64,000 nucleotides of DNA, taken from contig CP092864.1 of the NCBI GenBank assembly GCA_030710605.1, positions 136,649,255 to 136,713,254 of the forward strand. The letters are read 5' to 3'. This DNA comes from Cordylochernes scorpioides (lineage: Eukaryota > Arthropoda > Arachnida > Pseudoscorpiones > Chernetidae). The position numbers were made by a program, and so were the translations under genes. Under the pieces are notes generated by a model. That model had not been told where the DNA came from. It saw only the letters and a program-made list of their open reading frames with translations, and ran no database searches. Positions 1-64,000 of this stretch are shown in pieces. Position 1 is the stretch's first letter; each line of letters begins with the position of its first letter.

Positions 1-1682
1 AGGATAAGAAATTTAGTGTATCATTTCATATTTCTATTAATTCATAACATTTTTCTCTCTCACACATTTTTTCTATAATTTACAGAATAAAATAAAGATT
101 TTAATTATTAAACTATATGCATATAGAATATTAGTTCATGAAATAAAGTCATTTCGTAATACAACAGCTTTCTGGAGATGGGTTTCTTTTTCAAGTTCTC
201 GGGTATTCTTGTCCTTCTAATAAACGTCGTTTATTATTATTCGTTTTTACATACTCCTGTAGAAGAGCAGAGATGCCTGAAAGCTTGAGATTAAATTAAT
301 AAAAAGAAACTCATCTACAGAAACCCCTACTTTTATTATTTTAATCTATATTTATGAGATTTAAAAATCAAGTAAAAAAAGTCATTTCGTAAAAAAAATC
401 AAAATATGATTCACAGAATAATTGCATTCCACTCTCAGATGTTATCTTAGAACTAATGGAGTGGTTCTCTCTATGAACATAAATAAAAACATTTTTATTG
501 ACCATTGACCATAAGAAAACAAATAGAAAAACAAGACTAAGTGGATTGCCATCACTTCCGCGATGCAACAAAAAACCAAACGCATAAAAAAAGTAATGAA
601 GTCTCTATTGGAGATGAAGAGAATTAAAAAAAGTTAAGGATGTAGAGAGGAGCTTGGTTTACAAAATGGATAAAATTGAAGAAGAAAAAACATCGGTCTT
701 TGACCTTTTACTTTTTTAGAGATTGAAGTTTTTCTACTTGGGGTTTCAAGGCTATAGACAAAATGACGAAATATTGGACCGATTTGTTAAAAACATAAAT
801 TCTTCCTTGAAAGAAAGTATTTTGTTTTAAAGAATAATAAAAAATCGTATGAAAAATTAATTTCAAAATTTCTTTATAAATAATTGTAATAGGTAGAAGA
901 TATAACAAGTGAACAAAATTTTATCAAAAGATTAAAATTGTGAAACGAATAATTTATTGCTAGGTTTTCTATTTAACTGAGTTTTCAAGCATTTCTGCCC
1001 TTCTACAGGAGTAAGCTCATTTTTATGTATCATAGACAAGACAGTCAGACATTGCGTTTATATAGATGCCTTTTTTTTAGAAAACATATTTTAAAGATTA
1101 TATAATTTTTATGAACAGAACGCATCTTTTTCAGGTTATTCTTAAAGTTTGAAATTTGAGCAAACAGAATGCACACACACAAACAACACATCAACACGCT
1201 TTTTATTTCCAAGGCCGTCTAAGCTTACCTATTACATTTCACACGCTATAACAAGTGAAGATAATATTTTTTGGAAAAACTTTTTTATTTTGGATTTCTG
1301 AAGATTATTATCACATTATTTTTATGAATAAAGGAAAATTCACTGAGGGAAGAGTTTCTTTTTCAATCACAACAATACAAGCTTTCGGACTTAACAACCC
1401 TTCAACAGGCATAACTACGATACAAAAAGGTAAGATATTTGAAAAGGGCATATATTGGATAATAAAGTAATTTATTTAGCAATATTTCAGTTGGCTGAAC
1501 GCCAAACCTTTTCAGGGTACAACAACGTATTTATACTTTAAAAAACTCGGTTAAACGATAACATTTGAGATCGATTAAATGGACGTTTAAGAGAGGTTAG
1601 ATGCTTAAAAGAAGATCTGTAAACATTAAAGAATTTAGATTAAATGGTTAATAACAAACTTATATATATGGATTAATATTTG
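1..1682. other. AT-rich DNA without a recognised gene
   Basis: No reading frame here resembles a known protein. The only structure I see is dispersed repeat material. An inverted pair of related ~40-bp segments lies at about 258-300 (+) and 967-1015 (-); both read CTCCTGTAGAAG, then a GC-containing hairpin, then TGAAA. A third related segment at about 1378-1410 (minus strand) reads CCTGTTGAAG, then a hairpin, then CCGAAAGCTTG, and is followed at 1480-1512 by a segment that recurs inverted at 34735-34770. These resemble decayed hammerhead-type repeats but are too degenerate to call. Confidence 0.5.
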
Positions 1683-2035
1683 TTTATGGTTGTTGTTGTC
1701 GTGTCCAATGAAGAGCCTTAGATGTCTCCGTACATTTCTATCACAGCAGTCGCAATGTCCTCTATCTTGTGTTTGTAAAGTTTTGGGTCCATGTCAATTT
1801 CCTGTGAGCCTCACATGTCTCCATACATCCCAATCACAGCAGTCGCAATGTCCACTATCTTGGGTATGTATACTGTATTGTTGTTGTCGTGTCCAATGAA
1901 GAGCCTCAGATATCTCCATACATCTCTATCACAGCAGTCACAATGTCCTCTATCTTGGGTGGGTAAAGCTGCTCTTCTGGGTCCATGTCAATTTCCTGCA
2001 AGGCGGCGGCCATTGCTGGGCATTATTTTCTTCTG
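1683..2035 (-). repeat. Tandem LINE 3'-end fragments
   Basis: Read on the minus strand, three partial copies of one LINE tail lie side by side. The last ~40 codons read like AALQKIDMDPEQQLY, then an IEDIATAVIEMYGDI-type ending and a stop, then a 3' UTR rich in CAACAACAA (seen on the plus strand as TTGTTGTTGTCGTGTCC at 1690 and 1880). The same tail ends the LINE fragment at 4112-4927 and recurs at 16729-17000. These are 5'-truncated, non-functional copies. Confidence 0.6.
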
Positions 2036-2229
2036 GGAGAACTTTTGTAAAATCGTCCTCTCTACTAACAAGGAATCAAATAAGCTATTTAAATAATCAA
2101 GTGAGTCAATAAGTTGTTCTGTGTTATTAACCAGACGAATGAACAAGCTCTGACGGAATGACTGTTTAACTATACGTTAATTTTTTACCTAAGTACTGTA
2201 ATTACTAATGAAGTTGATAACACGCCAGC

Positions 2230-2640
2230 AAAAAAAAGGCACAGGAAAAATCTTATCACAGAATGATAAACTTAGGCAGTTAGAGGTTCATGGAGTTTTA
2301 AAGACATAGAGACAGTAGCTAAATAAAAATTAACAAGAACTGGAAGATCCTACCTAAGCACAGCTGGTACAGTGGAGTGAACCCAGGAGGAGCTCTGAAC
2401 CTCAGAAATAGACGCAATCAAAAAACACTAACAAGATTTAGAACAGGCCATCTCAAGCAATTGAAGATAGAAAATACCAAAATCTACCCCACCTGCCCAA
2501 AATGTAGCTTGGCACCTGCAGCTCCAGAACACATTTTGGCTTACATTAGATGCACTAAACAGGACCTTTGGGAGAGTCCGCTGCTTATCATCAAACAGCT
2601 CGAGGAGCATGAACTCATGGAATTCGTGTAATATACCAAT
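2230..2640 (+). pseudogene. LINE C-terminal region (Jockey-like), degenerate
   Basis: This is a decayed C-terminal domain of a non-LTR retrotransposon ORF2. The frame at 2377-2631 contains PGGALNLRNRRNQKTL, then a TCPKCSLAPAAPEHIL zinc-knuckle-like segment and a final stretch ending LEEHELMEFV before the stop. The upstream bases 2235-2376 align by eye with the end of the plus-strand LINE at 7690-7830 (shared AAGAACTGGA and CCTAAGCACAG segments). Frameshifts and stops break the connection. It is a truncated copy. Confidence 0.65.
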
Positions 2641-2654
2641 AAAAGAAATTATTC

Positions 2655-2745
2655 TTGGAAAAAAAAGCTACAACAACCAATTATTCAATTCCCGACGTTT
2701 CAGTGTCGCTCTCACTGTCATTCTTCTCAGGAGATTAAATAAATA
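2655..2745 (-). repeat. Degenerate hammerhead-like repeat fragment
   Basis: The minus strand reads CCTGAGAAGAATGACAG, then AGAGCGACACT, then GAAACGTC. This resembles a hammerhead core with a short stem II (AGTG/CACT), but the first core box has inserted bases, so it is probably inactive. It is a possible relic of an element like the FB family described below. Confidence 0.3.
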
Positions 2746-2875
2746 TTTGGTTGAGATGTAGCCATATATTTTTCTAAACAAATTTCCAACCCACAAATGA
2801 TATTCTAAAACTTGAAATCAGTGGTGAACCCTCCCAGTTTAATCTACCGCTGTTATATTTCACTAGCCGAATGAC

Positions 2876-3323
2876 CCGGGCAACGCCCGTGTTTTAATTT
2901 AGACACCTGGACCTGTTGGATCATTAACGCCCGTATTTTACCCGATTGAATGTTTTTATTCAAATACTATTTGTTACAATTATAAATTTGCGCCTTAAAT
3001 AAATATATATATTAGTTAATAACTATAGCCTATGTGTTTTATCTGTCTATGTACTGTTGGCTTCCGTAGGCGTCTCTTACTGGGAAAAAGAAAGAGAGGA
3101 TTCCATTTAGTTATTAACTAATATATGCATTTATTTAAGGAGCGACCCGCTCCAACACAATAGTTACAAAACCCAAAAAGCGAGTGGGGGGGGCAAAGTG
3201 TCTCGCGCAGTGGCGGCGCCATCGTAGCGAACCAATAGGAGAGCGCCATTCCAAAAAAAAAAAAAAAAAAAGCAAACGGTGACAGAGATGAAGAACGCAT
3301 GACGCTCGTAACTGTATATAGAA
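2876..3323 (-). mobile_element. Non-autonomous Helitron, family Hel-A (minus copy)
   Basis: This is the reverse complement of the Hel-A units inserted in the 57-bp array (17630-26422). The minus-strand 5' end is TTCTATATACAG and the 3' end is the hairpin CGGGCGTTGCCCG followed by GGTCATTCGGCTAG. It sits between a host A and T with no target duplication, as expected for Helitrons. It contains the same poly-C/poly-A tracts as the array copies plus extra bases near 2900-2930. It codes for no Rep/helicase. Confidence 0.75.
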
Positions 3324-3329
3324 TTTTTC

Positions 3330-3552
3330 GACGTTTGACTAGTTTTACTGCAAATGTTTCTTTTGAACGAAAAATCATAATTTATTTTAAAGAGAAATAA
3401 CGACTATTACCTAACCTTAGGGATGAAGTATGAAAGGATGAATTGTGAAGAGTAGTGATAAACGGAAAAATAAGAGTGTCCAGGGATGGGAATCAAACCC
3501 ACAAATATCCGCTTACCGGGCAGATGCCATGTCTCTCCACTAAGCTACCCTT
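3330..3552 (-). repeat. Old tRNA-derived SINE copy
   Basis: The minus strand carries a diverged copy of the tRNA-like SINE that is tandemly repeated at 22605-23468. The tRNA-related head (about 3479-3551) keeps the acceptor-like ends and a B-box-like segment with mutations. The body matches the CTTTTT..CGTT..GTTTCACC..AAATAAATT.. body of the younger copies. It abuts the TA at 3559-3560 where the long-TIR element begins. Confidence 0.6.
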
Positions 3553-3560
3553 TGTAAATA

Positions 3561-3965
3561 CAGGGGTGATCCAAAAGTCCCGCACAACTTTAAAAATTAA
3601 TAACTCCGCGAATATTTGCGCTAGAGCAATGCGGTAAACACCATTGTGTTCAGGATGCAATGGGATTTTTTATGGCAAATAATGAAAAATTCGAAATTGA
3701 TTTTAGTTACAATTTTATTCGCCAGATGGCGCTCTAACCAGAATCAGAGATTCAGCGGCCAAATTGTTTGATAAATTGAAAAATATAACTGATCGACACG
3801 TATTTTTCCTTTTTGAATACCAGGAAAGAACCCTTATAATATCAAATAACAAATTAATAAAACACCACTTCGCCAAAAGTATGAAGAATTGGTTAACGAT
3901 TTTCAAATACAATCAGAGATATGTAAAATAGGTAAATGCAAATTAAAACATGTAGCAAAAAGAAA
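3561..3965 (+). repeat. Left long terminal inverted repeat
   Basis: It matches the reverse complement of 14283-14679 with scattered substitutions and short indels, including shared segments AATAACTCCGCGAATATTTG and CGCCAGATGGCGCTCTA. The outer end carries the TA-flanked CAGGGGTGATCC motif. Confidence 0.8.
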
Positions 3966-4111
3966 ATTGATATTTTAGATACGGTTTGTTTCCGAAGATA
4001 ATAAATTTCTAATATTTTTAATTCAACTCTCACTCAGTGTCGATTATGTTTATTTTAATTCATTTGAAAAATATGTATCTATCTCTGATAATTTATTTTA
4101 CTCTGGAATTT

Positions 4112-4927
4112 CGTTGTTGTTTTTGTCGTGTCCAACAAATAGCCTCAGATGTCTCCATGCATTTCTATCACAGCAGCAGCAGCAATGTCCACTATCTTGG
4201 ATGTATACAGCTGTTGCTCTGGGTCTATGTCAATTTTCTGCAAGGCTGCGGGCATGAGAATATGTGGGTAGTTGTTAGTTCCACACCAGGACAGTTGTTG
4301 CATGTTCTATAGGTTCTTGTGCCATCTGGATGTATTTTAATTCCTTTATAATGTTTTGTTCTAGGTCTTGTTATAGTTTTTGTCAGTTTTCTCTCAGAGT
4401 TTATTTCACATATTTGATCTTTTCTTATTTTTTGTTTAATTATATTGTATTTTGCCAAAGCATCAGCGTCAAATACTGACATTTGTTCTTTATTTTGGCT
4501 CAGCTTTCTGGCTTCCTTTGCCAAATCAACTGTCATTTCATTACCCCCGATCTCAACACGGGCAGGAATCCATTGTAGAATGCAGTTATTCTCCAATGAT
4601 TCCAGTTGGGTAAGTAACGAGTGTATTTTCTGTGTGATTCTAGTATTGCCCTTCTGATTTCTTCTAGAGCGGATATGGAGTCGCTGTATATTAAAATTCC
4701 TTCTGCTTGATGCAGGGATGGTTGGTAAGGCATAAATCAAGAGCTTTCCAGATAGCTGTCAGTTCACAAGTGAAGTTTGACGAAATCTGTCCTGCTCCTT
4801 CTTTGATTTTGATGTTTGTTCCATCTTGCTGTATTATGTTAATTCCGGCCACTCCATTACTCAGGGTAAGGTCTGAAGATCCATCTGTAAATGCTGTTAA
4901 AGGGCGTGGCCTAGCATTTTTAATCAA
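4112..4927 (-). pseudogene. LINE ORF2 3' part: RNase H and C-terminal domain
   Basis: Two overlapping minus-strand frames, split by a frameshift near 4690-4740, form the end of a non-LTR retrotransposon ORF2. The RNase H domain is recognisable: TDGSS (first Asp), ELTAIWKAL (Glu), LIYSDSISALEEI (second Asp), then ILQWIPARVEIGGNEM. It is followed by a basic linker, a CNNCPGVELTTTHIFSC zinc-knuckle-like segment and the IDMDPEQ-type tail with CAACAACAA 3' UTR. It is truncated upstream of RNase H at about 4927, where it abuts the oppositely oriented LINE copy starting near 4887. It is non-functional. Confidence 0.75.
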
Positions 4928-7850
4928 GAATTTGTACTATGAGGACATAGCCGTTAATATTACAAACACATCAGACCTCGAAGCCCAAGGTATCAAAGTC
5001 TACCTTAATCAAAACAAAGCCATCAACATATACAATATGTATCACCCTCCAAACAATACATTTATTGACGATGATATAATAAGATATAATACTGCACAAG
5101 CCCTTGATATAAGTTTTTACTATCCTGACATTTTCCACAAATGCAAATAGCAAATATTAAAAAGTTTTGTAAGTGATCATTTGCCTAATTTGATAGAAAT
5201 TAGCATCAAGACCAAAACTAGCTCAATTAAGAAAAAGTCTGGAACTTCAAAAAGGCTAATATGATATCTTTCGAAAACACCATTATTAAAGCAGCCAAAG
5301 TTTCAATACGAAGAGGTAATATTAAGAAATGGATTCCATATTATACACACCAGGCAAAAAAATATTCAAACACTTATAACTAAAAGATATTAACTACAAA
5401 AAAGTGCACCAAAAACCAAACAAATTGTATAACTGAACTGAACATTGTGATTGCAAAAATAAAAAGATTATACGTAAATGTAAAAAGGGAAAAATGGAAA
5501 CAAACTTGTGAAAACCTGAACCCAAGAAACCCAAATACAAAACTTTGGAATTTGGCAAAACAAATTGACAGAGCCCAGCCACAAACTGAAAACACAAATA
5601 TGATTAAGAATACAGATAGTACACCAGCAACTAATTACACAATTCATATCAAATAAGTAGTAAAATCAAGGTTGAAAAAAGAAAGATTATTCATGACTGT
5701 AAAATATCACCAGCACTCATAATATTTTCCATGAAAAAATCAATATGAAAGAGCTAGCTTATGCATTAGAAAACACTGACCTGAACAAGACTGCTGGGCC
5801 AGATGGAATCCATGGCCGAATGATATCAAACTTGCGCAAAATTGGCAAAGAAAGACTTCTTGATATTTTCAATAACTCCTGGAAAACTGTAAAATTGCCT
5901 CAAGACTGTAAAAATGCAACAATAATTCCCATTAAAAAACTTGACAAATCTGCTGATGACCCAAAAAACTACCGACCTATCTCCCTAACAAATATTTGCT
6001 GCAAATTAATGGAAAAAATTATACTCAGACGACTCACCTACCACCCCGACACAATAAATCTCTTACCAGAAGAACAATATGTATTTAGGAAAGGACATGG
6101 GACAATAGATCAACTCTTATTTTTCACAAAAAAGGTAAAAGATGCACAAACAGAAAACCAACTAACCACACCCTAGCTGATTTTTTAGACCTTACACAAA
6201 GTTTGATAAAGTATGGAAAAACAAGTTAATTACAAAATTATACAAGCATTTCAAAATTGATGGAAAAGCTATCACTTGGATAAATGATTCCCTTAAAAAT
6301 AGATACATCAGGGTCAAATATAATGGAACTCTATCTAAAACCTTCAAATTGTACCAAGGATTACCACAAGGATCAGTCCTTAGCCCAACTCTCTTCACCC
6401 TATTTATTGCAGGCATAGAAGAAAAAAATTCACATAATACCAATATTGGACTTTTCGCTGATGACATTATTCTATGGAGCAGTAACATTAACTGGAAAAA
6501 AGCTGAAAGGGATTTGAACAAGACTCTTCTCCACCTAGAAAAATTTGCTAATAAACATAAATTAGAATTTAACCCCCAAAAATGTGAAACCGGTTTTTTT
6601 ACTACCGATAAGAAACTATACAAAATAAGGCCGAATATTATTCTGAAAGAACAGCAATTACAATATAATAAACATCCTAAATTTCTTGGCTACACCCTGG
6701 ATCCAGAAATTAACTCCAGTAAACATATTGAAGAAGTTATTAGAAAAGGAAGAGACCGACTAAAAATCCTGAAATATATTTCAGGAATAGAGTGGGGAGC
6801 CGATGCAACCACACTAAAATTAACTTACACATCTCTAATTAGACCTATCCTGGAATATGGATATCAAATCTATGGTACAGCATCTGAAACAAATCTAAAA
6901 TCACTGGAAAGGATATGACTAAGTGCAGCTAGAATTATTACAGGTCTTCGAAATACCTGCCCTAACGATATTCTACTTTATGAGGCAGACATTATGCCCT
7001 TAAAGGATAGAAGAAGCTACAATCTGCCAAAATATATAAACAAAATCAAGAATTATGGAAACAAACACAGAACTTTCAATTACATACCTAATTGAGAACC
7101 CAATATAAGACTCAAAAAAGAAGGCCCTCTCCACCTGGCCAAAAGAAATAGATTTTTAAAATATAAAGTGGAAAAATATTATTTAGCTGAAAAAATATCT
7201 CCATGCGAACCACTAACAAAATGTTATTTTTAATGCCACTTTAAATGAACCTTCCAACAGACAATACCAAAATCCAGAATACTTAAAACAATTATCATTA
7301 TAAATAATTAATAAAATTCCTAAAAAAATGCAATAACTATCTATACCGATGGTAGCAGAGACGAGTTGGGACACACTGGCAGTGGCTCTCTCATTAAGAC
7401 CACAAATGGCAATGAGAAAATAAACAGAAGAAACCCAGGAATTTGCTCAGTCTTCAGAACAGAACTTATAGCCATCAATGAAGTCTTAAAATCCATCAGA
7501 CACATTAAACATCACGATATATGGATTCTTACTGATAGTAGAAGTGCCATACAACACTTGAGTCACACAGGGGATCTTAGAGACAAATTAAGCAGGAACA
7601 TAATTGGTTATCTCCAAAAACTCTCAATACCTCAAAAATTCACCTTCAATGGATACCCTTACATGTTAGCATTGAAGGCAATGAAGCTGCTAATGCGCTA
7701 GCGAAAAAAGGCACAAAAGAAACCTTGCTACAGAAAAATAAACTTACTTTAAAGAAATAGAAACAGTAGCCAAAATAAACAAGAACTGGAGGATCCCACC
7801 TAAGCACAGTTGGTATACCCTAGAAGCAGATGGCCACCCAGACCTTTAGG
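4887..7850 (+). pseudogene. Jockey-like LINE ORF2: endonuclease to RNase H, decayed
   Basis: This is a 5'-truncated non-LTR retrotransposon in plus orientation. It begins within the AP-endonuclease domain (GRGLAFLIKNLYYED, then YNMYHPPNN near 5030-5060). The reverse transcriptase runs from about 5745 to 6920: NKTAGPDGIHGRMI, NYRPISLTNICCKLMEKII, GLPQGSVLSPTLFTLFI and a catalytic FADDIILWS box at about 6450. The RNase H domain lies at 7325-7720 (YTDGSRDELG, FRTELIAINE, ILTDSRSAIQHL). Several stops and frameshifts separate these blocks, so no full-length product can be made. It ends abruptly near 7850, at the border of the R1-like element. Confidence 0.8.
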
Positions 7851-7859
7851 TCCACAAGC

Positions 7860-10330
7860 CGGCATGCTAAGCATGCCCTTCGCTGCTATTCTGTTCTACT
7901 CATAAGCCAAGTAACGGTATCCAAGCTAGTGCTTGGACATTGTACCTGGAAACACCACCTCCCAGACAACGTGTCTGGAAGGATTTCTATACCGGTGGCC
8001 TTTAATCATAGCAAAATAGGAAACTATCTACTGTGTCCAGCAGGGACCGCGGGGAGGCAGCCCCCGGTCGACTCTGTTCACTCACAGCTGAGGAAAAGCT
8101 CAGCTGCCACGTCGTGGGCTTTCTCAAGAAGCTTGCTGTGATTTCTCAGCAGCTTACTCTTGATCGCGCCCCTCGCCCTCCTTCTCTCTTCCTGCACACC
8201 CACTACCCTTTGACAATCCAAGACGTAGTGGCGTGCATTCATATCCCTTTCTCCATAGACGCAATCAGGGTTTCTCTTAATTTTAAATCTGTGGAGACTT
8301 GGGGAAGAGAGCCCATGTCCCGAACTACCCTAATGAGTTTGTGGGACATTACCTTACAGAGGTACTTGGGTGTTGTTACCCCATTGAATACCTTTCTCCC
8401 CTTCACACTGTTCCTCCATCTGTCCAACCATAAGTCCTGGACGTGCCCCCTGATCCTCCTATAAACTTATTTCTTGGTCACTGGGGTCCTCAGTGATCTA
8501 CCTCTAAAGCATCCTGCCTTAGCGATCCTGTCTGCGAACTCATTACCTTCGATGAGGTTGTGTCTCCTAAACCAAGGGAGCTCCGGAGCCCGCGTCATCA
8601 TCTCCAGCTCCTGGATTATTTGATGCGCGAGTTGCCCTTTCTCCAGATTGATGGCGACGGGGCCGACATACAATCTGAATAGAGGCGGTCCGGGCTGAAG
8701 TTCTTCTCGGCACACACTCTGAGGGCTACCCTGATCGCAACCAGCTCGGCTGAAAAGACCAATTCGTCCACTCTGAGTGTTAAACTTTCTTGGAAGATCA
8801 GCTCTCCATTAGTGAATATCACTACCCCAGCTCCAGTATTGGTTCCAGACTTACTACAATCAGTGAAAACCTCCGTGCCAATCCCTGTCGGCCCTCCAGG
8901 ACTCCAATTCCACTTTCCCTGTTCTCCCAGATCTTCTGTCTGATGGTCTCCTCCTTTAGTTTCAATCCCAGGGGAATAAGCCCAGCGAGGACCAAAAAGG
9001 CCTAACTGCTGGTAGTGCGATATCCCCCTGTGATTCTGAGTGCCGCTGTCCTCTGCACTCTCTCTAGAGTTTTTGCCACCTTCTGATCCCTGTTTCGGCG
9101 CCACCAAGCCCCGGAAGCATATAGCAAGATTGGCTCGACACAGGAGAGGCAGAGGTTCCTAAAAATAGTACCCTCCTTCTCCCCCCCCCCCCCTGTTGAG
9201 AGCCGTCCAGGACAGGCCTGCACAACGCCTCCCTGCCTCTCGCCACCATCTCCTCCGCCTGGTATTGCCAACCCATCTTGTCATCAATGACCACCCCCAG
9301 AATGGTCATCCTATTGACCACGCTACCCTCCGTCCTTCCATCCGGATAGCCGGCTTGTGTTCCCATTTGATCCCTTTCCTTTTAGTTCTTATGTCCCTAG
9401 GCTTAAAGCTGAGGGCTTTAGTTTTGGAGACATTGAACTTAAGGCCCAGATCGAGAGAATTTGGAGAGAAGTTTCAACACACTTCTCAGCCTTCGCTCTC
9501 GAAGCAGCCTCAATGATGAGGAACTGCTCGTCAGCATAGAGAACCAGCCTGGCTCCCTCAGGGAGCCCCCCCTGGAAAACGGTGTTTACCAGGATATTCC
9601 ACAGAATAGGTCCGCAGCAAGAGCCCTGGGGGCAACCCCTAGCACAGTTTCTTTCCAACTTCCGCCCACCAAAACTGAGGCTAATCCGTCTATCCCTCAG
9701 GAAGTCACGAACCAAGCTGCACAAATTATCAGGACAACCCATGTCCATCAAATTTCTCATCAGCTTGTTCCAGCTCATGGAGTTGAACGCGCCATCAATG
9801 TCCAGGGCCACGAAAAGAACCCAAGCACCCTTATTTAAGCCCATCTCAACCCCCTCTAACACCTCGTTCAGAGCTGTGGTTGTGGACTTTCCTTCCCTAA
9901 AACCATGTTGGAAAGAGGAAAGGAGCTCATTACTCTCTAGCCAATGCTTCAGTCGCTAAGCTAGTAGGCTATCCAGGACCATACCTAGACACACTAATAA
10001 AGAAAGCGGACTATAATCATTAGGAGAATTACCCTTTCTACCAGACTTTTCGAGAAGCACTATTCGGGCAACCTTCCATGCCTCAGGAAATGTACCAGTG
10101 TCCAGGCACCTATTGAATAACCTGGAAAGAAGCGATGGGTGCATCCTTACCAGGGCTTTCACGACCGTGTTATCGATCCCTTCGGGACCAGGAGATTTCT
10201 TTTTCCAGAACTTGAAAGCCGTCAGTTTCACCTCATCCTCAGAAAAGGGCGGATCTACCAAACCACAAGTGGTCAGAGAGATCTCGGCCTCTGGTTCCTC
10301 GTTTCCGAAGTGCCGATCCAAGTTGTTTTT
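7860..10330 (-). pseudogene. R1-clade-like LINE ORF2, decayed
   Basis: The minus strand carries a GC-richer non-LTR retrotransposon. From its 5' side (10330 downward) come a SPGPEGIDNTVVKALV linker and RT start, AWKVARIVLLEKSGR, then VLFVALDIDGAFNSMSW (catalytic Asp box), GCPQGSCCGPILWN and a LVLYADEQFL box. That last box should be YADD but the second Asp is Glu. C-terminal RT pieces (LCLSCVEPILLYASGAWW) are at 9000-9270. RNase H pieces (VFTDCSKSGTNTGAG, VFSAELVAIRVAL, LIEGNEFADRIAKAG) are at about 8480-8870, and a basic C-terminal tail follows. The CPQGS.(S/C)GP form of the RT motif favours the R1 clade. Frameshifts and stops make it inactive. Confidence 0.75.
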
Positions 10331-12822
10331 ATTTTGTCTTCTGCTTTCGAGCGAGTAGGTCTAGAACACATTCTCTCTGAATTTTCTCATTGTTGGTGGA
10401 AGAAACAGCACCAGTGATTATTTTGGCCGCTTTTGCTTGAACACTGTCTAGTCTTACTTTTAGTGATGAGCTTGAGGGAGCCCAGACCGGTGTTGCATAT
10501 TCCATTATCGGCCTTATTAAGGTGGTATATCTTGTTCTGAGAATTCTGGGTTTTGCTCCCCAATTTGTTCCACATAGCCTTCTCAGAATGTTTAGTTTTC
10601 TGATAGCTCTATTGAGGTGCTAATTATGTGTTCTGAAAATTCCAATTCCTCATCAATAATAATTAAAATAATTTTGTTGACATCTTGTCAATACATGCAC
10701 AGTCTGCACTATTAAAAAAAGATAATATGCATTATATACACTAGGTACAATGAATATGGCGCCTCTGCCAGCGCTGCAGAATTTGGTGGAGAATCGCCAG
10801 TGGGTCTCCAGCGACACCACGCATTTTGCGATCTACGATGAATACGTAGATCCCGTACTTCGCCGCTTAGGAGATGGTGATGGCGTGGTCCTCGAGACCA
10901 ACTTGAAAGATCCAGGACTGCAGTATCACACCTAGGTATTATGGATTTCTAATTTTTTCAATTATTTGTTTGTTTATGCTTATTTTGTGGTTATATTTAT
11001 GCCTTTTTCCCTGTGAGTGGAGAAGACGCATAGGTTTAGTTTTATTGGGTTTATGGTCATTTGTAGTTCCATTGCCCACTCTCCAGTCCTCTCATTGATG
11101 TGTTCAGTATTTTTACGATTTTTCTATGCTGCTACTTGTGTGCCATATGGCTATATCATCTGCATAACAGGCAACCTTTGTGTTTTCAGTGAGGTAAGGA
11201 TGGATGTCGTTAATATATAGCAGATAGAGTAGAAGACTGAGCACAGATCCCTGAGGTACACCAGCCCATGTTCTTCCTTCCTTGGAAAATTCTCCATTGA
11301 CCCGAACCTTTAACTTTCTTCCCCTTAAGAAGTCTGCAATCCAGATTAAGGTTTTTCCTCTTACTCCGATGTTGTGCAGCTTTTCACGTAATTTCTCCCT
11401 CCACACTCGATCAAAAGCTGAGGTCATATCAAGGAATATAGCCGTGGTCTTTGGCGGTTTTTCCTGGAAAGAATCTATTATTGATTGACAGAATGAGAAC
11501 AGTTGATCAGTCGTACAGTGCTGGGATCTATAGGCAGTTTGGTAGAGGTTTATTTTATTATTGTTAGTGAGCCAGACTATGAGCCTAGAGTGGATAATTC
11601 GTTCTGGTATTTTACAAAGTATGCTGGTGAGAGCAATTGGCCGATAGTTCTTGTATTCCCTGGCATCTTTGTTTGGCTTCAGTATTGGCACTATAATTGA
11701 TATCTTCCATTTCTTTGGTAGTTTACCAGTTTGCGATGAGATGTTCAGTATTCGTAGGAGTTGATTATTAGCGTTGTCTTCAAAGTGTTTGATCATTTAA
11801 CCAAAGATTAGATTATCTCTTGGTGACCTCTTGGATTTTTTTATTGATATGTTTAGCTCATTCAGTGTGAAGTCTCTCGAGAAAATATCTTGTTGATGGA
11901 AGTTTCTTGCTTGTTTAACTAACTGGTTTATATTATTTTTAGAGTCCTGTCTTCATTCTTATAGTTGAGTATGGAAGTGCTTGAAAGATATTCAGCATTT
12001 ATGTCAGCCATCTGTTTGTTCTCGTTCTCGCTGTTCTATTCATATCGGTTAGAGTATTGGAGGATTGGTGTTGGTTTTGATTGTTCTCTAACACTCTAAT
12101 CATATTCCAGTGTTGGCTGTCCTTACTTGGATCCATTTTTTTCGCAGAATTCTGCCATTTTTCTTGTTTACATATTCAAATTTCTTGTTCTATTTTGTGA
12201 CTAATTTCACTGAGTTCCTTTCTGTTTTCTTCTGTTTTATTTTTTTAAGAAGTTCTTTGATATTGTCTCTCTCTCTGAAATCATTGCCTCGATGTTGTGG
12301 TCCTTCCAGTAAGGTATCCACAGGTCTTTACGTCTACCTCTAGGTATCGATGCTTTTGCAGCTTTTGAAATGTTCGAAGAGAATTTTTCCAAGTTTTTGT
12401 CAAGCGTTCTGTAATTCAATTTTTCGTTGCACAGTTCTTCAAGCTTTTCTGTGAATTTTTTTCAAGTCGGCTTTCCAAAAGTTCCATGTTCTTTTATTCT
12501 AATGGACATTCTCAATTTTGAAGTTTAGGGTTGTTAAAATTGGTCTGTGGTCACTTATTGCACCTCTCAGGATTTTTCATTGTGTTGTGGGTGCGATGTT
12601 GTAATTTATCGCTGTGATGTCTATTGCGGATTCTGTGCCTGTGGACTTAGATAGGTAGGTGTTCTCTCCGTTATTTAACGGTGTAAGGTCGAGGTCGGTT
12701 AGCATGTCCTCAACCTGCTGACTTTTGTTATCCTGGACAGGTGATCCCCAAATTGAACTTTTGGCGTTAAATTCGCCGAGTATGATTGTGATATCCGAAG
12801 ACGCTTCACTTAATGTCTCTAT
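10330..12822 (-). pseudogene. Second Jockey-like LINE, decayed but with an intact RT-core frame
   Basis: The uninterrupted minus-strand frame 11113-11796 (227 codons) spans most of a reverse transcriptase: LPKKWKISIIVPILKP, NYRPIALTSILCKI, QTAYRSQHCTTDQL, IFLDMTSAFDRVW (catalytic Asp), GVPQGSVLS and CYADDIAIW (catalytic YADD intact). Upstream are a linker (12237-12419) and the end of the AP-endonuclease (GEFNAKSSIWGS and a later DITAIN at 12590-12820). Downstream RT thumb sequence (RYTTLIRPIMEYATPVW-like) lies at 10380-10640. The element is split at about 10640-10925 by foreign GC-rich DNA. Its 5' end stops at 12822, inside the Tc1 transposase, so it inserted into that gene. Confidence 0.78.
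10645..10935 (+). other. Unrecognised GC-rich segment with a 61-codon ORF, interrupting a LINE
   Basis: Bases 10750-10935 form an ATG-to-stop frame of 61 codons beginning MNMAPLPALQNL and ending KDPGLQYHT. I recognise no family. The segment is clearly GC-richer than its surroundings. It breaks the minus-strand LINE exactly after its YLGVIL motif (about 10925), so it arrived by insertion or by replacing LINE sequence. The preceding 100 bp are AT-rich. It could be an exon fragment carried in by a transposon (an AG precedes it at 10743-10744 and AG/GTATT follows at 10933), but no splice evidence beyond the dinucleotides exists. Confidence 0.35.
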
Positions 12823-13570
12823 TGTGTGTACCCATACAAAATTCAAAGATTTCACGAGCTGAAAGTTGGCGATTTTGAGATGCGTCAAGAATTCGCTGCA
12901 TGGATTTTCCGGCAAATTGATATTGATGAAAACTGGCTGTCGAATGTTCAGTGGACAGATGATGCTCACTTTTCTCTAAACGGAGAATTTAACATTCAAA
13001 ACAGCCGCATTTGGGCAACAGAAAACCCTAGGATATTTACAGAAATGCCACTTTACCAGCATAGAGTTACAGTTTTGTGTGGGTTCACTTCTTTTATTAT
13101 TGGGCCATTTTTCTTTGAAAAATCAATGGAAGAACTTTTAAAACATTTTTTGTAACTCTGGTGAACGTTATGTTCAACTCTTGGGAGAAAAGGGTATTCC
13201 CATATTGCAGGGCAAAAGCACTAAGCGAAATAACATTCATGAAAGATGGAGGACCTCCTCATATCTCCCGAGGTGCCAAATAATTGCTGAAGGATACGTT
13301 CGGTGAAAATCGTGTGATAAGTCGCCACTTTATATACCAGTGGCCTCCAATATCACCAGACTTGACGCCTTGCGATTTTTGTCTATGGGGGTACATTAAA
13401 TCGTGTGTTTATCGTTCTGGCCTACCACATTGGCCATGTTGAAGGCTTCTATCAGATGGCACGTTTTATCAATTTCAACAGATATGTTATTTAATGCTGT
13501 CCATTCTGTCATTTATCGTCTGCAGGCGGTGATTGAGAATAAAGGGTGCCACATTGAGCAAGGATTGTGA
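12823..13570 (+). pseudogene. Tc1/mariner-superfamily transposase, C-terminal two thirds, broken
   Basis: Frame 12823-13155 reads YPYKIQRFHELKVGDFEMRQ, then a first catalytic block with WTDDAHFSLNG, RIWATENPR and VTVLCGFTSFIIGPFFF. After a frameshift at about 13150 come GERYVQLLGEKGIPILQ, a DGGPPHISRG-like catalytic block at about 13240 and PISPDLTPCDFCLWGYIK at about 13345. A final segment near 13480-13565 ends LQAVIENKGCHIEQGL. This resembles the transposases with HPYHLQRVQEL starts common in insects and spiders. It lies between the long inverted repeats at 3561 and 14679 and is probably their original transposase, disrupted by LINE insertion at 12822. Confidence 0.7.
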
Positions 13571-14282
13571 CCTAATACAAGAGAGAAGGCAGTCACCTCA
13601 TGTATTATATTATCTACCAATATTTTGCAGCTCTTTGTGTTGGGATATGGGGATAATAAATGCTTGCCTCACATCTTGACTCTTTCTTTTGTGAACAGTA
13701 ATATTTTGTTTGTCATTTGCTCACATATTATGTCGTGCAAACCAGAGTGTTATAACTTCTCGAATAACACTGGTACACACAATTTTTCCCCTTATGTTTA
13801 GTTTTCGCTTTTCGCTCATTAGAAGAAATAGCATAAGGAATATTTTCTGTACACCAATAATTTTAGAAATTTTGTGAAAAAAAAAATACAAAATGATTTT
13901 ACTACCACGTTTTTCAACGCAAAAGGTCGATTTAAAAATTATTTTTATTTGAGGGGACACATTTTTTGAAATTGTGTACAGTATAATAAACAATGATAAC
14001 ATTTGACAAGCCCATAGGATATTTGGAATAAAGTACGACAAATATATTTTGTCACTCCCCTCTATATTTCATTTGTTGGATCATGACAAATATCCAGTTA
14101 AATAGTCAAGGGTCGCCAATCAGTCAAGAAACTACACATTTCTTATAGCAAGAAATCCTAATAATAGTGCCATCATAATTTTTGGTACTATATTAACATT
14201 TCAAAAATTCGTGTATTGATATCAGCAGTGTTTTTCAAACATTCAATCTATTTCACAAAACCCCATATAAAATATAAATATT
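13571..14282. other. Non-coding interior of the long-TIR element
   Basis: AT-rich sequence between the transposase remnant and the right inverted repeat. No coding motif or further repeat structure is recognised. Short open frames here have no family resemblance. Confidence 0.4.
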
Positions 14283-14679
14283 TTTGCTACATGTTTAAAT
14301 TTGCATTTACCTATTTTACATATCTCTGATTGTATTTGAAAATCGTTAACCAATTCTTCATACTTTTGGCGAAGTGGTGTTTTATTAATTTGTTATTTGA
14401 TATTATTAGGGTTCTTTCCTGGTATTCAAAAAGGGAAAATACGTGTCGATCAGTTATATTTTTCAATTTATCAAACAATTTGGCCGCTGAATCTCTGATT
14501 CTGGTAGAGCGCCATCTGGCGAATAAAATTGTAACTAAAATCAATTTCGAATTTTTCATTATTTGCCATAAAAATTCCCATTGCATCCTGAATACAATGG
14601 TGTTTACCGCATTGCTCTAGCGCAAATATTCGCGGAGTTATTAATTTTTAAAATAGTGCGGGACTTTTGGATCACCCTG
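14283..14679 (-). repeat. Right long terminal inverted repeat
   Basis: Reverse complement of 3561-3965, ending CACCCTG before TA at 14680. See the composite element for the structural argument. Confidence 0.8.
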
Positions 14680-14880
14680 TATTATATAAAGTTAATTTAT
14701 CAAAATTGGAAATTATTATAGACGCGTATGATTCTGAACCAGGCCCTACCATTAATTTTTCCATTACAGTAAGGGCAGTAGTAATTGTTTATTTTAAAAA
14801 AGAATCATACAGGTCTATAATAGTTTCCAATTTTGATAACAGATGGCGTGCTAATGCATCATAAAGTTAATTTATAATAC
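14680..14880. repeat. Palindromic MITE fragment (P2-related)
   Basis: The arms ATTATTATAGACGCGTATG (about 14711) and its near-inverse with CATACAGGTCTATAATAG (about 14806-14822) flank a centre containing CCAGGCCCTACCATT and AGTAAGGGCAGTAG. The centre matches the P2 palindrome family best seen at 59537-60010 and 50990-51130. Confidence 0.55.
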
Positions 14881-15268
14881 AATATAATACGTTTTATGAT
14901 TGTAAAACGACGTATGAAAGTTTATTTTTCGGTTTTCATATCATACCGATATTTAGAAATGGAATTTTGAATGATATATGGACATAAGATTTCTTATACG
15001 AGTATACCACTAAGAGCAAAGCTGTCCTGGAACCAATCTATGTTGTATAACACCACCAAGGACAACTTGCTCTGGAATTGTTGCTTGGGAAAGCCGGAAG
15101 AAAGATAAACTGTTCCAGTTGGACTTGTCTGAAAGCCGCTTTGGACGAAGATAAGCTGGAGATTATGGGATGTCACAGTTCTTTGCGACATAGCACAGTT
15201 CAACAAACATCCACAGGTTGACGCTAAAACCGAAAAACAATTTAAACAATCTCAACACATTTCTGATA
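14881..15268. other. Unassigned AT-rich segment
   Basis: A 70-codon open frame on the minus strand (14994-15206) has no recognisable motif. The start of the segment (AATACAATATAATACG.., then GATTGTAAAACG) resembles the flanks of the 289-bp SINE unit at 22296-22330. No gene is supported. Confidence 0.35.
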
Positions 15269-15640
15269 CAGTAGAATCTCCATGTAAATGACACCTAATT
15301 GAAGAGCCAAAGTGTCCTTTCCTTCGGTTCCAAAATCACTTTATTAGGTACCGCTCAACAAGAGCAACATAGTTTATGATAATTGTAACAATGAATAATA
15401 TGTGAAGGTTATTAACATATTAAACAAATTGTCAACGTGGGATTTAATCCCAGTTCATGACTGTCGGGAATCGAGGGTGTTACCCACTCGTCCACCGACT
15501 ATGGTGTCCTTTAGGGAGGGGTGTCCTCTTACCGGAGAGTTGTTAAATAGTAAAAATGGTTATTTTTGCAAATGAAAACTATTTTTTTTTTGTAGAGAGG
15601 TGTCCTCTAGCGAGAGTTTCCTCTCATGGAGGTTCTACTG
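15269..15640. mobile_element. MITE-A copy carrying a SINE insertion
   Basis: TA-flanked terminal inverted repeats CAGTAGAATCTCCATG and CATGGAGGTTCTACTG bound a MITE whose interior matches MITE-A (GTGTCCTTT.., CTCTTACCGG.., TTAAATAGTAAAAATGG). A 183-bp insert at 15321-15503 interrupts it. The TA target and CAGT-start ends are typical of pogo/Tc1-type elements. Confidence 0.75.
15321..15503 (-). repeat. tRNA-derived SINE with 9-bp target duplication
   Basis: The insert is flanked by direct GTGTCCTTT at 15312-15320 and 15504-15512. On the minus strand the head (about 15503 down to 15425) has an A-box-like GGTGGACGAGTGGG and a B-box-like GGGATTAAATCCC, and resembles a Ser/Leu-type tRNA. The remaining ~100 bp are an AT-rich body. 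This is a different SINE from the 289-bp unit at 22605. Confidence 0.55.
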
Positions 15641-15778
15641 TATATTTATTATATTTTATATATATTTGACTATTGACCACCCGATAAATATATATTTAAA
15701 ATATTATTATTAAATTACCGCCATCTATCGCTAAAAATTATAAACATTTTTTTAACGATACTCTTTTCTTTTAATATA

Positions 15779-16321
15779 CACTCATGGACAAAACTTAAGG
15801 AAGTTGTACCTTTCAGCATGTATATCGGGATTCAGACAATAACTCTGAAAGATACACTCATGGACAAAACTTAAGGAAGTTATACCTTTTAGCATGTATA
15901 TCGGGATTCAGACAATATCTCTGAAAGATATTACAGTGACCTTTATTGAAGACACACGAGTTAACCAAATGTGAACAAAATTGACTATAAGAGATGCATT
16001 ATATAAAGATTATTTTAAAAATATATATCGATATTGAAGACAATATACACTCATGGACAGTACTTAAGGATGTGGAATGCCTTTGATGTCGCCGGTCGTC
16101 TGAATTTTAAAGGAGACAGAGGCAATTTTGTTCACACTTGGTTATCTCGTGCTTCTTCAATAAAGGTCCCTGTAATATCTTTCAGAGTTATTGTCTGAAT
16201 CCCGATATACATGGTAAAAGGTACAACTTCCTTAAGTTTTGTCTATGAGTGCATCTTTCACAGTTATTGTCTGAATCCTGATAGACATGGTAAAAGGTAC
16301 AACTTCCTTAAGTTTTGTCCA
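15779..16321. repeat. Cluster of nested MITE-E copies
   Basis: Elements with the end CACTCATGGACAAAACTTAA and TA flanks are stacked here. Starts lie at 15779, 15855 and 16048. One complete copy spans 16048-16251 (204 bp, right end CTTAAGTTTTGTCTATGAGTG). A further right end ends at about 16320. The interior includes GATGTCGCCGGTCGTCTG and CCTTTATTGAAG. The same MITE recurs at 47804-48127 and 58727-59001. It is a non-coding Tc1/mariner-type MITE. Confidence 0.7.
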
Positions 16322-16728
16322 ATTTTGGATATGGACATTGAAGATAACAATATAGTTAGTCATTGTAAGTTATTGTATTGTCACTAAATAATGGACAAAA
16401 CTGTTGTCAGTATATCAACTAAAATATTTGGCTAGGTCATTACTCCTTAACTTTCTTGAAGAATATCTCTTGTAAAATTGATATCACGTTTTGTATTCTA
16501 ATGATTTTGTTAATATATTATTTTTAACTTAAACTTTTCGAATACTTGTCTTCTCTGCCGTGACATTTGGTGGAGATGCTGGGTAGATTAGGGAAGACAA
16601 ACTGAAGATCGCCTAAAAGTCATTGAGGGCATGGGCGCATGTCTTAAATAAAGTGCTGTGTCATTCTGAAGTTTATCTTTCCTTAATTTATGCGTGACAA
16701 TATTGATACATCAACAATTTTTGAACAG
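16322..16728. other. Unassigned sequence, possible LTR-related remnant
   Basis: Contains CCGTGACATTTGGTGGAGATG at about 16558, reminiscent of the primer-binding area downstream of some Gypsy LTRs, and an AATAAAGTGCTGTG motif at 16648. No LTR pair or coding domain is visible, so this is only a suggestion. Confidence 0.25.
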
Positions 16729-17000
16729 TTGTTGCTGTTGTGTCCAATGAAGAGTCTCAGATGTCTCCGTACATCTCTATCACAGCAGTCGTAATGTCTT
16801 CTATCTTGGGTGTATAAAGCTGCTGTTCTGGGTCCATGTTAGTTTTCTGTTGTTTTTGTTGTGTCCAATGGAGAGCCTCAGATATCTCCATACATCTCTC
16901 TCACAGCAATTGCTATGTCCTCTATGTTGGGTGTGTAAAGCAATTGCTCTGGGTCCATGTCAATTTTCTGCAAGGCTGCGGCCATTGTCAGGTCAAATGA
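16729..17000 (-). repeat. Two tandem LINE 3'-end fragments
   Basis: The minus strand encodes the LINE tail AAALQKIDMDPEQLLY, then IEDIAIAVREMYGDI, stop and the CAACAACA 3' UTR. A second truncated tail follows immediately (16735-16850). Same family as 1683-2035 and 4112-4260. Confidence 0.6.
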
Positions 17001-17547
17001 CATAACGCGATGAGTGTAGAGCGATATATTCACTTCCTGGTACAACCTGGGTGGTGGCATCGTCTGGTGTTATCTCCCAGAGAGAAAGTACTTAGCAGAC
17101 GAAATTTTAAATTTGTCCAAACATGGTTATCATCATCATTTTATTAGTATCATCCTGGTAAATATACAGCTATATCTGCGATCCTGATTGGCTGATATCT
17201 TTTTAAAGATGAACCAATAAAAGATAAGAGAGTGGTCTTACGTTGATTTTTGAGAGCCAGTCTCTGAGTCATTTGATTAGAAAGAAATCCGTTTTTAAGC
17301 CGCTCATTTAAAAAACAAAACGAAATTCGTCAGCGATGAGAAATATATATGGGAGAGCCTAGCTCATCAGTGATTAACCTCTTCAGCGGTTTCGCCAGTT
17401 TATTAAACTGTTGTACTACTGTATTTATCTGTTCTGTTTATAATAGCAAGCGCAATTTTCATTGCCAATACAGAAGAGAAATTTAGCTCAGTCAAACGAT
17501 TGAGCTAGGGACGATATATATAGGCATATTGCATCCCCATTGTCAAT
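17001..17547. other. Mixed non-coding sequence before the array
   Basis: Contains a piece of the P2 palindrome family at 17350-17420 (CTCATCAGTG..AGCGGTTTCGCCAG) and a stray TTTTCATTGCCAATACAG at about 17456, identical to the array unit boundary. Otherwise unrecognised. Confidence 0.4.
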
Positions 17548-17629
17548 ACAGTAGAACCTCCTTGAGAGGACATCTATTTATAAAGGACAGTTTACATTGC
17601 CAATACAGTAGAACCTCCATGAGAGGACA

Positions 17630-18050
17630 TTCTATATACAGTTACGAGCGTCATTCCTCATCTCCTAATCAATCAGTCATCAGTTTTCATCTCTGTCACC
17701 GTTTGCTTTCTTTTTGGAATGGCGCCCTCCTATTGGTTGGCTACGGTCACGCCACCTTTGCCCCCCCCCCCACTCGCTATTTCGTCTTTGTAACTATTGT
17801 GTTGGAGCGGGTCGCTCCCTAAATAAATGCATATATTAGATAATAACCAAATGGAATCCTCTCTTTCTTTTTCCCAGTAAGAGACGCCTACGGAAGCCAA
17901 CAGTACATAGACAGATAAAGCACATAGGCTATAGTTATTAACTAACATATGCAATTATTTAAGGCGCCAATTTATAATTGTAACAAATAGTATTTGAATC
18001 AAAACATTCAATCGGGTAAAACACGGGCGTTGCCCGGGTCATTCGGCTAG
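17630..18050 (+). mobile_element. Hel-A Helitron copy 1
   Basis: Begins TTCTATATACAGTTACGAGC and ends with the hairpin CGGGCGTTGCCCG, then GGTCATTCGGCTAG. Host flanks ..GAGAGGACA and TCTATCTATAAAGG rejoin to an uninterrupted 57-bp unit, so insertion was exactly between A and T without duplication. Non-autonomous, 421 bp. Confidence 0.85.
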
Positions 18051-19931
18051 TCTATCTATAAAGGACAGCTTACATTGCCAATACAGTAGAACCTCCATGA
18101 GAGGACATCTATTTATAAAGGACAGTTTACATTGCCAATACAGTAGAACCTCCATGAGAGGATATTTCTCTATAAAGGACAGTTTACATTGCCAATACAG
18201 TAGAACCTCCATGAGAGGATATTTCTCTATAAAGGACAGTTTACATTGCCAATACAGTAGAACCTCCATGAGAGGACATCTATCTATAAAGGACAGCTTA
18301 CATTGCCAATACAGTAGAACCTCCATGAGAGGACATCTATCTATAAAGGACAGTTTACATTGCCAATACAGTAGAACCTAGATGAGAGGACACCTCTCTA
18401 CAAAGGACAGTTTTTATTGCCAATACAGTAGAACCTACATGAGAGGACATCTATCTATAAAGGACAGTTTGCATTGCCAATACAGTAGAACCTCGATGAG
18501 AGGACATCTATCTATAAAGGACAGCTTACATTGTCAATACAGTAGAACCTACATGAGAGGACATTTATCTATAAAGGACAGCTTACATTGCCCATACAGT
18601 AGAGCCTACATGAGAGGACATCTACCTATAAAGGACAGTTTACATTGCCAATACAGTAGAAACTCCATGAGAGGACATCTATCTTTAAAGGACAGCTTAC
18701 ATTGCCAATACAGTAGAACCTACATGAGAGGACATCTATCTATAAAGGACAGTTTACATTGCCAATACAGTAGAACCTCCATGAGAGGACATTTCTATAC
18801 AAAGGACAGTTTTCATTGCCAATACAGTAGAACCTCCATGAGAGGATATTTCTCTTAAAAAGACAGTTTTCATTGCCAATACAGAAGAACCTCCATGAGA
18901 GGACATCTATCTATAAAGGACAGTTCACCTTGCCAATACATCAGAACCTACATGAGAGGACATCTATCTATAAAGGACAGCTTACATTGCCAATACAGTA
19001 GAACCTACATGAGAGGACATCTATCTATAAAGGACAGTTTACATTGCCAATACAGTAGAACCTCCATGAGAGTACATCTATCTATAAAGGACAGTTTACA
19101 TTGCCAATACAGTAGAACCTCCATGAGAGGACATCTATCTATAAAGGACAGCTTACATTGCCAATACAGTAGAACCTCCATGAGAGGATATTTCTCTATA
19201 AAGGACAGTTCACATTGCCAATACAGTAGAACCTCCATGAGAGGATATTTCTCTATAAAAGACAGTTTTCATTGCCAATACAGTAGAACCTCCATGAGAG
19301 GATATTTCTCTATAAAGGACAGTTCACATTGCCAATACAGTAGAACCTCTATGAGAGGATATTTCTCTATAAAAGACCGTTTTCATTGCCAATACAGTAG
19401 AACCTACATGAGAGGACACCTCTCTACAAAGGACAGTTTTCATTGCCAAAACAGTAGAACCTCCATGAGAGGACACCTCTCTACAAAGGACAGTTTTCAT
19501 TGCCAATACAGTAGAACCTCCATGAGAGGATATTTATCTATAAAGGAAAGTTTTCATTGCCAATACAGTAGAACTTCCATGAGAGGATATCCCTCTATAA
19601 AAGAAAGTTTTCATTGCCAATACAGTAGAACCTCCATGAGAGGATATTTCTCTATAAAAGACAGTTTTCTTTGCCAATACAGTAGAACCTCCATGAGAGG
19701 ACATCTATCTATAAAGGACAGTTTACATTGCCAATACAGTAGAACCTCTATGAGAGGATATTTCTCTATTAAAGACAGTTTTCATTACCAATACAGTAGA
19801 ACCTCCATGAGAGGATATTTCTCTATAAAGGACAGTTTTCATTGCCAATACAGTAGAACCTCCATGAGAGGATATTTCTCTATAAAGGACAGTTTTCATT
19901 GCCAATACAGTAGAACCTCGTTGAGAGGATA

Positions 19932-20374
19932 TTCTATATACAGTTACGAGCGTCATTCCTCATCTCCTAATCAATCAGTCAGTTTTCATCTCTGTCACCA
20001 TTTGCTTTTTTTTTTTTTGGAATGGCGCCCTCCTATTAGTTGGCTACAGTCACGCCACCTTTGCCCCCCACCCCCCCCCATCATGCCCCCCCCCCACTCG
20101 CTATTTCGTCTTTGTAACTATTGTGTTGGAGCGGGTCGCTCCCTGAATAAATGCATATATTAGATAATAACAAAATGGAATCCTCTCTTTCTTTTTCCCA
20201 GTAAGAGACGCCTACGGAAGCCAACAGTACATAGACAGATAAAGCACATAGGCTATAGTTATTAACTAACATATGCAATTATTTAAGGCGCCAATTTATA
20301 ATTGTAACAAATAGTATTTGAATCAAAACATTCAATCGGGTAAAACACGGGCGTTGCCCGGGTCATTCGGCTAG
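19932..20374 (+). mobile_element. Hel-A Helitron copy 2
   Basis: Same ends as copy 1. The flanks are ..TTGAGAGGATA and TTTCCCTATAAAGG. It carries T- and C-homopolymer tracts that differ in length from the other copies. Confidence 0.85.
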
Positions 20375-20887
20375 TTTCCCTATAAAGGACAGTTTTCATT
20401 GCCAATACAGTAGAACCTCCATGAGAGGATATTTTTCTATAAAGGACAGTTTTCATTGCCATTACAGTAGAACCTCCATGAGAGGATATTTCTCTATAAA
20501 GGACAGTTTTCATTGCCAATACAGTAGAACCTCCATGAGAGGATATTTCTCTATAAAAGACAGTTTTCTTTGCCAATACAGTAGAACCTCCATGAGAGGA
20601 CATCTATCTATAAAGGACAGTTTACATTGCCAATACAGTAGAACCTCTATGAGAGGATATTTCTCTATAAAAGAAAGTTTTCATTGTCAATACAGTAGAA
20701 CCTCTATGAGAGGATATTTCTCTATAAAAGACAGTTTTCATTGCCAATACAGTAGAACCTCCAAGAGAGGATATTTCTCTATAAAGGATAGTTTTCATTG
20801 CCAATACAGTAGAACCTCCATGAGAGGATATTTCTCTATAAAGGACAGTTTTCATTGCCAATACAGTAGAACCTCGTTGAGAGGATA

Positions 20888-21329
20888 TTCTATATACAGT
20901 TACGAGCGTCATTCCTCATCTCCTAATCAATCAGTCAGTTTTCATCTCTGTCACCGTTTGCTTTTTTTTTTGGAATGGCGCCCTCCTATTAGTTGGCTAC
21001 AGTCACGCCACCTTTGCCCCCCCCCCCCCCCCCCCATCATGCCCCCCCCACTCGCTATTTCGTCTTTGTAACTATTGTGTTGGAGCGGGGTCGCTCCCTG
21101 AATAAATGCATATATTAGATAATAACAAAATGGAATCCTCTCTTTCTTTTTCCCAGTAAGAGACGCCTACGGAAGCCAACAGTACATAGACAGATAAAGC
21201 ACATAGGCTATAGTTATTAACTAACATATGCAATTATTTAAGGCGCCAATTTATAATTGTAACAAATAGTATTTGAATCAAAACATTCAATCGGGTAAAA
21301 CACGGGCGTTGCCCGGGTCATTCGGCTAG
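20888..21329 (+). mobile_element. Hel-A Helitron copy 3
   Basis: Flanked by the same TTGAGAGGATA / TTTCCCTAT junctions as copy 2. It ends ..CGGCTAG at 21329. Confidence 0.85.
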
Positions 21330-21842
21330 TTTCCCTATAAAGGACAGTTTTCATTGCCAATACAGTAGAACCTCCATGAGAGGATATTTTTCTATAAAGG
21401 ACAGTTTTCATTGCCATTACAGTAGAACCTCCATGAGAGGATATTTCTCTATAAAGGACAGTTTTCATTGCCAATACAGTAGAACCTCCATGAGAGGATA
21501 TTTCTCTATAAAAGACAGTTTTCTTTGCCAATACAGTAGAACCTCCATGAGAGGACATCTATCTATAAAGGACAGTTTACATTGCCAATACAGTAGAACC
21601 TCTATGAGAGGATATTTCTCTATAAAAGAAAGTTTTCATTGTCAATACAGTAGAACCTCTATGAGAGGATATTTCTCTATAAAAGGCAGTTTTCATTGCC
21701 AATACAGTAGAACCTCCAAGAGAGGATATTTCTCTATAAAGGACAGTTTTCATTGCCAATACAGTAGAACCTCCATGAGAGGGTATTTCTCTATAAAGGA
21801 CAGTTTTCATTGCCAATACAGTAGAACCTCGTTGAGAGGATA

Positions 21843-22279
21843 TTCTATATACAGTTATGAGCGTCATTCCTCATCTCCTAATCAATCAGTCAGTTTTCAT
21901 CTCTGTCACCGTTTGCTTTTTTTTTTTTGGAATGGCGCCCTCCTATTAGTTGGCTACAGTCACGCCACCTTTGCCCCCCCCCCCCCCATCATGCCCCCCC
22001 ACTCGCTATTTCGTCTTTGTAACTATTGTGTTGGAGCGGGTCGCTCCCTGAATAAATGCATATATTAGATAATAACAAAATGGAATCCTCTCTTTCTTTT
22101 TCCCAGTAAGAGACGCCTACGGAAGCCAACAGTACATAGACAGATAAAGCACATAGGCTATAGTTATTAACTAACATATGCAATTATTTAAGGCGCCAAT
22201 TTATAATTGTAACAAATAGTATTTGAATCAAAACATTCAATCGGGTAAAACACGGGCGTTGCCCGGGTCATTCGGCTAG
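21843..22279 (+). mobile_element. Hel-A Helitron copy 4
   Basis: Same junctions as copies 2 and 3. It carries a private AGTTATGAGCG change near its 5' end and shortened poly-C tracts. Confidence 0.85.
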
Positions 22280-22476
22280 TTTCCCTATAAAGGACATTTA
22301 AAATACAATATAACGCGGCTGATGATTGTAAAACGAAAATTAAAATTATACCGCGAATGTTTCTTTTAAAAATCGAAATTTATTTTCAAAGAGAAATAGC
22401 GACATTTCTAACTTTGAGGATGAGGTATGGAAAGGTGAAACATGAAGAGTAATGGAGAACGGAAAAATAAAAAGTG

Positions 22477-22548
22477 TCCAGGGGCGGGAATCGAACCCAC
22501 ACCCTTCTGCTAACCGGGCAGGTGCCTTGTCCACTCGGCTACCCTGGA
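22477..22548 (-). repeat. tRNA-like SINE head (inverted unit)
   Basis: The 72-nt sequence folds as a tRNA: acceptor TCCAGGG/CCCTGGA, D stem GCC/GGC, T arm GTGGG-TTCGATT-CCCGC with a perfect B box. It is identical to the three direct copies by eye. Confidence 0.65.
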
Positions 22549-22673
22549 CGTATTTTTCCGTTCATAACTTATATTTAAAGTAACATTTAAAATACAATAT
22601 AACGCAATCATCAGCCGCGTTATATTGTATTTTAAATGTTACTTTAAATATAAGTTATGAACGGAAAAATACG

Positions 22674-22745
22674 TCCAGGGTAGCCGAGTGGACAAGGCAC
22701 CTGCCCGGTTAGCAGAAGGGTGTGGGTTCGATTCCCGCCCCTGGA
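22674..22745 (+). repeat. tRNA-like SINE head, direct unit 1
   Basis: A complete cloverleaf can be drawn: 7-bp acceptor stem, D arm with GCCGAGTGGACAAGGC, anticodon stem CTGC/GCAG, 7-nt loop CCGGTTA (formal anticodon GGT), 5-nt variable loop, T arm. The base before the anticodon is C where tRNAs have U, and the unit repeats with the SINE body. A SINE promoter head is therefore more likely than a working tRNA gene. Confidence 0.65.
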
Positions 22746-22962
22746 CACTTTTTATTTTTCCGTTCTCCATTACTCTTCATGTTTCACCTTTCCATACCTC
22801 ATCCTCAAAGTTAGAAATGTCGCTATTTCTCTTTGAAAATAAATTTCGATTTTTAAAAGAAACATTCGCGGTATAATTTTAATTTTCGTTTTACAATCAT
22901 CAGCCGCGTTATATTGTATTTTAAATGTTACTTTAAATATAAGTTATGAACGGAAAAATACG

Positions 22963-23034
22963 TCCAGGGTAGCCGAGTGGACAAGGCACCTGCCCGGTTA
23001 GCAGAAGGGTGTGGGTTCGATTCCCGCCCCTGGA
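22963..23034 (+). repeat. tRNA-like SINE head, direct unit 2
   Basis: Exact-looking copy of the 22674-22745 head, 289 bp downstream. Confidence 0.65.
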
Positions 23035-23251
23035 CACTTTTTATTTTTCCGTTCTCCATTACTCTTCATGTTTCACCTTTCCATACCTCATCCTCAAAGT
23101 TAGAAATGTCGCTATTTCTCTTTGAAAATAAATTTCGATTTTTAAAAGAAACATTCGCGGTATAATTTTAATTTTCGTTTTACAATCATCAGCCGCGTTA
23201 TATTGTATTTTAAATGTTACTTTAAATATAAGTTATGAACGGAAAAATACG

Positions 23252-23323
23252 TCCAGGGTAGCCGAGTGGACAAGGCACCTGCCCGGTTAGCAGAAGGGTG
23301 TGGGTTCGATTCCCGCCCCTGGA
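23252..23323 (+). repeat. tRNA-like SINE head, direct unit 3
   Basis: Third head at the same 289-bp spacing. It is followed by the body ending ..TTTTCGTT at 23468, where the 57-bp array resumes. Confidence 0.65.
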
Positions 23324-23976
23324 CACTTTTTATTTTTCCGTTCTCCATTACTCTTCATGTTTCACCTTTCCATACCTCATCCTCAAAGTTAGAAATGTCG
23401 CTATTTCTCTTTGAAAATAAATTTCGATTTTTAAAAGAAACATTCGCGGTATAATTTTAATTTTCGTTCTATAAAGGACAGTTTTCATTGCCAATACAGT
23501 AGAACCTCCATGAGAGGATATTTCTCTATAAAGGACAGTTTTCATTGCCATTACAGTAGAACCTCCATGAGAGGATATTTCTCTATAAAGGACAGTTTTC
23601 ATTGCCAATACAGTAGAACCTCCATGAGAGGATATTTCTCTATAAAAGACAGTTTTCTTTGCCAATACAGTAGAACCTCCATGAGAGGACATCTATCTAT
23701 AAAGGACAGTTTACATTGCCAATACAGTAGAACCTCTATGAGAGGATATTTCTCTATAAAAGAAAGTTTTCATTGTCAATACAGTAGAACCTCTATGAGA
23801 GGATATTTCTCTATAAAAGACAGTTTTCATTGCCAATACAGTAGAACCTCCAAGAGAGGATATTTCTCTATAAAGGACAGTTTTCATTGCCAATACAGTA
23901 GAACCTCCATGAGAGGATATTTCTCTATAAAGGACAGTTTTCATTGCCAATACAGTAGAACCTCGTTGAGAGGATA

Positions 23977-24393
23977 TTCTATATACATTTACGAGCGTCA
24001 TTCCTCATCTCCTAATCAATCAGTCAGTTTTCATCTCTGTCACCGTTTGCTTTTTTTTTTTGGAATGGCGCCCTCCTATTAGTTGGCTACAGTCACGCCA
24101 CCTTTGCCCCCCCACTCGCTATTTCGTCTTTGTAACTATTGTGTTGGAGCGGGTCGTTCCCTGAATAAATGCATATATTAGATAATAACAAAATGAAATC
24201 CTCTCTTTTTTTTTTCCCAGTAAGAGACGCCTACGGAAGCCAACAGTACATAGACAGATAAAGCACATAGGCTATAGTTATTAACTAACATATGCAATTA
24301 TTTAAGGCGCCAATTTATAATTGTAACAAAGAGTATTTGAATCAAAACATTCAATCGGGTAAAACACGGGCGTTGCCCGGGTCATTCGGCTAG
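23977..24393 (+). mobile_element. Hel-A Helitron copy 5
   Basis: Same junctions as copies 2-4. It is shorter because the C-rich tract is reduced to one short run (GCCCCCCCACTCG). It has GGGTCGTTCCC instead of GGGTCGCTCCC. Confidence 0.85.
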
Positions 24394-25987
24394 TTTCCCT
24401 ATAAAGGACAGTTTTCATTGCCAATACAGTAGAACCTCCATGAGAGGATATTTCTCTATAAAGGACAGTTTTCATTGCCATTACAGTAGAACCTCCATGA
24501 GAGGATATTTCTCTATAAAGGACAGTTTTCATTGCCAATACAGTAGAACCTCCATGAGAGGATATTTCTCTATAAATGACAGTTTTCATTGCCAATACAG
24601 TAGAACCTCCATGAGAGGATATTTCTCTATAAAAGACAGTTTTCTTTGCCAATACAGTAGAACCTCCATGAGAGGACATCTATCTATAAAGGACAGTTTA
24701 CATTGCCAATACAGTAGAACCTCTATGAGAGGATATTTCTCTATAAAAGAAAGTTTTCATTGTCAATACAGTAGAACCTCTATGAGAGGATATTTCTCTA
24801 TAAAAGACAGTTTTCATTGCCAATACAGTAGAACCTCTATGAGAGGATATTTCTCTATAAAGACAGTTTTCATTGCCAATACAGTAGAACCTACATGAGA
24901 GGACACCTCTCTACAAAGGACAGTTTTCATTGCCAATACAGTAGAACCTACATGAGAGGACACCTCTCTAGAAAGGACAGTTTTCATTGCCAATATAGTA
25001 GAACCTCTATGAGAGGATATTTATCTATAAAGGACAGTTTTCATTGCCAATACAGTAGAACCTCCATGAGAGGATATTTCTCTATAAAGGACAGTTTTCA
25101 TTGCCATTACAGTAGAACCTCCATGAGAGGATATTTCTCTATAAAGGACAGTTTTCATTGCTAATACAGTAGAACCTCCATGAGAGGATATTTCTCTATA
25201 AAAGACAGTTTTCTTTGCCAATACAGTAGAACCTCCATGAGAGGACATCTATCTATAAAGGACAGTTTACATTGCCAATACAGTAGAACCTCCATGAGAG
25301 GATATTTCTCTATAAAAGAAATTTTCATTGTCAATACAGTAGAACCTCTATGAGAGGATATTTCTCTATAAAAGACAGTTTTCATTGCCAATACAGTAGA
25401 ACCTCTATGAGAGGATATTTCTCTATAAAAGACAGTTTTCATTGCCAATACAGTAGAACCTACATGAGAGGACACCTCTCTACAAAGGACAGTTTTCATT
25501 GCCAAAACAGTAGAAACTCCATGAGAGGACACCTCTCTACAAAGGACAGTTTTCATTGCCAATACAGTAGAACCTCTATGAGAGGATATTTATCTATAAA
25601 GGACAGTTTTCATTGCCAATACAGTAGAACTTCCATGAGAGGATATTCCTCTATAAAAGAAAGTTTTCATTGCCAATACAGTAGAACCTCCATGAGAGGA
25701 CATCTATCTATAAAGGACAGTTTACATTGCCAATACAGTAGAACCTCTATGAGAGGATATTTCTCTTAAAAAGACAGTTTTCATTGCCAATACAGTAGAA
25801 CCTCCATGAGAGGATATTTCTCTATAAAGGACAGTTTTCATTGCCAATACAGTAGAACCTCCATGAGAGGATATTTCTCTATAAAGGACAGTTTTCATTG
25901 CCAATACAGTAGAACCTCCATGAGAGGATATTTCTCTATAAAGGAAAGTTTTCATTGCCAATACAGTAGAACCTCGTTGAGAGGATA

Positions 25988-26422
25988 TTCTATATACAGT
26001 TACGAGCGTCATTCCTCATCTCCTAATCAATCAGTTTTCATCTCTGTCATCGTTTGCTTTTTTTTTTGGAATGGCGCCCTCCTATTAATTGACTACGGTC
26101 ACGCCACCTTTGCCCCCCCCCATCATGCCCCCCCCCCCCTCCACTCGCTATTTCGTCTTTGTAACTATTGTGTTGGAGCGGGTCGCTCCCTAAATAAATG
26201 CATATATTAGATAATAACAAAATGGAATCCTCTCTTTTTTTTTTCCCAGTAAGAGACGCCTACGGAAGCCAACAGTACATAGACAGATAAAGCACATAGG
26301 CTATAGTTATTAACTAACATATGCAATTATTTAAGGCGCCAATTTATAATTGTAACAAATAGTATTTGAATCAAAACATTCAATCGGGTAAAACACGGGC
26401 GTTGCCCGGGTCATTCGGCTAG
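25988..26422 (+). mobile_element. Hel-A Helitron copy 6
   Basis: Same left junction TTGAGAGGATA. Its 3' end CGGCTAG at 26422 is followed directly by the 5' end of a Hel-B element instead of the array. Confidence 0.85.
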
Positions 26423-27071
26423 TCTATATATATAAAATTGAATGTCTGTCTGTCTGTTTGTTTGTCTGTACTCTATAGATTCAAAAAACCATACATCCAA
26501 TCGCCGTGAAATCTATATATATAAAATTGAATGTCTGTCTGTCTGTTTGTCTGTACTCTATAGATTCAAAAACCATACATCCAATCGCCGTGAAATTTTG
26601 GGATATTATTAGGTATATCACCGGGAAGGCTTTTGAAAAATAATTTCATGAATATCTTGAATATCCTTAGAGTTATTTGCAGATTTGTAGATTTAACTCG
26701 CAAGCAGCGCCCCCATTGTGACGATGATAACAAGTTTTCTTATCACTAAGTTTGTTATCTTAAATATTATTTATCAAAAGTAAGATTATCTCAGGATGAC
26801 ACGGCAATGTGACACGGGAAAAAATGTTCACTAGATAAAACTATGATTTTCTAACGTAGAAAATTAGGAAAGACAAAATTCAGGATGACACGGCACACAG
26901 GGACCGGGAAAAAATGTTCACTTTATCGAGAGATTCAAATTTACGAGTTTCAAATTATCAAAAAATATCTTTTTTTTTTAAATAAATTTTTAGAGAATTG
27001 TTTTAACAAATGTTCGCTAGACAAACCTTTACTCGGGTAAAACCTCAGGCGAAGCCGGGTACGTCCGCTAG
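26423..27071 (+). mobile_element. Hel-B Helitron inserted at the 3' end of Hel-A copy 6
   Basis: Begins TCTATATATATAAAATTGAA and ends GGCGAAGCCGGGTACGTCCGCTAG, with the hairpin weakened by CTCAGGCG. After it the array resumes with TTTCCCTATAAAGG. The first ~89 bp are present twice (26423-26511 and 26512-26600), meaning a truncated head followed by a full element. Non-coding. The family recurs at 41919, 42584 and 59158. Confidence 0.75.
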
Positions 27072-27300
27072 TTTCCCTATAAAGGACAGTTTTCATTGCC
27101 AATACAGTAGAACCTCCATGAGAGGATATTTCTCTATAAAGGACAGTTTTCATTGCCATTACAGTAGAACCTCCATGAGAGGATATTTATCTATAAAGGA
27201 CAGTTTTCATTGCCAATACAGTAGAACCTCCATGAGAGGATATTTCTCTATAAATCACAGTTTTCATTGCCAATACAGTAGAACCTCTATGAGAGGACAC

Positions 27301-27714
27301 TCCCGCTAGAGGACACCTCTCTATAAAGGACAGTTTTCATTGCCAATACAGTAGAATCTACAATAGGGGATAATTCCGCTAGAGGACGCCTCTCTATAAA
27401 GGACAGTTTTCATTGTCAATACAGTAGAACCTCCATGAGAAGACATATCTCTATAAAGGACAGATTTAATTGCCACCTACCATAGAGGACACTCCCTCTA
27501 GGGGACACCTCTTCATAAAGAACAATTTTCATTGCCAATACAGTAGAACATACTCCATGAAGGGACACTTCTTATAGGGAACACCTTCCAACAAAGGACA
27601 GTTTTCATTGCCAAAACTACCATTTTTAGCACAACTCACCGGTAAGAAGATACCTCTCTGTAAAGGACATTTTGGCTATGCAATTGAGTGTCCTTTACAG
27701 GGAGTTCTCTACTG
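27301..27714 (+). repeat. Irregular end of the MITE-A array with the true 3' end
   Basis: Units lengthen to 60-90 bp with insertions such as CTCCCGCTAGAGGACACC, then change into MITE-A interior (CATTTTTAGCACAACTC) and right end (GGCTATGCAATTGAGTGTCC, GGGAGTTCTCTACTG). This identifies the right boundary of the expanded MITE. Confidence 0.7.
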
Positions 27715-28129
27715 CACTACTACTAAAAATACTTCGAAAGGCTTGATGTGCTAGATATACAATTCTATGTAGGCGTATAAACAATTTAACTGATTTTTTT
27801 CTTAAAATAACTTCCTACCCTCCTTACTGCGTTGAAAAAATAGCCAAATCGCTGAGAGGGTTCATCATTGATGAGCCAGCCCACCCATAATATTTTCATC
27901 GTAGTAAGGACAGTAGAAAGATGTTTTATTGGCAAAAAAAAGTATCGCCTATTCATTTTTATTCTCTGAAAAATTATCGAATAAAAAGTATAATACACAT
28001 TTAATTTTATGTTTCCATTTTTGTTATCCTTTATAACGACAGTAAAACCTGGATAAAGAGAGAACTGTGTTAAATGGGGGAACTTGTACTATACAGATTA
28101 TGGCGATCTATCTCTCTGTCGTAGTGATC
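27715..28129. other. Non-coding segment with a P2 palindrome fragment
   Basis: 27786-27912 matches one arm of the P2 family (CTGAGAGGGTTCATCATTGATGAGCC.. followed by TAAGGACAGTAGAAAG). The rest is unrecognised. Confidence 0.4.
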
Positions 28130-28695
28130 ATACATAACACAGAGCATACAACACTTTACCAAATAACACAAAATACACGTAACATTCACATAATTAACTT
28201 GAAATACAATACACCCAACCTACACACAATAAACCAAATATATACACAAGATACCCAACATACTCACAATAAACACCACATACACCCAACATACACACAG
28301 TACACCCAATATATACACAAGACACTCAACATACTCACAAGACACACAATAAACACCACATACACCCAACATACACACAATGCACCCAATATATACGCAA
28401 GACACCCAGAATACTCACAATACACACAACATACATACAATAAACACAACATACACCCAACATACACACAATGCACCCAATATATACACAATATACCCAA
28501 CATACTCACAATACACACAACATACACTCAATAAACACCACATACACCCAACATACACACAGTACACCCAATATATACACAAGATACACAACATACTCAC
28601 AATACACACAACATACACACAATACACCCAACATATATAACATACACACAATTTACTTAACATACAATATGCCCAACCTACATACAGTGAACACA
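28130..28695 (+). repeat. CA-rich minisatellite
   Basis: Irregular tandem copies of ACACACAATACACCCAACAT-type units (about 18-50 bp with internal variation). It produces low-complexity open frames in every orientation, none of them a gene. The same repeat resumes at 28925-29165 after an insertion. Confidence 0.75.
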
Positions 28696-28699
28696 ATAT

Positions 28700-28924
28700 T
28701 GTAGCGTAGAAATCAAGTCTTGGAATATGTAAAAGTATTTATTGATGGCGTCAGTACGACTAGTCGACAATTATCAACAAATCAACAAAACTATCTACAG
28801 CTAGAGAATATCGAGCAAGCAAGCTAGGCAACTAAATGATGATTTAGCAAATGTAAAATTTTAAATCTGTTTCAAATATTTTCGTTGAATAATTAAATTA
28901 AATATAAATTATTTCTTCGCCACA
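28700..28924. mobile_element. 225-bp insertion with TGTAGCG..CGCCACA ends
   Basis: This non-CA segment splits the minisatellite. Its ends are near-inverse repeats (TGTAGCGTAGAAAT and, inverted, TGTGGCGAAGAAAT), and it starts TG and ends CA. It could be a MITE or a solo LTR. The repetitive host hides the target duplication. Confidence 0.45.
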
Positions 28925-29165
28925 ATGTATACACAAGACACCTAACATACTCACAATACATACAATAAACACCACATACACCCAACCTACACACAAAGTG
29001 CCCCCAATTCGCATATAACACGCACATAACAGAGGCAAAATAAATACACACAATACACCCAACATAAACACAGCACACACAAAATGCCCACAATTCGCAT
29101 ATAACAGAGGCAACATGCACGCAATACGCACAGCTTTTACACAACATATCCACAAAACACATAAA
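28925..29165 (+). repeat. CA-rich minisatellite, second part
   Basis: Continuation of the 28130-28695 repeat, with additional ATAACAGAGGCAA and AATTCGCATATAAC variants. Confidence 0.65.
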
Positions 29166-29516
29166 ACAACGAACACACAGGGTTTACAATGTTTAAAACT
29201 TATTAAAGAAAAATATTACGTCTAAAAAATCGTCAAATCCTTACAGACGACAGGTTGTGTGGTCAAATATGACCAGGAAAAAAACACGGAGCCCAATAAA
29301 GTCCAGAGATACCATAGGTCAAGGCAGATAAGCATGTGTGAAGGTTGCTGAACGAAATCGAAAGCGCTTATCAGGAATTAGGTAAACTTGGTGATAGCGT
29401 CTTCACTAGGAAGTAGTGGGTCGGTAAACAGGGCAGCCTGGTCTGACAGACCGCTCTATGGCATCCATAGATTCCTATGGAATACAAGGATGTCTGTGTG
29501 ATGGAGAACCTTTCTC
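29166..29516. other. Unassigned sequence
   Basis: No gene or repeat family recognised. It ends at the first unit of the 55-bp satellite. Confidence 0.4.
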
Positions 29517-30560
29517 TCCTTCAGTGCCTTCCTTTACTGAGGGTGGGCCACTTGGTCTCTCCATATCTCCCTCCTTCAGTGTCTTCCTCTACTGAGGGTG
29601 GGCCACATGGTCTCTCCATACTTCCCTCCTTCAATGCCATCCTCTACTTAGGGTGGGCCACTTGGTCTCTCCATATATCCCTCCTTCAGTGCCTTCCTCT
29701 AATGAGGGTGGGCTACATGGTCTCTCCATACTTCCCTCCTTCAATGCCTTCCTCTACTGAGGGTGGGCCACTTGGTCTCTCCATATCTCCCTCCTTCAGT
29801 GCCTTCCTCTAATGAGGGTGGGCTACATGGTCTCTCCATACTTCCCTCCTTCAATGCCTTCCTCTACTGAGGGTGGGCCACTTGGTCTCTCCATATCTCC
29901 CTCCTTCAGTGCCTTCCTCTAATGAGGGTGGGCTACATGGTTTCTCCATATCTCCCTCCTTCAGTGTCTTCCTCTACTGAGGGTGGGCCACATGGTCTCT
30001 TTATATCTCCCTCTTTCAGTGCCTTCCTCTAATGAGAGTGGGCTACATGGTTTCTCCATATCTCCCTCCTTCAGTGCCTTCCTCTACTGAGGATGGGCTA
30101 CATGGTCTCTCCATATCTCCCTCCTTCAATGCCTTCCTCTACTGAGTGTGAGCCACTTGGTCTCTCCATATCTCCCTTCTTCAGTGCCTTCCTCTACTGA
30201 GGGTGGGCCACATGGTCTCTCCATATCTCCCTCCTTCAATGCCTTCCTATACTGAGGGTGGGCCACTTGGTCTCTCCATATCTCCCTTCTTCAGTGCCTT
30301 CCTCTACTGAGGGTGGGCCACATGGTCTCCCCAATCTCCCTTTTTCAATGCCTTCCTCTACTGAGAGTGGGCCACATGGTCTCTCCATATCTCCCTCCTT
30401 CAATGCCTTCCTCTACTGAGGGTGGGTCACATGGTCTCTCCATATCTCTCTCCTTCAATGCCTTCCTCTACTGAGGGTGGGCCACATGGTCTCTCCATAT
30501 CTCCCTCTTTCAATGCCTTCCTCTACTGAGGATGGGCCACATGGTCTCTCCATACTTCCC
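29517..30560. repeat. 55-bp tandem repeat, about 19 units
   Basis: The unit reads CCTTCCTCTACTGAGGGTGG, GCCACTTGGTCTCTCC, ATATCTCCCTCCTTCAGTG, with point variants (ACATGG/ACTTGG, AATGAGG/ACTGAGG). The last units run into the minus-strand LINE end at 30523-30714: the codons for WRDHVAHPQ and the following stop lie inside the repeat unit. The satellite therefore derives from a LINE 3' end. Confidence 0.8.
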
Positions 30561-31030
30561 GATCCTCCGCCATCCTCTTCATCTCCCCGTGTCGTCCAGT
30601 CCATTGTTTTAGATCGTCTATGTATCCCTGTCGTCTCCTTCCCCTCGATCTCTTCCCCCGGAGCTTTCCCTCCAACACTGTCAGTAATGTCTCTCTTGCT
30701 GATCCGCGCATCACATGTCCAGCAAACGTCAGTTTTCGTTGTTTTATGAACTTATCAGCTGGCGTTCTGTACCCATTCGATCGAGGAATTGTTTATTTGT
30801 TGCCATATCTGTCCAAGGAATTTTGAGAGCTAACCTGTAAAGGTAGGTCTCGAAGGCGTCTATTCGTTTGATTGAAGATTTTAGTAATGCCCACGACTCA
30901 CATCCCCATAAGTTAGTATAGGCCAGATTAGTGTCTTGTCAGTCTTTGTTTCATCATAATATTGGTAGCGCCCCTTAAAATATATGTTTTGATCCAAAAA
31001 TCTTGTTTTGCCATTGCAATTCGGCATGTT
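30523..31030 (-). pseudogene. LINE ORF2 C-terminus (RTE/CR1-like), truncated
   Basis: The minus strand encodes the end of a reverse-transcriptase polyprotein: a YGCESWALLKSSIKRIDAFE-like segment at about 30850-30930, then IPWTDMATNKQFL, KRDITDSVGG-like and a basic GKRSRGRRRQGYIDDLKQW stretch, ending MAEDREVWRDHVAHPQ. The GRRRQ..D..W and AEDRE.WR pattern is typical of endonuclease/reverse-transcriptase LINEs. Frameshifts are present (for example between 30714 and 30780). 5' truncated. Confidence 0.7.
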
Positions 31031-31713
31031 ATTTCCGTGTCTAGATGACTGAGTCTTTAAGATTAGTCAAATAGAAACCATAGAATAGTTGGACTGACAG
31101 ACCTATTCTTTGACATCCTGGTATATAGCCAACATGTCTTTAAAGGGAACATATATATGGTTTGATTCGTATGGAATACAAGGATGTCAGTGTGATGCTG
31201 AGCCTTTGGCTTAGTCAAATAGGAAACCACAGAATAGTTGCTGGCTACTTGCCTTACGTGTTCTGATGGTACAAATAGACCATTTAGGAAATCAAAACTT
31301 TCATAGAATAATACATCATTCCAATGGATACACAGGCAACTTGCATTGTCATCAGGTTCTAACAAATGTACAAACTTTCAGATATTTACATGCTCTAGAA
31401 GTATACTAAAATTTGATTACAAGATTTGTGAACAGACATGGAAGCAAGTTAAATAAAAGCTTTTAAAAAATACCTAACGCAACGCAATTTTTTTAAAGCT
31501 CTACAAAGTTCAGTATTACAATTCTTTATCTTTTTATCACGTAGATCGAAACTTCATTGTCCAAACACACCTCCTCAACAACAAAATTCTCAAAGACCTG
31601 AGAATCCGAACCCAAATACACTAATATAGAATACATATTCATCCTTGCCTTTACAATTGAACAAAATCAATAAGCAATCCAGGGCCAGGTTTCTTTTAAC
31701 CACTTTTCATTCC
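31031..31713. other. Unassigned sequence
   Basis: Contains two imperfect direct copies of a ~30-bp segment (AGTCAAATAG..CAGAATAGTTG near 31060 and 31203). The 100-codon minus frame at 31063-31365 has no recognisable motif. No gene is supported. Confidence 0.35.
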
Positions 31714-31813
31714 NNNNNNNNNNNNNNNNNNNNNNNNNNNNNNNNNNNNNNNNNNNNNNNNNNNNNNNNNNNNNNNNNNNNNNNNNNNNNNNNNNNNNNN
31801 NNNNNNNNNNNNN
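31714..31813. other. Assembly gap (100 N)
   Basis: Exactly 100 undetermined bases, the usual placeholder for a gap of unknown size. It falls where the left arm of an FB palindrome is expected, since the sequence resumes with GAATGAGAAAAAATATCAAAGCATG, the inner part of such an arm. Confidence 0.95.
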
Positions 31814-32108
31814 GAATGAGAAAAAATATCAAAGCATGTTCTTGATAAGTTAGTACTGTTGATGGTGGTGTCTTGTCCATGGAGCAGATCAGTCTGTGCA
31901 CTCTGATCACAATACCGGCCAACCGAGGTGCCTTGTCTGTTTGTACTGTTATCAAGTGTATAAACAATGTATGATATTTTTTCTCACATTCAGTCTTTGG
32001 TCTGATGATGGTAACAATGCTATTGCCAAAATTTCACACACTTTATTTATTTAGATTTGGTATTAGGATCTTATTTTTCTATTCCATAATCCAAATTGTG
32101 CCTATCAT
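31814..32108. mobile_element. FB palindromic element, right part
   Basis: Inner sequence and right arm of the FB family: GTCTGATGATGGTAACAATG, a decayed core CAAAATTTCACAC, TTTATTTAGATTTGG and the tail CCATAATCCAAATTGTGCC. The left arm is missing in the gap. Confidence 0.6.
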
Positions 32109-32276
32109 AGATTCAAACTTCTTTAATTCAACACCCCAAATGATCAAAATTTTCGGTTGAATTAGTGTCAATGTTGAATTATAGCCAGTTAAAATGAAAG
32201 AAAATAGCTTTATTGGGATTTGTAAAAATGGTTGAATTGAAGGTGTTGAATCAATGTTGGTTGAATTAAAGAAGTT
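32109..32276. mobile_element. MITE related to Pogo-D
   Basis: CTTCTTTAATTCAACACCCC at the left and GGTTGAATTAAAGAAGTT at the right form inverted ends. The interior repeats TTGAATTA motifs like the Pogo-D element at 57265. It lies between two FB elements. Confidence 0.5.
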
Positions 32277-32323
32277 AATAACACAAGGTAATAAGACCAA
32301 ATCCAAATAAATAAATAGTGTGT

Positions 32324-32357
32324 GACGTTTCAGTAACAGCGTTGTTACCATCATCAG
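32324..32357 (-). ncRNA. Hammerhead-ribozyme-like core in an FB arm
   Basis: The minus strand reads CTGATGA, then a hairpin (TGGTAAC-AACGCT-GTTACT, one G-T pair), then GAAAC and GTC. These match the conserved hammerhead boxes CUGANGA and GAAA with a UC cleavage site. Stem III is only the self-complementary ACGT, as in minimal type I hammerheads that work as dimers. Stem I next to the core is a short TGT/ACA. Confidence 0.5.
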
Positions 32358-32472
32358 ACAAAAGTGTACTAAATGAGAAAAATATATCACAGCATGCTTT
32401 AGATATTTCTGTTATCAAGTGTGTAAACAAGATAGCAGATAAGAAGACAGTGTTTTCTAAGAACCTAAAATA

Positions 32473-33763
32473 CAAGGGTCACTCCAAAAGTTTTTGCAAT
32501 CAATATTATATAATTAAAATATTAAAAACTAAATTATACCATTAAAATCTACATTCATTTTTACCTAACATAAACATTTTCATAAAATAGTAACAACAAT
32601 CATTAACAGAGGGCATGACTTTGTTTACAGCGGCAGCGGTAATTTCTAAACATTGCATCAGACACAATGGAGTTGACTAGAGAGAGTTTATAGCGCCATG
32701 ATCTCTTATGATTATAAAAGTAATTTAACTTCTAAATAATCCCATGAAAGATTGATGAAATCTTTAGGAGATAAAGCTCCTTATATTAGAACAGTTTTTA
32801 ATTGGTTTAATGAATTTATATTTGGAAAAACCAACCTAGAAGATGAACCTCGTTAAGGTCGACCACCAACAGCAGTGATCCAAGAAAAAATTGAGCTCGT
32901 AAGATTTTTACTTAGAGAAGATCGAAGAATTATGTATCAGCAGTTAGAGAAAAATGTGGGCATTGGATCGGTGGCAATCAACACCATCATTAATGATCAT
33001 TTAAAATACAGAAAACTTGACTGAAGACCAAAAACTTGGTCGTTTTAAATGGTATAATTTCATTTTGAAAAATTTTTATGAAGGCAAATCAAAGGCTGTT
33101 TTCAATATTATTACAGGTGACGAAACTTGGATTTACAATTTTGATCCAGAAATAAAACGGCAATCTACTCTTTGGTGCTCTTCAAAATCACCTCCTCCTA
33201 AGAAAGTTCGCAGAGCTCAAAGCGTTGGAAAATAAATGGTCGCTTATTTTTTTAGAAAAAGTGGTTTCATTGATATTGTGAAGTTAGATGATCGAAAGAC
33301 AGTTAATAGTGACTGGTATACAACAAAATGCCTTCCAGCAGTATTTGAAAAATCAAGCAAAGCAGACCAAGAGCTCAACTTAGAGGAATTCTTCTTCACC
33401 ATTACAATGCAAGACCACACACCTCAGCCCAAACATTAGACTTTTTAGCCAACTCTGGTGTCCAATTAGTCACTCATCCACCATATTCACCAGACCTAGC
33501 ACCTTGTGACTTTTTTATTTCCAAAAGTTAAGTTGTTGTTGAAAGGGATAAAATTTACACTGATGATGAAGCACTGCAAGCTTTTATCAATGTCGTAAAT
33601 TCCATCCCCAAAGATGATTGGTATAAGTGCTTCGCTAATTGGTTTTTACGGATCAAATCTTGTACAAGTGCTAAAAAATGCAGGTAGATTTTAATGGTAT
33701 AATTTATTTTTTAATATTCTTATTATTTAATATTAATTGCAAAAACTTTTGGAGTGACCCTTA
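32473..33763 (+). mobile_element. Decayed mariner element, 1291 bp
   Basis: TIRs CAAGGGTCACTCCAAAAG and CTTTTGGAGTGACCCTTA are inverted with one end mismatch and flanked by TA at 32471-32472 and 33764-33765. The interior carries a broken DD34D-type transposase. It inserted into the spacer of an FB element. Confidence 0.85.
32667..33687 (+). pseudogene. Mariner (DD34D-type) transposase pseudogene
   Basis: The reading order is a HTH region (KAPYIRTVFNWFNEF, then DEPR and GRPPTAV), a first catalytic block GDETWIYNFDPEIKRQS (about 33117), a second block HHYNARPHTSAQTLDF (about 33400) in which the expected HDNARPH has lost its Asp, and a third block THPPYSPDLAPCDFF (about 33470). In-frame stops and at least two frameshifts (near 33010, 33235 and 33390) break it. 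The pieces add up to roughly the 340-345 residues usual for mariners, so the element is full-length but dead. Confidence 0.8.
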
Positions 33764-33969
33764 TATTATTCTTAGAATTAGAAGTGGAAAAAACACTAAA
33801 CTTGATAACAGCAACTATTTAAAACATGTTGTGATATATTTTCTCATTCAGTACTCTTGTCTGAAGATGGTAACAACACTGTTACAGAAAGGTAACACAT
33901 TATTTATTTAATTGGATTTGGTCTTATTACCTTGCGTTTATAATCTATAATCCAAATTATACCTTATCG

Positions 33970-34190
33970 TAAAGAGGTTATTCTAATTCCTTTTAGTTAG
34001 GGGGACACTTTTAGTGTCAAGCAGATTTCAACTGTTAAAAAAACCTTGGAATTTCAGTTTTTACATCAAGTTCCAGCCACTTGACCATTTTCCTACCTTG
34101 GAAAAACTTTTCAACCATAAAAGTAGTAACAACAAATACATTTTCCCACCAGTTTTAACCCAGATGTTCTGATAATGTGAGGACATTGAT
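33970..34190. other. Unassigned AT-rich sequence
   Basis: No gene or repeat family recognised between the FB element and the LINE-G tail. Confidence 0.3.
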
Positions 34191-34560
34191 TAAGAGAAAG
34201 TATTCTTCTTTCTTATCTCCACTCAATCATATTAAGGTATCAAACTTGTAAAGCTTGACAACCATCATGACTGGGTGAAGTAGAATGCGTCTGCCTTTGT
34301 CATTAAGACTGAGAGCACTACTCAGTGGAAGGCCGAGTTAGCTCCAAAAGAAATGGCCGCTTCTGACATGAGGAATAGACACCATGTGCAGAGGCTCCTA
34401 ACAAGGAGTACATACGCTGCTCATCCTGTATCCTGGAGTCCTTACAGGGTACTATCAGCCAAGCCAGCTGAGCCCAGGTTTTTTACCGAACTTGTTACTG
34501 CTCCGCCTCCTCCTTTTTCATCCGGGCTTGGGACTGGCAAAGGCGGAGTTTTAAGAGAAA
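34191..34560 (-). repeat. LINE-G 3'-end repeat
   Basis: The minus strand ends with the tail GATTGAGTGGAGATAAGAAA followed by GAAGAA. The upstream part carries the conserved GGCCATTTCTTTTGGAGCTA and TGATAGTACCCTGTAAGG segments. The repeat occurs in five copies of this form (36355, 41390, 43870, 46960 and here). Fragments with the same tail but a coding upstream part are at 39360 and 49017. This suggests a LINE or LINE-mobilised SINE. Confidence 0.65.
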
Positions 34561-35158
34561 GTGATTTTTACTAGCCTTCCAAAGTGAATAATGTGTTTAA
34601 TAAAATCAATAGAGTACCAGGGCTATATAATCCCCATTGAATATAAGCCAAAAATATTTTTAAAACTTAATTCTATTCATGTGTGGTGCTGAGTTTGTTG
34701 TTGATACACATTAATATGTTATAATACCTTGATAAAGGTTGGCGTTCAGCCAACTGAAATATTGGTAAAATAAATATGTTTCTTGTAAAATTTTCTAGCT
34801 TTCGGGCTAACATGTTCTTCAACAGGAGCAACTAGGAATATAACTTCTAGCTAACTATATATGCCTAAAATTAACATAATGGTAGGATGGTAAAATTGCT
34901 TTTCCTTATCCTCACCACTTTACCAAGATATGGTTTACCTGGGTTAAACCTGGTTGGGAAAATAGTCTTAAGTGTTTATACTCTTACGATTATGAAAGTC
35001 TTTCCAAAGTAAGAAAACAATTAAGTGGCTGGAAATTGATATGAAAACTGAAATTTCAACATTTCACAGTTGAAATCTGTTTGATGCTTGTAGTGATTTT
35101 CTATATGCTGATTTATTATTATTATTTTTTTTAAGAAGATGAATTCTGTAAATATGTA
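34561..35158. other. Non-coding sequence with a degenerate hammerhead-like repeat
   Basis: 34735-34850 matches, in inverted orientation, the segment at 1375-1512 (GGCGTTCAGCCAACTGAAATATTG; the other strand reads CCTGTTGAAGAACATGTTAGCCCGAAAGC). No gene seen. Confidence 0.4.
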
Positions 35159-35319
35159 CAGTTAAACCTGTCTATAGCGCCTTCCTCTCTATAGCGCCTG
35201 ATTTTATATAGGTAGTACGAGGCGATTTACATTAAAAGTGACCTGTCTATAGCACCCCCTCTCTATAGCACCCTATTTTGATGAGTCCCAAGAGGGGGTG
35301 CTATAGACAGGTTTAACTG
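35159..35319. mobile_element. MITE-B copy 1 (161 bp)
   Basis: TIRs CAGTTAAACCTGTCTATAGC and GCTATAGACAGGTTTAACTG with TA flanks; repeated CTATAGCGCC motifs inside. Pogo/Tigger-type non-autonomous element. Confidence 0.8.
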
Positions 35320-35397
35320 TATATTTTCCATTAAAGAAAATAATGGTTATGTAAATACAAGGTAATAAGACCAAATCCAAATAAATAAATAGTGTGT

Positions 35398-35431
35398 GAC
35401 GTTTCGGTAGCAGCATTGTTACCATCTTCAG
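35398..35431 (-). ncRNA. Hammerhead-ribozyme-like core, left FB arm
   Basis: CTGAAGA, hairpin GGTAAC-AATGCT-GCTACC (one mismatch), GAAAC, GTC. All core boxes are present on the minus strand. Confidence 0.5.
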
Positions 35432-35631
35432 ACAAAAGTACTGAATGAGAAAATTTACCACAGCATGTTTTTAAATAGTTACTGTTATCAAGTGTGTAAA
35501 CAAGATAACAGATAAGAAGAAGATATTTATCTGAGAAACACAGAATATTATTCTTAGAATTAAAAGTGGAAAAAACCCTTTTTTTTTTTTAACAACATGC
35601 TGTGGTAAAATTTCTCATTCAGTACTTTTGT

Positions 35632-35665
35632 CTGAAGATGGTAACAATGCTGTTACCGAAACGTC
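35632..35665 (+). ncRNA. Hammerhead-ribozyme-like core, right FB arm
   Basis: CTGAAGA, a perfect 6-bp stem II GGTAAC-AATGCT-GTTACC, then GAAAC and GTC, followed by ACACAC. Flanking TGT and ACA can form the start of stem I, with AGT/ACT beyond an internal loop. Confidence 0.55.
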
Positions 35666-35741
35666 ACACACTATATATTTATTTGGATTTGGTCGTATTA
35701 CCTTGTGTTTATAATTTATAATCCAAATTGTGCCTTATCAA

Positions 35742-36205
35742 GGTTATGTAAATATAAAAAAGGATATATATAAGGTGTGTGAGCTGAAGTTAGGTTGAAT
35801 ATGTCAAAAATTAAAGTTTATATTTTATGGCGTCTGAGATTTGAGGCAACATATAAGTAAAACAGTGATAACACTAAAGTACCATGTGTTTTTACCTATA
35901 GTATTACATCATGTTTAATGCATATCTCCATGTATTATTCAAAATAACTTCATTTTTAACACAGAATAACACATCATATTTAAGCATATTTTTTATGTAC
36001 ATTCATTATATATTTACTTTTTATATCTCTTTGTAAATAGAATTGGTAGAAAAGGAAATAAAATTGAACATGTATTGAGGCAATTGCTCTAGTATTCATT
36101 TATTTAATTCTTATACAATGGTTGAGAAATTCACTCTGGAAAGACAGTCAATATGAGGAAATAGAAAATCAAGGTTAATAAACTTTCCAAACTACAACTT
36201 GTTGT
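35742..36205. other. Unassigned AT-rich sequence
   Basis: No coding motif or repeat family recognised. Confidence 0.3.
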
Positions 36206-36350
36206 ACAAGGTAATAAGACCAAATAGTGTGTGACGTTTCGGTAACAGCATTTAGTCTTTGGTCTGAGGATGGTAACAATGCTGTTACCAAAATGTCACA
36301 CACTATTTGGATTTGGTCTCATTACCTTGTAATTCAAATTGTGCTTTATT
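36206..36350. mobile_element. FB palindromic element, short decayed copy
   Basis: Arms CAAGGTAATAAGACC and GGTCTCATTACCTTG surround a centre with two degenerate cores (CTGAGGATGG.., and AAAATGTC in place of GAAACGTC). Confidence 0.6.
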
Positions 36351-36354
36351 ATTA

Positions 36355-36605
36355 CAACCCATTATAACAATATCTCTGGCCCGGCTGATAGTACCCTGTA
36401 AGGGCTCCTAATCCAGGGATACAGGATGAGCAGCGTTTGTACTCCGTGTTAGGAGAGGCTGCACATAGCATCTGTTCCTTATGTCAGAGGCGGCCATTTC
36501 TTTTGGAGCTAAGTCGGCCTGCCACTGAATAGTGCTCCCTGTCTTAATGACTAAGGCAGACGCATTCTACTTCACCCAGTTGGAGATAAGAAAGAAGAAG
36601 CAGAA
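36355..36605 (+). repeat. LINE-G 3'-end repeat
   Basis: Plus-oriented copy with CTGATAGTACCCTGTAAGGG, GGCCATTTCTTTTGGAGCTA and the AGTTGGAGATAAGAAAGAAG tail. Confidence 0.6.
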
Positions 36606-36693
36606 TAACAATATCTAGAGGTTCCGAAGATTATTTGTTGGTTGAAAGTAACTACATCAACCAATGATTTATTGGAATTTGTTGCTGTGGCTA

Positions 36694-36870
36694 CAGTTAA
36701 ACCTGTCTATAGCGCACCCTCTTGGGACTAACCAAAATAGGGTGTTATAGAGAGGGGGTGCTATAGACAAGTCACTTTTAATGTAAATCACATCGTACTA
36801 CGTATTTAAAATTGGACGCTATAGAGAGGAAGGCTCTATTTAGAGGGGGCGTTATAGACAGGTTTAACAG
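36694..36870. mobile_element. MITE-B copy 2 (177 bp)
   Basis: CAGTTAAACCTGTCTATAGC at the left and TATAGACAGGTTTAACAG at the right (one end mutation), TA flanks. Confidence 0.75.
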
Positions 36871-37383
36871 TATATTTTTTCATAATATCTTGAGGGTTAT
36901 TTTTAATAGAAAAATATACTCTCTGATAAAATTTCTATCTACATAGGTGCCTTGTTGGAACAGTCTCTTTTATAAGAATGACTTGGTTCTAAGATCTTTA
37001 TTCTGAGGTCCCAATAGTTATAGTAACAACATTGTTATACCAGGGTGGGTGGAAGGGTGGTCTAAACCGTTGGTTTTTGACCGCTATTACCCGGGATGGA
37101 ATCCTGCATTGGGCACTTTTTTCTAATTAAAAGAAATGCTCCAATGGACCCTGATTCTTACAAAAGTCCAACTCCACCAGCGAGTGCAAGTAACCAAACA
37201 GGGCTCTGGCATATTTGTAAGTGCAAAGTCGAACTCTGCTTTTAACATGTGGTGTAATTACAGTAAAAGAAATCGCCAACTTCTACCCACCAGGAGTATC
37301 ATGGCCTGTACCACGTGTACTAGGGATAATTTTAAAAAAAACATGGTTATAACAATCTTGGTTAGAGATGTGGTTTGAGCAAT
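36871..37383. other. Unassigned sequence
   Basis: The plus frame at 37136-37378 has no motif I recognise. No gene is supported. Confidence 0.3.
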
Positions 37384-37562
37384 GATAAGCAAAATTTGGA
37401 ATATAGATTATAAACACAAGGTAATAAGACAAAATCTAAATAAATAAATAGTGTCTGATGTTTTGGTAACAGCGTGGTTACTATCATCAGACAAAAGTAC
37501 TGAAAAAAACGCTGTTACCGAAACATCACACATTATTTGGATTTGGTCTTATTACCTTGTGG
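37384..37562. mobile_element. FB palindromic element, decayed copy
   Basis: The tail is at the left (GATAAGCAAAATTTGG), then arms with degenerate cores (AAAACATC, GAAACATC). The flanks TGTGGTTTGAGCA and TGTGGTTTTAGAC look like a diverged 13-bp target duplication. Confidence 0.55.
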
Positions 37563-37864
37563 TTTTAGACATAGAATTGGATCACACATATAACCACTTT
37601 ACTAAATAATCATTCCTTTGATGACTTGAGAATATATTTCATCAATTCCTAGTTGGTTTGAAAAAAAATGAAATCAATCTTACAAGGACGTACCCAAACA
37701 ATGCTGTTGCCGAAACATCACACACTATTTTCTTGTATCTATTGTTGCATCATGGCTAATGCACCTATTTTATTTTTATTTGTAATATTATTTTTGATAT
37801 ATTTTAAATTCAAATATATGTATATATTTTATATTTATTCATTTTATCAAACAGAATATATAAT
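37563..37864. other. AT-rich sequence with an FB arm fragment
   Basis: 37690-37730 holds a stray piece of FB arm (CAATGCTGTTGCCGAAACATC). Otherwise unrecognised. Confidence 0.35.
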
Positions 37865-37957
37865 TGATAAGACACAATTTGGATTATAGATTATAAAACA
37901 AGGTAATAGGACCAAATCCATTTATTTATTTGGATTTGGTCTTATTACCTTGTTTTA
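37865..37957. mobile_element. FB palindromic element, internally deleted copy
   Basis: The tail GATAAGACACAATTTGGATT at the left is followed by a short perfect palindrome of the outer arms only; the ribozyme region is deleted. The flanks AGAATATATAATT and AGAATATATACATT look like a target duplication. Confidence 0.6.
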
Positions 37958-38249
37958 GAATATATACATTATAAATAGATTTATGTATTATAAAATCACC
38001 ATTTATATCTTGGTACACTGTGTGACTTCCCTGCTCTCTTATGTGAGAAATAAATAAATTTTTCTGGAGGCTACTTAAAGTAGACTTATCTCATTATTTC
38101 CTTATATAAATTTGTAGGATGGTTGAAACACGTTCTGGTAAGATGCATGACCAGGCACAGGAGAGAATCAAGGTTGAAGAGCCTGCTAAGCCGCAACCTG
38201 GTGCAACACTATGATGGATTAGAAGAAGAAAAAAATAAAGCTATCCTGA

Positions 38250-38830
38250 ATTAATGAGGGCATAGTCACAGACTCCCTGTCAATTCTACAAGCTGTAAAA
38301 CATTGTTACACCAGCTCTATAATGTCTTTAAAGAAAATTGCTTTGAATTTAGACAAGCTTCACAGGGACACACAAATCACCTTCCAGTGGATCCCATCCC
38401 ACATAGGACTGAAGGACAATGACACAGCACATGCGATTGCAAAATCATCAATGTCTAACTCAAGACCTTGAATTCAACTCCTTCAAATGCCTACAAAAAA
38501 ATAAACATCCAGGCAAAAATACAGGAAGTCAACATTCCATCATTGATATCTGAACCAAAAGTCTGGAGCTATTCTAGAATGTGGGATGAACTGACAGGCA
38601 GCAAGCTGTATTTCCAGGCTCAAAACTGGCAGCCATACAAGACTGCTTCTCTTCCATGATGGTGTGAAGACCTTCCCACAATGCACCATCTACAGGACCA
38701 AAGAGACCTCACCAGACCACCTCTTGGAATGTATGGAAGCCTAAAGACAGGACCTGTATTCCAACCCTACCAAGAGTGTAAATTTAATCCATGAATTTAG
38801 TCTCCATGACCTTGTATAATTCAACAATGG
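38250..38830 (+). pseudogene. LINE ORF2 3' part: RNase H end and C-terminal domain
   Basis: The plus strand reads ITFQWIPSHIGLKDNDTAHA (RNase H C-terminal block) at about 38370, then a frame at 38468-38659 with PSLISEPKVWSYSRMWDEL, then pieces with TMHHL..TKETSPDHLLE and finally LIHEFSLHDLV before a stop at about 38817. Frameshifts separate the parts. It resembles the LINE lineage at 2230-2640 in domain order but differs in sequence. 5' truncated. Confidence 0.65.
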
Positions 38831-39027
38831 GATAATTTAACAAAAAAAGGATTTTGGGTGAGAATTCTAAATTTGCTAAATCAAGTGTTATGGCTTTGTT
38901 ACCAACCCAAGTCTACTAAATTGTAGAGATGGTCAACAGAGAGTGCAATTATTTTTACGTCTTATTTTGACACAGGAAAGGTATTTTTACTATTCTCTCT
39001 GTGTGATGTCTTATGCTTCCAATACTT

Positions 39028-39182
39028 AAACATAAGGTAATAAGACCAAATCCAAATAAATAGTGTGTAACATTTCTGTAACAGCATTGTTACCATCATC
39101 AGTCTGTCTTTGTCTAATGGTAACAATGCTGTTACAGAAACATCACACTATTTATTTATTTATATTTGGTCTTATTACCTTA
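39028..39182. mobile_element. FB palindromic element, decayed copy
   Basis: Arms CATAAGGTAATAAGACC / GGTCTTATTACCTTA with cores mutated to GAAATGTT and GAAACATC. The tail end (CTATAATCCAAATTGTACC) is displaced to 39567-39590 by a LINE-G fragment. Confidence 0.6.
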
Positions 39183-39359
39183 CCACACATCATGATAATC
39201 CCAAGAGAACATCATGTCTTCTTATCCCTTATTTCATTGTTGTCTATCAAACTTGACAACTGTGTTTGGTCTTCGGTGACTATATGGACAAATATTCTTC
39301 AATTAGATATTTAGTCCATATAGGTTTTTTAGCAATGCTTTAATTTCCAGACTTAAGTC

Positions 39360-39566
39360 TGGTCATCTAAGGACAATGACTTTCCAGAATGGTTGCAAGG
39401 TTTTCCCACTATGTACCAAGTGTCAACCTGCAACCCCAAAACACATCATTGACTGTATTGACTCATCCATTGATAAACTCTACTCTTTCCTGGCAGACAC
39501 CACTAACAAGCTTTACAAGCTTGATACCCTGATATGATTGAGTGGAGATAGGAAAAAAGAAGATCT
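39360..39566 (+). repeat. LINE-G 3' fragment with zinc-knuckle coding end
   Basis: Encodes FPTMYQVSTCNPKTHHX-like and DSSIDKLYSFLADTT segments, then the non-coding tail GATTGAGTGGAGATAGG.. Same family as 49017-49198 (minus). It sits inside an FB copy. Confidence 0.55.
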
Positions 39567-39898
39567 ATAATCCAAATTGTACCTTATCGCTTCCAATACT
39601 TACTTCTCACCTGATATGAGTAAATCAACTTGTCTCTATAGATTTCTGAGAGTGCTCAAGTCAACTATAAGCACCTTTTTCTATATATAGTTGCTTCATG
39701 TTTGATGTGTTCCTCCATTTATTCAAAATAATTTATGATATTTTAAATTAATATTAAACAGAGTATGATATCATTCCTTTTTTTGCATTTTTATTGTTTA
39801 TATCTTGATTATTTATTTATGTTTGACAAGAAGTAAATGAGAAATAAGTATTGAATATATTTGGAGGAGATTGCGCTTTGTCCATTCCCTTATTTATA

Positions 39899-41187
39899 CA
39901 GTAAAACCCCTCTATAGTGAACCCCAATGGGACAGAGCTTTTGGTTCACTATAGCCACGGTTCACTATAGCCACGGTTTGGCTATTTTTTTTTACTTTTC
40001 AAAATTTTAGACCGTATAATTAAAGGACAGCCATACATACTGGAAGAGGCTTCCTCTTAATAGTGGTCACTTTGTTTTAATTCCCTTAATTGACCAATTT
40101 CCTTACATTAATACTTAATAATAATAGAAATCATTAGATGATAGGTTCTTTTTATCATTAACATACATGTACCTCTATGTCTAATTTAAAAATAAAGACA
40201 AATCCTAGGCAAAGTTTTATTAAATATATATTCAAAGATATAAAATGATTTTAAAACATCATTATCACATTATATAATAAATTGTTTACTTGGAAAAATG
40301 GCTCTAACACCTTGTTGCTTCAAAGCATTCTTCAAGCATTGCACAATTCAAATAAAGTTAGTGTTTTTCTTCCATTTCATTTTCCCACATATTCTTCTAG
40401 GTCTAGATTTCGTTTTTTTTTAACCTGTCATGCAAAACATTGCTGACTTTAAAATCACTATAGTTAATGGCATAAAAATAGTTTTTGTTTCATCACGGGA
40501 CCATTTATTTGTTTTTTGTTTTTTTAGCCCTAAAACGTACGATCGCGATCGCGGCAAAAGTTGAGGTTGATTCCTCTTTGTAACAATTTTTAATAGCTTT
40601 ATATTTTATCTTTTATAATAGAAAAGTTATATTCTCTTATTTTAATATGTTCTTAACATTTTGCCTGTGTTGTTTCACTTTGAAAAGTTCTGAAAATGGC
40701 CTTTTTTTTTTAAGAAATAACGCTTTTGTTTTTAAAATGCCTTTGTTTTCTTCATTTTGGAAGCCATTTGTATTTTTATATTTCAAATTTAATGGATGCA
40801 AATATATTCTATTTAATAAAAAGTATAATGTGTTAAAATTTATACAACATACAGCAAAAATAAAGTGCAAAATTCAAAACAAACAATGCCGTTAAATTTA
40901 TTGTTTTGAAATCGCGATCCGCGTGCTTAAACATGCTCAAAATTTGGTTGTTTTAATTTTTTTTTTTAAATTACAATTCTAAGTTCGTTATAAGCATAGT
41001 ATTTTTGATAGATTTTATCATTTTGGGACCGAAAATAGGTTCGTTATAGGGGTAGTTCTTTATTCTAAAAATCGCAAAGTTCGTTATAACGATGGTATTT
41101 TCAATGGAATGGAATTGGGAATCGGCATGGGTTCGTTATAAGGGAAGGTTCGTTATATCCAGGGTTCGTATTAGCGGGGTTTTACTG
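39899..41187. mobile_element. Pogo-C, 1289-bp non-autonomous pogo-like element
   Basis: TA-flanked ends CAGTAAAACCCCTCTATAGT and CTAATACGAACCCT (inverted form at the right: GTATTAGCGGGGTTTTACTG). Subterminal TTCACTATAGCCACGG and TTCGTTATAA repeats. The interior is AT-rich with an unusual palindromic CGATCGCGATCGCGG near 40540. No transposase frame is visible, although the length equals a typical autonomous mariner. Confidence 0.7.
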
Positions 41188-41389
41188 TATTTTATAATGG
41201 TTGAAACATGCTCTGTAAAGATGTAGGTCATGTGTAAAGAGAAAATTAAAGCAGAAAAACTGGCCAAACTGCAAGCTATGATGTGAATACAAAAAGAACT
41301 ACAAAAAAAAAAATTATTAAAAAAAATAAGCTTGATATAAATAAAATTAAATACAATAATTTTTTTAATGATTAAAAAAAGAGTGTCAT

Positions 41390-41745
41390 CGTCTTTCTTA
41401 TCTCTACTCAACCTTATCAGGGTATAAAGCCTGTAGAACTTAAGATGGTGTCTGCTAGGGATGAGTAGATCTTATCAAAGGAGATTTGACATCAATAATG
41501 AGATGTGGTGAAGTAGAATGTGTCTGCTTTTGACATCAAGACAGGGAACACTACTCAGTGGCAGGCCGACTTAGCTCCAATATGAAATAACCACCTCTGA
41601 CATGAGGAACAGACGCCATGTGCAACCGCTCCTAACATGGAGTACATCCTGTATCCCTGGATTAGGAGCCCTTACAGGGTACTATCAGCCAGGCCAGCTG
41701 AGCCCAGGTTTTTTAGCAAGCTTGTTACTGCTCCCCTTCCTTCTT
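41390..41745 (-). repeat. LINE-G 3'-end repeat
   Basis: Minus-oriented copy with the tail at the left (TCTTATCTCTACTCAACC). The TACAGGGTACTATCAGCC and GACATGAGGAACAGACGCC segments are conserved. Confidence 0.6.
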
Positions 41746-41918
41746 AATAAAAAAGTACAATGTTATTTAATACAATGCCTTTGAATGTTGGAAGAGTGAA
41801 AAACCAGAGAAATGGCGCCTAATGTAAACCACTCTCAGATTTCACCAGAAGAATATCAAATTATTCACATTCTGCTAAAATCTTAAAGCACAGAATTGAG
41901 TCAGATTCCTATAATCTA

Positions 41919-42583
41919 TCTATATATATAAAATTGAATGTCTGTCTGTACTCTATAGATTCAAAAACCATACATCCAATCGCCGTGAAATTTTGGGATA
42001 TTATTAGGTATATCACCGGGGAGGTTTTTGAAAAATAATTTCATGAATATCTTGAATATCTTTAGAGTTATTTGCAGATTTGTATATTTAACTCGCAAGC
42101 AGCGCCCCATTGTGGCGATGATAACAAGTTTTCTTATCACTAAGTTTGTTATCTTAAATATTATTTATCAAAAGTAAGATTATCTCAGGATGACACGGCA
42201 ATTTATTTGAGACAAGAATAATGATACAATTCCAAGGCGAAGATACTATTCCTTTAACTTCCAATTACCGAGGGAACCAATTAATATTGATTTTATTCAA
42301 CTTATCGAGTATTTTTCAAGGGGACTGGGAAAAAATGTTCACTAGATAAAACTATGATTTTCTAATGTAGAAAATTAGGAAAGACAAAATTCAGGATGAC
42401 ACGGCACACAGGGACCGGGAAAAAATGTTCACTTTATCGAGAGATTCAAATTTACGAGTTTCAAATTATCAAAATATATCTTTTTTTTTTTATATAAGTT
42501 TTTAGAGAATTGTTTTAACAAATGTTCGCTAGACAAACCTTTACTCGGGTAAAACCCCGGGCGAAGCCGGGTACGTCCGCTAG
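41919..42583 (+). mobile_element. Hel-B Helitron (first of a head-to-tail pair)
   Basis: Starts TCTATATATATAAAATTGAA after a host A. It ends with hairpin CCCGGGCGAAGCCGGG and GTACGTCCGCTAG. Non-coding, 665 bp. Confidence 0.8.
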
Positions 42584-43531
42584 TATATATATAAAAATGA
42601 ATGTCTGTGTGTGTGTGTGTTCTCTATAGATTAAAAAACCATACATCCAATCGCCGTGAAATTTTGGGATATTATTAGGCATATCCCCGGAAAGGTTTTC
42701 GAAAAATAATTTCTTGAATATCTTGAAATATCCTTAGAGTTATTTGCAGATTTGTAGCTTTAACTCGCAAGCAGCGCCACCTTGCGACGGAGATAGGCTT
42801 AGGTCTGCCGGATGGACAGTCCAAGTACCCACCGACCAATCAGAGGGGTCAAGATATCCTGGCGCGCTGGGGCAGAGTTGGTGACACAGCTGTGCCAAGT
42901 AGACAAGAAAAAAAGGCTCGGCGGGAACTTCGTCCATCTACTTATATATTTGCCTTATTCTGTCTGTTTGTCTGAAGCTCACGGATAGATTGCGCGCTCA
43001 TTGGCTGACAGGGAACACGTGTCCTCCCTGCCCCCCTCTAGTCTTCCATAAACGACCATGATTTTATTCAACTTATCGAGTATTTTTCAAGGGACCGGGA
43101 AAAAATGTTCACTAGATAAAATGATTTTGTAATGTAGAAAATTAGGAAAGCCAAAATTCAGAATGACACGGCACACAGGGACCAGGAAAAAATGATCACT
43201 TTATCGAGAGATTCAAATTTACGAGTTTCAAATTATCAAAATATATCTATTATTTTCGAGTATTTTTCAAGGGACCGGGAAAAAAATGTTCACTATATAA
43301 AACGATGATTTTGTAATGTAGAAAATTAGGAAAGCCAAAATTCAGAATGACACGGCACACAGGGACCGAGGAAAAATGATCACTTTATCGAGAGATTCAA
43401 ATTTACGAGTTTCAAATTATCAAAATATATCTTTTTTTTTTTATAAGTTTATAGAGAATTGTTTTAACAAATGTTCGTTAGACAAACCTTTACTCGGGTA
43501 AAATCCGGGCAAAGCCGGGTACATCCGCTAG
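42584..43531 (+). mobile_element. Hel-B Helitron (second of the pair)
   Basis: Begins directly after the CTAG of the previous element with TATATATATAAAAATGAATG and ends CCGGGCAAAGCCGGG, then TACATCCGCTAG. Its middle has a duplicated block: two copies of a ~180-bp segment beginning CGAGTATTTTTCAAGGGACC at about 43077 and 43256. Confidence 0.75.
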
Positions 43532-43869
43532 TATAAAGAATAAAAAGGCCTTTTATAAATTTAATTGCCATCTATCGATAAAATTTGAAAAAAATATTTT
43601 GGCAATATGTTTCTCTTTTCACATATATCATCAAAGTTTATCTTTACAGACCTTACTGAAATGATAATAGTTATTGAATGAGAGGGCTTGGCTCATCAGT
43701 GGTGAACCATCTCAGTGGTTTCGCCAAATTAATCTCCATACTATTATATTGCATTGGTTTTCTTTTATACCAAGCTCATGTCTATAGGTTTCCTAAACAC
43801 CTCTAAGCTGCCTTCTTTATTAAATACCATTGTCACCTAAACGTAACACACTATTTATTTATTTGGATT
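43532..43869. other. AT-rich sequence with a P2 arm fragment
   Basis: 43672-43735 carries AGAGGGCTTGGCTCATCAGT..GGTTTCGCCA of the P2 family. No gene. Confidence 0.4.
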
Positions 43870-44190
43870 TAGTCTTATTACCTTATGTCTCAACTCTGCC
43901 TTTGCCGGTCCCAAGCCCGGATAAAAAAGGAGGAGGGGGAGCAGTAACAAGCTTGCTAAAAAAACCTGGGCTTGACCTGGGCTCAGCTGATAGTACCCTG
44001 TAAGGGTTCCAGGAATACAGAATGAGTCTGTACTCCATGTTAGGAGCCACTGCACATGGCGTCTGTTCCCTCATGTCAGAGACAGACACATTCTACTTCA
44101 CCCAGTCATGAAGGTTGTCAAATCTCCGCTCTATAAGCTTGATACCTTAATATGATTGAGTGGAGATAAGAAAAAAGAAAAAGAAGAAGA
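43870..44190 (+). repeat. LINE-G 3'-end repeat
   Basis: Plus-oriented copy ending GATTGAGTGGAGATAAGAAA and AAGAAGAAG. The end of the previous FB-like arm (GGATTTAGTCTTATTACC) lies just upstream. Confidence 0.6.
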
Positions 44191-44253
44191 CATGTTTCTA
44201 ATCTATATTTCATATTGTACATAATCAAGGTTCCATTATAATTCATTATTTAG

Positions 44254-44356
44254 GATAAACACAAGGTAATACGACCAAATCCAAATAAATAAATAGTGTT
44301 TGGATTTGAACTTATTACTTTGTGTTTATAATCTATAATCCAAATTGTACCTTATC
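44254..44356. mobile_element. FB palindromic element, internally deleted
   Basis: Only outer arms and tail (CCAAATTGTACCTTATC) remain. The flanks CATTATTTAGGAT and CATTATTTAGGGAT look like an imperfect target duplication. Confidence 0.6.
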
Positions 44357-44488
44357 ATTATTTAGGGATGATAAGATGGGCTTATAAATTAGAAACTTAA
44401 AAAAGAGGACAAGGGATCCCTGTACAGAGAACCAAGAAGAAAAAAACACAAGGTAATAAGACCAAATCCAAATAAATAAATAGTGTGT

Positions 44489-44522
44489 GACGTTTCGGTA
44501 ACAGCGTTGTTACCATCTTCAG
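44489..44522 (-). ncRNA. Hammerhead-ribozyme-like core, left FB arm
   Basis: CTGAAGA, a perfect stem II GGTAAC-AACGCT-GTTACC, then GAAAC and GTC on the minus strand. Confidence 0.55.
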
Positions 44523-44540
44523 ACAAAAGTACTGAACTGT

Positions 44541-44574
44541 CTGAAGATGGTAACAACGCTGTTACCGAAACGTC
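44541..44574 (+). ncRNA. Hammerhead-ribozyme-like core, right FB arm
   Basis: The same 34-nt core on the plus strand, separated from its inverted partner by only 18 nt. Confidence 0.55.
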
Positions 44575-44920
44575 ACACACTATTTATTTATTTGGATTTG
44601 GTCTTATTACCTTGTGTTTATAATCTATAATCCAAATTGTGCCTTATCAAGAACCAAGAAGAGTTCTTGAATTTCTTTATGAGCACGACCTCCAAGATCT
44701 TGTCTAATTTAGACTAAAGGATAAGTAAAAAAACAATGGTTGCCTGTAAAGTCGGTTTTACGGGCGAAGATTTTACGTGACAACGGTAGAATATTTATTG
44801 ATATGAATATAATTAAATTGCACAATAGGAACAAGGAATTGAATGAAAATAAGAATTGCACAAATTTTAACTATAGAAATATATTTTGTTTACTAAAACA
44901 TTGTACATGTAAACTTAAAC

Positions 44921-45470
44921 TTAACTAATTCCTATTTGAGTGATTTTGTTGAGGATAGGACGATGATAGGAGAAATATGAAATGAAAGGAAGTGTTTCTG
45001 CTGTAATGTGTCTTGCGGAAGTCAAGTCGATAGTTGTTCCTTTTAACGTAGTTGACTTAGAAACATTTGATACGCAATCAAGATTATACGTATTTTTCAT
45101 GAAATTAAGAAACGAGTTGTCAGGCTTTACGTTTTTGTTAAAATCACCACACAGAAGAATCGGTATACTAGAATCAACTTGCACGAACGGTGGCACGTAC
45201 TGGCTGTTGTGAATGTACGGACCGAGTCCTTGCCATAGTAACATTCCAATATCCTGCATACTAGCTCCTGGATGAATATATACAGCACTGAGTATAAACT
45301 TGAAGCTAGTATTAGCGGCGAAGCAAGTAACTTCAGTCATGCACATGTCACCCTTGGTTTTAATGACACGAGTTACGTCTGTAATCGCAACTTGGAACAC
45401 TTCCGCCGTAGATGTCAATGATAATTTACGATAGATCGCCACTCCACCAGCCGCGTTGGTATTTGAAAAT
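44921..45470 (-). pseudogene. Endonuclease/exonuclease/phosphatase-type domain, 5'-truncated
   Basis: An open minus-strand frame (in frame from about 45463, stop at 44921) reads NAAGGVAIYRKLS, then CMTEVTCFA, LSAVYIHPGASMQDIG, ILLCGDFNKNV (the GDFN metal-binding block), then TTIDLTSAR and YFSYHRPIL (the final His block). This is the EEP nuclease fold. The combination resembles the nuclease found fused to PIF1-like helicase/Helitron proteins in arthropods more than the LINE type, because the FSYHRP ending and the ~60 residues after GDFN fit it. The N-terminal part (first catalytic Asn/Glu) is missing and no ATG start is suited. I call it a transposon-derived fragment. Confidence 0.6.
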
Positions 45471-46375
45471 CAAAACACTTATTCAGATCGAAGGTTCAAA
45501 TTTTTGCTAAATAAATTTGAAATTAAATAAAATTTGTAATTGTAAATGATGAAGTTGAAAATTAAAACATTTACTTAAATTAGATGTTAAAATTCTTGCT
45601 CAACACAGTTTAAATAAAGTTTTCTTATATCTGCCACTTTTTCTTAATATTTGTAATTTTAAAGAATCAATTCGAAAATCAAAACATTTATTCAGATCGA
45701 AAGTTCAAATTTTTGCTAAATAAATGTGAAACTATTTAAAATTTGTAAAATAATAATTAATTAATTAATTAATTTTAAACTAATAATTTACTTAACACTA
45801 TCAACATTTATCAATAGTATGACATAACCTATAAACTCAGTTTCTCAACTTTTGTGTCAATCTAACAATTAATCAATCAATCATAGTTTACGATAATGAA
45901 ATATCAGTGTATAATTATTTACCTTTATTGTTGTAGTTGTTGTAAATGACGAATCTAAGCACTCCACATTTTCACTACAGACACAGCTGACGATACTTTA
46001 ACCACACGTGTGAACTTGTATTATGACGCTTTCTTGTTTTTCCAACGCCAAGAACGTTCGAGAAAGACAAAGACAGAGACAAGCATGCGCCGATTCAATG
46101 CGCCTAATTCTCTAGCGCTGTGCGCGCAGCTGCGCGCGCAGCACTCTCGTTCGGTGACTCATCGTAACGTTACCGGGCGTTACACTTTTTCATAAGTGAC
46201 TCCCAGCCGCAACCTAATTTAAGACGTTGTCACGTCAAAAAATAAAATAAATTAGAAACAAAAGATAACAAGATAATATCCAAATATTATGAAAACAAAA
46301 ATAGAACAGCTTATTCAACAAGACTTCACTAGACTCGACAATTTGAAAATTTTTTCAAACTATAAACTTCTCTGT
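45471..46375. other. AT-rich sequence with a direct repeat and a GC-rich island
   Basis: A ~50-bp segment (AATCAAAACA.TTATTCAGATCGAA.GTTCAAATTTTTGC) occurs at 45467 and again at 45677. A short GC-rich stretch with AGCTGCGCGCGCAGC lies at 46085-46190. No gene supported. Confidence 0.4.
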
Positions 46376-46935
46376 AATTCATTTATGCCAGAATGATACT
46401 TGTCATGGAAAATGTCATCGAAGATGAAGCCTTCATTGCAAGGACTAGAATTACTTCAACTCTAGATAGAGAAAGTCATATTCTCATCATTAAAAAGGAA
46501 AATATTAATTGCAGGATTTGTGGGAATATGATATCTGATGAAATCTCCCACTATATCATAGAATGAAAATATTTAGGTGAAGAAAGAGACAAAACTCTTT
46601 AAAAAACACCTTCTGGAGACTTAGCAACCCACTGAAGACGCTGAGAACTATTTCAGAAAAGAAAAATATAGCAATAGAACTCTATAATTTCTACGGATCA
46701 ATTGTAAATAGATTCATACACAAAAGAGGTAGTGAGGAAAGTTTTAGAACACAGATGTGTAAATAAATCCCATTTCAAACAAAGATTTGCGTGCACAAGG
46801 GGAAAGGGAGAAAAATTGCTGTGTTATTTTGTTGTTTGTATGGCAAATCCATACAGAGCAATGGGCCCTAATAAAAGCCTCTTTGTTATTGTTGTTGATA
46901 ATATCCAAATAAATAAATTAAGAATAATGCTTCAA
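46376..46935 (+). pseudogene. LINE ORF2 3' end with 3' UTR
   Basis: The plus strand encodes EDEAFIARTRITSTL, then NINCRICGNMISDEISHYII and a degenerate end. This is followed by a 3' UTR-like LFVIVVDNI segment (TTTGTTATTGTTGTTGATAA). CRICG..SHYI is the C-terminal zinc knuckle of non-LTR elements. Stops interrupt it. Confidence 0.6.
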
Positions 46936-46959
46936 TATAACAGGGTTGTGTGTTAGTCT

Positions 46960-47262
46960 TCTTCTTCTTCTTTCTTATCTCCACACTGGGTGAAGTAGGA
47001 TGCGTCTGCCTTTGTCATTTAGACTGGGAGCACTACTCAGTGGCAGGCCGACTCAGCTCCAAAAGAAATGGCCGCCTCTGACATGAGGAACAGACGCCAT
47101 GTGCAGCTGCTCCTAACATGGAGTACAAACACTGCTCATCCTGTATCCCTGGATTAGGAGCCCTTACAGGGTACTATCAGCCGGGCCAGCTGAACCCAGG
47201 TTTTTTTAGTGAGCTTGTTACTGCTCCCCCCCCTCCTTTTTCATCCGGGCTTGGGACCAGCA
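46960..47262 (-). repeat. LINE-G 3'-end repeat
   Basis: Minus-oriented copy with the tail CTTCTTCTTCTTTCTTATCT at its left and conserved AAGAAATGGCCGCCTCTGAC inside. Confidence 0.6.
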
Positions 47263-47803
47263 AGTGTGTTAGTGAAACACCATTATTGATGTCTTGTTAT
47301 CTTAAGTTCCTATCTAGAGAAGACTCGTCTTTTCCATATAATTGATGCTTGAGGAACCATTGTATATATAACTTAATTTTTTTTACCTATCTCATGTACA
47401 TTTAATACAGGCCATGATAATTATGGTGGGTAGTTGGCAATTACTTTAACAGAAGAAGCTTGTAGCACCACATGTCTACGTATATAGAAAGAAGTTATAT
47501 AAAAGGGCGTACCTGGATCTGTAAAGAAAAAAAAAAAATTTTTTTTCTTAAAATATTTCGAGATATTGCTCCCTCTTTACTACTCTCTCCCTGTTACTTT
47601 TGCATTTATACTCATGGACAAAATAAAGCAAGTGGAAAGTTTTTGATGTCACCAGTCATCTTTTTTCTTTCCTAAGCCCCTTTACCTTAAGGCTGCAAAT
47701 TACTGCAATAATATAGATGAAGGATTTTCCCAAAAAGCTCTTTTTTTTTTTAACAAATAATATGATACAGATGAAATTTTGTATGTTAAGTACTTCATAT
47801 ATA
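47263..47803. other. Unassigned sequence with a MITE-E fragment
   Basis: 47610-47660 contains CTCATGGACAAAATAAAGCA..TTTGATGTCACCAGTCATC, a diverged MITE-E start. The rest is unrecognised. Confidence 0.35.
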
Positions 47804-48127
47804 CACTCATGGACAAAACTTAAGGAAGTGGAATGTCATTGATGTCGCCGGTCATCTATTACTTTTAAGGAGACAGAGGCAATTTTGTTCACACTTGGTT
47901 ATCTCCTGTCTTCAATAAAAATCACTGTGGAACGCTTCACGCTTTTGCGTGTCATCCTTGCGCAGGGGCCATGCTAATTGTCTCTGTGTCATTCCAATTT
48001 TAGTATATGTACCGCCGAACAAGTGTGTACAATAAAAATCACTGTGTATCAAATATCTTTCAGTTATTGTTTGAATCCTGTAATACACGCTAAAAGGTAC
48101 AACTTCCTTAAGTTTTGTCCACGAGTG
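47804..48127. mobile_element. MITE-E copy carrying a U6 snRNA insertion
   Basis: TA-flanked ends CACTCATGGACAAAACTTAA and TTAAGTTTTGTCCACGAGTG. Removing 47930-48029 and one target duplication leaves a normal ~207-bp MITE-E. Confidence 0.75.
47930..48029 (-). pseudogene. U6 snRNA retrocopy with 17-bp target duplication
   Basis: The minus strand reads CTTGTTCGGCGGTACATATA, CTAAAATTGGAATGACACAG, AGACAATTAGCATGGCCCCT, GCGCAAGGATGACACGCAAA and AGCGTGAAGCGTTCC. It spans almost all of U6, including the ACAGAGA box, the AGC triad and the internal stem-loop. CAATAAAAATCACTGTG flanks it at 47913-47929 and 48030-48046, so it inserted by target-primed reverse transcription. It differs from canonical U6 at several sites (for example GAAGAT to GACAAT after ACAGA) and lacks the 3' oligo-U and an upstream promoter in the MITE. 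It is most likely a pseudogene. Confidence 0.85.
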
Positions 48128-48250
48128 TATAAAAATATTGTGAAAAAAGATAATATTTTACTCAAATGAGCATAAAGATGGAATAGAGCCATCTATCAGA
48201 ATATATATCATCTAAATATTGATTTCATTTTATTCCTGAGTAAGTATATA

Positions 48251-48776
48251 CAGTAGAAACTCCATGAGAGGGCACCTCTCTATAAAGGACAGTTTTCATT
48301 TGCTAAATTACCATTTTAACTATTTAGCAACTCTCTGGTAAGAGGACACCTCTCTCTCTCTAAAGGACACTTTGGCTCTGCAATTAGATGTCCTTTACAG
48401 GGAGGTTCTACTGTATTTAGCAATTCTCTGATAAGAAGACACCTCTCCCTAAAGGACACTTTGGCTCTGCAATTAGATGTCCTTTACAGGGAGGTTCTAC
48501 TGTATTTAGCAATTCTCTGATAAGAAGACACCTCTCCCTAAAGGACACTTTGGCTCTGCAATTAGATGTCCTTTACAGGGAGGTAGTTCTACTGTATTTA
48601 GAAACTCCGGTAAGATGAGACCTCTCCCTAAAGGACACTTTGGCTCTGCAATTAAGTGTCCTTTACAGGGAGGTTGTTCTACTGTATTTAGCAACTCTCT
48701 GGTAAGAGGACACCTCTCCGTAAAGGACATTTTGGCTCTGCAATTAGGTGTTGTCCTTTACAGGGAGGTTCTACTG
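48251..48776. mobile_element. MITE-A with tandemly amplified 3' end
   Basis: The left end CAGTAGAAACTCCATGAGAG is single. The right part (TTAGCAA.TCTCTG.TAAGA.GA, CTAAAGGACACTTTGGCTC, TGCAATTAGATGTCCTTTAC, GGAGGTTCTACTG) is present five times in tandem with ~87-93 bp spacing (ends near 48413, 48501, 48593, 48683, 48776). TA flanks. Confidence 0.8.
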
Positions 48777-48931
48777 TATATATATTTCTCCATATCAACC
48801 TAATAATATTTCTTTATTTTCTTGATGCTTTGGTGATTTACTGCTTCCTTTATCAAAAGATGTATCATTCAAACTATAAACAACTTACAAAAAACTTTTG
48901 ATAAGGATGTCCACAGAAAACTTCTGATATA

Positions 48932-49283
48932 CAGTTGAACCTTCATGAAAGGACACTCTCACTAGAGAACACCCATCTATAAAGGACAGTTTTCAAGAAT
49001 AAAATTATCATTTTTACTCTTCTTCTTTCTTATCTCCACTCAATCATATTAGGATATCAAACTAGTAAAGCTTGTTGATGTGTCTGCCGGGGAAGAGTAG
49101 AGCTCATCAATGGATGAGTCAATAGAGTCAATAATGTGTTTTGGGGTTGCAGGTTGAGAATTGCACTTAGAACATAGTGGGAAAACATTTTTATTAATTT
49201 GTAACTCTCCAGTAAGATGACACCTTGTCTTAAAGAACATTTTGGCTCTGCAACTAGGTGTCCTTTCCAGAGAAGTTCTACTG
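48932..49283. mobile_element. MITE-A copy interrupted by a LINE-G fragment
   Basis: Ends CAGTTGAACCTTCATG and GAGAAGTTCTACTG with TA flanks. The interior is split at about 49017-49198 by a minus-strand LINE-G 3' fragment encoding FPLCSKCNSQPATPKHII and SSIDELYSSPADTS. Confidence 0.7.
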
Positions 49284-49313
49284 TATTGGGAAAATTGATG
49301 TAAAAATAGGATA

Positions 49314-49500
49314 AAGTACAATTTGGATTATAGATTAGAACTACAAGGTAATAAGACCTAATCCAAATAAAATAGTGTGTGACATTTTGGTAACAGTGTT
49401 GTTGTCATCAAATATTTTATTCTTTTGTCCGATGATGACAACAATGGTGTTTCCAAAACGTCACACACACTATTAATTTATTTGGTCTTATTACCTTGTA
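49314..49500. mobile_element. FB palindromic element, decayed copy
   Basis: The tail is at the left (AAAGTACAATTTGGATTATAG). Arms are present and the cores are mutated (AAAACGTC; CAAAATGTC). Confidence 0.55.
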
Positions 49501-49797
49501 AAGTAAAAATATTTGGTTGATGGAGAGAATACTTTTATATAAAAACTCTTTGTAGTTTTTCAAAACATTTTAATAAGAAAAATGATTATAAAAGGGCTAT
49601 TTTATGTGAAGTATAGTCACCCAGAGTAATTCTTAAAACATTGTTTTTGTTGGGCAAAATATATCTTTTATTATTTTGTGGCCTGTAAAAGTGATAATTT
49701 GTTTGAAAGCTTGTGCATCACTTTAAAATAAAAGATACATTTTGCCCAAAAAATATAATTATTTTTATAAAAAAGTTAAAAATTAGCTTTTAATATA
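49501..49797. other. AT-rich sequence with a short inverted repeat
   Basis: TTTGTTGGGCAAAATATATCTTTTA near 49640 is repeated inverted near 49730 (TAAAAGATACATTTTGCCCAA). Otherwise unrecognised. Confidence 0.4.
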
Positions 49798-49957
49798 CAG
49801 TAGAACCTCCCTTTAGCAGACACCTCTTCACAAAGGACAGTTTTCATTTTCAAAATTGCCATTTTTGCTATTTAGTAACTCTCCAGTAAGAGGACACCTC
49901 TCCCTAAAGGACAATTTGGCTCTGCAATTAGGTGTCCTTTACAGGGAGGTTCTACTG
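49798..49957. mobile_element. MITE-A, compact intact copy (160 bp)
   Basis: TIRs CAGTAGAACCTCC and GGAGGTTCTACTG (ACAGGGAGG..) with TA flanks. This is a good reference copy for the family: ~57 bp of left end, a short AT-rich middle, and the right end with TTTGGCTCTGCAATTAGGTG. Confidence 0.85.
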
Positions 49958-49960
49958 TAT

Positions 49961-50140
49961 AAGATAATAAGAAATCCAAATAAATAAATAGTGTGTGATG
50001 TGTCAGTAAAACAGCGTTGTCACCATCATCAGACAAAAGTATTGAATGAATATAAATAAAATTCAGTACTTTTGTCTGATGATGATAACAATGCTGTTAC
50101 CAAAACGCCGCACACTATTTGGATTTGGTCTTATTACCTT
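49961..50140. mobile_element. FB palindromic element, decayed copy
   Basis: Arms without tail; cores CTGATGATGG.. and CTGATGATGA.. with the GAAAC box mutated. Confidence 0.55.
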
Positions 50141-50169
50141 TAGTATCAAAAGCTCTTTTGCACCAGCTT

Positions 50170-50225
50170 ACACCACACTGACGAGGGCCAACAGCCTGAA
50201 ACGTGTACGTGGTTAGCTTTTCTTG
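50170..50225 (+). ncRNA. Second-type hammerhead-like core, probably inactive
   Basis: CTGACGA, then GGGC-CAACA-GCCT as stem II, then GAAAC. ACCAC before and GTGGT after can pair as outer stem I. The expected UC cleavage dinucleotide is replaced by UG (AAACGTGTAC), which should block cleavage. The sequence differs from the FB core. Confidence 0.35.
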
Positions 50226-50280
50226 ATTAATCAAGAATGGGTATTTGCCTAATTCTGTAATACTTAAAAATCAACGAATA

Positions 50281-50458
50281 CAGTAGAACCTCCATAATAG
50301 GACACTCATGCTAGAAAACACCTCTCTACAAAGGACAGTTTTCATTTGCAAAATTACCATTTTTACTATTTAGCAACTCTCCAGTAAGAGAATACCTCTC
50401 ACTAAAGGACATTTTGACTCTGCAATTAGGTGTTGTCCTTTACAGGGAGGTTCTACTG
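50281..50458. mobile_element. MITE-A copy (178 bp)
   Basis: CAGTAGAACCTCCATAATAG to GGGAGGTTCTACTG with TA flanks. Confidence 0.85.
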
Positions 50459-50673
50459 TAGTTTATATTTATTCAGACAGATGGTGCAAGCCATCAGCAA
50501 CTTTTAGTTGCACAATCAGGAGATGTCTTTTTCTTAATTATGATTTATCCTAGGGACAAAAAAAAGGATCTTGGTCACTTTTGACCCTACAATATCATCA
50601 AAAGATTATCCACAGAAAAGAAGCTCTAAAAGAACAGGAATAATACCTACAACCAAACTATATGGTTTGAGGA

Positions 50674-51237
50674 TGATGAGGCACAATTTGGATTATAGAT
50701 TATAGCTACAAGAAAAAAAAAACCTAATCCAAATAAATCAATAGTGTGTGAGGTTTTGGTAACAGCATTGTTATCATCTTCAGACAAAAGAATAAAATAT
50801 ACAGTAAAACCTGTCTATAGCGCCCCCTCTTGAGACTCACCAAAATAGGGTGCTATAGACAGGTCACTTTTAATGTAAATCGCATTGTACTACGTATTTA
50901 AAATCGGGCGCTATTGAGAGGGAGACGCTATAGATAGGTTTAACTGTAATATGATAAAATGAAATATGAATTTAATGAATAATGAAATTAAACTGGCGAA
51001 ACTGCTGGGAGGGTTCACCACTGATGAACCAGGCCCTCCCATTAATTTTTATATTGCAGTAAGGGCAGTAGAAATTGTTTCATTTTAAAAAGAATCATAC
51101 GCGTCTATAATAGCTTTGAATTTTCATAATGAATATGATAAAATGATTTTATTCTTTTGTTTGAAGATGGTAACAATGCTGTTACCGAAACGACACACAC
51201 TATTAATTTATTTGGATTAGGTCTTATTTTCTTGTAG
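50674..51237. mobile_element. FB palindromic element containing MITE-B and a P2 arm, with 13-bp target duplication
   Basis: CTATATGGTTTGA flanks both sides (about 50659-50671 and 51238-51250). The tail is at the left (GATGAGGCACAATTTGG), so this copy is minus-oriented. A MITE-B (50802-50946) and a P2 segment (50990-51130) inserted in its spacer. The right-arm core is mutated (TTGAAGA; GAAACGAC). Confidence 0.7.
50802..50946. mobile_element. MITE-B copy 3 (145 bp)
   Basis: CAGTAAAACCTGTCTATAGC to CTATAGATAGGTTTAACTG with TA flanks, inserted in an FB element. Confidence 0.75.
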
Positions 51238-51250
51238 CTATATGGTTTGA

Positions 51251-51643
51251 AGAGAAATAGATAAGAGAAAGAAAAAAAAAGTTGGATTGAAAATGATTTC
51301 CAAGAGGAGAAATAACACTTTTTAAACATTGATTTATTAACCACAAGAACTTTTTTAGGAGAAAAAGGGACAAAAGCTGGGTGGGAGGTAAGGAGGATAG
51401 AGGGAGAGGCTATAATTCCAACATCATGGCACTTTTAGGGAAGAACTCACTCTCTAATAAAAAAACAACGAAAGAATTCCATAAAAAAAAGATAATAGCA
51501 TTCAAGATTTAACAAAAAGCTGGAAAAATGAGGATTTCCTACTTTTACATGCACAGAAGGGAGGTAAAGGAATGGCCCACGACAACATGGGGGTTTATGG
51601 CATACCAGGATTTTCCAGGGGATAAAAAATTAAAGTTTTTTTT
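51251..51643. other. Downstream region of the Tigger-like gene
   Basis: No pogo-type TIR or other repeat was found here. It may contain the 3' UTR of the minus-strand gene; AATAAA-like signals are not clearly placed. Confidence 0.35.
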
Positions 51644-53191
51644 TTACATGTTCTGGCTCTGCTGTTGGCGAATTTTCCAGACTTCTTTCCCGATTCTGTT
51701 GAGTAGGGTGAAGTTGGTATCATCTATCTCATGCATGGTCAGGAACTTCTGTAGAATGGCGAGAGACTTGAAGGCATCTCCGACTGTCGGTAGTATTTCA
51801 TCTTCCTCTTCCTCGCTGCTTTCATCCTCTTTGCCGAAGTTATTCTTCACCTCGTTGATGATTTGATCCAGATCTCTAAGTTCACTTGTGACTAGATTCT
51901 CATCAACATTGACAAACTCATCGAAAGTCAGTTCTTCATTTGAAATTAAATCCCATTCAGCTTGTGTAATATCTGCTTCATCGATGATTTCAGTTTCATC
52001 TGGTGGGTCATCATCAAATTCATCATTAGAGATGATTCCTGCTTTCTTAAATGCATTTGCGATTGTAATGCAAGAAACACTTTCCCAAGCTGAACGTAGA
52101 AAATGCATAGCATTCAGAATTGTGATCTTTTTTGGAACTTCTCTGTTATCCACATGCATGAGAAGTTTCTTGACTAAAAGCATACGATATCTGGCTTTAA
52201 TGGTACGGATAACACCCTGTTGTAAGGGCTGTACAATATGGTAATTGCCAGAACCAGGGAAGAACACCAATCTCACATTCTTTAATGGTGGAACATCGCT
52301 TGTATGAACCGGACATTCGTCAATAAACAACATAATGGTTCTTCCTTGTCGTATCATCTCTGCATCCAACTTGTAGAGAAACTGTTGAAAGAGTCCGCTA
52401 GTCATCCAAGCATTTCTACTACATTCATAATCACACGGTAGACATTTCACATTCTTAAAGCAATGAGGGATTTCACTTTTTCCAACCACCATAATGGATA
52501 ACTTCTCGCTACCATCTGCATTACAAGCTAACAGCATAGTTAATCTTTCTTTGTTGAGTTTACCATCTTGGCAGGTTTCTCCGAAGTAGGGTCTTGCACG
52601 ACCTGGAAGCAAACTGTAAAAAAGTCCACATTCATCTGCATTGAAGATATCTTTCAACTCGTAGCCTTGACAGAGATTTCGAATGTGCATAGCAAGTGGT
52701 TGTACATCTTTAGAATGAATAAAAATATTTTCTCCACCAATTGAACTAAAAGCCAGACCATTCCTTTTCTTAAACTTGTCTAACCAACCACAAGATGCTG
52801 TAAAAGTCTTTATATCCAACCTATGAGCAATCTCACAAGCTTTTTCTCTCATAATTTGAGAACTTATTGGTGACTTTAATGATCTCATCTCGTTAAACCA
52901 TTTAATTAATATATTTTCCAATTCAGCATATCTTTCTGTTTGAAGTTTGGTACGTTTACATAATTGAATAGCATATTTTGATGCTAGATCTTTTATTTCA
53001 TTTCTTTTTGCCAATATACCTTTTAATGTTGATTCTGGTAAATGGCAATGTTTTGCTAATTCTGCTTTTGTCATATGTGGGTTCCTTTCTGCTTCCAGTA
53101 TGATTTTATATTTTTCTTCTATTGAATGACATTTTCTCTTTGGTGGTTTAATTGGCGTCTGCTGATTAGAATTTGTTACATCTTCTGTCAT
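51644..53191 (-). CDS. Pogo/Tigger-type transposase-derived protein, catalytic triad incomplete
   Basis: This intact 515-codon single-exon frame has the architecture of the pogo/Tigger (TIGD, CENP-B-related) family. An N-terminal psq-like HTH is at residues ~18-65 (SIEEKYKIILEAE, then LPESTLKGILAKR). A CENP-B/Tc5 HTH is at ~75-140 (CGWLDKFKKRNGL). A DDE_1 domain is at ~180-345 (IFNADECGLFYSLLPGRA; KNVKCLPC; AWMTSGLFQQFL). The first Asp (186) is present and the second position is FIDE (291, usually DN). The third catalytic position, normally D in QPLDQG, is Q324 (QPLQQG). The usual PPNTTS loop is FPGSGNYH. A strongly acidic region (~385-465) precedes a hydrophobic C-terminus. The ATG at 53191 is the first in frame. 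No flanking TIRs were seen. It probably binds DNA but cannot transpose, and may be a domesticated host gene. Confidence 0.85.
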   Translation of the reverse strand: MTEDVTNSNQQTPIKPPKRKCHSIEEKYKIILEAERNPHMTKAELAKHCHLPESTLKGILAKRNEIKDLASKYAIQLCKRTKLQTERYAELENILIKWFNEMRSLKSPISSQIMREKACEIAHRLDIKTFTASCGWLDKFKKRNGLAFSSIGGENIFIHSKDVQPLAMHIRNLCQGYELKDIFNADECGLFYSLLPGRARPYFGETCQDGKLNKERLTMLLACNADGSEKLSIMVVGKSEIPHCFKNVKCLPCDYECSRNAWMTSGLFQQFLYKLDAEMIRQGRTIMLFIDECPVHTSDVPPLKNVRLVFFPGSGNYHIVQPLQQGVIRTIKARYRMLLVKKLLMHVDNREVPKKITILNAMHFLRSAWESVSCITIANAFKKAGIISNDEFDDDPPDETEIIDEADITQAEWDLISNEELTFDEFVNVDENLVTSELRDLDQIINEVKNNFGKEDESSEEEEDEILPTVGDAFKSLAILQKFLTMHEIDDTNFTLLNRIGKEVWKIRQQQSQNM

Positions 53192-54194
53192 TTTTGAATG
53201 TGAAAATATACTTTAAATGAATCTTAATAATTTATATTTAATTTTTTATATGTTAGTTTGAAATTAATTTTACTTTTTAAATAAAAATAAATGTATTTGA
53301 CTATATCAAAAATCAAACAAATGATTATTAATAGCAAAATAAATAAACAAAGAAATTATGAAAGATAAAAGCAAAAATGTCACCAACCTAAACATGCAGC
53401 TGTGTTTTGTTAAATGGAAAACCATGTATAAATAGTAAAATATCAAAAATAAAATAGAAGTGTCAAAAATCTGGAATGTTCAAAACGATTGAAAATCGGT
53501 TTAGCTTAAACCAATTGTCAATGTTAAATGTTATGCGATTGTATTTTTAAAATAAACTTTTGTAAAGAAATAAGTATTACTTTTATATCTTAGGAAAAAT
53601 AAATGAAAATATGTTTTAAAAAGTAATAAAACTTGCGTCAAGTTACGGAATGATATAGAATGCACCTAATCGTATAGTAACCAACAAAGTATCTCAATTA
53701 AATACTATTCCTGAACAAAATCTGGAATGTTGTAAAAAGTATTCATTCTCTCAAACCAACATGTCAACCGCGGACATTAAAGATTAAAAGTTGTTATTTA
53801 GGAAAGATGTGAAGACGATAACTCAATGGGTTGCCAGATCTTTCTAAAATGAGTCAAAGAATTATTTTTCTGAAAATATCTGTCCAAATAAATATTTTCA
53901 GCAAAAATAGAAACAAAATTCCTTATCTCATACTTATTATCTACGCTTTAGAAATAAAATATGAATGTTTTAAATTTGACATATTCTTGCAAAAATTTGA
54001 AGAAAAAGACTAATCCTACCCACGGGGATATCTTTAGCATCCACCTCACTTGAAATGTTTTAATTTATAGAAATAATACTTTTTAAGCAAATGCTTTGCT
54101 ATAATATATATATGAATATATTCAAAAAGAAAAATTTACCAGAGTCGAGTATTAACTTTTCTCATAAGGTAATATTTTATTAATTTTCTCTTAC
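53192..54194. other. AT-rich sequence, probable intron/intergenic
   Basis: No transposon ends found. Two copies of an ATCTGGAATGTT motif (53468, 53721). It may hold the upstream region of the Tigger-like gene and the intron following the EGF exon. Confidence 0.35.
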
Positions 54195-54290
54195 CTTTTT
54201 CACATCTTTTCCCAGTAAATCCGTAGACGCAGACACACCTGTCTGAGCCAATGCACCTTCCACCATTCTGGCAAGGTTCTTGACACCGAG
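54195..54290 (-). CDS. Single exon encoding an EGF-like domain (partial host gene)
   Basis: On the minus strand a TTTCAG acceptor (ending at 54291) precedes a 96-bp open exon, and a GTAAGAG donor (starting at 54194) follows it. With phase-1 introns on both sides it encodes [31 protein letters not shown]. Six cysteines are spaced C-3-C-5-C-5-C-1-C-8-C, matching the EGF signature (C-x-C-x2-G-F-x4-C). Symmetric phase-1 exons are the classic shuffled EGF module of extracellular or membrane proteins. The other exons are not visible in the window, so the gene is unnamed. It implies a minus-strand host gene around this locus. Confidence 0.85.
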
Positions 54291-54963
54291 CTGAAACATC
54301 AAAATGTGATTTTTCTCTTATTTCCTTTCAAATCCAAATTATGGTATATCGAGAATGAAAATTCATTATATAAATGTTAAGATTCATATCATTTAGTTTA
54401 AGTTTCACTTTTGCTATTAATTAAATGAGATATGTGTGATTATAAAAAAGATTTGTAGGAGGGTAAAGAAGAGGTGGGGCGAAATACTATAAATGAAAGT
54501 AGTTGTCAGGACTGGACTGGGAAGTAAAGAAGGAGAATGATAAGTGTTCCATTCAGTCAGATTTTCCCAATCTGAGATCCAATTTTGGAAAGTTCTAAAG
54601 TATTTTCCATTTTAATTGATATTCTAATTCATTTCCTTCCTTTGAATAATGTAAGCATGATCCATAGCAAAGTCAGTCTAATATCCCAAATATTATCTTT
54701 TGCCTAAAACCAGATGTACAAATAGAAAACACACTTGTAGTATATCTAATTATTAATCATAGTTGTTATGCTTTTATTAAATATTTCTGTATTTATTTTA
54801 TTTGTCTTATTTTAAAAATATTTTAAATGGTATTGTACTTTATTATTTATATTGTGCATGTGTCTGAGGGTGATAGTACCTTGGCTATAACAGTATATCC
54901 TCATATTAATGGTAAATTTATTTTCTTTTGTAAATACATTTTTTGGAAAAGCCCTATTATATA
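54291..54963. other. Intronic sequence upstream of the EGF exon
   Basis: AT-rich with a polypyrimidine stretch next to the acceptor. No further exon or repeat recognised before the mariner at 54964. Confidence 0.45.
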
Positions 54964-56266
54964 CAGGGTGTACCAGGTAAATTGGGAATTTCAACAATGG
55001 TATTTTAACTGAAATTTTTTGCAAGTAAAAATTAAAATATCCGAATGAAATTTGACACAGTAGTAGATAAAAGGATATAGTTTTTATTTATTCAATGTAG
55101 TTTCCATTATTAGCTACAACAGTCTCGAGGCGAGTGCGGAATGAAGCACAGGCCTTGGCGACGATGACCTTGTCCATTTGGGTCATCACCGTGTGAACTG
55201 CTTTCTTGACAGACTGGATGGTGGTATGAGGAGCTTTGTTGACATCTCTCTCAACAACGCCCCATACATAGTAGTCGAGGGGATTGCAATCTGGAGAATT
55301 AGGGGGCCAAATATCAGGACCCCAGTGACTAGGGACGTTAAGTGTCAGCCACGATTGTGTCTTTTTTGCCTTATGGGCTGGAGCTGAGTCCTGTTGGAAG
55401 ACATACTTCCTTCCTGCGGCCACCATGTCCATCCAAGGCTTCACAAAGGTCTCCAGAACATTGATGTAGGTGTCAGCGTTCATCCTAAGGCCCTTCTCAA
55501 AGAAATGGGGAGGCATGACATCACCTTCACTGCTGATAACGCAAAGGACCATTACGGAGGCAGGAAATTTCGTGTGCATCACGACAGGTATCTCTGAGGG
55601 GTCTTTACAAATCCAGCGATCATTCCTGAGATTTACCTTTTGGTCCACGTCAAAGTTCTTTTCGTCAGAGAAGAACCTTAGCATGCCAAAAGAAACGTGT
55701 TTCAGGTTGTTGAGGAGGGCAGCAGCCTTTCCTTTTCTGTTATTCTTCATATTCTCAGTCAGCAACTGACCTTTCCGAAGGGCATAAGACTTGAGACCAA
55801 GGTCCTCATGGATAGTTCTGACAATTGTCATAGAGCCAACGTCCATTTCCTTGGCTATGGCCCTCATGCTCTTCCCAGGGTTTCCATCAATCTTCTCCTT
55901 GACATTTTTGACAAATTCTTCGCCTCTTACCCTGTCCGATCGACGCGAGTGCTTTTTCCTTGTAGCTATCCCCTCTTTGTTATTGTCGGCCTCATCAAAC
56001 TGCTTCTTGACACGATAAATAGTGGTTTTGGGCAACTTAAGAAAATCCACTATCTCTTTGGGGCTCCTTCCGGCGCGCAGAGCAACGATGATGGCAGCTC
56101 GATTTTCAAATTCTCGTTACTCTTCATCACTACACTGCGCATACATGTACTGTTGCATTTTACATGAATATGGCTACGTAATGAAAAAAAAAACAAGTTT
56201 TTAATCTCAAGTAGTTTTTGTTTTATGGACTGTCAAAGTTAGTCCCAATTTACCTGGTACACCCTG
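54964..56266 (-). mobile_element. Complete mariner-like element, 1303 bp, identical 24-bp TIRs
   Basis: The left end CAGGGTGTACCAGGTAAATT (plus GGGA) is matched base for base by the inverted right end, with TA at 54962-54963 and 56267-56268. It encloses one transposase gene on the minus strand. Identical TIRs and an almost intact gene indicate a young copy. Confidence 0.92.
55088..56158 (-). CDS. DD37D (maT-like) mariner transposase with one early stop
   Basis: The frame runs from an ATG at 56158 to a stop at 55088, 356 codons, with a single internal TAA at 56117-56119 (codon 14). After it the frame is open for 342 codons. The HTH region includes IVALRAGRSPKEIVDFLKL and TTIYRVKKQF; a second HTH has GKSMRAIAKEMDVGSMTI. 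Catalytic residues are all present: FFSDEKNF, VFQQDSAPAH and SPDCNPLDYYVW. There are 37 residues between the second and third Asp, giving DD37D as in maT-type elements. No in-frame ATG lies between the stop and the first HTH, so this copy is likely non-functional unless stop readthrough or reinitiation occurs, but it is one base from coding. Confidence 0.85.
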
Positions 56267-57264
56267 TATAAACACTTTGAGGATTTGAATTTTCAAACAG
56301 AATAACAGAAATAAAATTAACTCAAAATGTGATAGTTTTATAGAACTTTAGGGGGAGAGAATTTATATGTATAAATATTAAAAAGTTAATACTTATTGGT
56401 TGTTAGAATTCAAATTTTCTCATATCTTAATTAAAAAGAAGAATGGGAAAATATTGAACACCTAATGCTAATTAAAGTGTTAGAATTACCACTCCTTAAA
56501 AATAGCCACATCAATCACTAATGAATAAAATTAGGTACTTGAAATACACAGTTTTCAGAACAAGATAAGCCAACTATGTATATTTGTTTCATTGACTTTA
56601 ACCATCTTCAATAGAATGTAATTTTGTCTCAGTTTCCTTTGAAGCAAGAGTTCATATTAATCTAGTTCAAGACTGGTAACAAATTAATGAAATTATGTGT
56701 TATAAATATAAGATTAGGGAAAAACATTTGAAAGTTAATTTTTTGGTTAATTGGTGCAAAATTTTCTATTTGATAATAAGAGTTTCAAAATCACTAACAG
56801 TTAGTTCTATGTCTGTATACATTTGATAAAGCCACTAGGTGAAGACTCAGCAGTAACAGTACACTGAAAATTTAAAACACTAAATTTAATTTAAATAGAA
56901 AGCAACACTCACTATTGATTTTAAATATTTCTTTAAATTTTGTCAAATATTTTTGAGGTGGCACAATTTTATTTAATAAAAAGGGATTTGGTTTTTAGAT
57001 GAAAAAAAAAAAAAAAAGACAAGGAAATGTTATAAAATCTTTCACACTGAAAAAAAATTTTTTTTTGTATGTCAATTTTTATAATGATAGTGCTGGTTAA
57101 GACCCCTTGCAGTATTCCATAGGATATTTTAATGATCCAGTCATTTTTTCATGTATCCAGGTAAACCGGGTGCATACTATGATAATTATGGTGAGAGAGA
57201 GAGGACAGCTAGCAACATATACTGTACAATAATAACTTTACATATAGAAAAGTTTGACCTTATA
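56267..57264. other. AT-rich sequence without recognised features
   Basis: Low-complexity A/T runs around 57000-57070. No gene or repeat family identified. Probably intronic. Confidence 0.4.
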
Positions 57265-58459
57265 CAGTCGAACCTCTTTAATTCAACACCCCAAGGGATC
57301 AGAGCTTTCGGTTGAATTAAAGGAAGTGTTGAATTAAGGTTATATGGTTATATGATTAGGTAATCATCTAACTCGCTAAAATATATATTTTTTAATAGCT
57401 TTGTAATATAAATTAATGATATTAATTGAAACCATTGTGTGTTTTTATATTATTTTCATGATTAACTTTTAGTATCAGTGACAAAATGGCATTAATACAT
57501 ATTTTAGAAACATAAATAATTGTAACAAATAAATTTATTGGCAATGTGTTTCTTTTCAGTAATATAATCAAATATTAACTCTACAGACATTAAAATATTA
57601 AATATAATATATTAAATAATATTTTATTCTAATTGAAAAATATAGCAGTTGAAAGGAAATAAATATGGTAAATATATAAAAAGAAAATTTTAAAATATTA
57701 TTTTTAAATAATCATGAAGAGATCTTTTAAAAAATTCCTTTATAGATATCTGTTTTTGCACTGAAATCCTATTCAGGATGTATTCCAGATGGCATTTTGA
57801 AAAAACATGCATGCCTTTCTTCCTCTGAAATGTCTTTTAATAAATAAATTTTAATGTATTAAAGGCATCCACTGCTGCTGCAGGTGTTATTGATTTTGTG
57901 TTTAAATCTTTTATAATAACACAGAAATGGAATATTGAAATAAAATGTTATCATAATCATTGTTGGATCATTTTATAAAGATTTATTTATTTAAAAAGAA
58001 ATTATTTATAAATTTAAAAATAGCTAAAATATTTCAATGTTAAAAATAAAAAATAAAAATTATTATTAGTTAGCGCATGATGCCGAAATTCCCGCGTAAA
58101 AAAAACAACAATAACATCCGCGAAATTGCGCAACGGCACTGCAAAGTGAAACTTAAAATAACCAGAAACCAAAAGTGCGCAGGCGCGATCGTATCGGCGC
58201 CCGCTGTTGCCGATCGTCGCCGCCCGCCGATGCCGATCGTCGCCGCCGTAATACCGTTTAGCGGTAAAGTTGCATGTAAAATAACATTCAACTGTCGAAA
58301 TTCGAATTTTAAAATGGTCGAACTATCGGAACTGTCGTATTATCGATACTGTCGAATTACGGTTTGTTATTTGATAGGCCGGAGGTCGGGACATCGGAAC
58401 ATGGTCGAATTATCGCCGAGTGTCGAATTGGGGTGTGTCGAATTAACGAGGTTATACTG
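57265..58459. mobile_element. Pogo-D, 1195-bp non-autonomous pogo-like element
   Basis: TA-flanked ends CAGTCGAACCTCTTTAATTC and, inverted, CAGTATAACCTCGTTAATTC. The right part is full of GTCGAATTA-type repeats. The interior is AT-rich with a GC-rich patch at 58170-58260 (GATCGTCGCCGCC repeated). No transposase frame. Confidence 0.7.
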
Positions 58460-58726
58460 TATTTAAAAAGTGCCAGAACCCCATTTGAATACATTCATAG
58501 GTGGGGTTGGACCTATTCAAAATGATTTTTTTTTTTTCAGAAAAAGGGTCAAATGTGAATATTTTTTTAGTCCCAGATGTTAAAACCATCAGCCTCCTTG
58601 ATCAAGTCTTGATTCAGTGGACTGACATGAAAGCTACACCCATTTTCAAGATTAAAAGAGACCCTTATCCTCAAAAATCCACCAGGTCTAATTACCCAGG
58701 TAGGAATGACTTCTTCAAATAATATA
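58460..58726. other. Unassigned sequence
   Basis: No repeat family recognised. The short frame at 58501-58722 has no known motif. Confidence 0.3.
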
Positions 58727-59001
58727 CACTCATGGACAAAACTTAAGGAAGTTGTACCTTTTAGCATGTATATTGGGATTCAGACAATAACTCTGAAATA
58801 TACACTCATGGACAAAACTTAAGGAAGTTGTACCTTTCAGCATGTATGTCGGGATTGAGACAATAACTCTGAAAGATATTACAGCGACCTTTATGGAAGA
58901 CACACAAGATAACCAAAATGTGAACAAAATTGACTGTCGCTTTTAAAAAATAGACGGCAGCATCAAAGACTTTCCCCTTCCTTAAGTTTTGCTCATGAGT
59001 G
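58727..59001. mobile_element. MITE-E, nested pair
   Basis: Starts at 58727 and again at 58800 with CACTCATGGACAAAACTTAA; the common right end is CTTAAGTTTTGCTCATGAGTG at 59001. A copy inserted into, or duplicated, its own left end. Confidence 0.7.
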
Positions 59002-59157
59002 TACAGTTAAACCTTACTTTAATAATATCACTTGGAGCCATTTTATTTTGTTACTATAGCCATGTCTCAAATAAATAGAACTTAAAATTGGAACCTTAGA
59101 ATTATAATGCTATAATCAAGTTGCTGTTATAAAGGAGGATGTCATAACAAGGTTTCA

Positions 59158-59536
59158 TCTATATATATAAAAATGAATGTATGTGTGTGTGTGTCTGTCC
59201 TTTATGCCTGACCAAACCACTCATTGGAACGCCATGAAACTTTGGGAAGTTATTTAGTATAGTACTGGGAAGGTTTCTAGCAAATAAAATTTTTGAAATA
59301 ACTTTTCGCCTAAAAATAATCAAGATAAATATTCTAATTTATCTGTTATAATTCAACAATCTGCTCTAAATATTATCATGATGATACGATGATTTTGTAA
59401 TGTAGAAAATTAGGAAAGACAAAATTCAGGATGACACGGCAATTTATTTGAGACAAGAATAATGATACAATTCCAAGGCAATATACTAATTCCTTTAACT
59501 TCCAATTACCGAGGGAACCAATAAATATTGATTTTT
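59158..59536 (+). mobile_element. Hel-B Helitron, 5' part only
   Basis: Starts TCTATATATATAAAAATGAA after A at 59157. It contains AAAATTAGGAAAGACAAAAT and CAGGATGACACGGC as in 41919-42583, and is cut by the P2 palindrome at 59537. Confidence 0.65.
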
Positions 59537-60010
59537 AAATTACAAAACTATTCTAGACACGTAATATTCTTTTTAAGATAAAACAATTTCTACTGTCCTT
59601 ACTGCAATGGAAAAATTAAAGGGAGGGCCTGGCTCATCAGTGGTGAACCCTCCCAGCGGTTTCGCCAGTTTAATCTACCATACCGCTGTTATATTGCATT
59701 TTTGGAACTTCCTTTTATAGTGATACTGATGCTTGACTCTTTGAATGGGTATTTTAGATGAACTATGGACATAAGCTTTTATTAATCTAAAATACCCATT
59801 CGAAGAGTCAAGCATCAGTATCACTATAAAAGGAAGTTCCAAAAATGCAATATAACAGCGGTATGGTAGATTAAACTGGTGAAACCGCTGGGAGGGTTCA
59901 CCACTGATGAGCCAGGCTCTCCCTTTAATTTTTCCATTGCAATAAGGACAGTAGAAATTGTTTTATTTTAAAAAGAATAATACGCCTGTAAAATAGTTTT
60001 GTAATTTGAT
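59537..60010. mobile_element. P2 palindromic element (~470 bp)
   Basis: Two inverted arms of ~220 bp (ATTCTTTTTAAGATAAAACA..; GGGAGGGCCTGGCTCATCAG; CGGTTTCGCCAG; GGAACTTCCTTTTATAGTG) meet around 59790, with TCTAAAATACCCATTCGAAG as the inner arm. Fragments of the same arms are scattered at 2820, 14690, 17350, 27786, 43672 and 50990. Confidence 0.75.
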
Positions 60011-60610
60011 AATGTTGGGACACCTCGTGACCATAATATGCCAAAGTAACCCAGAACCCCACCTAACCTAACCATATCCCACCTTTGTCCATTTAAGTTA
60101 CCAACCTCTGGTGATTGCGAGGTGTTGAGATGGAGCCTGAAGCCACCTTTAGCCTTGGCAGCACTGAGCCAGAGACCGAGATCCCCTTCCTGGTGGTCAA
60201 GACACCTGACCTGTGGTGGATGACCTGGCCCCACCAACACCAGGATAGTCCAAGATGGACTCAGACACCCCTCCCGGGTGATCAAGTCACCTGACCTGTG
60301 GTGGATGACCTGGCCCCACCAACACCAGGATAGTCCAAGATGGACTCAGACACCCCTTCCTGGTGGTCAAGACACCTGACCTATGGTGGATGACCTGGCC
60401 CCACCAACACCAAGCTAGCCTGAGAATGACTCAGATACCCCTTCCTGTTGGTCGAGCCACATGTCCGATGGTGGCCGACTTGACCACAAGCCAGTCCAAG
60501 ATGGACCCAGACACCCTTCCCTGTAGTCAAGCCACCGACCTATGGTGCTTGACCTGACTCCACCACAAGCCCTGAACCTTTCCCAAGCTGACCCCAAGAT
60601 GCCCAGATCC
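60011..60610. repeat. GC-rich ~84-bp minisatellite
   Basis: Units read GACACCTGACCTGTGGTGG, ATGACCTGGCCCCACCAACA, CCAGGATAGTCCAAGATGGA, CTCAGACACCCCTTCC. Three good and several degenerate copies span 60190-60600. The composition is unlike the AT-rich surroundings. Open frames through it lack known motifs. Confidence 0.7.
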
Positions 60611-63600
60611 TACAATATTAATTTTTTTTTTTTTAATTCAATATTTTCGTATTTTTATTTTATTTTTTGTGAATATTTCTTTAATAATTTTATATTTAAT
60701 TTATTTTTATCATTTTTTTAAGATGCCTTTTTAATTTTTTTATTTTCATAGAGAGAAAGGCGATGATAGCTTGGGGGGGGTGAGTTCAGCAACACTGGGA
60801 CAAGGAAGCGGGAGATTTTTAGATTGACATTGTTGGAGATTGACATTTTTTTTGATATTGACATTTTTTTTAAACAAAAATTTGATCTTTTTTGAGAAGC
60901 AAAAAAAAGACTTGGAGTTGCGGAGGGCGAAGGCCGCTAGCTGCGGCCTTGCCTGCCCCTTTTTCGAATGGTGGACATGGGTGGCTGAAGGTAGGTGGGG
61001 ATATTCTGGGGATAATGGCATAATAGTTTTTTTTTTTTTTGTGTGTGTTTACATTTATATGCATATTAAACTCCTCCCAATTTTAAACTTATATAGTTTT
61101 TTTTTTATTATCCTTTTCATGAAATCTTATATATATATATCTGCTTGTGTAGTACATTGAAAATTTATTTATTAGAATAAATAAAATATGTTTGGCCAAA
61201 ATATTGATTGGTTAATTTCCCCTTTTAACATATAATTGCTAGCCGGCACAGCTTTAGGTCTCTACATGTGCCATAGATGAATAAATTTGTGGTCTGCTTT
61301 TCAGCAGCCACTGGCGCCCTAATATATGGACATGTAGAGATCTGGAAATAGTAAAAGTATAAAATCATCATTGTTTTTAACAATGACTTTCTTCTTCCAT
61401 TATACAAAAAATATATAAAATGCTCTCGAACTCAACAATGTTGCCCGCCGCGGGGCTCGAATTATGTATATAATTTTCTTCTATTATATTCTAAATTATA
61501 TACATAGTGAAACGCCATTAGGGCTAAGTAGTCCACGCATCCTGAGATTAATTAAGAATCAATACCCAGGAAAATTAGACTAATAAAATATTTTTCAATA
61601 TACACAGAACATTTATTTTAGGTAATTATTTATATTTAAAAAAAAAAAAACTTGCATTTTTACAAGCAAGTTTGTGTTTTGAATTATTTAAAGTGATAAA
61701 AATTATCCAATATCCACTCTGTAGTAAGTAAACAAATCTAATGCTTCTTCTAAAAACTATTGTTTTGTTGAGTTTACTTTTCGTGTTTTAATAAACATTT
61801 ATATTTAATACTTTAAACTATTTATGGTATAATTATATATGGGAGTTAGGTAAATAACAGCCGTTATTTTTATTTACAATATTATAGCTTCGTCGATTGG
61901 TATATTTAATGCTGTGTTTTGTAATTTTGAAGAATGTAACGTATGTAACAATGTAAGAACAAAGCTGGCTCAGACGAAATTCGAGCCATGATGGCAGCTT
62001 AGTTTAAATTTAGGACTCGGTGCAGAAAAACAACATCTGGAGTCACCAGATGTGCTGGAACCAAATATAATTTTGGCGCTAGAAATGGGAAACACTGACG
62101 TCAGACAATAGTTAATTAAAATTAATTACCATTTCTTTCTTTTATACAGAGAATACACGTTTATATTTTCAAATATTATTGAAAATACACTAATAATAAA
62201 CCTGTTTCATACATTTATTATATACAATATTTTATTTAAATTCTTTTCTGTTTGTAACATTTAGATGTTTTAAAATATATTTACTTAGAAGAAAATATGA
62301 TGTTAATAATTTTTAATTTACTTTAATATGGAAACTATGACAGTGTCATATATAATAAACATATAACAGATGTCAATTTCAAATGACTTACCATTATGTA
62401 AGAAATTGGCAGGGAGGTTTTCCTATTATATGGTTACATATACCCAGATCTAATAATCTAATTCATGAAATACATTTCATTAAGTTTACCTATATTTATA
62501 AACCAGTTCATAGTTAAACCAATTAGAAGTTTATTTATTTTTAGGCCTAAATGCCTTTTTTTAATTTTTTTTTCATCTTTATTGGTTGAAACAATTTTCT
62601 AAGGCAATTTATTGAATGAAAAGGCATGTTTTCTTTTCAAGTGTTTGAAATAACAAAAGCTATAATTATTATTATCTTAATGAGGTATTTCAGGAATATT
62701 GCATATGAGTGTATGAAAAAAATTACATTTCTTGACATTCTTTTTGGTTAATAATGATTTTCACTTATAGAAGTGTTAGCATGCCAATGGTCTGCCCTAG
62801 GGGTACATGCTGACCTACATGATTAAGCTTTTCATAGTATAAAGGAAATATTTACATGGTATGAACAGGTTAAATTTAGAGTAAAAGGTTTTTATATTTA
62901 ATTTTTTTAGGGTAATTTCTAGATTTTTTGAACTTTTTTTTTTTTTGTGGGTAAATTTATCAAAATGTAAGAGCATTTGTGCATCCTTTTTTTTTCAAAC
63001 TCAGCCTTTGTTTTTTTTTTAGTAATTTTATAAACTTTTATTTTAGTATAGATTTAAGACCTACTTTTATGATTAAAGAGATATCCATTTCTTCAACTAG
63101 GAGTTGAGATTTTGTGTCTCGGACAGTGAAGCACCTAAAAGACGAGATTTAGGCTCTCTTGGTATCCATCACTGTGAGCAATCTTTATGAAGCAATGTTG
63201 AATTAGTTGGATAGTCAGTGTAGTAGTTGCTTTTTTTTAATAGGATTCTAGGATTTATAATATGGTCTAATTTGAGGATTTTTCCTTTTTTTTTTCTTTG
63301 TTGTTTTCTCTTTGTCGCTTATTGTAAACACAGGACGGATGGGATACAGACCCTCTAGATAGCTTTTACAGTAAATGATAATATTTTTTTTTAGGTTAAA
63401 TAGATAGGATTAGATGAATGTTTGAAGATAGGATTTCTATTTTTCTTATGAACCTTGCACATTTTTTTTTTAATGATGGATTACTATTTTGGGTACCGAA
63501 TGACCAAATTGGTGGTAATTATTACAAGTTTATTTTCTTTTGTGAGTTTATGGAGGTGGACCATAACTAGGATTTTGGAGTGTGTACGGAGAATCATCTC

Positions 63601-64000
63601 AATAGAATGAGAAGCTTAGAGATTTCAATCTTTTTTTTTTTTAAACCTTTTTTGTTTTTTAAGGTAAAAGCTTCATTAGGATTTTTTTTTTCTATACAAA
63701 CTATTTCTTGTTAAAACCCGAGTTTCAAAGACCAATGAGAATAATGTATACCATTGTGAATTAACTATTTAGTGTAAATCTGAAATTTTAGTTATTATCA
63801 GGAGTAATAGGTGAAGGAAGGTGTAGGAAATCACAACTTAGAGGGGGGCTATGTCTAAAACAACAAACCTAATAGGCATCCTATGGCTTGTGTTGGGTAA
63901 TTCAGAAACCCTATAATCCCTGGCCTTCAGGTAGTAGCTTTGAAATAGGTTTCTAATGAGAACATGAAAGGTCAATCTCTCAGAGTAAAGTTGTGAAGTA
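60611..64000. other. AT-rich region without recognised genes
   Basis: Long T runs (for example 60620-60720, 62930-63010, 63630-63690), short A-rich tracts and a small inverted repeat at 61257-61340 (GGTCTCTACATGT / ACATGTAGAGATC). No EGF-like or other exon with convincing splice sites was found on either strand. It may be intron or intergenic DNA of the host gene. Confidence 0.45.

Follow-up and report, generated by a model that had tools for sequence, protein, structure and literature searches.

Palindromic hammerhead-bearing repeats of Cordylochernes scorpioides as short, inverted-pLTR insertions of a Penelope-like element with two kinds of ends

The palindromic elements in a 64,000-nucleotide stretch of the Cordylochernes scorpioides genome (the window; GCA_030710605.1, contig CP092864.1, positions 136,649,255 to 136,713,254) are, judging from their sequence, insertions with inverted pLTRs and severe truncation at the 5′ end, and they derive from a Penelope-like element (PLE) that is abundant in the same genome. 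The less expected feature of these PLE insertions is the regularity of their ends, one of each of two kinds per insertion. It is highly probable that they are end-truncated insertions of an RT and GIY-YIG Penelope-like retrotransposon, for which a two-ended priming mechanism is proposed. These copies bear on the route by which PLEs insert and on the reason for which they retain a hammerhead, and the more than 15,000 exact hammerhead cores in the genome provide very many short insertions with readable ends and a centre junction.

The first element in the window is flanked by the 13-bp target-site duplication GGTTATGTAAATA, with exact copies at 35345..35357 and 35742..35754. Its inverted, tail-less arm (35352..35567, minus strand) consists of PLE 3′ UTR and pLTR, running from d 233 to 0, where d counts nucleotides upstream from the end of the pLTR, and matches the PLE in locus L114 at 86%; its outer end overlaps the left duplication by shared letters. 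The direct arm (35588..35741, plus strand) consists of pLTR and tail, from d 128 to -30, and matches L114 at 92%. Each arm has a hammerhead core, found by both the pattern and the strict grammar given below. The minus copy at 35398..35431 has one mismatch in stem II, while the plus copy at 35632..35665 has a 7-bp stem II, a 3-bp stem I and a self-complementary ACGT that replaces stem III. The tail, located by alignment to L114, comprises the 28 nt past the pLTR end (35712..35739, plus strand), and the tail-like sequence in L114 is the place where the open frame of the next copy starts.

The second element (44428..44662) has the 13-bp duplication AGAACCAAGAAGA at 44428 and 44650, arms at 44444-44536 (-) and 44538-44650 (+), hammerheads at 44489-44522 (-) and 44541-44574 (+) and a tail at about 44621-44648. 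In the third (50658..51250), bounded by the 13-bp duplication CTATATGGTTTGA at 50658 and 51238, the tailed arm at 50674-50790 (-) and the arm at 51154-51235 (+) are separated by other DNA, and the hammerheads are decayed. A single arm at 32280..32447 (-), for which no adjacent partner arm is listed, has a hammerhead at 32324-32357 (-). In addition to the elements recognised in the first-pass annotation of this DNA, a short collapsed copy (44256-44357) lies within 44243..44366, with the 12-bp duplication TCATTATTTAGG at 44243-44254 and 44355-44366. The exact 13-bp flanks that the annotation had reported at three elements are indeed present (35345/35742, 44428/44650 and 50658/51238). A one-sided tail is likewise found on all three, even though the exact 17-nt string given for it occurs only at 35723 and 44632, with one difference in the third element. 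Because the pLTRs are inverted, each read-through transcript would carry one sense and one antisense hammerhead, as had been pointed out.

All five hammerhead-type sites described by the first-pass annotation lie in palindrome arms at the positions it gave. The pattern CTGANGA..GAAAC matches seven times in the window compared with 0.89 expected in shuffles, five of the seven being the listed sites, and a strict grammar (CTGANGA, spacer, GAAACGTH) returns just those five. A 3-bp stem I is present at all five and a 7-bp stem II, G-U pairs allowed, at four; at the fifth, 35398-35431 (-), stem II has just 4 bp, followed by a mismatch. When a stem II of at least 5 bp and a stem I of at least 2 are demanded, there are four window matches and none in 100 dinucleotide shuffles. 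An alignment of 14 hand-picked sites combines six window-family sites with eight that come from GIY-YIG loci and differ in stem II; its core letters are constant, and stems I and II change jointly. Pairing is found in 97.8% of its cells, compared with 78.4% when shuffled, and the covariation score is 0.648 versus 0.292. When the structure is slid, 31.7-62.3% of cells pair. Two of the five measures do not exceed the shuffles, namely pairs changed on both sides (6 of 10 pairs, a number attained in 245 of the 500 shuffles) and additional pair types (nine, reached by 500 of 500 shuffles), and the 14 sequences represent two or three clades with few independent events. Hammerheads arising by chance are ruled out by the strict-grammar shuffles together with the covariation. 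The conserved core with covarying stems I and II points to a type I hammerhead of the minimal PLE type, which supports the fold that the annotation had claimed.

Single-strand folding of two sequences predicts the stem II hairpin in each, with z-scores of -2.16 and -1.09 (6 of 200 and 30 of 200 shuffles as good), and stem I in the second sequence only, where the core is partly paired as well. Because the z-scores are weak and stem I appears in one of two sequences, an active hammerhead fold is unproven by folding alone. Minimal PLE hammerheads were reportedly described by Cervera and de la Pena in 2014, and those of Lunse et al. in 2017 are said to cleave as dimers. The likeness to these forms, known here from sequence alone, lies in a type I core that has no stable helix III and in the location in pLTRs. 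Background scores with a hammerhead covariance model had been named in advance as a finding against the ribozyme, and this was in part the outcome: no Rfam hammerhead reaches the gathering threshold in the window, and none appears at E<=10 in the 501-bp stretches 35300-35800 and 44300-44800. Since PLE hammerheads are minimal forms without helix III in the available portions of PMC7761336 and PMC6155905, the missing match is not taken as decisive. A match to the Rfam model is no defining feature of the PLE-type hammerhead, and its absence is understandable yet stays a negative result.

The genome that holds the window (2.62 Gb, 24 contigs) contains 7721 + 7852 occurrences of the exact window-type core and none of the reversed pattern. 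Among the first 30 places bearing this core is the stretch L085-L087, in which RT/GIY-YIG coding sequence is flanked by window-type arms. A protein search with its frame, in which 126 of 41154 candidates were scored, gives at least 127 matches. Their open frames reach 897 aa and, among the matches listed, identities cluster near 95-98% and 88-90%. L114 has an 860-aa open frame and two tandem pLTRs, with an exact window-type hammerhead in each. The 860-aa frame has no Pfam domain at E<=0.01; it is 31% identical over 639 aa to the frame of L110, for which Pfam scores RVT_1 and GIY-YIG. The Pfam accession PF26215 is listed for relatives. L115 has two inverted RT/GIY-YIG frames with inverted window-type pLTRs and a tail recognised on one side only. 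Based on the alignment to L114, the left arm of the first window element reaches into the PLE 3′ UTR, and the palindromes would therefore be very short PLE insertions. The name FB elements, used in the first-pass annotation, is wrong or needless here; its preference for PLEs was right.

A GIY-YIG search of the genome, which scored 150 of 17015 candidates, gives at least 146 matches. Thirty loci were cut from it, of which 11 have a hammerhead with a different stem II. Hammerheads in the inverted arms of coding PLEs are found both in L115, of the same family as the window copies, and in L110 and L112, of a second family. L110 and L112 are of the inverted form with a tail on one outer arm, and their duplications, counted by eye and including letters common to the element, are about 10-12 bp. 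L111 breaks the one-tail form, since the tail is crossed by both of the arms that bear its hammerheads. The features of an EN+ PLE can be followed through this material: a parent with a single ORF for RT and GIY-YIG (for L114 through its homology to L110), pLTRs that are tandem in L114 and inverted in L115 and the window, a one-sided tail of about 28-30 nt, counted here as the 30-40 bp tail of such elements, and a short target-site duplication, mostly 12-14 bp where detectable. Three further loci, L108, L109 and L113, are of another PLE kind with a cysteine-rich GIY-YIG ahead of the RT, which we take to resemble the Naiad clade; the pattern used finds no hammerhead in them, and they were set aside from the analysis on that ground.

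The ends of the insertions follow a near-constant rule. The window and 30 pattern-hit loci yield 41 inverted pairs after deduplication. Of these, 33 are one-tailed, seven have no tail and one has a tail on both sides, while independence would give 20.1 one-tailed pairs. A second set of 36 pairs (L009-L047, fetched with a one-tailed query, and L115) has 34 one-tailed pairs and two with none. Pairs fetched twice and loci L001-L008, whose sequence is already covered by later loci or the window, are left out of these counts and of those on duplications, arm-to-arm distance and shared variants; L001-L008 also held two further pairs, both one-tailed (L003 447-666 and L006 2856-3016). A search for duplications that is blind to the tail, demanding an exact shared run of at least 10 within 55 nt of d 0, succeeds in 34 of 77 pairs (32 after deduplication), compared with 102 of 5852 cross-pair controls; the remaining 43 pairs have no such run and are uninformative on ends. 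In all 32 insertions defined in this way, one end is near d 0 and the other 25-34 nt further out. One of them, L104, was rejected as an artefact in which the shared run is tail sequence, leaving 31 of 31. The one-tailed query contributes 18 of these, L115 one, and the window with the pattern-hit loci 12. In this last sample taken alone, 12 of 12 insertions combine an end on the pLTR boundary with an end beyond it. Exact runs of at least 9 are found in 16 of 39 deduplicated pairs of the first set, where mismatched controls give 9 of 1482; for the second set the figures are 15 of 32 and 10 of 992. They are absent from the other 23 and 17 pairs, respectively. Where duplications are found, their lengths peak at 12-14 bp. 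In L029, L035, L047 and L097 an end lies at d -17 and is followed by CAACG-type sequence, which suggests a variant tail, and in L013 the tail end is present three times in a row, 130 bp apart.

The proposed mechanism starts from what is observed, namely sequence common to a coding PLE, target-site duplications, the one-tail rule and variable junctions. The endonuclease would cut both target strands about 12-13 nt apart, and each target 3′ end would prime reverse transcription of PLE RNA. Priming would use one of two RT start sites that lie about 28 nt apart: the pLTR end itself (d 0) or a position past it (d about -28). After stopping early, the two cDNAs would be linked in head-to-head orientation, in some cases by way of self-complementary sequence, that of the hammerhead stem II hairpin included. 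Inverted pLTRs, a single tail and the target duplication would then be products of a single event, and the hammerhead, as part of the parent PLE RNA, would be copied passively into both arms. We infer priming on two strands, the joining step and the sharing of one RNA by both arms.

The arms of an element have more in common than expected. Rare variants common to both arms number 13, compared with 1.86 expected, and 0 of 5000 permutations reach this value. Three old elements account for eight of the 13; once these elements are removed, five variants are left versus 1.14 expected (reached by 26 of 5000 permutations), a smaller excess that persists. The arm-to-arm distance over 52 pairs with CpG masked is 3.3% within and 3.7% between elements, a value at or below which lie 0.3% of permutations (2.3% unmasked); the difference has the same direction as the shared variants, but is small. 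Shared variants could also be produced by transcripts of one source or by gene conversion. They are also in keeping with self-priming, in which one target-primed cDNA folds back and is copied to yield the inverted arm, a route that the accessible part of PMC3846280 proposes for rotifer PLEs with an antisense template. Overlaps of 18-19 nt in 5 of the 41 pairs, with breakpoints at d 71-76 inside the stem II hairpin, suit such a fold-back as well. Self-priming, however, predicts a repeated tail and target flank, whereas one end is observed at d about 0 beside the duplication, and neither arm is consistently the longer (tailed in 17 pairs, tail-less in 16). Self-priming is a doubtful explanation.

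The centre junctions are distinct in 29 of 33 cases, a count that rests on alignment ends and allows a wobble of a few bases, and therefore no single master copy is indicated. This variety makes it quite improbable that the palindromes are a stable non-autonomous family, retrozyme-like or SINE-like, transcribed and mobilised as such and perhaps passing through circular RNA. The very high copy number of the core would suit a family of this kind, and metazoan retrozymes bear type I hammerheads with PLEs as candidate helpers in the available part of PMC7229834, but the retrozymes described there are tandem direct repeats and the window arms are inverted. Long inverted repeats and a short internal region would suit Foldback-type DNA transposons or MITEs that depend on a transposase and resemble hammerheads by chance. 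This reading can be practically dismissed, as the first-pass annotation had already held, given asymmetric ends, variable centre junctions, hammerhead covariation and arms and ends that belong to an RT/GIY-YIG coding retroelement, where symmetric ends and a transposase source would mark a Foldback.

The end pattern and the arm-shared variants fit two-ended TPRT of one RNA with each start site used once. Independent priming fails to explain the use of exactly one of each, and it is simplest to assume a single RNA that has both sites. A stronger form of this mechanism, put forward tentatively, is that insertion is obligately coupled, one RNA being copied twice, each site once, and the two cDNAs, identical to each other, joined at self-complementary sequence. 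The stem II hairpin, with perhaps RNA pairing through the stem III ACGU, might then serve as the landing point for joining, a suggestion that we hold no more firmly. If so, the ribozyme fold would matter for joining or template pairing and not for cleavage. Ribozyme cleavage as the step that sets cDNA 5′ ends finds no support, since 1 of 82 breakpoints lies in the region of the expected cut site (d 47-52), in a sample partly selected by intact cores and for which no depletion at the cut site is claimed. Therefore no role of cleavage is seen in shaping the insertions, and this lack of a junction excess at the cleavage site bears on the role of the ribozyme.

Several of these features are shared with known systems. 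The Pen families of Adineta vaga, in the available part of PMC3846280, have inverted pLTRs, 5′ truncation, junction palindromes and DNA captured between pLTRs, together with an optional 31-bp tail on one inverted pLTR, one-sided as here. Inverted arms need not be seen as a departure from PLEs, as the first-pass annotation had seen them, since inverted pLTRs and a one-sided tail are published there. The Pen duplications are 8-10 bp in the cases given, some copies having none, whereas they are mostly 12-14 bp here; that part of PMC3846280 makes no mention of hammerheads, which are present here, and the copies here are far more numerous and often shorter than 400 bp. The Poseidon PLE of Anolis carolinensis (PMC11167929) has a hammerhead at the pLTR/ORF boundary and a GIY-YIG and RT protein able to cut both strands in vitro and to extend them; the tail of Poseidon is bounded by two RT start sites, as proposed here. 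Its ORF starts at stem II, whereas the open frame of L114 starts inside the tail (1683). Mutation of its hammerhead does not prevent insertion in vitro, and the protein is required for cleavage. The RT start in Anolis shows no strand difference, whereas here each insertion has one site per end; the Anolis result neither supports nor excludes coupling. The one-of-each end pattern provides an in vivo test of this in vitro model. PLE hammerheads, inverted pLTRs, a one-sided tail and duplications are already in print in the portions available of PMC3846280, PMC7761336 and PMC11167929, while near-obligate one-of-each ends are not found stated in the parts covered of PMC7229834, PMC11167929, PMC3846280, PMC7761336, PMC6155905 and PMC12910113. 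For the C. scorpioides genome and its transposable elements, the titles retrieved are of Wolbachia papers only.

The window has other repeats and genes. A palindromic MITE-like repeat with ends like CAGTTAAACCTGTCTATAGCGCC, identified by eye, occurs at 35158-35322, where it adjoins the first element, and at about 50801-50950, between the arms of the third. Minus-strand open frames at 51644-53212 and 55088-56116 have, by eye, the look of Tigger/pogo-type and mariner-type transposases. A match to U6 snRNA (90.4 bits) lies at 47921-48030. At 22476-23324 there are four equally scoring matches to the tRNA family, three on the plus strand at 289-bp spacing and one on the minus strand, which adjoin long minisatellite-like open frames built of SIKDSFHCQYSRTSMRGYF units (18382-25769).
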